From a virus, in the IMG/VR virus record IMGVR_UViG_3300036770_001418, positions 1-36,411 of that record: DNA of 36,411 nucleotides; one strand, given 5' to 3'. Positions 1 to 36,411 of the stretch are shown in pieces. A model generated the notes under the pieces. It saw only the letters and a list, made by a program, of their open reading frames with translations, searched no databases and was not told where the DNA came from. The position numbers and the translations under genes are program-made. The stretch's first letter is position 1; the number at the start of each line of letters is the position of its first letter.

Positions 1-110
1 TAATACAATGCCAGTCATTAAGCATATAAAGGCTATAATTAGCCTCTTTATGCCATAGGTAATACAATGCCAGTCATTAAGCATATAAAGGCTATAATTA
101 GCCTCTTTAT
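1..110. repeat. 51-bp direct repeat, two copies, period 59
   Basis: Bases 1-51 and 60-110 are identical by eye and are separated by 8 unrelated bases. Each copy contains a small inverted repeat, AGGCTA-TAAT-TAGCCT, followed by CTTTAT, so each could form a hairpin. No reading frame of note crosses it. It may be a real tandem duplication or an assembly effect at the contig edge; the far end of the window does not match it. Confidence 0.8.
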
Positions 111-112
111 TG

Positions 113-157
113 CGCTGTTTATTGATTCGAACAATTAACCGGCCTACCGTAACAGCG
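113..157. other. Long inverted repeat enclosing a T-arm-like hairpin
   Basis: CGCTGTT at 113-119 pairs perfectly with AACAGCG at 151-157 across 31 bases. Inside lies ATTG-ATTCGAA-CAAT (121-135), a second short stem. On the minus strand the inner loop reads GTTCGAATC, like a tRNA T-loop, but there is no D-arm or anticodon arm. It sits just beyond the terminator of the minus-strand operon. The function is unknown; a structured untranslated RNA or a protein-binding site are both possible. Confidence 0.4.
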
Positions 158-158
158 T

Positions 159-184
159 AAAAAAACCGGCAAATAAATTGCCGG
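159..184 (-). terminator. Rho-independent terminator of the minus-strand operon
   Basis: CCGGCAA (166-172) and TTGCCGG (178-184) form a perfect 7-bp stem with a 5-base loop. On the minus strand it is followed directly by seven T residues (complement of 159-165). It lies about 20 bases past the stop codon of the 205-963 gene. Plus-strand readthrough would meet only a weak T stretch. Confidence 0.8.
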
Positions 185-204
185 CGTTTTAATTAGGTAA
201 AAAA

Positions 205-963
205 TTATACAATTGCATCAGCTTTTATTTTCCGTGATTTCCATCCGATTGCATGATCTTGAATAACAATATTTTTGGCTTTCTTACTTGTTCCGCCACA
301 AAGCAAACAAGATGCACAAACAGTCTTTTTACCAGCTTCAGCTGATGCTGGGCAAGAAATTTCACCAGGTAAAGGCAATTTACTGCCAATTTGTACACGA
401 AAATACCTGTATCCCTTACTTACTGCTTCAAATTGCTCAAACATATTATCAACTGAAGCCATCAGTAATTTTGCCCAATTATTATTGAAATCTTTATTTC
501 TCCATGTATGTGTATATCCTGTGTAACCTTTGCAATTTTGTGCCAATTGTTCGAAAATTTCAATTGGACAAGCGCATGGATCACCATATGTGCCAAACCT
601 TACTTGCTTGTCCTTAATAAGGTGAGAAATTTCACTAACTGACATCTCAGGATAATTTCCATTTATAAAAGCTTTGTAAACCATATTAGGCCCTTTTCCG
701 GTGTTTACATAACATCTCGCTTCGCCGTTATTTTTTGCCAATGTTGGACGATGTTTGCAATCGCCACAAATAGAAACATCATCACCGGATTGAACAGCTT
801 GAATAGGTTTTAAATCTGTTCTTAAAATGTATGTTTGCAACATGCTGCCTGTTTTTGTGTTTGTGCTTCCATTGGCCAAACCTGTAATAATTAAAACAAT
901 TTCTTTTCCGTCAATTGCTGAAGGCCCTTGAAATAGTATTGCGCCATTAATTTTTTTGTTCAT
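205..963 (-). CDS. Cysteine-rich phage protein (DUF7227/GP88-like), function unknown
   Basis: A 252-residue protein with two cysteine groups: ICGDC and CY at residues 65-85 (C66, C69, C84), and CPAS...CASCLLC near the C-terminus (C204, C216, C219, C222). The segment around 38-52 (KTGSMLQTYILR) and the CGDCKHR motif match, from memory, a phage family of unknown function (DUF7227, related to the Gp88 group). The cysteines suggest metal or Fe-S binding, which is inference. It is the last gene of a minus-strand operon, 33 bases after the small membrane-protein gene and just before a strong terminator. Its orientation is opposite to nearly every other gene here. The ATG at 963 gives the normal-looking N-terminus. 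There is no signal peptide or membrane segment. Confidence 0.75.
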   Translation of the reverse strand: MNKKINGAILFQGPSAIDGKEIVLIITGLANGSTNTKTGSMLQTYILRTDLKPIQAVQSGDDVSICGDCKHRPTLAKNNGEARCYVNTGKGPNMVYKAFINGNYPEMSVSEISHLIKDKQVRFGTYGDPCACPIEIFEQLAQNCKGYTGYTHTWRNKDFNNNWAKLLMASVDNMFEQFEAVSKGYRYFRVQIGSKLPLPGEISCPASAEAGKKTVCASCLLCGGTSKKAKNIVIQDHAIGWKSRKIKADAIV

Positions 964-996
964 GATTTTAGGATTTAAGGTAGTTAAGATAATAAT

Positions 997-1104
997 TTAA
1001 AATAAATTGTCAGCTAAACAGGCCAATAACAGTAAAATGATAAGGCCAATGGATAGCAAAGCGTTTTCTTGATCTTTTTTAGTTTGTTTTTGTTTGTTTG
1101 TCAT
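997..1104 (-). CDS. 35-residue single-pass membrane protein
   Basis: A very short gene: a lysine/glutamine-rich N-terminus (MTNKQKQTKKDQ), then one hydrophobic helix (SIGLIILLLLACLA), then DNLF at the end. Its ATG overlaps the stop of the upstream minus-strand gene as ATGA (1101-1104), the coupling seen at many junctions in this window, which is the main support for its being real. The positive N-terminus predicts an N-in inner-membrane protein. The function is unknown; exclusion or host-membrane modulation are possibilities without direct support. Confidence 0.6.
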   Translation of the reverse strand: MTNKQKQTKKDQENALLSIGLIILLLLACLADNLF

Positions 1105-1313
1105 TTTGAAGTAATTATGTAATCCTGGGAAATTGTGTTGAATTCATCCTGATCGAATTGGATAATGTCAATATTTGCTTTTTTAATTCCGTTTACTACT
1201 GTGATATAGTAACATTTAAAATAGAAATAATTTTCAGTTATGGCAATTAAAACCATTTTTTCAAAGCCGATAATTGAATTCTGATTTTTGAGCTGATAAG
1301 TTACAGGTTGCAT
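1101..1313 (-). CDS. Small hypothetical protein, first gene of the minus operon
   Basis: A 70-residue protein starting MQPVTYQLKNQNS. I chose the ATG at 1313 because it lies 13-20 bases behind a good Bacteroidota promoter, and an earlier in-frame start at 1364 would lie at the -33 element itself. The sequence is rich in aromatic and beta-branched residues (YFYFKCYYITVV) and looks like a small beta-rich soluble protein. No known domain is recognised. It is coupled to the next gene by ATGA. Confidence 0.6.
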   Translation of the reverse strand: MQPVTYQLKNQNSIIGFEKMVLIAITENYFYFKCYYITVVNGIKKANIDIIQFDQDEFNTISQDYIITSK

Positions 1314-1332
1314 ACATTTTATTTTTGTTTCA

Positions 1333-1366
1333 CAAAGATATATAACAGAAACGATATAACACAAAA
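1333..1366 (-). promoter_or_regulatory. Bacteroidota-type promoter for the minus operon
   Basis: On the minus strand TATCTTTG (complement of 1333-1340) matches the -7 consensus TAnnTTTG exactly. A TTTTG lies at 1362-1366, giving a spacer of about 21 bases, within the usual range for the -33 TTTG box. The predicted start site is near 1326, leaving a short A-rich leader before the ATG at 1313. Confidence 0.55.
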
Positions 1367-1412
1367 GATATTTACATAATATGCAAAATTTAGAAATAGT
1401 TTAATTTTGAGC

Positions 1413-1619
1413 ATGAAGAAAGGATATTATTTAAAGAAAGATAAAAAAGACAATATAATATTGAATATTTTTGTGGCTGATTTTGTAGGTTATTTGCAAA
1501 GTTTACAGGATCAGGACGGATGGATTAATCTTAAAATTTACGAACGATCGCAACCGGCCGGTAATGGACTTACCCATGAAATCAAGCAATTAACCGGCAA
1601 ACAGGATAAATTGCACTAA
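1413..1619 (+). CDS. Small hypothetical protein
   Basis: A 68-residue protein starting MKKGYYLKKDKKDN; the ATG at 1413 is preferred to the TTG at 1407. The central part (VADFVGYLQSLQDQDGWINLKIYER) has a short hydrophobic helix followed by an alternating pattern, and the C-terminus is basic and polar. No domain is recognised. It is the first plus-strand gene, divergent from the minus operon, and lies 25 bases before the putative small terminase gene, so it probably begins the packaging transcript. Confidence 0.6.
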   Translation: MKKGYYLKKDKKDNIILNIFVADFVGYLQSLQDQDGWINLKIYERSQPAGNGLTHEIKQLTGKQDKLH

Positions 1620-1644
1620 TTTTATAAGCAAAGAATTTCAAAGT

Positions 1645-1962
1645 ATGAACATTGAATTAATACAAGCAAGCGCAAAGAAAACAAAGAATAAAGGACGTGG
1701 TGGTTTCCGTGCTGGATCAGGCCGCAAAAAGAAGCCTGATGAATCGGAGCTGATGGAGCAGCTATACCCCTTACAAGGTATCGCAATGGCAGCGCTTGAA
1801 CAGGGCCTGAGCAAAGGTGATCCAAAAGCCATGGATATATTTTTTAGGTATTTCTTTGGTCTGCCGACTCAAAGGATCGAAAGCAAAGTGGAAGGCAACC
1901 TTAATCAGGTGAATATCGAAGTACTCAGGCCGCAAAGTGAAACACTAAAAAAGGTCAGTTAG
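1645..1962 (+). CDS. Putative small terminase subunit
   Basis: A 105-residue protein with a basic N-terminal stretch, RGGFRAGSGRKKKPDE at about 18-33. This resembles the Gly/Arg/Lys-rich DNA-binding start of many phage small terminases. A helical region follows (LMEQLYPLQGIAMAALEQGL) and then DPKAMDIFFRYFFGLP, a pattern seen in small terminases that form a helical oligomer. It would bind the packaging start site and present DNA to the large subunit. Its position ahead of the large terminase supports the call. The C-terminus is polar and may contact TerL. Sequence evidence alone is modest because small terminases diverge rapidly. Confidence 0.65.
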   Translation: MNIELIQASAKKTKNKGRGGFRAGSGRKKKPDESELMEQLYPLQGIAMAALEQGLSKGDPKAMDIFFRYFFGLPTQRIESKVEGNLNQVNIEVLRPQSETLKKVS

Positions 1963-2297
1963 TGTCACATTGTCGCATCCTGTTTAACTTTCCTATTTAA
2001 CATAATACTCGTTATACGGCAAAAAAAACAAAACGTAACAGATATGACATGATGGCATGATGGCAAAGGTAGGGCAAAGGGATGGTGTGCAATGGTCGAC
2101 CTGGACGGGATCAGCCACAAATGGCCGGCATACAATGACAGGTACTTTAAAGTTTTACTTTTGGCCAGGGGCGGGGTAAATACAAAAGAATCATAGTCCC
2201 AAAACCCAACATAAAACATCCGTTATACGATGACCCCCTTTTCTACCCTACTTTTCAACTCCAAAACCCAAACTGAAATTTTAATTTTTACTGAAAT
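1963..2297. other. 335-bp gap between terminase genes, with a 9-bp direct repeat
   Basis: No large gene is present. CGTTATACG occurs at 2010-2018 and again at 2221-2229 in the same orientation, bracketing about 200 bases of more GC-rich DNA that contains a short open frame (2092-2196). Small and large terminase genes are normally adjacent, so this looks like an insertion, a gene remnant, or a packaging (cos/pac) region. No hairpin terminator is evident. The last 70 bases before the large terminase are C/T- and A-rich and contain no clear promoter. Confidence 0.5.
2092..2196 (+). CDS. Short open frame in the terminase gap, possibly a remnant
   Basis: A 34-residue frame, MVDLDGISHKWPAYNDRY and onward, ending GGVNTKES. 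Its composition looks more protein-like than random (WPAYNDRYFKVLLLARGG), and the frame continues upstream to about 2052 without a stop. There is no good ribosome site. It could be a real tiny gene, or a fragment left by an inserted or decayed gene. The aromatic-then-hydrophobic-then-GG pattern faintly recalls the Walker A approach of terminases, but the P-loop Lys-Thr is not in place. Confidence 0.2.
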   Translation: MVDLDGISHKWPAYNDRYFKVLLLARGGVNTKES

Positions 2298-3449
2298 ATG
2301 GAAGTAAGCTTACAGACGAACAAGATATTCGACATCCTAACGGATAGCGATAAGCGAATTACGGTGATGCAGGGCGGCAGTAGGTCGGGCAAGACGTACA
2401 ACATCCTTATTTGGTTCATTATCAAGCTATTGCAGGAGGATGGCAAAACCCTTACTGTAGTTAGGCAATCCCTCCCATCCATTAAGGGAACGGTTCTAAG
2501 GGACTTCATTGACATACTCTCCCGCATGGAGATATACTCTGAAGACAACCACAATAAGACTGACCAGATATATAGCTTAAATGGGAATATTATTGAGTTT
2601 GTATCCGCTGATCAGCCTCAGAAGATTCGTGGACGTGCCCGTGACTATCTTTTCTGCAATGAGGCTAACGAGTTGACCTATGAGGCGTGGATGCAGTTGA
2701 TAATGCGTACCTCCGGCAAGATAGTGATTGACTACAACCCTTCAGACCTATCATCTTGGATTTACGATGACGTGATTCCACGTAATGATGCGGATTTCTA
2801 CATAACCACCTTTCGTGATAACCCATTCCTCCCACCAGAGCTTATTGCGGAGTTGGAGAGATTAAAGGATGCTGACCCGAATTATTGGCAGATTTATGGC
2901 TTAGGGGAGAGGGGTCTCTCACAAGACTTAATCTATTCGCATTGGCGGACAACTGAGGAGATGGTGGAGGATGAACAGGGTGAGGTCGTGTACGGGTTGG
3001 ACTTTGGGTTTAATGTGCCAACGGCATTGGTTAAGGTTGTCTTCCACGAGGGGAATGCCTATTGTAAGGAGATGCTTTACGAGACTAAGCTCACCACTGA
3101 AGACTTAGTTGACCGCTTAAAGGCGTTAAATATCAGTCCTTATGACGATTTGTACTGTGATGCTGCGGAGCCAAAGACCATAGAGGCACTTGTAAGGAGT
3201 GGGTTTAATGCCAAGCCAGCTAACAAAGATGTTACTGAGGGAATTAGGACTGTAAAGGCCACTCCGTTGTTTATATCAAATGAAAGTGTAAATTTGTTGA
3301 AAGAAATCAAAAATTATCGGTGGAAAACCGATAGAAATGGAAATAAATTAGATATGCCCGTAAAATTTGGCGATCATATCCTTGATGCCCTACGTTATGG
3401 GATTTATTCTAAAATAACAATTCCCAAGGTGACTTGGGGAGCAATTTAA
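2298..3449 (+). CDS. terL: Large terminase subunit (ATPase-nuclease)
   Basis: A 383-residue DNA-packaging motor of the Terminase_3/PBSX type. The N-terminal ATPase has Walker A GGSRSGKT at 26-33 and a Walker B-like YLFCNEANE at 117-125, with Glu122 as probable catalytic acid. The C-terminal RNase H-fold nuclease has GLDFGF (Asp235), YCDAAEP (Asp288) and GDHILDALRYG (Asp359/Asp363), the expected acidic set. The length is somewhat short for the family but all motifs are present, so it looks complete. It docks on the portal, translocates DNA into the prohead and cuts it. The portal gene starts five bases after its stop. Confidence 0.93.
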   Translation: MEVSLQTNKIFDILTDSDKRITVMQGGSRSGKTYNILIWFIIKLLQEDGKTLTVVRQSLPSIKGTVLRDFIDILSRMEIYSEDNHNKTDQIYSLNGNIIEFVSADQPQKIRGRARDYLFCNEANELTYEAWMQLIMRTSGKIVIDYNPSDLSSWIYDDVIPRNDADFYITTFRDNPFLPPELIAELERLKDADPNYWQIYGLGERGLSQDLIYSHWRTTEEMVEDEQGEVVYGLDFGFNVPTALVKVVFHEGNAYCKEMLYETKLTTEDLVDRLKALNISPYDDLYCDAAEPKTIEALVRSGFNAKPANKDVTEGIRTVKATPLFISNESVNLLKEIKNYRWKTDRNGNKLDMPVKFGDHILDALRYGIYSKITIPKVTWGAI

Positions 3450-3454
3450 AGATA

Positions 3455-4894
3455 ATGGGCGTATTCGATAGGTTGTTCAAAAATACAAAGGGTATCAATC
3501 CAAATGTCAATATCACTACGCAGATGCGTGGCATTAATGGTGCGGTGTTGCAGGATTATGAGGATGGGAAGTATGTGAACGAAGGATATTTGGGCAATGC
3601 TGATGTTTATGCTATTGTGACCTTCCTCTCACGCAAGGCATCTTCCATTCCTTGGTATGTTTACAAGCTTAATGATACGCCAAAGGGCAGGACTGAGCTT
3701 AGTAGGTATAAGACGATGAGCCGCAACATTGGGCAGCGTGGCTCGTACGAGGCCGCAGTCAAGGCGAGGAAGAATGCATATTCAGAGAATATTGTTGAGA
3801 ATAACGAATTGGCGAGGTTGCTCGAAAGACCTAACCAATACCAGGCCCAAGACCAATTCTTAGAGAATTTGTTCGGGTACCGCTTTCTTTCCGGTGAAGG
3901 AAACGTTTATGGCAACGATGGTCGTTTGGGCGGTCAATTTACCGAGTTAAACGTGCTTCCGACTCATTTCCTCGAAATATACCCTGACCCGAACGACTTG
4001 TACGGGTTGCTTGGTTATAAGCTCATGGTAAGCAGAGGGATTGATTTACCGAAGGATAATGTGATGCAATGGAAAACGTGGAGTCCGGATTTCAATGATG
4101 TGACCCGCAGCCACATGAGGGGTGTCAGTCCGCTTAGGGCGGCATATAAGACACTTCGCATGAGCAACAACTCTGCGGATGCCTCTGCAATGATGACTGC
4201 TAATGGTGGGGCGAAGGGTGCGATAACGCCAAAGCCATTAGGATCGATAGTGCCTAACTTTACTATTGAGCAGGCTAATATCATTAAGAGGGCGGTCAAT
4301 GAAGACATCAATAGCGTAGATAATAAAGGGAAGGTTGCAGTATTGCAAACCCCTTGGGATTATCTCAATTTTGGCTTGTCTTCCATCGACATGGAGCTGG
4401 TGAAGACTATGCAGATGAGTTTGCAGCAGTGGTGCCGTGTGTTCGGCCTTCCTGCTGTAATTTTCGATACAGATACATCAAGCTATAACAACTACCACAA
4501 TGCGATGCGTGACTTGGTTACGAACACCATTGTGCCAATGTGCTGCTCACTCCGTGACGAACTTAATAAGTGGCTTGTGCCAAGATACGGCAGCGAGTTC
4601 TATATCGACTTTGATATTACTGCTCTGCCGGAGATGCAGCAAGACATGGAGCGAATGGTTCGTTCGCTGCGTGACGCAAATTGGCTGACGATGGACGAGA
4701 AGCGTGTGGCGATGAATTACAGCGAGAAGGGTGGTGCATGGGATATGAGCTATATCAATCAGGGTTTAATTCCTATTGAGCAGGCAATGATGGACTTAAG
4801 CATAAGTGATGATAACAGCACAAACAACGGACAGCGAGATATGGGCGATCGTGATGACGAGATTTCCGAAGATCCCAACGGAGAGGACGTGTAG
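3455..4894 (+). CDS. Portal protein (HK97/SPP1-like)
   Basis: A 479-residue protein, starting MGVFDRLFKNTKG at the ATG 3455 rather than at a TTG seven codons earlier. Family-like features include NADVYAIVTFLSRKASSIPWYVY, the LLERPNQYQAQDQFLENL helix, the GVSPLRAAYKTL segment, and VFGLPAVIFDTDTSSYNN near residue 345. The C-terminus is acidic and disordered (DDNSTNN...EDPNGEDV). It forms the dodecameric ring through which DNA enters and to which the head completion proteins attach. Position directly after terL and before the F-like head protein agrees with this. Confidence 0.9.
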   Translation: MGVFDRLFKNTKGINPNVNITTQMRGINGAVLQDYEDGKYVNEGYLGNADVYAIVTFLSRKASSIPWYVYKLNDTPKGRTELSRYKTMSRNIGQRGSYEAAVKARKNAYSENIVENNELARLLERPNQYQAQDQFLENLFGYRFLSGEGNVYGNDGRLGGQFTELNVLPTHFLEIYPDPNDLYGLLGYKLMVSRGIDLPKDNVMQWKTWSPDFNDVTRSHMRGVSPLRAAYKTLRMSNNSADASAMMTANGGAKGAITPKPLGSIVPNFTIEQANIIKRAVNEDINSVDNKGKVAVLQTPWDYLNFGLSSIDMELVKTMQMSLQQWCRVFGLPAVIFDTDTSSYNNYHNAMRDLVTNTIVPMCCSLRDELNKWLVPRYGSEFYIDFDITALPEMQQDMERMVRSLRDANWLTMDEKRVAMNYSEKGGAWDMSYINQGLIPIEQAMMDLSISDDNSTNNGQRDMGDRDDEISEDPNGEDV

Positions 4895-4950
4895 GACAGA
4901 GATGATGACAAGGGCAGAGGTGAGGCAGAGTTATAAATTAAGATTGATAG

Positions 4951-5781
4951 ATGAACGCAATGCAGCGCAGCGAATATTGGCTCAAGATGGAGCGGATGCG
5001 GAGGGTGGTGGAGCGTAAGTATACGCCCATCATGACGGAGGTGTTGCTAAAGGAGTTTGATGCTTTTGCTAATAGTGTCAAGCGTGATGGGCCAAGTGCG
5101 GCTATGAGTGGCTTGGGAGCAGTTGTGTGGGATACAAAGATAATGGCGGTGATGGGGGATATGTATAAAGAGGTTGCGGTTCAGTTCAGCAATAGTGCGT
5201 ATAGGGCGGTGGGGATAGAGAGCAGGAAAGCGTATAACCCGTTTAAGCTAAATAGTACGTTCCTTGCGGAGATTATGCGGTATCTGGCTCAGTACGGGTT
5301 TTACATCGTTGCTTTTATAACGCAAACGACTAAAAAGAAGCTTATCAGCCTTGTAAATGCTGCGATGGCGGTTGGAGCGAGTGTTGATGACATAGTAAAT
5401 CTTATTGTAAGCAAGGAGATGGGCGAATATGCGAGGATGAGAGCAAGGATGATAATTAGGACAGAGGTGATGAGAGCGAGCAATTACAGCGTGTCTATGG
5501 GGGCCACAGAGCATTCCTTCCAAGTGGACAAGATGTGGGTGAGTATGAGGGATGCACGGACGAGGAGGATACCAAAAGACCAATATGACCATTGGGATAT
5601 GGACGGGCAAGTCAGACCACTTGATGAACCTTTCCAGAGCTTTGACAAGTTGGGACGGGTTGTGTTGGCGGATATGCCTGGTGACCCAAAAGCACCTAAA
5701 GGCTTTCTGATAAATTGCAGGTGTACGGTGGCGTATGTGCCGAGTAGGGATGCAAATGGTAGATTAATAATGAAATTATGA
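4951..5781 (+). CDS. Minor head protein, Mu F / SPP1 gp7 family
   Basis: A 276-residue protein. The C-terminal half carries the family hallmarks: ARMIIRTEVMRASN, then MWVSMRDARTR, DHWDMDGQ, and PGDPKAPKGFLINCRC near residues 246-261. Members associate with the portal and are needed for head assembly or DNA ejection. The N-terminus is a long basic helix (RSEYWLKMERMRRVVERKY). A TAG lies immediately before the ATG at 4951, fixing that as the earliest in-frame start. The next gene overlaps its stop as ATGA. Confidence 0.85.
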   Translation: MNAMQRSEYWLKMERMRRVVERKYTPIMTEVLLKEFDAFANSVKRDGPSAAMSGLGAVVWDTKIMAVMGDMYKEVAVQFSNSAYRAVGIESRKAYNPFKLNSTFLAEIMRYLAQYGFYIVAFITQTTKKKLISLVNAAMAVGASVDDIVNLIVSKEMGEYARMRARMIIRTEVMRASNYSVSMGATEHSFQVDKMWVSMRDARTRRIPKDQYDHWDMDGQVRPLDEPFQSFDKLGRVVLADMPGDPKAPKGFLINCRCTVAYVPSRDANGRLIMKL

Positions 5782-6014
5782 ATACTAACTTTTACGAGGT
5801 ACAATTTCAAGAGTATAGCGGTCAGGCTAAAGTAAATGTTACTATATGTATTCCTTACTCTGAAATAATTTCATTTATGATTACAGAGTACCCTGATGGT
5901 TCTGTGGTTTATACCCCAGTTACAAGAACAAGTAAGCAGGATATGAGGAGTTTGGTAGGCGATGCAGGCAAAATGCATTTCAACAGATGGAAAACCTTTA
6001 AAAATGATTTATAA
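5778..6014 (+). CDS. Small hypothetical protein in the head module
   Basis: A 78-residue protein, MNTNFYEVQFQEYSGQAK..., with alternating hydrophobic residues suggesting a beta-rich fold. It is tightly coupled on both sides, with ATGA overlap upstream and TAATG overlap downstream. This makes it a genuine member of the head operon, but no family is recognised. A minor head or assembly role is an inference from position only. Confidence 0.65.
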   Translation: MNTNFYEVQFQEYSGQAKVNVTICIPYSEIISFMITEYPDGSVVYTPVTRTSKQDMRSLVGDAGKMHFNRWKTFKNDL

Positions 6015-7165
6015 TGCCCATATACGAATGTAGCGGAGGCAAATATAGGATAGGTAATGGCGAGTGTGTTTACACAAGCAGAAGTAATGCCGAGAGCGCT
6101 TACCGAGCCTATTTGGCTGATTTGGATGCTGAGTATGAGGATGACAGCAGAAGTGAAAAGGCTGAGACTTATAATGATTATCCGGAGGCGGCAACTAATA
6201 ACGCTAAGCGTGCGATAAAGTATAAAGAGGAAAACGGTTCTTCTTGCGGAACGTCAGTAGGCTGGACAAGAGCGAGGCAATTGGCGAATCGTGAGAGCTT
6301 GTCAAGAGCCACCATCGCAAGGATGGCATCGTTTAAAAGGCATCAGCAAAATAAAGATGTGCCGTATGATGAGGGTTGTGGAGGAATCATGTGGGACGCA
6401 TGGGGTGGCGATGCAGGGGTGAATTGGGCGATAAGAAAATTGGATCAAATAGATAACAAAAATAAGAGTATGATTTACACATATAAGGCTGCAAGGCTTG
6501 AGTTTAAGGATGTGGATAGCAAGAAAATGACTGTGAGTGGTTATTTCTCTAAGTTTGGCAATGTTGATAGTGATGGGGATATAATGATGCCAGGGGCATT
6601 TAAGCGTAGTATTGCCGATTGGGGGCCGGAAGGCAAGCAGAGGATTAAGCATCTTATGAACCACCGGCCTGATCAACCTCTTGGCAAAATAACAGTTTTG
6701 AAAGAGGATAGCTATGGCCTGTATTACGAGAGTGATTTAGTGAAGACTACCTTTGGCATGGACTTCATTAAGATGGCTGAAGGCGGGATAATAACAGAAC
6801 ATAGCATTGGGTTTAATACGCTCACTGAGACCAAAGGAGCTATGGGTAATGAGATAAAGGATGTCAAGTTGTTCGAGGGTTCTTCCCTGACAGCTTGGGG
6901 CGCAAATATGGACACGCCATTCCTTGGTTTTAAGTCAGAAATGGACATAAACGAACTTAAGCAAGAAATTCGTATTTTTGAAAAGTTTATACGCAATACC
7001 GATGCATCTGATAATGTAATCGATTTGTGTGTAATCAAAATTAGGCAATTAGCACAAGCGGTAGAGAGATTAAGTAGCACGAAGGCAACAGCAAATGAGC
7101 CGGAGCAGCCAAAGGTTGATAATACGCTTGAGAAAAGTTTAATATCTATTCTCAAACAGTTTTAA
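6014..7165 (+). CDS. Fused N-terminal phage domain plus HK97-type prohead protease
   Basis: A 383-residue, two-part protein. Residues 1-150 hold a short module (MPIYECSGGKYRIGNGECVY, AYRAYLA) and a Cys/Trp-rich module with RARQLANRESLSRATIARM, RHQQNKDVP, GCGGIMWDAWGG and WAIRKLDQI; both are seen elsewhere in phages but their functions are unclear. Residues about 155-310 form the S78 prohead protease: VSGYFSKFGNVDSDGDIM, His217 in LMNHR and Ser264 in TEHSIGF as probable catalytic residues, then KLFEGSSLTAWGAN. It should trim capsid proteins inside the prohead before expansion. The remaining 70 residues are helical and could act as a scaffold. It sits directly before the capsid gene, as expected. 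Confidence 0.87.
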   Translation: MPIYECSGGKYRIGNGECVYTSRSNAESAYRAYLADLDAEYEDDSRSEKAETYNDYPEAATNNAKRAIKYKEENGSSCGTSVGWTRARQLANRESLSRATIARMASFKRHQQNKDVPYDEGCGGIMWDAWGGDAGVNWAIRKLDQIDNKNKSMIYTYKAARLEFKDVDSKKMTVSGYFSKFGNVDSDGDIMMPGAFKRSIADWGPEGKQRIKHLMNHRPDQPLGKITVLKEDSYGLYYESDLVKTTFGMDFIKMAEGGIITEHSIGFNTLTETKGAMGNEIKDVKLFEGSSLTAWGANMDTPFLGFKSEMDINELKQEIRIFEKFIRNTDASDNVIDLCVIKIRQLAQAVERLSSTKATANEPEQPKVDNTLEKSLISILKQF

Positions 7166-7174
7166 AATCAACAA

Positions 7175-8344
7175 ATGGAAAATTTGAAAGAGTTCCAAGC
7201 TGCTCTGGAACTTAAAATGAACGAGCAGAAACAAGAGGTAGCTGCTGCTACCGAGAAGGCCGCAAAGTCCTTCGAGAGTAAAGTTGAGCAAATCAACGAA
7301 GAGATGGTTAAGGCTAACAAGACTGCTCTTGAGGCTCTTGAGCAAGTTAAGGAAGCTAAAGCTGCATTCGGTAAGATTGCTGCTAAAGAGGAAAATAGGG
7401 TTGCAATGTCATACGCTGACCACATCAATTCTATCAAGTCTGAAATAGCTGCCGGTATTGAGAAGGGTTATGGTCAAATTAAGGAAGCTGCCCGCACCAA
7501 TGGTAAGGGTTTTGCTTATGACCTCGACCTGAAAGCTGTTGGTACAATGACCATCGGTAACAACCTGACTGGTTCTGTTTACACTTCATATGTAGACAAC
7601 CCATATTTGAGAGCTTTCGTTAACCCGCACCTGCGTTCAGTGTTCAACATTGTTCCGGTTTCTACGGGTTCAGTAAGCTTCCCAAGGGGCAACACTCCTG
7701 TTGGGGAAGGTTCTTTTGGTAAGCAAACTGAAGGTTCTGCAAAGCCACAGGTTGATTATGACGTGACAGTTGTAAACACTGCATTGTCTTTCATCGCTGG
7801 TTACGCTAAAGTATCTCGTCAGATGATTGATGATCTGCCTTTCCTTCAAGCTTACTTGCAGCAGTCGCTCATTGAGGACTTCCAAAGAGCTGAAGATACT
7901 TACTATCTTAACGCTATCGCTGCTTCTGCAACTGCTGGCTCCTCTTCTGGTGCCAACACTGCTGAGAAGTTTATCGATTACGTTGCTCAGCTTGGTGCCC
8001 TTAACTGGACTGCTAACCTCGCTTTGACAACTCATGCGGGTTGGGCCGGTCTTCTGAAGACTAAGCCTTCTGATTACTCAGTACCTGGTGGAATGACCAT
8101 TGACAACAATGGTAACGTTCGTATCGTAGGTATTCCGGTAATACCTCATAGCTTGGTTACAGCTTCTAAGATTTATGTGATGGATACTTCTAAGTATGCC
8201 ATTGCGCAGCAATCTGGACTTGCAGTTCGTTCAACTGAATTTGATCAAGATGATTTTATCAAGAATCTGATCACTTTCCGTTGCGAAGCACGTTGCGAGT
8301 TGCTGCAATATCAGCCGACAGCTGCTGTTTACGGAGCAATCTAA
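7175..8344 (+). CDS. Major capsid protein, HK97 fold
   Basis: A 389-residue protein. The first 75 or so residues form a charged coiled coil (KMNEQKQEVAAATEKAAK...), the delta or scaffolding domain that the protease next door should remove, perhaps near residue 105 (AARTNGKGF). The rest fits the Phage_capsid family: NNLTGSVYTSYV, LRSVFNIVPVSTGSVSFPR, YAKVSRQMIDDLP, LIEDFQRAEDTYYLNA, GIPVIPHSLV and a C-terminal FRCEARCELLQYQPTAAVYG. Codon use is richer in C-ending and strong codons (AAC, GGT, CTG) than in neighbours, fitting very high expression. A hairpin terminator follows nine bases after the stop. Confidence 0.92.
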   Translation: MENLKEFQAALELKMNEQKQEVAAATEKAAKSFESKVEQINEEMVKANKTALEALEQVKEAKAAFGKIAAKEENRVAMSYADHINSIKSEIAAGIEKGYGQIKEAARTNGKGFAYDLDLKAVGTMTIGNNLTGSVYTSYVDNPYLRAFVNPHLRSVFNIVPVSTGSVSFPRGNTPVGEGSFGKQTEGSAKPQVDYDVTVVNTALSFIAGYAKVSRQMIDDLPFLQAYLQQSLIEDFQRAEDTYYLNAIAASATAGSSSGANTAEKFIDYVAQLGALNWTANLALTTHAGWAGLLKTKPSDYSVPGGMTIDNNGNVRIVGIPVIPHSLVTASKIYVMDTSKYAIAQQSGLAVRSTEFDQDDFIKNLITFRCEARCELLQYQPTAAVYGAI

Positions 8345-8352
8345 AAATAAAC

Positions 8353-8385
8353 GGGGAGAGGAGGGAGCAGCTCTCCCCACTTTTT
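8353..8385 (+). terminator. Rho-independent terminator behind the capsid gene
   Basis: GGGGAGAG (8353-8360) and CTCTCCCC (8371-8378) form a perfect 8-bp GC-rich stem with a 10-base loop, followed by AC and five T residues. It lies between the capsid stop and the ATG of the methyltransferase gene (8388). It probably lowers transcription into the sugar-transfer cassette and tail genes relative to capsid. Confidence 0.85.
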
Positions 8386-8387
8386 AT

Positions 8388-8897
8388 ATGCCATACAGCT
8401 ACGGATATTTTAAGCAAGAGTATTTCAACCATCTATTTGACAATTTCAAGATAGACATTGAGATATTAGATGTAGGTCCAGGTGCGGGGACGTATGGTAA
8501 TCTGCTCAATCAAGACTTTAAGTTTATTGACTGCATAGAGATTCATCAGCCTTACCGGTCACAATTTCTGCTTGATAAGATATATCGGAATGTTTTTATT
8601 GGCAATGTGCTTGAGTTTGATTATGCCTACTATGATTATATCATTTTAGGCGATGTATTAGAACACATGAGTGTTGATGATGCTCAAAAACTGCTCTTTG
8701 ATATAACAGATAAGAATATCTACTGCATGGCTGCGGTGCCTTATAGGATGCCGCAAGGTGCTGTTGGAGGCAATGTGTACGAAACGCATTTGCAAGATGA
8801 TTTGACTGTTGAAAACTTTACTGACAGATACCCGATGATGCGAGGACTATTTCGGAATAGCGAATACGGGTATTATGTAAACTATAACTACTTATGA
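8388..8897 (+). CDS. SAM-dependent class I methyltransferase
   Basis: A 169-residue protein. Motif I is LDVGPGAGTYG at 27-37, followed by the acidic strand IEIHQPY at 50-56, then YIILGDVLEHM at 84-94, a typical post-motif segment of SAM methyltransferases. VPYRMPQGAVGGNVYETHLQDDLT follows and may form the substrate side. No DNA-methyltransferase DPPY or PCQ motif is present, so a small-molecule, sugar or protein substrate is more likely. It is coupled by ATGA to a glycosyltransferase and sits between capsid and connector genes, suggesting a virion or host-glycan modification cassette. The exact substrate cannot be read from the sequence. Confidence 0.8.
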   Translation: MPYSYGYFKQEYFNHLFDNFKIDIEILDVGPGAGTYGNLLNQDFKFIDCIEIHQPYRSQFLLDKIYRNVFIGNVLEFDYAYYDYIILGDVLEHMSVDDAQKLLFDITDKNIYCMAAVPYRMPQGAVGGNVYETHLQDDLTVENFTDRYPMMRGLFRNSEYGYYVNYNYL

Positions 8898-9868
8898 ATA
8901 TAGTCGCATCTATCCACTTGTATCATCCAAGGCACAACTGCGGTGCTGAGGCAATGATGCATCAAGTATTGAAAAGTTTGCAAGAAAAAGGGCATAACGT
9001 TAGAGTTCTTCTAAACAATGCTAACTTTTACAATATAAAAAATAATTACACGTTTGATGGGGTGGACGTATTCCCTCCCAATCCAAATGTGGTAGAAGGA
9101 TTGTATAACTGGGCACACGTCATTTTTACCCATCTTGACTATACGAGATGGAGTATTCACATGGCTGCGATGTATAAAAAGCCGGTTGTGCATTTTATAC
9201 ATAATACGCACTTATATCCAGAGATTGCGGATGCTGAGAAAACTCAATATGTTGTTTACAATTCGCAGTGGGCAAAGGATAAGTTGAATTATAAGTGGGA
9301 CAATATGATAATGACCCCTCCTGTAGATTGGAGGCATTATGACACGAAGGTAAACACGATGAAAAGTCAGTATGTGACTTTGATTAATGTGAATGAGAAT
9401 AAGGGTGGTAAGATATTTACAGAGATAGCGAGAGCGATGCCACATAAGCAGTTTATGGGTGTTCTTGGTTCGTACGATGAGCAAGTAACCAGTAATCTGC
9501 CTAATTTAAAGTATGTTGCTAACTCTGTTGACATATTAGATGTTTATAAGCAGACAAGAACGCTGCTGATGCCATCTGAGTACGAGAGTTGGGGTAGGAC
9601 TGCAACTGAGGCTATGTGTAGCGGGATTCCGGTGATAAGCAGTCAGGCTGAAGGGTTAAAAGAGAACTGCGGCAATGCAGGAATTTATATTAAAAATAGG
9701 AACGATGTTAAGGAATGGGTTGAAGCAATTGCAAAGTTGGATGACGAAAAGGCGTACTTTACGGCATCAAAAAAAGCAAAAGCACGATCAAGAGAGCATG
9801 ATCCGAGAGAAATACTTGATAAGTTTGAGCTATGGCTCAAAGAAAAAGTTTACAGCTACAAACATTGA
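8894..9868 (+). CDS. Glycosyltransferase, GT4-like (GT-B fold)
   Basis: A 324-residue protein. The N-terminal Rossmann half begins MNIVASIHLYHPRHNCGAEAMMHQV, the usual GT4 acceptor-side start with a small-residue loop and GAE helix. The C-terminal half holds the sugar-nucleotide site with EX7E at Glu231-Glu239 (ESWGRTATE), then AMCSGIPVISS. All elements expected for a retaining GT-B enzyme are present and it looks intact. It overlaps the methyltransferase by ATGA. The virion capsid, tail fibres or a host surface polymer could be the acceptor. Which one is not shown by the sequence, though the position in the structural operon favours a virion protein. Confidence 0.83.
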   Translation: MNIVASIHLYHPRHNCGAEAMMHQVLKSLQEKGHNVRVLLNNANFYNIKNNYTFDGVDVFPPNPNVVEGLYNWAHVIFTHLDYTRWSIHMAAMYKKPVVHFIHNTHLYPEIADAEKTQYVVYNSQWAKDKLNYKWDNMIMTPPVDWRHYDTKVNTMKSQYVTLINVNENKGGKIFTEIARAMPHKQFMGVLGSYDEQVTSNLPNLKYVANSVDILDVYKQTRTLLMPSEYESWGRTATEAMCSGIPVISSQAEGLKENCGNAGIYIKNRNDVKEWVEAIAKLDDEKAYFTASKKAKARSREHDPREILDKFELWLKEKVYSYKH

Positions 9869-9870
9869 AC

Positions 9871-10443
9871 ATGAGTATATTGGTCAATAGCATATCGGTT
9901 ATAGCGGATTCATCAGTCGAACCCGTATCCATCACAGATGCAAGGAATTGGCTGAGGCTTGATACTGCTTACACAGAGGATGATAATCTTATTGCGGAGC
10001 TTATAACGTCTGCTAGAAAGCACATAGAGAAATTGACTGGGGTTAACTTAGTCAATAAGAGCATGAAGGTGCTGATTAATGTTTATGGCCAGCCAATGAA
10101 CCCTACCTATGTGGTTGACCTTCCTTATGGGCCTGTGGTATGCGTGGATTTAGTCAGGCTTAAAACAGGTATAAATACTTACGACACACTAACTAAAAAT
10201 ACGCACTACGAATTTACGGGTGGTAAATTATGGTTATATTCACAAGGCGATTACGAGGTAACGTACACAAGCGGCTATGGCGATTGCCCTGCGGACTTAG
10301 AGACCGATATTTTGACCTTAGTGGCTTGGAGTTATGAGAACAGGGGCAAGAAGATGGAGGGGCAAGGAAGGGAAGGATTACTTCGTAGCTACCCTAATTG
10401 GGATGGCATGAACTATCATCAGTATAAAAAAATAGTTATATAA
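9871..10443 (+). CDS. Head-tail connector protein, gp6-like
   Basis: A 190-residue protein. I use the ATG at 9871 (MSILVNSISVIADSS), two bases after the glycosyltransferase stop, instead of an upstream start that would overlap by 37 bases. VEPVSITDARNWLRLD, TEDDNLIAELITSARKHIEKLTG and the later VTYTSGYGDCPADLETDILTLVAWSYENRG are typical of the gp6/phiE125 gp8 connector family. It forms a ring beneath the portal. The stop overlaps the next start by one base (TAATG). Confidence 0.85.
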   Translation: MSILVNSISVIADSSVEPVSITDARNWLRLDTAYTEDDNLIAELITSARKHIEKLTGVNLVNKSMKVLINVYGQPMNPTYVVDLPYGPVVCVDLVRLKTGINTYDTLTKNTHYEFTGGKLWLYSQGDYEVTYTSGYGDCPADLETDILTLVAWSYENRGKKMEGQGREGLLRSYPNWDGMNYHQYKKIVI

Positions 10444-10853
10444 TGGCAGGAATTATCAGAGTCAACGGAGTCAATCAAACCATCGCAAAGATTAATAAGT
10501 TTGCGGAGAGGAAGATTGTCAAGTTGGACAAGATAATGTATCAGAGCCTAAAGACTATGGCTTCGCAAGCCAATGCAAATGCTTCTGGTGAGATAAAAGG
10601 TACAGTTAAGTCTGATAGGGTAGATACATTGAACTATGATCTTGGCTCTCGGGTTCCTTACGCTGCATATGTTGAGTTTGGTACGGGTTATGATGCATCA
10701 AAATACGTTCCTAAATTACCAGAAGAATGGCAGGTAGTAGCATGGCGTAAATTTGTAGATGGATCTGGTAAGACAAAAGAAGATCCATTTTTATATCCTG
10801 CTGTAAACGCTGGCTTGCCAGAGATGATAAAGAAAATGAAAGAAAATGCTTGA
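10443..10853 (+). CDS. Head-tail joining protein, HK97 gp10-like
   Basis: A 136-residue protein with an N-terminal helix (AKINKFAERKIVKLDKIMYQSLKTMA), then GTVKSDRVDTLNYDLGSRVPYAAYVEFGTGY. That segment matches the gp10 hallmark 'Y-A-xx-(V/L)-E-(F/Y)-G-T'. DPFLYPAVNAGLPEMIKKMK closes it in the usual way. It acts at the neck between head and tail. Gene order with a gp6-like protein before and a tail completion protein after supports the call. Confidence 0.87.
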   Translation: MAGIIRVNGVNQTIAKINKFAERKIVKLDKIMYQSLKTMASQANANASGEIKGTVKSDRVDTLNYDLGSRVPYAAYVEFGTGYDASKYVPKLPEEWQVVAWRKFVDGSGKTKEDPFLYPAVNAGLPEMIKKMKENA

Positions 10854-11277
10854 TACAAGTAGTGCCGTAAGGCAGGCATATATAACAGCTTTGAATGGCA
10901 ACATCATATATGATGGGGTAAACGTTCCGGTCTATGGTGCAATACCATTCAAGACACCACCAAAAAAGTATGTTATCATAAGTGATATAAGAGAAGTCCA
11001 AGACCTTAACAATAATGCGTTTTTCAATAATGTTGTTGTAACTTTGGATATATTTGCTGAGCAATACATGACAAATGACAATGGGGTTGTGGATAATATT
11101 GCTTCGCAGATAATGCAGATTTTGATGCCGGTGCCAGGTGCTAAACTTTTCGCTGAGACAAATCACGATATTTACCCAAGCGAAAGATTATCATCAAGGT
11201 ATCTGCCTCTGCAAAAGGGTCAGGACTTTGTGGCGAGAAAGATAATAACAATTAGTAATTTAGTAAATCAAAAATAG
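10846..11277 (+). CDS. Tail completion/terminator protein
   Basis: A 143-residue protein. It overlaps the previous gene by eight bases. An N-terminal helix (SSAVRQAYITALNG) is followed by VPVYGAIPFKTPPKKYVIISDIRE and a beta pattern (FFNNVVVTLDIFAEQ), resembling the DUF3168/gp17 tail terminator group by pattern and position between joining protein and tail tube. It would cap the tail at its head-proximal end. The family call rests on pattern and order, not on diagnostic residues. Confidence 0.7.
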   Translation: MLDTSSAVRQAYITALNGNIIYDGVNVPVYGAIPFKTPPKKYVIISDIREVQDLNNNAFFNNVVVTLDIFAEQYMTNDNGVVDNIASQIMQILMPVPGAKLFAETNHDIYPSERLSSRYLPLQKGQDFVARKIITISNLVNQK

Positions 11278-11283
11278 ACAACA

Positions 11284-11718
11284 ATGCCAACACAAATTCT
11301 TTCAGTAAGACAAGACGTTGAAATTGATGTAGCTGGAGGTACTTCATACAAAATACTTGCTTGTACGAGTACATCAGCAGTTAATACAACTCTTGCAACA
11401 TCTCAAGATCAAACTACTTGCGGTGTACTTACAGCAGTAGCAGAGCCATCAATGACTATTGATTTTGATGCAGTATGTGAAGCGCAACCAAGTGTTGCAC
11501 AAATATCTTACGAAGAGCTTTTATCTGCTTCAGTAAATAAAACTTTGATAAATGTAAGATATCAGAACCCAGTTGTAACTGGTTCTTCTGCTGGGGCATA
11601 TTACTATCATCAGTTTCTGGGTTACGTGACAGACTTGTCACTTAATGCAACTGTTGGTGAATATGTTAAATTTAGCGGCACTATCACAAGCACAGGGACA
11701 ATTGATATAACTGTATAA
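11284..11718 (+). CDS. Major tail tube protein
   Basis: A 144-residue protein that is almost entirely beta-patterned, with many Thr/Ser/Val and few charges. Key segments are YKILACTSTSAVNTTLATSQDQT, TAVAEPSMTIDFDAVCEAQPS and GEYVKFSGTITSTGTIDITV, the last a typical tail-tube C-terminal strand pair. Its position between tail terminator and chaperone genes is where the tube protein is expected. It would polymerise around the tape measure to form the non-contractile tail. A second tube-like protein is found at 17257-17889. Confidence 0.78.
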   Translation: MPTQILSVRQDVEIDVAGGTSYKILACTSTSAVNTTLATSQDQTTCGVLTAVAEPSMTIDFDAVCEAQPSVAQISYEELLSASVNKTLINVRYQNPVVTGSSAGAYYYHQFLGYVTDLSLNATVGEYVKFSGTITSTGTIDITV

Positions 11719-11724
11719 TAAACT

Positions 11725-12075
11725 ATGAATACTGCGACTATAACCATGAATGGGCATACCATCAGCCTTCGCTATGGTATGGCTTCATTCAGGTACTTAA
11801 CTGAAAGATTTGTTGACGGCATCAGCTTTGACAACGGATCATTGAACGAGATAGGCTTATCACACATTCTTTATAGTGGTTACACAAACCATTGCCTTGT
11901 AAAGGATATAAAGAAGGAATACAGCTTTGAGTTCTTCGTAGATTACGTTGAAGCACATCTAAAAGATGAACCTTTTATGGCTGAAGTGATGGATGCGTTG
12001 AAGGTTTGGACTGACAGCGACTTCATCAAACAGACACAGGAGGAGAAGCCTGACGAGCCAAAAAAAAAGACTTAA
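11725..12075 (+). CDS. Tail assembly chaperone, short product
   Basis: A 116-residue protein starting MNTATITMNGHTISLRYGM. Its core (FRYLTERFVDG, LSHILYSGYTNHCLVK, EFFVDYVEAHL) resembles the N-terminal (G-type) part of siphovirus tail chaperones. It ends at an A9 run (12060-12068) followed by a TAA, and a -1 slip there continues into the 12066-12386 frame. The chaperone binds the tape measure protein and prevents aggregation during tail assembly. Its location immediately before the tape measure gene is diagnostic. Confidence 0.85.
   Translation: MNTATITMNGHTISLRYGMASFRYLTERFVDGISFDNGSLNEIGLSHILYSGYTNHCLVKDIKKEYSFEFFVDYVEAHLKDEPFMAEVMDALKVWTDSDFIKQTQEEKPDEPKKKT
12060..12069 (+). promoter_or_regulatory. 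-1 ribosomal frameshift site (A9 run)
   Basis: In the zero frame the codons read CCA AAA AAA AAG ACT TAA, so an A-AAA-AAA slippery heptamer is in phase, and the zero frame stops two codons later. A -1 slip joins the short chaperone to KDLTWDEIEAF and the open frame to 12386. No Shine-Dalgarno-like stimulator was established, and a downstream hairpin was not checked rigorously. Confidence 0.8.
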
Positions 12076-12386
12076 CGTGGGATGAGATTGAGGCTTTCGC
12101 CTTTGGCGAGCTTTGCTTGAGGCCCATGGAGTTCTACGAGATGGCTCCACGGCATCTTGGCTTGATGATTAAAGGTCATCAAGAGAAGAAGGTGGATATT
12201 TATAGGCAGACACGAATGCTGATGTTTACAATGGTTAGGCTTCATGCCGACCCGAAGTCAGCACCCAAGACACCGGAGGCTTTGTGGGAGTTGCCTGGTG
12301 ATGCTGTTGCGAACCCAGTAGAAGAGGCTGAAGAGTATAAAAAAATCTTTGAACGATTAGGACAATGGCAGAAACCGGAGATTTAA
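12066..12386 (+). CDS. Tail assembly chaperone, frameshift extension (T part)
   Basis: An open frame of 106 residues reachable by -1 slippage. It begins KDLTWDEIEAFAFGEL, continues LCLRPMEFYEMAPRHLGLMIKGHQ and then DIYRQTRMLMFTMVRLHADP. The 'R/S-P-x-E-F-Y-x-M-x-P' segment is the usual start of the T domain that touches the tape measure protein. The joined protein would have about 220 residues. An ATG at 12123 could start a shorter free form, but the part upstream of it is clearly protein-coding, so frameshift fusion is the better reading. It overlaps the tape measure start by 22 bases. Confidence 0.82.
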   Translation, partial: KDLTWDEIEAFAFGELCLRPMEFYEMAPRHLGLMIKGHQEKKVDIYRQTRMLMFTMVRLHADPKSAPKTPEALWELPGDAVANPVEEAEEYKKIFERLGQWQKPEI

Positions 12387-14842
12387 TAATTAAGATAGGG
12401 GGTGATGCCTCAAAATTCAAGGCCACCATTGCCGATGTAGAGAATAGTCTCAAGTCGTTTAAGTCTAATTTAGGCACTACTGGCCTGAACATTAAGATCG
12501 AGGCTCTTGGTTTTCAAGAGGCCAAGTCTAATATTAAAGGCGTAACAGAGTATGCAGAGGGTACGCTTGGTTCTATTCAGAACAGAATAAAACTAATTAA
12601 AAAAGAGAGGTTAACTGTTACTGCTGATGCAAGCTCACTTGCTCCATTCAATATAGCTTTAAAAGAAGCAGTAGATAGCAAAAAACAACTTGAGCAAGCC
12701 GGTATTTTTAAAGATGTACCAAAGGAAGCGGCTGTTGCAGAGAATAGCATACAAGGTATTAGTAACAGGCTTGCAGATTTAAGGAAACAAAGGTCGATTA
12801 TAGACCCTGATACCAATGCAAGAGCTCTCCTGCAAATAAATCAATTAATTGAAAAACTTGAGGAGAAATTAAGGAATTTACAAGTCCTTGGTAAAAAAGT
12901 AGCTACACCAGAAGGTGTTTTAGGCGGTTTTAAGCAAATAACTAAAGGAAGTGCAGAAGCAGGTAGATCGTTAACAAGTTTAGCTCTTATTGCTCAAGAC
13001 TTACCTTTTGGATTTATAGCCATTCAGAATAACTTACCTGCTGTATTACAAACATTTGGCCAATTAAAAACAGAAGCAGATGGTAATAAAGGGGCATTAA
13101 AAGCACTTGCTGGTGCATTAGTAGGCCCAGCAGGTTTATTTCTTGCCTTTAGTGCTGTAACGAGTATAGTAACAGTAGCAGTTCAAAAATATGGCAGCTT
13201 TGGTGCAGCGGTAAGTGCTTTATTTGGTCGTGTCAATCCATTGAACGACTTGATAATGGAATCGGCTAAAAGCCTCGAAGAGTACAATAAGAATCTTGCA
13301 AGTAATGAAAAGACATTAGGGCAAGCATCCGCTTCAGTTGCAGGACAGGTTTTAAGAGTAAGGACTCTCGCAAGTGCTGTTTTTGATTTGTCTAAAAGTG
13401 AGGATGAAAGGAGAAGGAATTTAAGCGAGCTAAAAAAGCTTGATAAAGATAGATTTGATGCTTTTGATATTGAAAAGGGTAAGTTAGATGATTTAAAAAT
13501 AGCTGTTGATAATTATACCCAATCTATTTTAGCCAATGCTGTTGCTCAGAAATTTACTGATAGAGTAGCTACAATAGCAGAACAAACTGAAGAGCAAAAA
13601 GACAAGCTAAATGAGTACAGAAAGGAGTTAAATAAATTACAGAAAGATTTTCCTAATGTAATTAAAGAATATAATGCATACCAAAAAGCACTTGAAAACC
13701 AGTCAAGGGTAGAAGAAGGTGTAATCTTAATACCAAATGTACGAGTACAGAACTTTATAGACATTACTAAAGCAATAAAAGATCAAAAAGGTGTAGTCCA
13801 AGATTTGGAAAACCAATGGTCTGAAGCCGAAAGGACAGCTATTAGTTATATTCAAAAAGCCGCAGGATTTGCAAAAATAGAAACAACACCAGATGGCAAA
13901 GGTGGTGGCGGCACAGGTAGAAAATCAGTATTTATTGAGCCAATAGATGCTCAAGAACTTGATGCAGCTACTAACATAGATAAGATTATTTCCAATCTAA
14001 TAAAGTACGGAAATATAGTTAGGGATGTAAATAAGTTAGAGGATGAGAGAAGGTTTGCTCTTCGTGAGTTAGCTGAATTAAACCCACAATATTTTGGATC
14101 ATTTGAACTTGGTAAGTCTTCTCTTTCTGATATAAAATTATTTATAGACGAATTAATTGCATCTTTAAGACTTCAACAACAAGAACAAAAGGAACAGGAA
14201 AAACTTAATGCTTTAATATACGAATCAACTGTACTGCAAAATAATTTAACTAAACAGATTGCCGAAAGGATAAGAAAGGAGGCAGAAGAAAGAAGAAAGC
14301 AAGAATTTAAGGAAGACTCTGGTCAATCTTTACTTAGTTATAAAATACCCAAAAAATTTCCAAAAGTAAAACTTGGCGTAGAGGTAGATGATAAAGGAAG
14401 GGATAAAGCCTTAAAAGATAGGCTAAAAAAAGAAGAAGATACCTATAGAAAACTACAAGGAATTATTGATGACGTTCTTTTTAACCCATTGGTAGGCTCA
14501 TTTGATAAATTCCTTGAAACTGGCAAGTTTGCATTTAAGGAGTTCGCTGATGAGGCTATAAAGCAGCTTAAAAGAGTTGCAGCAGCTGAAGCGGCAAAGC
14601 TTATAATTAAATTGATTTCAGATTTAATATATGCTGGTTCCGGTAATGTAGCAGGTGATCTTGCCGAGAAGTCAGGTTTAACCAGAGCTATTGGTAACGC
14701 AGCAGTTGGACAAGCTAACTTCGGAGGCATAAGAGGCAACCAAGGTGTGAATATGTCCGGTCAGGTGGTAATGACATTAAGAGGAACGGATTTAGTAGGC
14801 GCAATGAATAGAACAAACACATCAATAAATAGAGTTGGCTAA
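12365..14842 (+). CDS. Tape measure protein
   Basis: An 825-residue protein starting MAETGDLIIKIGGDASKFKA, a common tape-measure opening. Long helical, Lys/Glu/Gln-rich stretches dominate (30-160 and 400-720), broken by a hydrophobic block around residues 245-275 (ALAGALVGPAGLFLAFSAV), likely the membrane-interacting part used during DNA ejection. A Gly-rich linker (DGKGGGGTGRK) lies near residue 513. At about 1.5 angstroms per residue this predicts a tail of roughly 120 nm. It is the largest gene directly behind the frameshifted chaperone. No lytic transglycosylase or peptidase motif was seen within it. Confidence 0.9.
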   Translation: MAETGDLIIKIGGDASKFKATIADVENSLKSFKSNLGTTGLNIKIEALGFQEAKSNIKGVTEYAEGTLGSIQNRIKLIKKERLTVTADASSLAPFNIALKEAVDSKKQLEQAGIFKDVPKEAAVAENSIQGISNRLADLRKQRSIIDPDTNARALLQINQLIEKLEEKLRNLQVLGKKVATPEGVLGGFKQITKGSAEAGRSLTSLALIAQDLPFGFIAIQNNLPAVLQTFGQLKTEADGNKGALKALAGALVGPAGLFLAFSAVTSIVTVAVQKYGSFGAAVSALFGRVNPLNDLIMESAKSLEEYNKNLASNEKTLGQASASVAGQVLRVRTLASAVFDLSKSEDERRRNLSELKKLDKDRFDAFDIEKGKLDDLKIAVDNYTQSILANAVAQKFTDRVATIAEQTEEQKDKLNEYRKELNKLQKDFPNVIKEYNAYQKALENQSRVEEGVILIPNVRVQNFIDITKAIKDQKGVVQDLENQWSEAERTAISYIQKAAGFAKIETTPDGKGGGGTGRKSVFIEPIDAQELDAATNIDKIISNLIKYGNIVRDVNKLEDERRFALRELAELNPQYFGSFELGKSSLSDIKLFIDELIASLRLQQQEQKEQEKLNALIYESTVLQNNLTKQIAERIRKEAEERRKQEFKEDSGQSLLSYKIPKKFPKVKLGVEVDDKGRDKALKDRLKKEEDTYRKLQGIIDDVLFNPLVGSFDKFLETGKFAFKEFADEAIKQLKRVAAAEAAKLIIKLISDLIYAGSGNVAGDLAEKSGLTRAIGNAAVGQANFGGIRGNQGVNMSGQVVMTLRGTDLVGAMNRTNTSINRVG

Positions 14843-17255
14843 AGCGTTAAAATATTATATAGACTTCTACAGCCATCAAGGGCAGGCCTGTAAAGTTAGG
14901 TTCTTGTTTGAGGGTTGGACTGGTGATTCTCAGCAATTAGAGCCATCATCAAGACCATTTGTGTTATCTGAATTTAATCAGTCAGAAGAATTATACAAGC
15001 CAATAAGACCACAGCAGGCAACTATTCAGTTCATAGGCAATAGCACCAACACAATGGATGCGTTCTTTGCTGATAATGATAATGATATTGAGGTCAGGTT
15101 TGACTTCGGATCTTTTACGAATTATTGGGTAGGCTATCTTTTGCAAGATAACTTCCAAGAGATTTGGCAAGACACCAATCACATCGTTACGCTCACTGCA
15201 ACAGAGGGTATTGGCTTGCTTGAGTACGAGCAGTTTGGCAATGCGGGGGCAGAAGTAGTGGGCAGGCTTACAACCTACCAAGCATTGCAATATTGCGTTC
15301 AGCCAACACCATTGACGTTTACTGATGCAAGGATAATAAATAACCTTTTCCATAACTCAATGACAGCTACGGGAACGAATATCCCGTTAGATCAGTGCTA
15401 TATCGATGCGAGAAGCTTTCAGATAGAGGCAAGAGAGTTTGACAATAAAAAGGTAGCTCTTGAGAAGATAAACAGCTCATGGGCACAGACACTCTTTCAA
15501 TGGAAGGGTGCATACTTTTTAATAAGAATGGAGGAGCTATACACTCCTGTGGCGAGTAACTTAAGACAAGTTACCATGTCGGCTACAAGGGTTGCAACTA
15601 ATTTAAGATATGACGTAAGCGTAGGAAAACTACAAGATGTTAAGCCTGTTGACTCCGAGATGATAAGATATATTAAAAGGAGAACTAAGCAGGATATAAA
15701 TAAGTTTGACTATGAGCTTTTTAATGAAGTAGTGGAGAATGAAAGTTTTACAAGAGGTGCATTGGTATCAAGCAACCCATCTACTAAATTAAAGGTCCTC
15801 GATTCGTGGACTTATGAGACGGGAACATTCTCTTCCCCAACAACGCCAACGCCTCCGGCAGGCAACTATGGGCTTGTAGAGAACTATTTTGATGGGTTAT
15901 TCGAGAATAGCTATGCTTATTTCTCGATACCATCAACAACCGGAGCATTTTGGATTAAATCTATACCATTCGATGTCAACAACCTTCAGACTCTTGACAT
16001 ACAATTTGAAGTATCATACAATCCTTTCTTAGGTAATTTCCCCTCCGGCAAGGTAACCACATTCCCGTGTTGGGTTTTTCTTGACGGTGCAACAGCTAAC
16101 TACCAGTTGCTTAATACGGGCAAGTGGGAGCTTGTAGCCGGTACTGTTCCAACAAAGGCAATAGAGCTTGAGTATGATAGCTCAAAAGAGCCTATTGCTG
16201 AGCAGTTTAATGCTATAAGCGTACAATCAGATAGGATTCCTGATAATGGCAGTATAAGGTTTTATTTCTACGCCCAGGGGCAGACAGGAATGGTCGGCAA
16301 TGAGTTTAGGATAAAGAATTTTATATGCAAGGTATTAAACCCTTATAGCGTAGATACCGAGAGAAGAAATATAACAGGCCAAAAGCTTTATTACAAAAAA
16401 ACCGACACCCTGCGTGTAGATTCTGAGTACGATGTGTATTTTGGTGATAATTTCTCTCAATCGCATAAGGGAACGATTTATGAGAGCGATGGCACAACAA
16501 TAGCTGATAAAAAGTGGTATAGGTTAAGGTTCCCAACTGAGACGGTGCCATTTAGAAAGCAATCGCTAATCTCTAGGTGGGAGAATAATAGATTTAATAG
16601 GAACAAAATAGATGTTGATCTTTACGGGTTGTTATGGTCAAGTGGCACACAGCCTATTGGCTTGATGAATACGATAAGATTCACTGATGATGACCCTAAT
16701 AAAGTTTATGCTATATTAAACATGAGAGAGATAGATTTTGCTGCATCGAGATGGTCGGCAACGCTGCTTGAGGTTTATGATAGTGCTAAGGATGGTGGTA
16801 CAGCTGCAACAAATACTTTTACGGCTAATCGCATTAATGGTACTTACTCCTCAATATCCTATGTTCCATTTACCCTCACAAGTCCTGCCGACTTCATAAT
16901 TTCTCCATCATATATCATGTCTTACACTGGTGATGATACCATAACAGTAAACATAACTGCTTCTGTTGGAGGAAATATTATTACGGCACCAGACCCAAGC
17001 ACGGTGTATTTGAGGTTGCAAAGGAATGGCACGGACATAAATACTTATGCTATTAATGTGAGTGGACTGCCAGAGCCTTTTAATGCCATATTGGATACAA
17101 GCTCAGTGACTCTTAATAGTGGCGATAACTTGGCTGTGTTTATTGATTCGTCAATAACATCTATTCAGATTTCAAGTGGCTCAATTAGCTTCAGCTATGT
17201 CGATCCAGTACCATTTATCTATGATCCTTTTTTTGAAGAATATATAAGCAATTAA
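14835..17255 (+). CDS. Tail tip / distal tail structural protein, TTG start
   Basis: An 806-residue, beta-rich protein starting AKALKYYIDFYSHQGQACKVRFLFEGW. A TAA lies three codons before the TTG at 14835 and the first internal ATG is about 74 codons downstream of clearly coding sequence, so TTG is the only reasonable start. It overlaps the tape measure stop by eight bases and is likely translationally coupled. The N-terminal 250 residues (FVLSEFNQSEELYKPIRPQQATIQF, FGSFTNYWVGYLLQDNFQEIWQD) look like a hub or distal-tail part. The C-terminal half has Ig-like and carbohydrate-binding-like strands. Assignment is from position directly after the tape measure. Confidence 0.75.
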   Translation: MAKALKYYIDFYSHQGQACKVRFLFEGWTGDSQQLEPSSRPFVLSEFNQSEELYKPIRPQQATIQFIGNSTNTMDAFFADNDNDIEVRFDFGSFTNYWVGYLLQDNFQEIWQDTNHIVTLTATEGIGLLEYEQFGNAGAEVVGRLTTYQALQYCVQPTPLTFTDARIINNLFHNSMTATGTNIPLDQCYIDARSFQIEAREFDNKKVALEKINSSWAQTLFQWKGAYFLIRMEELYTPVASNLRQVTMSATRVATNLRYDVSVGKLQDVKPVDSEMIRYIKRRTKQDINKFDYELFNEVVENESFTRGALVSSNPSTKLKVLDSWTYETGTFSSPTTPTPPAGNYGLVENYFDGLFENSYAYFSIPSTTGAFWIKSIPFDVNNLQTLDIQFEVSYNPFLGNFPSGKVTTFPCWVFLDGATANYQLLNTGKWELVAGTVPTKAIELEYDSSKEPIAEQFNAISVQSDRIPDNGSIRFYFYAQGQTGMVGNEFRIKNFICKVLNPYSVDTERRNITGQKLYYKKTDTLRVDSEYDVYFGDNFSQSHKGTIYESDGTTIADKKWYRLRFPTETVPFRKQSLISRWENNRFNRNKIDVDLYGLLWSSGTQPIGLMNTIRFTDDDPNKVYAILNMREIDFAASRWSATLLEVYDSAKDGGTAATNTFTANRINGTYSSISYVPFTLTSPADFIISPSYIMSYTGDDTITVNITASVGGNIITAPDPSTVYLRLQRNGTDINTYAINVSGLPEPFNAILDTSSVTLNSGDNLAVFIDSSITSIQISSGSISFSYVDPVPFIYDPFFEEYISN

Positions 17256-17256
17256 T

Positions 17257-17889
17257 ATGGCAGATGTAGTACGAGCAGAAGGATTGGTTATAGCGGCTAC
17301 GGATGCGAGCGGTAATGTTTATCCGTTTGCGTGTACAAAGGATGTGACGATGAATATCAGCAGGGATTTTATTGAGCTTACACCTAAGACGAATAGTATT
17401 TTTCGTGAATATATAAAGAACAGGACAACGTACACGATAAGCGGTAATGGATTGGTTAAGATAGTAGAAAGCAACACGCAACCCATCACATTTTTCGACT
17501 CATTTATAGAAGGTACGGATAGTGTAATAGCTGGTAGCACTAACAGTTTTGTTGGCTACATCGACATGATAGATGCCCAAAATAACTATAAATTGTATAA
17601 ATTTGGGTGCATATTCCAAGACCTTACTTTGACTTCAGCGGTGGGACAAAACGCTCAGTACTCGTTTACTTTACAAGGCAATGGCCCTATCACTGAGCTG
17701 ACTGTTGTGGATACATATACGGTCAGTTCGGGCACCATACCTGCAAGGTCAACGGCAACGCACAAGTTAGTAGCGGTAGGGTATAGAGGCAAGTGGTATT
17801 ACAATTATACAGTGAGTGCAGGACCGGTGATAAATCTTGGAACGAGTTTGAATGGGGTAAGTGTTGTGGCAGCTTATGTCGCTCTTTAA
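17257..17889 (+). CDS. Tail tube-like protein (second copy of the fold)
   Basis: A 210-residue protein. Its start, DVVRAEGLVIAATDASGNVYPFACTKDVTMNISRD, followed by TPKTNSIFREYIKNRTTYTISGNGLVKIV, follows the TP901-1-type tail tube pattern (cargo Cys, early beta hairpin, then 'YTISGNG' strand). A real tail tube gene exists at 11284, so this could be a tail-tip tube-like ring or decoration. The C-terminal 60 residues (VSSGTIPARSTATHKLVAVGYRGKWYYN) look like an added domain. Fold assignment is inference from pattern. Confidence 0.55.
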   Translation: MADVVRAEGLVIAATDASGNVYPFACTKDVTMNISRDFIELTPKTNSIFREYIKNRTTYTISGNGLVKIVESNTQPITFFDSFIEGTDSVIAGSTNSFVGYIDMIDAQNNYKLYKFGCIFQDLTLTSAVGQNAQYSFTLQGNGPITELTVVDTYTVSSGTIPARSTATHKLVAVGYRGKWYYNYTVSAGPVINLGTSLNGVSVVAAYVAL

Positions 17890-17899
17890 AAATAGATAT

Positions 17900-18058
17900 A
17901 TGAAACAATTTGTAGAAAACGTTAAGACAAGTTTATTTGGTGCTGTTGCAGGTCTGCCCGTCATTTGGGAAGGTGCAGAGGCAGGGGATTGGAAGATGAT
18001 CCTCGCTGGCATCGGAATGTTTTTAGTAGGTATTTTTGCATCTGACGCTAAAAAGTAA
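17900..18058 (+). CDS. Small membrane protein, holin-like
   Basis: A 52-residue protein starting MKQFVENVKTSLFGAVAGLP, with a second hydrophobic stretch MILAGIGMFLVGIFA and a charged DAKK end. Such short proteins with one or two membrane segments and a Lys tail occur in tail/lysis regions of Bacteroidota phages and could be holins, but this one is separated from the peptidase by 7 kb. The ATG at 17900 is used, since the frame upstream belongs to the end of the preceding gene. Confidence 0.5.
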   Translation: MKQFVENVKTSLFGAVAGLPVIWEGAEAGDWKMILAGIGMFLVGIFASDAKK

Positions 18059-18064
18059 TTAGAG

Positions 18065-18286
18065 ATGGATCAAGGGATTATTGTGACAATCGTGATTCAA
18101 AGCATTGTGTTCGTAGGGGCATTGTCAAAGATGTTCACGGACATGAAGATTAAGCTCAGAGAACTTGACCTTCGTGTCCGTACCCTTGAGAAAAAAGAGG
18201 ACGAGATAGGTGAGAAATTGGGTAAGATATTTGACGCTCTCCAAGACATTAAATTAGAGCTAAAAGATAAAGCTGATAGACCATGA
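18065..18286 (+). CDS. Membrane-anchored coiled-coil protein
   Basis: A 73-residue protein with an N-terminal hydrophobic helix (IIVTIVIQSIVFVGALS, residues 5-21), then a charged coiled coil (KIKLRELDLRVRTLEKKEDEIGEKLGKIFDALQDIKLELKDK). The arrangement resembles small phage proteins that pair with holins or anchor tail or lysis factors, but nothing specific is recognised. It is coupled by ATGA to the following gene. Confidence 0.55.
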   Translation: MDQGIIVTIVIQSIVFVGALSKMFTDMKIKLRELDLRVRTLEKKEDEIGEKLGKIFDALQDIKLELKDKADRP

Positions 18287-18621
18287 GTGAATTTAACTTA
18301 AAGAATATCCGCAAAGGAGACACCTGGTCAATGGACTTGAAGTTCTGGTCTGATGACTGCAAGACAACCCCTATTGACGTATCCTCATACAGCTTTAAGC
18401 TTGTAGCAAAAAATAGTGCAGGCACGGTGCAGTGGACATGGAACGATGCCGACTTTGCCAGCGGAGCTACTACCAATGAGCGCATAGTGACTATAAGTGC
18501 GGTGACTACGGCAACGTATAATGTAGGCGAGTTCAGATATGACTTGCAAGTAACAACAGCTTCATCTGTGATGACCTACTTAGTGGGTTATGTAAGGGTT
18601 GAAGACCAAATCACATCATAA
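18283..18621 (+). CDS. Probable baseplate/fibre adaptor protein
   Basis: A 112-residue beta-rich protein: MSEFNLKNIRKGDTWSMDLKFWSDD, with PIDVSSYSFKLVAKN and GEFRYDLQVTT. The order 'K-x-G-D-T-x, polar, P-I-D-(L/V)' recalls the N-terminal domain of BppU-type baseplate proteins, which attach receptor-binding modules. It is directly coupled (TAATG) to the large fibre gene, supporting a link between tail tip and fibre. Confidence 0.5.
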   Translation: MSEFNLKNIRKGDTWSMDLKFWSDDCKTTPIDVSSYSFKLVAKNSAGTVQWTWNDADFASGATTNERIVTISAVTTATYNVGEFRYDLQVTTASSVMTYLVGYVRVEDQITS

Positions 18622-21600
18622 TGGTTATAGAGGTAACATTCGATACTACTGATGTATATATAAGTACTACGGTCAGTCCGGTGTACGTTAACGTTAGCTT
18701 TGAAGCTCCGTCAGGCGGTGGTGCAGCGGTTTGGGGTTCAATTACAGGAACTCTATCCAACCAAACCGACTTGCAGACTGCTTTGGATGGTAAAGTACCA
18801 TATACAGGAGCAACGCAAGATGTGAGCCTTGGGGAATACGGAATCAATGTTGGCAATCTTATTTACGATACAACGCCAACGGGAATACCTACAGACCAAG
18901 GGGCAACGTATTGGGATGACCAAGCAGAAACGGTGGCACTTGTGATGAATGGAACGATACAAAAGATTGGTGAGGATACATTTTATCATGTAAAAAATAG
19001 CACGGGTTCAACGATAGCGAAAGGTGTTGCGGTAAGGTTTGCAGGTAGTGATGGTGCGAGTGGTAAGATACTTATAGCACCATTTTTAGCAAATGGGACG
19101 TATCCATCGCAATATTACATGGGTATCACGGCTGAGGAGATTTTAAATGGTGCTGATGGTAAAGTTTATCATTTCGGTAAGATAAGAGGGGTAAACACAT
19201 CGGCTTTCGCTGATGGTGATATTCTTTATTGTTCTACAAGCGTTGCAGGTGGTTTTCAGACAACTGCTCCATCTGCTCCCAATAACATAGTCATTGCCGC
19301 TGCGGTTATAAACGCAGGGAATAACGGCACTTTGATGGTTCGTACTACTACGGGTAGTAACATCAACACGGATGAAGGGGTGTTGCTTACTACACCAACA
19401 AGCGGTGAGGTATTAAAGTACAACGGCTCACTTTGGGTGAACGATAGTGTTAGCGGTGCATTAGGCTATACTCCTGCGAATGCTGCAACGACACTCACGA
19501 TAAATGGGGTGACTTATGACTTGTCAGCCAATCGCACTTGGACAATTTCAGCAGGTATTTCGGGGTCAGGTGCGAGTGGGCAAGTGGCTTATTGGACAGG
19601 AACGAGTAGTCAGAGTGGAAGTAATAATCTGTTTTGGGATGCGGCTAATAGTAGGCTTGGGATTGGGACGAATGCTCCGACTGTTTCATTAGACGTTGCA
19701 GGAAATATTGCAGTTAGTCAAGGCTTTCAAATTTATAACAGGACAACTGTAACAGGTAGAGTTCCTTTTAAATTATATACAGACGCAACACAATATAATG
19801 GAGCGTTAGAATTACAAAGGGCTGGTGAATTAGCAGTAAGAATAGCGAGTGACCCTACAACTTTTGGACATTCATTTATATTGTATGGCAATTTTCTTTT
19901 AGGTTCTACAACTAACTCTGGTCAACGCTTACAAGTGAGTGGCGATACGCTGCTTAGTGGTATTACAACAATAACACCATCAGCACTTTCGGGTAGTTCT
20001 ACGACAAGTGCTTTAAGTATATCACAAACTTGGAATACAACTGGTAATCCTGCATTGATATATGCTAATGTAACTAATACTGCAAGTGGTTTAAATTCCA
20101 GTCTCTTTAGATTAGATACAAGTTCATCTCCAATTTTTACTATTTCTCCATTAGGAGTAATAAAATTTGGTCAAGTACAAACTGCAACTTCTGGAATTGG
20201 TCCAATTAATACAACAGACGGAACAAGTCAAGCAAATGGACTTGGATTAGGATTTTATATGTCAGGTGGTTCTCATGTTGGTTATGATTTTTATTTTAGA
20301 AACTATACATTAACAAGGACTGCAACAAGCGGTGTTAATGGTTCAATAAGAACAACAGTACAATTCAATCCAACATCAGGTAATGCCACATACGATATTA
20401 TTTCAATAGGTAACACTATCAACCAAGTTGGAGCGACTGGTGTAACTCGTGGTCTTTACGTTAATCCTAATCTTACCGCTGCTGCTGATTGGCGGTCAAT
20501 AGAGTGGAGTAATAATAGCGGATGGGGGTTGTATGGTGCGGGGACAAGTGACAATTATCTTGGGGGAGATTTAGCAATCGGCGGCACAACAATAGATGCT
20601 AACATTGCTTTGCAAATAAATAGTGCAAAGGGTGTAAGAATTAGTGGAAGTGGTGGTGGTTTTGGATATTCAATAGTTCGTGGAAGTGAAACAACTGGGA
20701 TTGCGAATAGCGGTTCTGCATCTTTTTTATTTTCTACAAATACAATAATATTTCAAACTGCATCAACTGAAGCAGCAAGATTCAATAGTTCTCAAAGGTT
20801 CTTACTCGGCTCAACCACCGACAGCGGTCAACGCCTCCAAGTCCAAGGCACAACCTTACTGAACGGCAACGTAACCTTCAGCTCCGCTACGGGGATGTTT
20901 TGGGATGCGGCTAACTCAAGGCTTGGGATTGGGACTAATGTGCCAAGTGGTCCTTTGCACTTGAATGCAAATCTTTCATTTCCCAACCCAGGTTTAGTTG
21001 TAACATATTCAGGTATAGCATCATCTGTTGCAAGTTTTCAAATTACAAGCGCAGCAAGTGGTGAGTTTTTACCAATGTTTTTATTTACATCTAACTTTTC
21101 AAGCCCTACGATAGGTGGTTTTATGGCGGGTAGAATTACTAACTCAAGCACTTCAGATATAGGTTTAGTTATTGAAGCACGTACCAAGGCTGGTGCTGCA
21201 CTATCTCAAGGCTATATTGCATCATTCAGGTCTTTATCAACTGACTACGTTCGTATTGCTCATAATGGTAATATGCTCCTCCAAAACGGAGGCACATTCA
21301 CCGACTCCGGCGAACGCCTTCAGGTGACGGGGACAATGAAGGTGACGGATATTGCCGTATTTAGCAAGAAAAATACAACAACTACATCAAGTAGTTTGGT
21401 TATTGGTGATGATGTAGCATTTGCTGCTGGTTCTAATGAGCCAAAATTAACAATAGGAAGTACAAACTCAAGATGCGGATTGCTTTTAGGTCAGTCATCA
21501 AATAGAGGTTTATTATTCAATTGGACATATAACGCAACACCTGCAAATGCCTTTGGGGTATTAGAAACTTATGGTGGGAATAATCCATTATTTATTCAAA

Positions 21601-21815
21601 CGGTAGGTGGTAATGTTGGTATAAATACAACAACTGATGTTGCATCTGCTTTGTTGCATTTAACATCAACCACCAAAGGCTTCCTTCCCCCACGAATGAC
21701 AACTACACAAAAGAACGCTATCAGTTCACCTGCTGCTGGGTTGGTGGTGTATGATACAACTTTGAATAAACTATGCGTATATACTACCGCATGGGAAACA
21801 ATAACATCTATATAA
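18621..21815 (+). CDS. Large tail fibre / receptor-binding protein
   Basis: A 1064-residue modular protein. An N-terminal attachment part (residues 1-120, with LSNQTDLQTALDGKVPYTGA) leads into a globular section and then repeated linker motifs. FWDAANSRLGIGTN occurs near residues 338 and 760, and LLGSTTNSGQRLQV and variants near 430, 730 and 895. Between the linkers are AT-richer segments of varied sequence. The C-terminus, KGFLPPRMTTTQKNAISSPAAG, LVVYDTT and LNKLCVYT, is a recurrent fibre ending. It should form an elongated trimer and bind the host surface. No chaperone or enzymatic motif was noticed. Confidence 0.83.
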   Translation: MVIEVTFDTTDVYISTTVSPVYVNVSFEAPSGGGAAVWGSITGTLSNQTDLQTALDGKVPYTGATQDVSLGEYGINVGNLIYDTTPTGIPTDQGATYWDDQAETVALVMNGTIQKIGEDTFYHVKNSTGSTIAKGVAVRFAGSDGASGKILIAPFLANGTYPSQYYMGITAEEILNGADGKVYHFGKIRGVNTSAFADGDILYCSTSVAGGFQTTAPSAPNNIVIAAAVINAGNNGTLMVRTTTGSNINTDEGVLLTTPTSGEVLKYNGSLWVNDSVSGALGYTPANAATTLTINGVTYDLSANRTWTISAGISGSGASGQVAYWTGTSSQSGSNNLFWDAANSRLGIGTNAPTVSLDVAGNIAVSQGFQIYNRTTVTGRVPFKLYTDATQYNGALELQRAGELAVRIASDPTTFGHSFILYGNFLLGSTTNSGQRLQVSGDTLLSGITTITPSALSGSSTTSALSISQTWNTTGNPALIYANVTNTASGLNSSLFRLDTSSSPIFTISPLGVIKFGQVQTATSGIGPINTTDGTSQANGLGLGFYMSGGSHVGYDFYFRNYTLTRTATSGVNGSIRTTVQFNPTSGNATYDIISIGNTINQVGATGVTRGLYVNPNLTAAADWRSIEWSNNSGWGLYGAGTSDNYLGGDLAIGGTTIDANIALQINSAKGVRISGSGGGFGYSIVRGSETTGIANSGSASFLFSTNTIIFQTASTEAARFNSSQRFLLGSTTDSGQRLQVQGTTLLNGNVTFSSATGMFWDAANSRLGIGTNVPSGPLHLNANLSFPNPGLVVTYSGIASSVASFQITSAASGEFLPMFLFTSNFSSPTIGGFMAGRITNSSTSDIGLVIEARTKAGAALSQGYIASFRSLSTDYVRIAHNGNMLLQNGGTFTDSGERLQVTGTMKVTDIAVFSKKNTTTTSSSLVIGDDVAFAAGSNEPKLTIGSTNSRCGLLLGQSSNRGLLFNWTYNATPANAFGVLETYGGNNPLFIQTVGGNVGINTTTDVASALLHLTSTTKGFLPPRMTTTQKNAISSPAAGLVVYDTTLNKLCVYTTAWETITSI
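19632..20940 (+). repeat. Dispersed DNA repeats inside the fibre gene
   Basis: A 43-bp segment at 19632-19674 encoding FWDAANSRLGIGTN recurs at 20898-20940 with only a few changes. A second motif, coding GSTTxSGQRLQV, occurs near 19906, 20806 and, more diverged, 21300. These conserved linkers surround variable modules and could recombine with one another. Confidence 0.75.
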
Positions 21816-21824
21816 AATAAAAAT

Positions 21825-22118
21825 ATGAAACAAATAACCCCTTTCGCAGTATGGTTCAACGGCAGTAACGTTGACGCAGAGTATTTCGCAATGAAGTCAA
21901 TTGACGATAACCTTGAAGATTCTGCACAATTCTATTGGCAGCTATTCGCTAAAACGCAGGATGCTGATGGTAATGATATCGTAGGTCAGGCAATTTCACA
22001 AGGTGGATTGACTATGTCACCTCAAGAATATGAGGATTGGAACAACGAACCTGGTGGTACAATGAATTCATATGCGTATAATTGGGCAGCTAATATTCTG
22101 AACATTACTATCCTATGA
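21825..22118 (+). CDS. Small virion-associated hypothetical protein
   Basis: A 97-residue acidic protein (MKQITPFAVWFNGSNVDAEYFAMKSIDDNLEDSAQFYW...) with EYEDWNNEPGGTMNSYAYNWAANIL near the end. No enzyme motif is present. It lies between two fibre genes and is coupled by ATGA to the second one, so a fibre-assembly or fibre-tip role is plausible. The family is not recognised. Confidence 0.6.
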   Translation: MKQITPFAVWFNGSNVDAEYFAMKSIDDNLEDSAQFYWQLFAKTQDADGNDIVGQAISQGGLTMSPQEYEDWNNEPGGTMNSYAYNWAANILNITIL

Positions 22119-24214
22119 GGATAAACAAATCCTTGATAACTTATATCCCAACTACGGGTGCGGGTAGTGGTACGGTGACATCAGTGGGATTGTCTGCTCC
22201 TACGGGGTTTACTGTGAGCGGATCACCCGTTACAAGTGCGGGAACACTTGCCTTAGCCTTTACTACTGGTTATGGCATCCCTCCGATCATGACGGGTAAT
22301 AGTGGCAAGTTCCTCACTACCAATGGCAGTACGATGTCATGGGTGAATATCGCAGGGACGGATGTTACAGGTACGGCCTTGACTGAGGTGGATGATACCA
22401 ACGTTACGCTTACCCTTGGAGGTACGCCATCAACGTCACTACTTCGCTCCGTATCCATGACTTTAGGATGGGCAGGGCAACTTGCCGTCTCACGAGGTGG
22501 TAGTGGTGCAGCTACTTTAACGGGTGTTCTCATCGGTAATGGGACATCTGCATTTACAGCAGTTACTGGAGGCCCGAATCAGATACTTCGTGTTAACGGC
22601 ACGGCTACGGGTTATGAGTTCTACACGGCATCGTTTCTGACGAATCCGATGACCTTGAACTATGACATGATTTATCAGGCGAGTGGCGTTCCTGCAAGGC
22701 TGCCTGGACCGACATCATCCACAAAGCAATTCTTAACCGCTCAAGGTAATGGAACAGCTACAACATCACTTGGGTGGGGTACGATAGCTACTTCCGACAT
22801 ACCATCGGCTGCACTTACACGTACCAATGACACCAACGTACAAATAACTTTAGGCGGTACTCCAAGTACTGCACTATTACAAGCCGTCTCACTAACAATG
22901 GGGTGGACTGGTCAATTATCAGTAGGCAGAGGTGGGTCAGGTGCATCGACATTAACAGGAGTCCTTATAGGCAACGGCACATCTGCATTCACGGCAGTTG
23001 TAGGAACGGCAGGGCAATTCTTGAGACGTAATACTGCCAATACTGCCTATGAGTTCAGAACGTTACAAGGCTCTGACATAGCAGGAAGTGAATTGACATT
23101 CAGCAATGATACGAACGTGCAGATGACTCTTGGAGGAACTCCTGCATCGGCACTATTACAACCCGTTAGTATTAACTTAGGTTGGACGGGACAACTTGCC
23201 GTAGCTCGTGGAGGAACGGGAGCAAGTACCTTAACGGGAGTATTGATAGGTAACGGAACGAGTGCGGTGACTGCGGTGAGTGGAACGGCAGGGCAGTTAT
23301 TACGTAGAAATACAGCGAATACGGCTTATGAGTTTTTTACCGCATCGCTTATAACTGGTAATGGCACGGCTGACTACGTACCTATTTGGACATCAGCAAA
23401 CAACCTACTCGATAGTCCGTTGTCCTTCATAAGTGGTGAGGCTAATTTTGGTTCATATAAGTTAGTAGCTGGTAACGCAGCAGCAACAGACGGATCTATA
23501 TTACTACAAGACAATTACTCAATAGGACATCTTGCCAACTTATGTACAAATAGGTCAGCAGGAAACCCAGTTTTGACGTATGGTCTAACTACAAGCACAT
23601 CAACGACAAATGTATTTCTCTCTGCTACCTCGATAGACATACAGAAAGGTTCATTGAGCGTATCTGGTCAGTTGACATTTAGGTCAGCAACATCAGCAGC
23701 AGTTTCAATAGGGGCAACCGTCACGATGACGGAGCGGTTCACCATCACCAATGGTGGGCAGATGGTGTTGCCAATGTACACATCATCATCCTCAATGCCA
23801 GGGACGGCAGCAGGTGTTCTCGCATTTAATTCTATTGGATCAATTATAACGATTGCTGCTCCAGGGGTGACTGCATCAGGCACTTACACGCCAACATGGA
23901 GTGGACTTGCTAACGTTGATTCGGTTACTGCATTTTCTTGTCAGTACATGAGAGTAGGCGATACTGTAACCGTCTCAGGATGGGTAACTATTAACGCAAC
24001 GGCTGATAATACACCAACGTCATTATCATTCTCTTTACCTATCAATTCCGCAACTTCATCGGTTAACTACTTAAACGGAACTGGTGTTGCACAAGGTGGA
24101 GGACCAGCAGCATCGCTTTCTGGCTATGCTTCCAATTTTGGCGAGTTTGAGGTAGTACCTGCCGTTGACACAGACGTCAATTATTCTTTTATTTTTACTT
24201 ATAGAATTGTTTAA
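22115..24214 (+). CDS. Repeat-containing tail fibre protein
   Basis: A 699-residue protein. After a short start it has GSGTVTSVGLSAPTGFTVSG, a common fibre module. Three long internal repeats follow at residues 93-170, 239-314 and 332-407. Each runs DTNVxxTLGGTPS, LGWxGQLxVxRGG, TLTGVLIGNGTSAxTAV, and ends in Y-E-F. The C-terminal 115 residues, from YTPTWSGLANVDSVTAFSCQ, form a separate beta domain that could bind receptor. The overall pattern indicates a trimeric fibre with a rod built of repeated blocks. Confidence 0.8.
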   Translation: MRINKSLITYIPTTGAGSGTVTSVGLSAPTGFTVSGSPVTSAGTLALAFTTGYGIPPIMTGNSGKFLTTNGSTMSWVNIAGTDVTGTALTEVDDTNVTLTLGGTPSTSLLRSVSMTLGWAGQLAVSRGGSGAATLTGVLIGNGTSAFTAVTGGPNQILRVNGTATGYEFYTASFLTNPMTLNYDMIYQASGVPARLPGPTSSTKQFLTAQGNGTATTSLGWGTIATSDIPSAALTRTNDTNVQITLGGTPSTALLQAVSLTMGWTGQLSVGRGGSGASTLTGVLIGNGTSAFTAVVGTAGQFLRRNTANTAYEFRTLQGSDIAGSELTFSNDTNVQMTLGGTPASALLQPVSINLGWTGQLAVARGGTGASTLTGVLIGNGTSAVTAVSGTAGQLLRRNTANTAYEFFTASLITGNGTADYVPIWTSANNLLDSPLSFISGEANFGSYKLVAGNAAATDGSILLQDNYSIGHLANLCTNRSAGNPVLTYGLTTSTSTTNVFLSATSIDIQKGSLSVSGQLTFRSATSAAVSIGATVTMTERFTITNGGQMVLPMYTSSSSMPGTAAGVLAFNSIGSIITIAAPGVTASGTYTPTWSGLANVDSVTAFSCQYMRVGDTVTVSGWVTINATADNTPTSLSFSLPINSATSSVNYLNGTGVAQGGGPAASLSGYASNFGEFEVVPAVDTDVNYSFIFTYRIV
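22391..23335 (+). repeat. Three ~76-residue repeats in the fibre
   Basis: Repeats span about 22391-22624, 22829-23056 and 23108-23335. They share long near-identical protein stretches (LTGVLIGNGTSA in all three) but many synonymous base changes, so they are old duplications kept similar at the protein level. Spacers differ in length (68 and 17 residues). Confidence 0.8.
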
Positions 24215-24219
24215 ATTTG
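24212..24219 (+). promoter_or_regulatory. Possible -7 element for the lysis genes
   Basis: TAAATTTG fits TAnnTTTG exactly and overlaps the stop codon of the second fibre gene, 20 bases before the next ATG. The same octamer occurs at 25666 and 28548. A clear -33 TTTG box is missing; only a T-rich stretch lies at the right distance. Confidence 0.35.
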
Positions 24220-24238
24220 CTCTATAAACTTACACACT

Positions 24239-24619
24239 ATGACTTACAAGGAACTCATCGAAGCAATGCAGATTTTGGTTCAGAACATCGGCAACCAAGA
24301 GACTAAAGTTCAAAAGAAACTGCTAAAAATTCACACTAAACTTAAATCTTACTACGAAGAGTACGAAGAGCAACTCAATGACATTAGGCTTGAGAATGCT
24401 ATGACTGAGGACAATGGAGCGTTGATTTTGGATGAGAAGGGTGGGTATAAGTACAATAAGGATGGTCAGAGGAAGATGTACAAAGAGATTAAAGAATTAC
24501 TATCAAAGGACTTTGACTATCAAAAAATAGAAGTTGTTAACGACAAGGGGTTAGAGGAGCATATATACCTTGATAATTTTGTCAATGGCGTTAAATTTAC
24601 GCAGAGTGAAGAAGAATAG
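24239..24619 (+). CDS. Hypothetical phage protein, charged helical
   Basis: A 126-residue protein: MTYKELIEAMQILVQNIG, then a long charged helix (KVQKKLLKIHTKLKSYYEEYEEQLNDIRLE), then LILDEKGGYKYNKDGQRKMYKEIKELL and LDNFVNGVKF. This profile resembles small phage proteins of unknown function such as the DUF1617 type, but the match is uncertain. It starts the short lysis-side cluster and ends 28 bases before the preferred spanin start. Confidence 0.65.
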   Translation: MTYKELIEAMQILVQNIGNQETKVQKKLLKIHTKLKSYYEEYEEQLNDIRLENAMTEDNGALILDEKGGYKYNKDGQRKMYKEIKELLSKDFDYQKIEVVNDKGLEEHIYLDNFVNGVKFTQSEEE

Positions 24620-24647
24620 CCAGTACAAATTAAGTCCGGAGTTAGAA

Positions 24648-25109
24648 ATGCTGTTAGCTTTTATTAGCATCATCCTACTTCTTATATTATTTGGCAGTTG
24701 CAACCCCGTCAAGCAGGTGCTTGGTGACAATAAAAAGTTTGAGGTTGTAGCTGCCGAAGTTATTAAAAGAGGCTATTGCCTTAATGATACGATTTACAAG
24801 ACGAAAACGGACACGCTTGAAGTACATGACACTACCACCTTTGTATACGTGGACACAATGGTCGTTAACGATACCACCTACCTTTGGGAGACAAAGTACC
24901 ACACCATCACCAAGGTTCGCACAATCCGTGACAGCGTAAAGTTAATAGTTACCGACTCTGCGAGGATTAAGGTATTGACAAAGGAGTTGCGCGATGCCAA
25001 AAGCATGGAAAAACTTGCGCTTGCCGACATGAAATCTTTAAAAAAGATGGTTTACTTAATTGGCGGGGCCGCATTATTATTCTTTTTAATATTATTTAAA
25101 CTGAAATGA
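24648..25109 (+). CDS. Probable unimolecular spanin (lipoprotein plus C-terminal TM)
   Basis: A 153-residue protein from the ATG at 24648. It has a hydrophobic N-terminal signal ending LFGSC with Cys18 as lipidation site, a periplasmic middle of beta-patterned Thr-rich segments and a short helix (RIKVLTKELRDAKSMEKLALADMKSLKK). A C-terminal membrane helix, MVYLIGGAALLFFLILF (134-150), is followed by KLK. Outer-membrane lipid at one end and inner-membrane helix at the other is the T1 gp11-type u-spanin design, which fuses the membranes at lysis. The M15 peptidase gene starts inside its stop codon (ATGA). An upstream in-frame ATG (24585) would add basic residues (NLRRVKK); a GGAG ten bases before 24648 favours the shorter form. 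The function is inference. Confidence 0.65.
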   Translation: MLLAFISIILLLILFGSCNPVKQVLGDNKKFEVVAAEVIKRGYCLNDTIYKTKTDTLEVHDTTTFVYVDTMVVNDTTYLWETKYHTITKVRTIRDSVKLIVTDSARIKVLTKELRDAKSMEKLALADMKSLKKMVYLIGGAALLFFLILFKLK

Positions 25110-25567
25110 AACTATCACTACATCTCTCAATGGCAGAGATGATCCGCAGCGATACTGCCAAACGTAAAGGCATTAATAACACGCCAAAGCCAGAGCATCT
25201 TGATAACATGATACTGCTCGCCAAACGGATTTTTGAGCCTATTCGCAGCCATTTCAAAACGGCTATATACATTTCATCTGGGTACCGGTCAGAGGCTCTA
25301 AATAAGGCTATTAAGGGGTCTAGCAAGTCGCAGCATAGCAAGGGACAAGCGATGGACATCGATATGGACGGGAGCGGAACAATAAGCAATAGCGATGTGT
25401 TTTACTATATAAAGAATAACTTAGAGTTTGACCAGCTTATTTGGGAGTTTGGCGATAACTACAACCCAGATTGGGTTCATGTGAGCTATGCAGAAGGCAA
25501 AAACAGAAAAGAAGTTCTTGTGGCTTACAAAACACTTGGGATAACAAGGTACAAACAATTCAAATAG
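25106..25567 (+). CDS. Endolysin-type peptidase, M15 family
   Basis: A 153-residue zinc peptidase. SGYRSEALNKAIKGS and SKSQHSKGQAMDID supply His77 and Asp84, and WVHVSY supplies His125, the three zinc ligands of M15_3 enzymes. IKNNLEFDQLIWEF precedes the last ligand, as is usual. Residues 86-97, DMDGSGTISNSD, form a complete EF-hand-like loop (Asp at 1, 3 and 12, Ser at 5, Gly at 6, Ile at 8). The enzyme should cut peptide bridges in peptidoglycan after access through holin-type pores; there is no signal peptide. It is coupled to the spanin gene and followed by a strong terminator. Confidence 0.88.
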   Translation: MKLSLHLSMAEMIRSDTAKRKGINNTPKPEHLDNMILLAKRIFEPIRSHFKTAIYISSGYRSEALNKAIKGSSKSQHSKGQAMDIDMDGSGTISNSDVFYYIKNNLEFDQLIWEFGDNYNPDWVHVSYAEGKNRKEVLVAYKTLGITRYKQFK

Positions 25568-25593
25568 TGTGTTTTTCGATAGGTGTCATACGT

Positions 25594-25622
25594 CCTGATG
25601 TTTTTACATCGGGATTTTTTTT
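25594..25622 (+). terminator. Rho-independent terminator after the lysis genes
   Basis: CCTGATGT (25594-25601), a TTTT loop, then ACATCGGG (25606-25613) form an 8-bp stem with one G-T pair, followed by A and a run of eight or more T residues. It closes the structural/lysis transcript before the promoter at 25642. Confidence 0.88.
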
Positions 25623-25641
25623 ATATCTTTTATAAAATAAA

Positions 25642-25673
25642 TTTGGTGATTAAAACAAACGTTACTAAATTTG
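25642..25673 (+). promoter_or_regulatory. Bacteroidota-type promoter of the early region
   Basis: TTTG at 25642-25645 and TAAATTTG at 25666-25673 are separated by 20 bases, an exact fit to the -33/-7 pattern TTTG-N20-TAnnTTTG. The start site should be near 25680, about 16 bases before the regulator ATG. It is the best promoter in the window and drives the early/replication genes. Confidence 0.75.
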
Positions 25674-25695
25674 TGTAAACAAAACGGATAATAAA

Positions 25696-25914
25696 ATGCA
25701 ATTGTACATCAAAGACACATTAAGAAAATGGCGAACTGATCGTGAGATTTCACGTGAAATGTTTGCGAAAATGGCAGATACCACTGCGATGACTATGTTC
25801 AGAGCCGAGACCACCGGCAAGATTTCTCTTGAGACATACATCAAGATCCACCAAACTGTTCTCGCTTATGAGCGTGAGAAAGCGAAGCAGCTCAATCCAA
25901 ACCCACATTTTTAA
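25696..25914 (+). CDS. Small HTH (XRE-like) regulator
   Basis: A 72-residue protein. LRKWRTDREISREMFAKMADTTAMTMFRAETTGKISLETYIKIHQTV fits a compact XRE-type helix-turn-helix, with the turn near DTTAMTMFRAE. It is the first gene behind the best promoter, so a Cro-like early regulator is plausible. It could also be a host-gene repressor. The DNA-binding reading is from pattern only. Confidence 0.55.
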   Translation: MQLYIKDTLRKWRTDREISREMFAKMADTTAMTMFRAETTGKISLETYIKIHQTVLAYEREKAKQLNPNPHF

Positions 25915-25932
25915 CCCGTTTAATATCCAATT

Positions 25933-26508
25933 ATGGGCCTCAACAACAATCAGTCCTCAAGCATTTATCTGCAAATCAGCAATGGGAAACTTGTCCGCTC
26001 TTTCTCTTCCCCAACCCAAAAATCTATAAGCAGAATTAACAAGGTCGGAAAGGAAGTGTATGAGGAGTTTTATGACTCACTCACAGGCTATGTCAAAGGC
26101 ATCTCCACAAAGGAGACAGAGTACGGCAAGTTTTGGGTCATCAACGTCAATGATGGCGAGAATGACTATACCTTGTCAACCAATTACTCTGGTGGCTACG
26201 CTGTATCCTTCCTAAAAGCCATCCCAAATGCTGATCTCAGCCGTGTAATGACCATCACCCCAAAGATTATGGTCGATGGGGATAAGCGTAACAGCGTTAT
26301 GTTTATCAACCAAGATGGTAAGGGCCTCAAGCATTATTGGACAAAAGACAACCCAGGTCAGTTGCCTAACCTTGAGAAAATCAAAATCAAGGGCAAGGAT
26401 ACATGGGATGACACCAAACGCCTTGAGTATCTTGAGAATTTTGTAAAAGACTTATTTAACGCCAAAGTCGAGCCTGCCTCCGCAGTCGATGAGGATACAC
26501 CTTTTTAG
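25933..26508 (+). CDS. Probable single-stranded DNA-binding protein
   Basis: A 191-residue protein. The middle is an OB-like beta barrel pattern (LTGYVKGISTKETEYGKFWVINVNDGENDYTLSTNY, KRNSVMFINQDGKGLKHYW). The C-terminus is the acidic, phenylalanine-ended tail DEDTPF that recruits replication partners in SSBs. It would coat single-stranded DNA during replication and recombination next to the exonuclease. It is a phage-type form, not the bacterial SSB sequence, so the call relies on fold pattern and tail. Confidence 0.75.
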   Translation: MGLNNNQSSSIYLQISNGKLVRSFSSPTQKSISRINKVGKEVYEEFYDSLTGYVKGISTKETEYGKFWVINVNDGENDYTLSTNYSGGYAVSFLKAIPNADLSRVMTITPKIMVDGDKRNSVMFINQDGKGLKHYWTKDNPGQLPNLEKIKIKGKDTWDDTKRLEYLENFVKDLFNAKVEPASAVDEDTPF

Positions 26509-26544
26509 GTTCTGGGTTTAGTATAGTTTTAAGGTAGACGATTT

Positions 26545-26577
26545 CCCGCCTATGTGTCTACATCGGGCGGGTTTTTT
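26545..26577 (+). terminator. Rho-independent terminator after the SSB gene
   Basis: CCCGCC (26545-26550) pairs with GGCGGG (26566-26571), with an inner ATGT/ACAT stem between, followed by six T residues. It lies between the SSB and exonuclease genes and probably makes SSB mRNA more abundant than the distal message. Confidence 0.82.
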
Positions 26578-26604
26578 AACACATCAATTTAAAAACACAC
26601 ATAT

Positions 26605-27354
26605 ATGAACAAGCCATTTATTGTCGACCTGCACAAGAACAGGATCGAGTTTACTGACAACAGATTCTACATCACCGAAGACGGCACCTATGTTCCTTCG
26701 GTAACCACTATTCTCGAATGCTATCCGAAAGATGCTCACTTTTTTCAATGGCTCAAAGACGTTGGGGACAAAGCTGACCATATCCGTGATGAGGCCGGTA
26801 AGCGTGGTAGCGTGGTGCATAACCTAACCGAGCGGTACGATGCTGGTGAAGAGGTTACATTTCTATCTGCTAACGGCTTCCCTGAGTTCAAGATGCTCGA
26901 ATGGGCCATGTTTGAGCGGTATGTTGACTTTACGGAGACGCATAAGCCTGAGATACTGATGATGGAAGAACACTTCGCCTCGTCTGAATTAGGCTATGCA
27001 GGAACCATTGATAGGATTATCAATCTGAATGATAAAAAAATCCTAATGGACATCAAGACCTCAAACAACCTTCACAATAGCTATTGGTTGCAGCTTGCCG
27101 CATATTATAAATTGCTTTTTGCTTGTAGTAAACATGGTGTCCATGAGGTTGGTATCCTTTGGCTTAACGCCAAAACGAGAACGACCGGAAAGGGTGGAGC
27201 GATTCAAGGCATTGGTTGGCAGCTCATAACTAAGACTGTAGAGGATATTATGGATGATCTCGCTGCGTTCTACCATACCAAGAGCCTGTATGACACGCTT
27301 AATAAGGATGTCAAACCTAGAAATATCTCATACCAACTTAAGCATAAGAGATGA
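26605..27354 (+). CDS. PD-(D/E)XK exonuclease, RecB/Cas4-like
   Basis: A 249-residue nuclease. RGSVVHNLTERY (His72) is the conserved lead-in helix. GYAGTIDRII (Asp136) and ILMDIKTSNN (Asp149, Lys151) supply the active site, and SYWLQLAAYYKLL with Gln163 completes the PD-(D/E)XK RecB-type pattern. It likely resects double-stranded ends for recombination or degrades host DNA, working with the SSB next to it. It does not have the four-cysteine iron-sulfur set of Cas4. Confidence 0.83.
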   Translation: MNKPFIVDLHKNRIEFTDNRFYITEDGTYVPSVTTILECYPKDAHFFQWLKDVGDKADHIRDEAGKRGSVVHNLTERYDAGEEVTFLSANGFPEFKMLEWAMFERYVDFTETHKPEILMMEEHFASSELGYAGTIDRIINLNDKKILMDIKTSNNLHNSYWLQLAAYYKLLFACSKHGVHEVGILWLNAKTRTTGKGGAIQGIGWQLITKTVEDIMDDLAAFYHTKSLYDTLNKDVKPRNISYQLKHKR

Positions 27355-27446
27355 GAAAAGAGCTGATACAATTCTATCGTGAGAACAAGGCAGCTGTATG
27401 GGTTGCCTTGCTTCTCATAACCCTCGCAATCCTTAAATCTAAATAA
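27351..27446 (+). CDS. 31-residue single-pass membrane protein
   Basis: Too short for usual gene finders: MRKELIQFYRENKAAVW, then a hydrophobic helix VALLLITLAIL, ending KSK. Its ATG overlaps the exonuclease stop (ATGA), and the next gene begins right after its TAA, so it sits in a tight operon and is likely real. The function is unknown; a membrane microprotein affecting host or exclusion is only a possibility. Confidence 0.55.
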   Translation: MRKELIQFYRENKAAVWVALLLITLAILKSK

Positions 27447-27447
27447 C

Positions 27448-27780
27448 ATGATCTCACCTTACGTACTACCTGGCATTAGAGAGTCAGCAAGGCTCAACAC
27501 TGCCGAATACATTACACAGCGTGTCTTGACATATTTCAAGTCAGACATGAAAGTTTTGAGAGCAAGAAGGCGTGATAGAGATGTAATTATCATGCGGTCA
27601 ATACTTGCTTATTATTTGTACTACAAATGCAATTGGAGGCTCAAGGATATAGTCGATTTCTTCAAGCCAGGTGTTACTCACCACACAACAGTAATACATT
27701 CCCTTAGGCAAGTTGAAGATCAGCTATCTTTAAAGAACGACAACGAGATTTCCATGCACATGAAAAACTTAGGGTTATGA
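27448..27780 (+). CDS. Stand-alone DnaA domain IV-like DNA-binding protein
   Basis: A 110-residue protein. Residues 47-93 read like DnaA domain IV: IIMRSILAYYLYYK, RLKDIVDFF and THHTTVIHSLRQVEDQL, including the DnaA signature H-T-T-V-x-H (residues 79-84). A basic stretch RARRRDR (38-44) precedes it. No AAA+ ATPase, oligomerisation or DnaB-binding domain is present. It could bind DnaA-box-like sites in phage or host DNA to help start phage replication or block host initiation. Known DnaA proteins are about 450 residues, so this is a single-domain version. It is coupled by ATGA to the zinc-ribbon gene. Confidence 0.75.
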   Translation: MISPYVLPGIRESARLNTAEYITQRVLTYFKSDMKVLRARRRDRDVIIMRSILAYYLYYKCNWRLKDIVDFFKPGVTHHTTVIHSLRQVEDQLSLKNDNEISMHMKNLGL

Positions 27781-27896
27781 AACTGATTAAGACATTCTGG
27801 ATTAAATGCCGTTCATGCCGTAAATACTATACAATAACCGCAATCAGTAGGCAGCAGTCAATCTGCCCTCATTGCCTTAAATTGAATTTAAAATGA
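27777..27896 (+). CDS. 39-residue zinc-ribbon protein
   Basis: It reads MKLIKTFWIKCRSCRKYY, then CPHC and KLNLK. Two CxxC pairs (C11/C14 and C30/C33), about 16 residues apart, indicate one zinc ribbon or zinc knuckle. ATGA overlaps on both sides place it firmly in the operon. It may bind RNA, DNA or a protein; no specific family is recognised. Confidence 0.6.
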   Translation: MKLIKTFWIKCRSCRKYYTITAISRQQSICPHCLKLNLK

Positions 27897-28168
27897 AAAA
27901 TAAAAGGTTTGATATTGATTACCATTACTTTTTGGATACAATTTTAGCAAGTACTGGTTATAGAGTAGAAATTCAACATCAGTCTGATGATGAATCTGTT
28001 ACTTGCATTTTAACATTTTATCAAGGTAAGTCAACAGAAAATAAATTTGTTTGCAAACAAATGGTGTTAAAGGATAGATTTCAAGATCTTCATGATATTT
28101 TAGAACGCACTACGTTTATGACTTTGAAATACGCATTATCTGATTTTATTAAAAATAACTTAAAATGA
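27893..28168 (+). CDS. Hypothetical early protein
   Basis: A 91-residue protein (MKNKRFDIDYHYFLDTILASTGYRVEIQHQ...). It has alternating beta strands in the first half (VTCILTFYQG) and helices at the end (LHDILERTTFMTLKYALSDFI). No known family is recognised. ATGA coupling on both sides supports it. AT-rich codons differ slightly from the exonuclease upstream. Confidence 0.6.
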   Translation: MKNKRFDIDYHYFLDTILASTGYRVEIQHQSDDESVTCILTFYQGKSTENKFVCKQMVLKDRFQDLHDILERTTFMTLKYALSDFIKNNLK

Positions 28169-28380
28169 CACCTAAACAAAAAGCAGAACAGATTTATTTA
28201 TACATGAATCTATCAATCAACGCAGCCGAATCAGCTATCTGCCTCTTGCATCAGCACTCTGAAGACAAAGCATATTGGGAAGAGGTCTGGGAGGCATTGC
28301 TCGATGCACATGGCTGCAGATGGCAGCAGATAGAATTTGAGAATCAACGTATTGATTACATAAAAGCCTGTCAATTATGA
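28165..28380 (+). CDS. Small helical early protein
   Basis: A 71-residue protein: MTPKQKAEQIYLYMNLSINAAESAICLLHQHSEDKAYWEEVWEALLDAHG. The start 'TPKQKAEQIY' and 'YWEEV' segments match a class of small helical proteins common in Bacteroidota phages, with no known function. It overlaps its neighbours by ATGA at both ends. Confidence 0.6.
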   Translation: MTPKQKAEQIYLYMNLSINAAESAICLLHQHSEDKAYWEEVWEALLDAHGCRWQQIEFENQRIDYIKACQL

Positions 28381-28550
28381 ATAAAAAAATCAAAGCAGCA
28401 GTAATTACTTTTTTAATTATTTTATTTATTGGATTATTTCGTTATGCTGCTATAACACATAAAACAATTGTATTGGATATTTTAATGTCTATAATTGTTA
28501 TCGCTTTTATTATCTTTTTATATATCGCAATCTTAATAATTATAGATTAA
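28377..28550 (+). CDS. 57-residue two-pass membrane protein
   Basis: It starts MNKKIKAAVITFLIILFIGLF, a first helix, then a short loop RYAAITHKTIVLD and a second, longer hydrophobic helix, ILMSIIVIAFIIFLYIAILIIID. The ATG overlaps the previous stop as ATGA. The gene is very AT-rich. Two close membrane helices with a basic start could suit an exclusion factor or holin-type protein; the function is not known. Confidence 0.55.
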   Translation: MNKKIKAAVITFLIILFIGLFRYAAITHKTIVLDILMSIIVIAFIIFLYIAILIIID

Positions 28551-28555
28551 ATTTG
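28548..28555 (+). promoter_or_regulatory. Possible -7 element before the HNH gene
   Basis: TAAATTTG, the same octamer as at 25666, overlaps the stop of the membrane-protein gene and lies 33 bases before the HNH ATG. No clear -33 box is present, so the call is weak. If used, it would give a separate transcript for the HNH/methyltransferase genes. Confidence 0.3.
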
Positions 28556-28587
28556 CATATGTAAACCTTATTTAGTAATTTTATCAT

Positions 28588-29016
28588 ATGGGAAGAAAAA
28601 GAAATAATATTTACGATGATGCATACGGATTATACTTAAGCGGTCTTTCGTTGCAACAAGTTGCTGAAACTTTGCAAGTAACAAGGCAATGTGTTTATAA
28701 AGCATTTAAAAAAAGAGGTTTTACATTAAGAGGAGTAAACTTTAGACCATTCTTTATTTATGATGATAAAAAATTCACATTAAGGAACAATGGCTATTAC
28801 AGTTTAACAACTAATGAAAGAACATTAATGCATAGATATGTATGGGAGAAAGAAAATGGTAAAATACCAAAAGGGTGGGATATCCATCATAAAAATGAGA
28901 ATAAAGCCGATAATAGAATTGAAAATTTAGAATGTTTGCCAAAATCTGAACATACAAGACATTATTCACCACATAATAATCAATACACAAAAGGTAGAAA
29001 AAAATGCAGCATATAA
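28588..29016 (+). CDS. HNH endonuclease with N-terminal HTH
   Basis: A 142-residue protein. Residues 10-42 (YDDAYGLYLSGLSLQQVAETLQVTRQCVYKAF) form a resolvase-like helix-turn-helix. The C-terminal half carries MHRYVWEKENG (His82) and then DIHHKNENKADNRIENLECL (His100, His101, Asn109), the HNH_3 homing-type pattern. It is likely a mobile homing endonuclease that nicks or cuts intron-less or empty alleles; no intron or intein was seen around it. It overlaps the methyltransferase start by 13 bases. It is markedly more AT-rich than the genes it adjoins, which suggests recent acquisition. Confidence 0.83.
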   Translation: MGRKRNNIYDDAYGLYLSGLSLQQVAETLQVTRQCVYKAFKKRGFTLRGVNFRPFFIYDDKKFTLRNNGYYSLTTNERTLMHRYVWEKENGKIPKGWDIHHKNENKADNRIENLECLPKSEHTRHYSPHNNQYTKGRKKCSI

Positions 29017-30131
29017 GCCTATTTAGTGGTATAGGAGGCTTTGAGTTAGCTGCTGAATGGATGGGATGGCAAAACATTGCATCTTGTGAATTAAACCCAT
29101 TTGGCAGGAAAATCTTAGAGCATTACTGGCCAAAAGCATATCATCACGATGATATCAAAACATTAACAATAGACAAATTAGATTATGAACTACAAAAAAG
29201 ATTCGGAAGCCTCTGGAGGACAAATGACATTGTTCTCACTGGAGGCTTCCCTTAACTATGCCAACCATACTCCTCAGCAGGAAAACGACTTGGCAAAGAA
29301 GATGAGAGACACCTCTGGCCGGAGATGCTTAGAGCGATTCGGGAGATTCAACCACGTTGGGTTGTGGGCGAAAACGTTCTCGGACTTGTTAATTGGAATG
29401 GAGGGTTGGTATTCAACGAGGTGCAAGTTGACCTGGAAGCTGAAGGGTACGAAGTACAACCGTATGTACTTCCAGCTGTATCCGTCAACGCTCCACACAG
29501 AAGAGACAGAGTCTGGTTTGTTGCCCACGCCAAACACTTCCGACTCAAACAACGCGAACAACAAGGACAACCACGATGTAGAGAGAGGGTATTTGAGGGG
29601 GTATGCATCAATGGGACTCCTCCCAACGCCAACCACACAAGAACCGACATCGGAATGCGAGATCAACGAGAATGGTCGCAGAGTGACAACGAACGGGAAG
29701 GACAGCCACTCTATGAACATAGGCAGGATGGCAGCAATGGGGATGCTGCCCACCCCCGCAGCAGTAGATTACAAACAGACAACACTATGCGAAAGCCAGA
29801 GAGACAGATCAACTCTTCCAGGATTAATGGTAAAGATGATGCTGCCGACTCCAACTGCATACGATTGGAAGGACAGAGGGGAGCAAACAAATTGGAAAGG
29901 AGACGATCTGGTATCAACAATGCACAAAGCAACAAGCCAGACTGGCAAAACTTCCCAACTGTCTCCCCAATTTGTTTTGGAGATGATGGGATTTCCGACC
30001 GATTGGACTCTATTACCTTTCCTAAATGGCGAAATGAGTCCATCAAAGCAGGAGGAAATGCCATAGTCCCTCAAGTTGTACTACAAATTTTTAAAACGAT
30101 TGAACAATATGAAAACCTGCAAAACCTGTAA
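29004..30131 (+). pseudogene. C5-cytosine DNA methyltransferase, stop codon inside motif IV
   Basis: One 376-codon frame contains all the usual blocks: motif I ISLFSGIGGFELAAEW (residues 4-19), the acidic HHDDI, motif IV GGFP-CQPYSSAG, WVVGENV with ENV, NAPHRRDRVWFV with the RRxR of motif VIII, and GNAIVPQ near the end. The frame is broken at 29253-29255 by TAA: GGFP is followed by stop, Leu, then CQPYSS. Six bases (TAACTA) seem inserted between the codons for Pro and the catalytic Cys, without shifting frame. The next in-frame ATG (29325) lies after the active Cys, so a reinitiated product would be inactive. The gene is broken unless the stop is read through. A second frame, 29185-30066, is nested within it. 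Confidence 0.85.
29185..30066 (+). CDS. Overlapping frame nested in the methyltransferase gene
   Basis: A 293-residue open frame in the +1 register relative to the methyltransferase. A start at the internal MTLFSLEASL (29224) is also possible. It is not random: DTSGRRCLERFGRF, GLWAKTFSDLLIGMEGWYSTRCKLTWKL, then four LLPTP/MLPTP blocks each followed by a D or E, and a C-terminal LSPQFVLEMMGFPTDW. From memory, proteins with repeated LPTPTAxD and a final L-x-P-x-(F/W)-V-x-x-(L/M)-M-G-(F/W)-P-xx-W occur widely in phages next to or overlapping cytosine methyltransferases. Their function is unknown to me. It stays open across the place where the methyltransferase frame is broken. Confidence 0.6.
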   Translation: MNYKKDSEASGGQMTLFSLEASLNYANHTPQQENDLAKKMRDTSGRRCLERFGRFNHVGLWAKTFSDLLIGMEGWYSTRCKLTWKLKGTKYNRMYFQLYPSTLHTEETESGLLPTPNTSDSNNANNKDNHDVERGYLRGYASMGLLPTPTTQEPTSECEINENGRRVTTNGKDSHSMNIGRMAAMGMLPTPAAVDYKQTTLCESQRDRSTLPGLMVKMMLPTPTAYDWKDRGEQTNWKGDDLVSTMHKATSQTGKTSQLSPQFVLEMMGFPTDWTLLPFLNGEMSPSKQEEMP

Positions 30132-30582
30132 ACAGACAAAGGAACTAACCGAATACCACCGCAATCCCATCAATAAAGATAGGCATGAGGCGAGTTGCAA
30201 AGAGTGTCGAAATAAAAAGAAAAGAGAATCCAAGCTGACTGGTGGCAAGAGACAATGCACAAAGTGCGGAAAGTTTAAGGAACTAAATGAATACCACCTC
30301 AAGGCAGGCGAAAAGAACGGCTACAATAGGCAATGTAAACAATGTGCAGCTTTGTACCAGAAGAATCGGAAGGCAGCTTTAGCTAAGCCAAAAAGACCTC
30401 ATAAGGATGGTCAGAAGGTGTGTGCAGGATGTAACGAGACTAAGGATTATAGTTCATTCCCACGCAGCAGATCATCATCTGATGGGTATGTTCACAAGTG
30501 TAAGGCTTGTTACACGACTACACGCAAGAAGGAGATAGAGATAAATTACGCAGAGTTTTATTATCCGATTGCATTAGATTAG
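30109..30582 (+). CDS. Triple zinc-knuckle protein
   Basis: A 157-residue protein from the ATG at 30109 (MKTCKTCKQTKELTEYH). Three similar modules follow one another: CKTC...CKEC, CTKC...CKQC and CAGC...CKAC. Each has a 'K-x-x-x-(E/S)-(Y/F)' spacer and ends with a CxxC. Such modules accompany HNH endonucleases in phages, but here no HNH active-site pattern follows. It may bind nucleic acid. It overlaps the last 23 bases of the methyltransferase frame. Confidence 0.7.
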   Translation: MKTCKTCKQTKELTEYHRNPINKDRHEASCKECRNKKKRESKLTGGKRQCTKCGKFKELNEYHLKAGEKNGYNRQCKQCAALYQKNRKAALAKPKRPHKDGQKVCAGCNETKDYSSFPRSRSSSDGYVHKCKACYTTTRKKEIEINYAEFYYPIALD

Positions 30583-30591
30583 TATCATATT

Positions 30592-30633
30592 GTTGACGTC
30601 AACGAAATGGTCAATCATTCGGAAATTCCGAAT
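30592..30633. promoter_or_regulatory. Two adjacent palindromes, operator-like
   Basis: GTTGACGTCAAC at 30592-30603 is a perfect 12-bp palindrome. ATTCGGAA-A-TTCCGAAT at 30617-30633 is a perfect 8+8 inverted repeat with one central base. They lie 14 bases apart in the short gap before the 30651 gene. No T tract follows, so a terminator is unlikely; dimeric repressor sites are a reasonable guess. Confidence 0.5.
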
Positions 30634-30650
30634 AATTCAAAACGTATAAC

Positions 30651-30860
30651 ATGGCACATACAGCATTAAGTTGGTTTTTCGACAACCTAAAAAATCATGA
30701 AATACAAGCAGAGCATTTTGAATTGTATCAACAAGCCAAAGCAATGGAGAAGGAGCAGATAATACATTCATTCAACGAAGGAATGTTAAACAGTGTTGAA
30801 TACTTTGGTAATGGTTTTCATGAAGCAGAACAATATTACAACGAAACCTATAACAAATGA
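30651..30860 (+). CDS. Small early protein, paralog of the next gene
   Basis: A 69-residue protein: TALSWFFDNLKNHE, then AMEKEQIIHSFNEGMLN and EAEQYYNETYNK. The EKEQI helix and final YYNETY match a group of short proteins often seen in Bacteroidota phages. The function is unknown. It is coupled to the next gene by ATGA, and the two align along their first 45 residues. Confidence 0.6.
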   Translation: MAHTALSWFFDNLKNHEIQAEHFELYQQAKAMEKEQIIHSFNEGMLNSVEYFGNGFHEAEQYYNETYNK

Positions 30861-31057
30861 AAACAGCAATGCACCAAATGTTAGATGAGTTAATGGCTCA
30901 TGAGTACACTATACCTATTCAATTGATTGTTAAATGCAAAGAGTTGATTGAGGTGGAAAAGGAGCAGATTGAACAAGCATATATGCATGGTTTAGCATGG
31001 ATGATGCCAGAAGGTTCTGAAAGGGTTACTATTGTTAAATCAAAATGGGATATATAA
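30857..31057 (+). CDS. Small early protein, paralog of the preceding gene
   Basis: A 66-residue protein: TAMHQMLDELMAHEYT, then EVEKEQIEQAYMHGLAW. It has the same layout as the 30651 gene, suggesting tandem duplication with divergence. It ends TAATG with the start of the MazG-like gene. The function is unknown. Confidence 0.6.
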   Translation: MKTAMHQMLDELMAHEYTIPIQLIVKCKELIEVEKEQIEQAYMHGLAWMMPEGSERVTIVKSKWDI

Positions 31058-31284
31058 TGGACTTTGAAACCATCCCCACCGATGACCCGATAGTGTCGGC
31101 AGTCATTCGGAAAATGTACCAACGTAGTCAGGTTGGGATAAAGAAGTACGGCACGACTTTAGAAAGAGATGATTTGTCAACAGAGCAATGGATTGACCAT
31201 GCAATTGAAGAGGCGATGGATTTAGTTTTATATCTTACTAAACTTAAAACCCAATTAAAATGTATACCTACAAAGCAAAACTAA
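31057..31284 (+). CDS. MazG-like nucleotide pyrophosphohydrolase
   Basis: A 75-residue protein from the ATG at 31057. RSQVGIKKYGTTLERDDL is the usual lead segment of phage MazG/DUF550-like proteins. WIDHAIEEAMDLVLYLTKL holds the metal-binding E-E-x-x-D (Glu51, Glu52, Asp55). The family cleaves nucleoside triphosphates to monophosphates and could tune nucleotide or (p)ppGpp pools during infection. It is short but complete for the phage form. Confidence 0.75.
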   Translation: MDFETIPTDDPIVSAVIRKMYQRSQVGIKKYGTTLERDDLSTEQWIDHAIEEAMDLVLYLTKLKTQLKCIPTKQN

Positions 31285-31550
31285 ACAGAGTCGTAGACGG
31301 TGACACGGTTAATTTAACCATTGATCTTGGATTTAGACTGACCTACACCGCTAATTGCCGTCTCGCAGGGATTAATGCACCTGAGATGAATACGGAGGAA
31401 GGTAAGGTCTCTAAAGTAGCACTCATTCAGATGCTTGACTCAGAGTTCACCATTGAGTCCACGGGACTTGATAAATACGGTAGGCCAGTGGTACGAATAG
31501 GTAACATAAATGATAAAATGGTGGAGGGTGGTTATGCCACAAAATATTGA
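31260..31550 (+). CDS. Staphylococcal nuclease-like protein
   Basis: A 96-residue SNase (thermonuclease) fold. RVVDGDTVNLTIDLGF is the first strand pair with the calcium-side Asp, and CRLAGINAPE carries Arg34 and Glu42. YGRPVVRI supplies Arg75. The usual Asp of 'VDTPE' is Asn39 here. The core catalytic Arg-Glu-Arg set is present, so nuclease activity is possible. It has no signal peptide, unlike secreted relatives. It overlaps the MazG-like gene by 25 bases. Confidence 0.78.
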   Translation: MYTYKAKLNRVVDGDTVNLTIDLGFRLTYTANCRLAGINAPEMNTEEGKVSKVALIQMLDSEFTIESTGLDKYGRPVVRIGNINDKMVEGGYATKY

Positions 31551-32781
31551 GCTGAGAGATTACCAGGTAGAAATTGTGGAGAAGGCGTGTGAGATACTAT
31601 CTGCGTTTAGGATGGTGTATTTGGCTATGGAGGTGCGGACTGGAAAGACGCTTACATCTCTTGCAATAGCCGAAAAGAGGGGTATTTATAAGCTGTTATT
31701 TGTTACCAAGAAGAAGGCTATTGCCGACATCGAGAAGCAAGCAGAGCATTTCCCAAATATTCAGGTTGATGTGATTAATTACGATCAGCTGCATAACGTA
31801 AAGGATATCTATGGCTTTGTTATTGTCGATGAGGCACATAGCTTAGGAGCTTTCCCTAAGCCATCAGAGAGGGCAAGAGAGCTGAAAAAGATAGCTAAGT
31901 ATGCTGAGGTAGTGTATTTATCCGGAACGCCAACACCGGAGTCTTGGTCTCAAATCTACCACCAGCTATGGATTAGTAACTTTTCCCCTTTTAAGAATTA
32001 CGATGGATTTTATCGTTGGGCAGAGGACTTTGTTATTCTCAAGAAAAAGTATGTCTTTAATCGGGCAATCAATGACTACTCGTGTGCTCGTTTAGAGAAG
32101 ATAAAGCCTATCACTGACAAGATTTTTATCACATTCACCCAAGAGGAGGCGGGTTTTAAGCAGATGGTGCAGGAGGAGATATTGACCGTTAGGATGGCTG
32201 AGTCGACATATAAGTTTGCCGATAGGCTGAGAATTGACAAGATAGTGCCCAATAAGGATGGGGAGGTAGTGCTTGCTGACACAGCCGTCAAGCTGATGAA
32301 TAAAATGCACCAGATTTACAGCGGCTCGGTGATAGTAGATGAACCGGAGCGGAGGGCAGCAGCGTTTGACCACACCAAGGCGGAGTTCATCCGTGATACA
32401 TTCCAGAACTGCCGCAAGTTTGCAATTTATTATAAGTTTATAGCTGAGGCAGCAATATTAAATTGGGTTTTTGCGGGAAGGATTTTTACCGATCCTCAGG
32501 CCTTTGCAGAGGCAAGTGATGGGGTTTTTATCTCTCAAATACAGTCCGGCAGAGAAGGTATCAACCTATCCACAGCAGAGGCTCTTGTGTTTTATAACAT
32601 AGATTTTAGTGCAGTCAGTTATTGGCAAGCTAGAGCGAGGCTGCAAACAAAGGATCGGGAGGCAGAGGCCAAAATATATTGGGTTTTTGCGGAGGGAGGC
32701 ATTGAGCATAAGATTTACAAGGCTGTCATGGACAAAAAAGACTATACTTTAGACCATTTTAAAAAAGATTACAGATTTTAA
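31534..32781 (+). CDS. SF2 helicase (DEAH-type)
   Basis: A 415-residue protein from the ATG at 31534 (MPQNIELRDYQVEIVEKA), where 'LRDYQ' is the Q-motif-like opening. AMEVRTGKT (31-39) is motif I and VIVDEAHSLG (97-105) motif II. LSGTPTPES is motif III and YWQARARLQTKDREA motif VI with the arginine fingers. It resembles phage UvsW/SNF2-like helicases and likely remodels replication or recombination intermediates. It overlaps the SNase end by 17 bases. Confidence 0.85.
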   Translation: MPQNIELRDYQVEIVEKACEILSAFRMVYLAMEVRTGKTLTSLAIAEKRGIYKLLFVTKKKAIADIEKQAEHFPNIQVDVINYDQLHNVKDIYGFVIVDEAHSLGAFPKPSERARELKKIAKYAEVVYLSGTPTPESWSQIYHQLWISNFSPFKNYDGFYRWAEDFVILKKKYVFNRAINDYSCARLEKIKPITDKIFITFTQEEAGFKQMVQEEILTVRMAESTYKFADRLRIDKIVPNKDGEVVLADTAVKLMNKMHQIYSGSVIVDEPERRAAAFDHTKAEFIRDTFQNCRKFAIYYKFIAEAAILNWVFAGRIFTDPQAFAEASDGVFISQIQSGREGINLSTAEALVFYNIDFSAVSYWQARARLQTKDREAEAKIYWVFAEGGIEHKIYKAVMDKKDYTLDHFKKDYRF

Positions 32782-32789
32782 AAGATTTA

Positions 32790-32822
32790 TTTGGCTCGTA
32801 TATAGAAAGTGTTGTAATATTG
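32790..32822 (+). promoter_or_regulatory. Promoter before the 32842 gene
   Basis: TTTG at 32790-32793 and TAATATTG at 32815-32822 (one mismatch to TAnnTTTG) are 21 bases apart. The start would lie near 32829, leaving a short leader before ATG 32842. It is the only intergenic gap near this position, fitting a separate transcript for the primase block. Confidence 0.5.
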
Positions 32823-32841
32823 CTGTCTAAACACATACGTT

Positions 32842-33282
32842 ATGACAATGCAATTCCAAACAAGAGCCTTCGAACTTTACATCTCTGAGCTTACAAATTA
32901 TTTAGGTGTACATGATTCTGTACAAGTTGACGAAAAAATAGCACGCACAAGAACAATCGATTGGCAGATCGTTGTGCATAGTGCAGCTAATGATTGTATC
33001 GATGACATAAAATTTACAACCAAGCGGGTTTGCTTTAGTCTTTTATGGGAGATAGAGCTCGACTCGCTTGAGTCATTTGAGGCACTGAGGCTTCAAAAAG
33101 AGCATCAAGCTATAATTGGCGAGAAATCAGTTTATGGACAGATCATCGTTGACACCATGCAGCAAGGTTGGGAGCATAGCATGGATGTAGAGATGGTGCA
33201 GTCAAATGGTTTTTATTTTAAACCCAACGTAGTTTGGGTATATTTGGACTCAAAAAAAATAGAAGCAGAATGGAGAGATTAG
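32842..33282 (+). CDS. Hypothetical early protein
   Basis: A 146-residue protein: MTMQFQTRAFELYISELTNYLG, IDWQIVVHSAANDCIDDIKFTTKRV, LLWEIELDSLESFEALRLQKEH and YFKPNVVWVYLDS. Mixed alpha/beta, no recognised catalytic motif. It precedes the VRR-NUC gene and overlaps it by 13 bases. The function is unknown. Confidence 0.65.
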   Translation: MTMQFQTRAFELYISELTNYLGVHDSVQVDEKIARTRTIDWQIVVHSAANDCIDDIKFTTKRVCFSLLWEIELDSLESFEALRLQKEHQAIIGEKSVYGQIIVDTMQQGWEHSMDVEMVQSNGFYFKPNVVWVYLDSKKIEAEWRD

Positions 33283-33542
33283 AATCAGAAATTCAAAGAG
33301 ACATTGCCAAAGCAATGACTAAAAGCGGGTGGCTTGTAGTTAAGCTAATTCAGACCAATTGGAACGGCATCCCTGACTTGATGTGTATCAGGAAGGGGGT
33401 GACCATCTTCTTGGAGGTAAAGAGACCTGGCAGAGACTTAGAGCCATTACAACAGCACCGGATTAAGACGCTAAACTCTTTAGGAGTTCATGCCAGACGG
33501 GTTGACAGCATCGAAGACATATCTATTTATTTACATCAATAA
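33270..33542 (+). CDS. VRR-NUC domain nuclease
   Basis: A 90-residue protein from the ATG at 33270 (MERLESEIQRDIAKAMTKSG). The compact PD-(D/E)XK set is complete: GIPD (Asp36), FLEVKRPG (Glu49, Lys51) and QQHR (Gln62). This small stand-alone VRR-NUC form occurs in many phages and is thought to cut branched or flap DNA. The start chosen removes an upstream extension that overlaps the previous gene. Confidence 0.85.
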   Translation: MERLESEIQRDIAKAMTKSGWLVVKLIQTNWNGIPDLMCIRKGVTIFLEVKRPGRDLEPLQQHRIKTLNSLGVHARRVDSIEDISIYLHQ

Positions 33543-33549
33543 CACACAC

Positions 33550-33762
33550 ATGAAAAAAGAAATCGTAGAAATTCACCTTAGAACAGACAAGGCCACAGAG
33601 AATTGCAACCTTAAGCTTAATGGGGAGGGCACTGACCTTATCAGTATGGTTGTGGCTGCAATGTCAGAAGATCAGACTTTTAGAGAACTAATTGAGATGT
33701 CATGCAGGATGTATAACATATTCAATGAAAAGAAGCCAGATATACTTGACCATAAAAACTAA
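33550..33762 (+). CDS. Small hypothetical protein
   Basis: A 70-residue protein starting MKKEIVEIHLRTDKATENCNLK, with helices near the end (FRELIEMSCRMYNIF). It sits between the VRR-NUC and primase genes with gaps of 7 and 4 bases. No known family is recognised. I use the ATG at 33550, since the frame upstream lies inside the nuclease gene. Confidence 0.6.
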   Translation: MKKEIVEIHLRTDKATENCNLKLNGEGTDLISMVVAAMSEDQTFRELIEMSCRMYNIFNEKKPDILDHKN

Positions 33763-33766
33763 TCCC

Positions 33767-36232
33767 ATGTACGAAAAATACCTTAAAGCTGGCGTGAATT
33801 GCATTGCTGTAAGCGAAAACAAGACCGCCATATTCCCTTGGAAACGATACCAGTCAGAGTTAATTACATTAGAGGATTTGCGGGTGCAAATGGCCGACAA
33901 GCGGGCCAAAGGGGTGGCTATCATATGCGGGGCAGTCAGCGGCAACCTTGAGGTCATTGATGTAGACACAAAGTATGCCGACTTTGATCTCTATTCTGAA
34001 ATTAAAGAGCTTGTTAACCCTGACATTTGGGCCAAGCTGCATATTGTCCGCACAAAGAGTGGTGGTTACCACCTATTGTTTCGGTGCGAATACATTGAGG
34101 GTAACCAGAAGTTAGCGGAGCGACCCGCCACTGAAGCAGAGCTTAAAGCCAACCCTGTTGTAAAGACTTATTGCATCATAGAGACACGTGGTGAGGGAGG
34201 ATATGTGGTGGCACCACCAACAGAAGGTTATAGTGTGGTGCAGAAGGGCCTTAGTGTTGTCAGTTTGGAAGAGCGTGAGCATTTGATTGAGGTCATGCGG
34301 TCTTTTAACAGCATAGTGGTGGAGCAAGTAATAGAGGCGCATGACCGGCCGAGTGTAAAGGATTATGGTGCCTCGCCATTTGATGCCTATAACAAAAATG
34401 GTGATGTCCGCAGCCTATTTGAGGAGTGCGGATGGAAATTTGTTGGGGGGAATAGTGAGCGGGATTATTATCTGCGCCCAGGCGGCACTAGTAAGCACAG
34501 CGGATCATACAACAAGACAATGGGCCTGTTCTCAGTTTTTAGCACCAACACCCCTTTTCTCATCGGTAAAGGCTACAAGCCTGCAATCGTCTTTGCCATA
34601 TTAAAATGCGGTGGGGATTTTAGTCGGGCAGCAAAAAAGCTGCTTGACATGGGTTATGGTGAGCGGAGGAATGTTGTCGTAGAGAGGTCGACCAAGGAGG
34701 TTAGGAAAATGGCGGAGGAGGGTTATAGTGGCGATGAGATCACCGCTGAGCTCGTTAAGAAATACGGAATGCCTCTCGCTGATGCAGCCGAGCTAGTGGT
34801 GTCGGTGACTGAAAAAAAAAATCTCACCACGTTCTGGGATGTGGACTCAAAAGGTCGTATATCTATAAATAGGTATAAGCTCCAGATATTTTTGTCGGTA
34901 GAGAAGGAATTTTTGCTCTATTTCTACGACAATGGCATTAATTATAGGCTTATTAGACATACTGGGGGCATCGCCCATGACAGCAGCACCGAGCAGATAA
35001 AAAAAGAGATTAAAGGATACATCGACTCGCTGCCTGATGAGTTCGATGGCGGGGTTAGTCCTGCTGAATTGCTTGAATTGATATATCGCAGCAGCGCAAG
35101 TCTGTTCAATGATGGGTTTTTTGAGTTCTTTAACCGTGCTGACCTGAATTTTTTGCGTGATGAGCCTGGCAAGGCATTTTTCCCGTTTAAAAATGGCATT
35201 GTAGAGGTAACAAAGACCGGCATAAGTTTGAAAAGTTACGGGGAATTGGGTCGCAGTATCTGGCAATCGCAGCTTATTGACCATGAGATAGTGGTAGATC
35301 AAGGGGTGCAGCCGATGGAAATAGAGTATTATAAGTTTATCAGGCGTATCAATGGTGATGATGAAGAGCGGATAGCTTATTGCATCACGCTGATGGGGTA
35401 CTTGCTGCATAAGTACAAAGACCCTGGTAAGCCATTCGCTGTTATTTTAGCCGAAGAGACAGAGAATGAGGCTAATGGTGGCGGCACGGGTAAGGGAATT
35501 TTTGTGAAGGCTTTGTCATATCTCATGCAAGTGGTTAGGCTTGATGGAAAGAATTTCAAATCGGATAAGAGCTTTGCATTTCAGCGGGTTGACATCGATA
35601 CCAAGATAATAGCCATTGAAGATACACGAAAAAACGTTGATTTTGAGTCATTTTACCCGATAATAACTGAGGGGGTTACAGTTGAGAAGAAAAATCAAGA
35701 TGAGTTTTTTATACCTTATAAGGACTCTCCTAAGATCATGTTTACCACTAATTACACCATCCCGAATAACGGCAACCATGCTAAAAGGCGGCAAAGGGTG
35801 CTCGAATTCGCACCATTTTTTGGGGTCAAGCACACTCCAGAGGATGAATTTGGGCATAAATTATTTGAGGATTGGGACAAAGATGAGTGGAACAGGTTCT
35901 ACAATTTTATGTTTTATTGCGTTAATGAGTATCTGGAAGTAGGCATTTTGAAGATGGAAAACTCCGACAAATTGGCCAAAAAGCAGATCAGAGTTATGTA
36001 CGGAGAGGAGTTTTTAGAGTTCATGTTGACGGCATCTGAGGAGAAGAATTTGCCGGTCAAACTCGAGCAATTATACAACGATTTTTTGTCAGAAAACGGT
36101 TTTGAAAAGAAGGATTTTAGCATGAAAAAGTTCGGAAAAGGTGCACTAGATTTTTTGGAAAATCTGAAAATATCAGGTGCAGTGGAGAAAAAACGGGTGC
36201 ACGGGAACAAAAAAACCATTGTTTTTTGGTGA
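33767..36232 (+). CDS. Primase-polymerase fused to SF3/D5-like helicase
   Basis: An 821-residue protein from the ATG at 33767. The N-terminal prim-pol part has GNLEVIDVDTK with Asp65 and Asp67 as metal ligands, SGGYHLLF with His102, and IETRGEGGYVVAPP with Glu139, Arg141 and Gly. A middle region of about 250 residues follows. The C-terminal SF3-type ATPase has Walker A GGGTGKG (571-577), Walker B AIEDT (about 616), motif C KIMFTTN (about 656-662) and arginine finger KRRQRVLEF (about 672). It likely synthesises primers and unwinds DNA at the phage fork. It is the last gene of the window and appears complete. Confidence 0.88.
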   Translation: MYEKYLKAGVNCIAVSENKTAIFPWKRYQSELITLEDLRVQMADKRAKGVAIICGAVSGNLEVIDVDTKYADFDLYSEIKELVNPDIWAKLHIVRTKSGGYHLLFRCEYIEGNQKLAERPATEAELKANPVVKTYCIIETRGEGGYVVAPPTEGYSVVQKGLSVVSLEEREHLIEVMRSFNSIVVEQVIEAHDRPSVKDYGASPFDAYNKNGDVRSLFEECGWKFVGGNSERDYYLRPGGTSKHSGSYNKTMGLFSVFSTNTPFLIGKGYKPAIVFAILKCGGDFSRAAKKLLDMGYGERRNVVVERSTKEVRKMAEEGYSGDEITAELVKKYGMPLADAAELVVSVTEKKNLTTFWDVDSKGRISINRYKLQIFLSVEKEFLLYFYDNGINYRLIRHTGGIAHDSSTEQIKKEIKGYIDSLPDEFDGGVSPAELLELIYRSSASLFNDGFFEFFNRADLNFLRDEPGKAFFPFKNGIVEVTKTGISLKSYGELGRSIWQSQLIDHEIVVDQGVQPMEIEYYKFIRRINGDDEERIAYCITLMGYLLHKYKDPGKPFAVILAEETENEANGGGTGKGIFVKALSYLMQVVRLDGKNFKSDKSFAFQRVDIDTKIIAIEDTRKNVDFESFYPIITEGVTVEKKNQDEFFIPYKDSPKIMFTTNYTIPNNGNHAKRRQRVLEFAPFFGVKHTPEDEFGHKLFEDWDKDEWNRFYNFMFYCVNEYLEVGILKMENSDKLAKKQIRVMYGEEFLEFMLTASEEKNLPVKLEQLYNDFLSENGFEKKDFSMKKFGKGALDFLENLKISGAVEKKRVHGNKKTIVFW

Positions 36233-36288
36233 ACCAACCGACAGGTGAGTGAGTGATGAAGAAAAAAATGAAGCAAAAATGTGAATAA

Positions 36289-36380
36289 TGCACCTCATTT
36301 TGGGGGTGTGCACCAGATTTGTTACCGATTTTGCACCTCTTAACTCATTGTAAATCAAGGATGTAACCGATGTAACCGAT
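36289..36380 (+). repeat. Iteron-like repeats in the 3' non-coding end
   Basis: TGCACC occurs at 36289-36294, 36309-36314 and 36332-36337. ATGTAACCG occurs twice in tandem at 36361-36369 and 36370-36378, and a related GTTACCGAT at 36321-36329. The region lies behind the primase-helicase gene and carries no gene, so it is a candidate origin or regulator-binding site. Confidence 0.5.
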
Positions 36381-36411
36381 TTTTTCAATATTTTAAGTGA
36401 ATAGAAAAAAA

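Follow-up and report, generated by a model that had tools for sequence, protein, structure and literature searches.

The locus described here raises the question of how a phage cytosine methyltransferase gene can be expressed when a second reading frame is nested within it and a stop codon stands just ahead of its catalytic cysteine codon. The window, by which we mean the whole stretch of DNA analysed, comprises 36,411 nucleotides of a virus (IMG/VR record IMGVR_UViG_3300036770_001418); the three genes that make up the locus, and the elements within them, all lie on the + strand. The C5 cytosine methyltransferase frame, termed alpha, runs from 29004 to 30131 and contains motifs I–VIII and X, with a TAA codon at 29253–29255 interrupting it. 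Because of this in-frame TAA, alpha appears as two ORFs in the ORF list. The Pfam C5 methyltransferase profile (PF00145) matches on each side of the TAA, and a single tblastn match spans it, indicating that both halves belong to one gene. An earlier note on this DNA had described a single continuous methyltransferase frame; its C5 motifs are indeed present from 29004 onwards, but the frame is split into 29004–29255 and a remainder.

Overlapping the start of alpha by 13 nt is the end of a gene for a homing-type HNH endonuclease (HNH_3; 28588–29016; 142 residues, with an N-terminal HTH; PF13392, E 7e-20). The second frame, termed beta, occupies 29185–30066. Overlapping the alpha tail, at 30076–30582, is the coding region of a small protein built of three zinc-ribbon-like CxxC units (matches to phrog_1035, endonuclease VII, among others), and at another locus, L086, the downstream gene is related to it.

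The in-frame stop, the hairpin that precedes it and the adjoining HNH gene are the most unusual part of the locus, and are absent from the earlier note. Our overall reading, held with good confidence on comparative sequence evidence, is that the locus encodes a two-subunit methyltransferase in overlapping frames, and that a bypass element at the catalytic motif, which would let the ribosome hop over the stop, has spread together with the HNH gene as a cassette.

The nested reading frame and its product

The earlier note had claimed that a +1 frame with LPTP repeats and a GFPxxW ending shares this DNA with the methyltransferase, as true dual coding carried by phages. Such a frame is found at the beta position, encoding 293 residues with four LPTP blocks and GFPTDW near the end; an alternative ATG start candidate lies at 29224. 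In all 80 IMG/VR loci retrieved with the +1 protein, beta lies in the +1 frame of a C5 methyltransferase. It is also present in cultured phages, being annotated in Paenibacillus phage Diva as 'g49 internal gene'.

The earlier note had tied its claim to a depression of synonymous change in the overlap, and this is what we observe. Among 65 non-redundant genes, the conserved 4-fold sites of alpha have a mean codon diversity of 0.62 ahead of the overlap and 0.30 within it, and inside the overlap many alpha sites use a single codon across phages (V138 GTG in 65/65, A156 GCT in 65/65, P316 CCA in 63/63). Diversity rebounds directly past the beta stop codon at 30064–30066 (V353 0.68, P354 0.72). Since the sample of genes used for this comparison had been retrieved via +1 peptides, we drew two further samples with methyltransferase-frame queries alone. 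Taking a +1 frame to be open if it is so over at least 80% of its length, it was open in 72 of the 76 complete genes near the window and in 76/76 from a distant clade. Resampling the synonymous codons of the methyltransferase frame, 300 times for each of the 76 loci of the first sample, gave 0 open +1 frames in 76 × 300 trials, against the 72/76 observed.

That the second frame is a mere shadow of methyltransferase codon bias, and no gene at all, is so improbable that we set it aside: beta does partly overlap the conserved motifs IV–VIII, so that its sequence is partly imposed, but the synonymous collapse is restricted to the overlap, the null yields no open frames, and beta has in-frame homologues in two single-frame enzymes (L170 and Moonbeam gp69, below). 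The codon-level constraint, together with conservation over distant phage clades, argues that both frames are under selection and that 29185–30066 is a real second gene inside the C5 methyltransferase gene, as the earlier note had supposed. Of the two conditions that the earlier note named as refuting this, homologues confined to nested loci and a missing selection signal, neither holds.

What does this second gene encode? Beta is a member of an existing family, phrog_1008, 'DNA methyltransferase' (E 1.9e-30), while sequence searches of Pfam, NCBIfam and PDB yielded no useful match to beta. The earlier view that its product lacks a known role is not supported, as beta has homologues outside nested loci, in frame between motifs VIII and X of single-frame C5 methyltransferases. 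One of these, L170, has WPTP, FPTP and FPSP blocks and, after them, GELNPDWVEFLMNWPMSW in the stretch from motif VIII to motif X, and a profile of 143 beta proteins matches this VIII–X region in hhalign with a probability of 97.9 (E 5.4e-13). The same profile matches Mycobacterium phage Moonbeam gp69, also a single-frame enzyme (hhalign, E 1.6e-9). In both enzymes the match falls where the target-recognition domain and motif IX are located, and alpha has nothing similarly ordered between its motifs VIII and X. AlphaFold predictions of beta alone were of poor quality (pLDDT 57 and 62) and showed no target-recognition fold.

In beta itself, the four LPTP blocks lie at 29518–29946 (residues 112–254), followed at 29953–30018 by a motif-IX-like SQLSPQFVLEMMGFPTDWTLLP, so named from the homology to L170 and Moonbeam gp69. 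A near-identical LPTP block is common to 2078 locus pairs, in 1324 of which the remaining blocks are unrelated; the blocks thus behave as exchangeable cassettes, and we propose that they are target-recognition units. Alpha motif X (GNAIVPQ, 30054–30074) runs beyond the end of beta, from VPQ on. Since the homologues of beta lie in frame between motifs VIII and X, beta is most likely the target-recognition and motif-IX part of the same enzyme, and its match to that part of single-frame enzymes leads us to a two-subunit reading. The locus looks like a putative two-subunit C5 methyltransferase, in which alpha would supply motifs I–VIII and X, and nested beta the LPTP cassettes and motif IX; from these homologies we infer both the assembly of the subunits and the DNA target. 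A modular specificity array coded within the gene of its own catalytic subunit, in another reading frame, would be a clear and widespread case of dual coding, with a function that can be inferred.

The stop codon before the catalytic cysteine

The TAA at 29253–29255 opens a 6-nt insertion. Directly before it stands CCT (29250–29252), the proline codon of GGFP, and after it come CTA (29256–29258) and then TGC (29259–29261), which encodes the catalytic Cys of PCQ. Skipping the 6 nt is required for an intact PCQ in alpha. The beta frame is intact through the insertion. From the comparison of loci described below, we propose CCT as a take-off codon, CTA as a landing codon of the class YYN, and TGC as the codon at which decoding resumes. 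Stops at the identical place, between GGFP and the catalytic Cys and with the frame open afterwards, are found in L005, L010, L011 and L052.

We searched IMG/VR for 6-nt insertions of any sequence flanked by GGFP-like and CQP-like DNA and obtained 84 stretches, 53 of them methyltransferases. The first inserted codon is a stop in 53/53 of these (TAA 34, TGA 13, TAG 6; sense 0), and the second is YYN in 53/53. Further scans for insertions of 3–30 nt, covering GGC/GGG TTC contexts only, brought in seven cases of 9 nt, composed of a stop, one codon and YYN, one of 7 nt (CCA-TGAA-TCA) and, in L208, one of 6 nt behind a CAT take-off codon. Variable-gap matches that seemed to shift by 4–5 nt turned out to be ordinary methyltransferases with GGSCPCQPF, read in another frame, and were rejected. 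An altered genetic code was ruled out because all three stops are used at the site.

Removal of near-duplicates left a hop set of 50 non-redundant phage loci with insertions of 6, 7 or 9 nt. The insertion begins with a stop and ends with a YYN landing codon in all 50, and a proline codon precedes it in 49, the exception being L208. Take-off codons are CCG in 27, CCA in 11, CCT in 11 and CAT in 1, and never CCC, while at the same position the uninterrupted relatives have CCT in 30, CCA in 30, CCC in 23 and CCG in 2. Landing codons have at most one U in their first two positions (50/50), never two wobbles, and frequently differ from the take-off codon of the same locus. YY codons with at most one U are those with which a proline anticodon, NGG, can re-pair, by G–C pairing and at most one G–U pair. 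On a tree of the methyltransferase core, in which many forks are unresolved, at least 14 changes of stop identity and at least 28 changes of landing codon are counted, the former remaining a stop and the latter YY throughout.

Some individual loci deserve mention. The single 7-nt case (L171, 7937–7975) reads CCA TGAA TCA TGC; only a hop restores its frame, and its beta may start at the ATG within it. Two consecutive stops stand ahead of the landing codon in the 9-nt insertions of L198, L193, L201 and L170. L129 has three tandem C5 methyltransferase genes, with a stop insertion in the middle one only.

In samples not selected for the insertion, its frequency was 3/80, 3/76 and 4/80 (∼4%), and GGFP–CQP is uninterrupted in 77/80 and 73/76 relatives. 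Among 85,000 bacterial and archaeal genomes the insertion scan matched 72 stretches, in which the only methyltransferases were L272 and L280, both MAGs; the other matches were set aside as chance. Probing cultured phages with the hop element found none, and all of the hop loci come from metagenomes or MAGs.

Hairpin, HNH gene and the proposed bypass

A hairpin of about −27 kcal/mol occupies 29205–29250, 5' of the stop, and its outer stem (29205–29214/29241–29250) reaches the first base of the take-off codon. The mean folding energy of the 90 nt 5' of the site is −28.6 kcal/mol in hop loci versus −13.6 in others, and a stem of at least 9 bp ending at the take-off codon is present in 41/50 hop loci versus 0/85 others. 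Compared with synonymous resampling, the hairpin has a mean z of −3.3 in hop loci and −0.3 in others. In 21 aligned loci, 98.6% of the stem cells pair, with G-C/C-G and A-U/G-C/U-A exchanges. Fifteen of the cells are changed on both sides, a number reached in 0/500 shuffles, and sliding the stem abolishes the signal. L004, which falls inside the hop group on the tree, has neither insertion nor stem. Column-wise RNAalifold missed the hairpin that single-sequence folding detected, because the distance of the 5' arm varies. Rfam contains no family covering it, and Shine-Dalgarno-like sequences upstream of the site are no stronger in hop loci. Scanning all retrieved loci for the order hairpin, codon, stop and pairable codon returned essentially this site alone.

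The gene directly upstream of alpha is the one HNH_3 match in the whole record. An HNH protein is encoded within 2.5 kb of the site in 31/50 hop loci versus 1/85 controls (Fisher p 2.5e-16, uncorrected for kinship), nearly always 0.6–0.8 kb upstream; in 19/50 hop loci an HNH gene was not detected nearby. The HNH ORF lies in frame inside alpha in about a dozen loci. In L171, L201, L272, L110, L114, L115, L119, L127 and L135 it is in frame with alpha, upstream of the site, and its sole stop is the hop stop. Cylindrospermopsis phage Cr-LKS3 (L451, 1971–3821) was examined because of an HNH match inside its 'DNA methylase', and was rejected as a hop relative, as this methylase is of another class (DPPYG). 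Its HNH is hidden in another frame, like the published ShiLan element.

Programmed bypassing over the alpha stop is very probably the explanation of this arrangement, being the best reading of the sequences compared. The element would consist, in order, of a strong 5' hairpin, a CCN take-off codon, a stop, 0–1 codon, a YYN landing codon and UGC; four nucleotides lie between take-off and landing in one case. Proline ahead of a stop is a known context of slow termination (PMC3985003). Peptidyl-tRNA-Pro would stall at the Pro-stop, detach from CCN, pass over the stop and re-pair with YYN through G-C or one G-U pair, the move being driven by the hairpin re-forming behind the ribosome. Decoding would restart at UGC, restoring GGFP–CQP. 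The insertion probably protects the site from the homing endonuclease encoded by the adjoining HNH gene, which would move together with hairpin and stop as a homing cassette, by analogy with what has been proposed for T4 gene 60 and mobA. We regard it as likely that these loci are a natural family of stop-hops, in which an HNH-carried cassette of hairpin, Pro, stop and YYN sits at the catalytic codons of dual-coding C5 methyltransferases.

There are three other possible explanations for the stop. The first, which we consider unlikely, is a switch made up of hairpin and stop, at which most translation of alpha would end, full-length product being rare and regulated and the HNH link secondary. 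The 19 hop loci without a detected HNH gene are consistent with this, and some termination is to be expected with any bypass; however, the pairing rule for take-off and landing and the HNH association (31/50 vs 1/85) indicate a bypass cassette, and regulation alone would not require YYN.

The second is readthrough, in which the stop would be decoded and alpha would gain two residues (X, then L, P or S) before the catalytic Cys. This too would give full-length alpha, as insertions of 6 and 9 nt preserve the frame. We find it improbable, given that all three stops are in use and that a tolerated insertion of two residues should drift to sense codons, of which there are 0 in 53. Furthermore, the 7-nt insertion of L171 breaks the frame and so could not be read through, several 9-nt insertions hold two tandem stops, and the residue ahead of Cys would often be L or S rather than the conserved P. 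Nor does readthrough account for the YYN rule or for the lack of YY codons with two Ts.

The third takes the insertion for a disabled allele or a dead scar of homing, with selection acting only on beta (or HNH). Unless recoding occurs, a stop ahead of the catalytic Cys amounts to a knock-out, only ∼4% of loci are affected, and the beta frame runs unbroken through the insertion. Against these points, alpha is open across beta in 41/44 hop loci, where constraint on beta alone predicts 4e-4 per locus, and alpha motif X is kept in 41/50, mostly past the beta stop, with its V and P codons synonymously saturated. The hop clades are, moreover, internally diverged, and the covarying hairpin is maintained in them, making us very doubtful that alpha has been inactivated. 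Of the nine hop loci in which motif X is absent from the alpha frame, two are on contigs that end early and several shift frame. Among the latter are the related loci L115 and L119, where alpha and beta change frame jointly at a run of G within their overlap, in opposite directions, perhaps by assembly error, a hypermutable run or transcript slippage.

If bypassing is the true explanation, then its rules could be put to the test by comparing loci, given dozens of variants found in nature, a hairpin that covaries and a gap of only 3–6 nt. The existence of bypass signals would also have a simple explanation, in that the gene survives an insertion that blocks a homing endonuclease. Gene callers that demand one open frame will mis-annotate stop-hop genes as broken.

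Comparison with known systems

Multispecific phage C5 methyltransferases carry exchangeable target-recognition domains, swappable blocks of ∼30–45 aa, between motifs VIII and IX, and in the two-subunit C5 methyltransferase M.EcoHK31I the beta subunit is nested in another frame. The array of the multispecific enzymes is similar to that seen here, but here a protein of its own, encoded in another frame, carries it. In M.EcoHK31I, alpha has motifs I–VIII and X, and beta supplies motif IX (PMC3404938). The division of motifs is similar to that proposed here, motif IX being in the small subunit (PMC3404938); however, the predicted target-recognition domain of M.EcoHK31I is in its alpha, whereas here it is in beta.

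The ShiLan domain is an HNH hidden in a phage methylase gene in overlapping frames (PMC11855218). It resembles the proposed cassette in that an HNH element homes into DNA methylase genes of phages, with overlapping frames. It differs in being a long insertion that holds the HNH gene, and neither a stop-hop element nor an insertion at the catalytic site has been described for it.

T4 gene 60 has long been the standard, and a near-solitary, case of bypassing in phages. Its bypassed gap adjoins the HNH gene mobA (PMC3014915, PMC2988022). Like the element here, it is in a phage gene, with a stop beside the take-off codon, a 5' stem-loop, a landing codon for the same tRNA and an HNH gene near (PMC5009743; PMC3014915). 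The gap is 50 nt with a Gly take-off codon in T4, but 3–6 nt with a Pro take-off codon here. Furthermore, T4 gene 60 is one gene, while the element here occurs in many lineages, in a dual-coding gene and with no nascent-peptide signal identified.

Our literature search found nothing on the element described here; most subscription journals were outside its scope, making the novelty provisional. A 2016 review of recoding knew of no natural hopping over an in-frame stop (PMC5009743), and natural stop-jumping had previously only been suspected. A parallel exists in the synthetic stop-hops of Weiss et al. 1987 (as cited in PMC5009743), which use the codons flanking a stop and in which 9 nt yield one amino acid. 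Those constructs were engineered, whereas the elements described here are natural, and likewise would use the codons that flank a stop.
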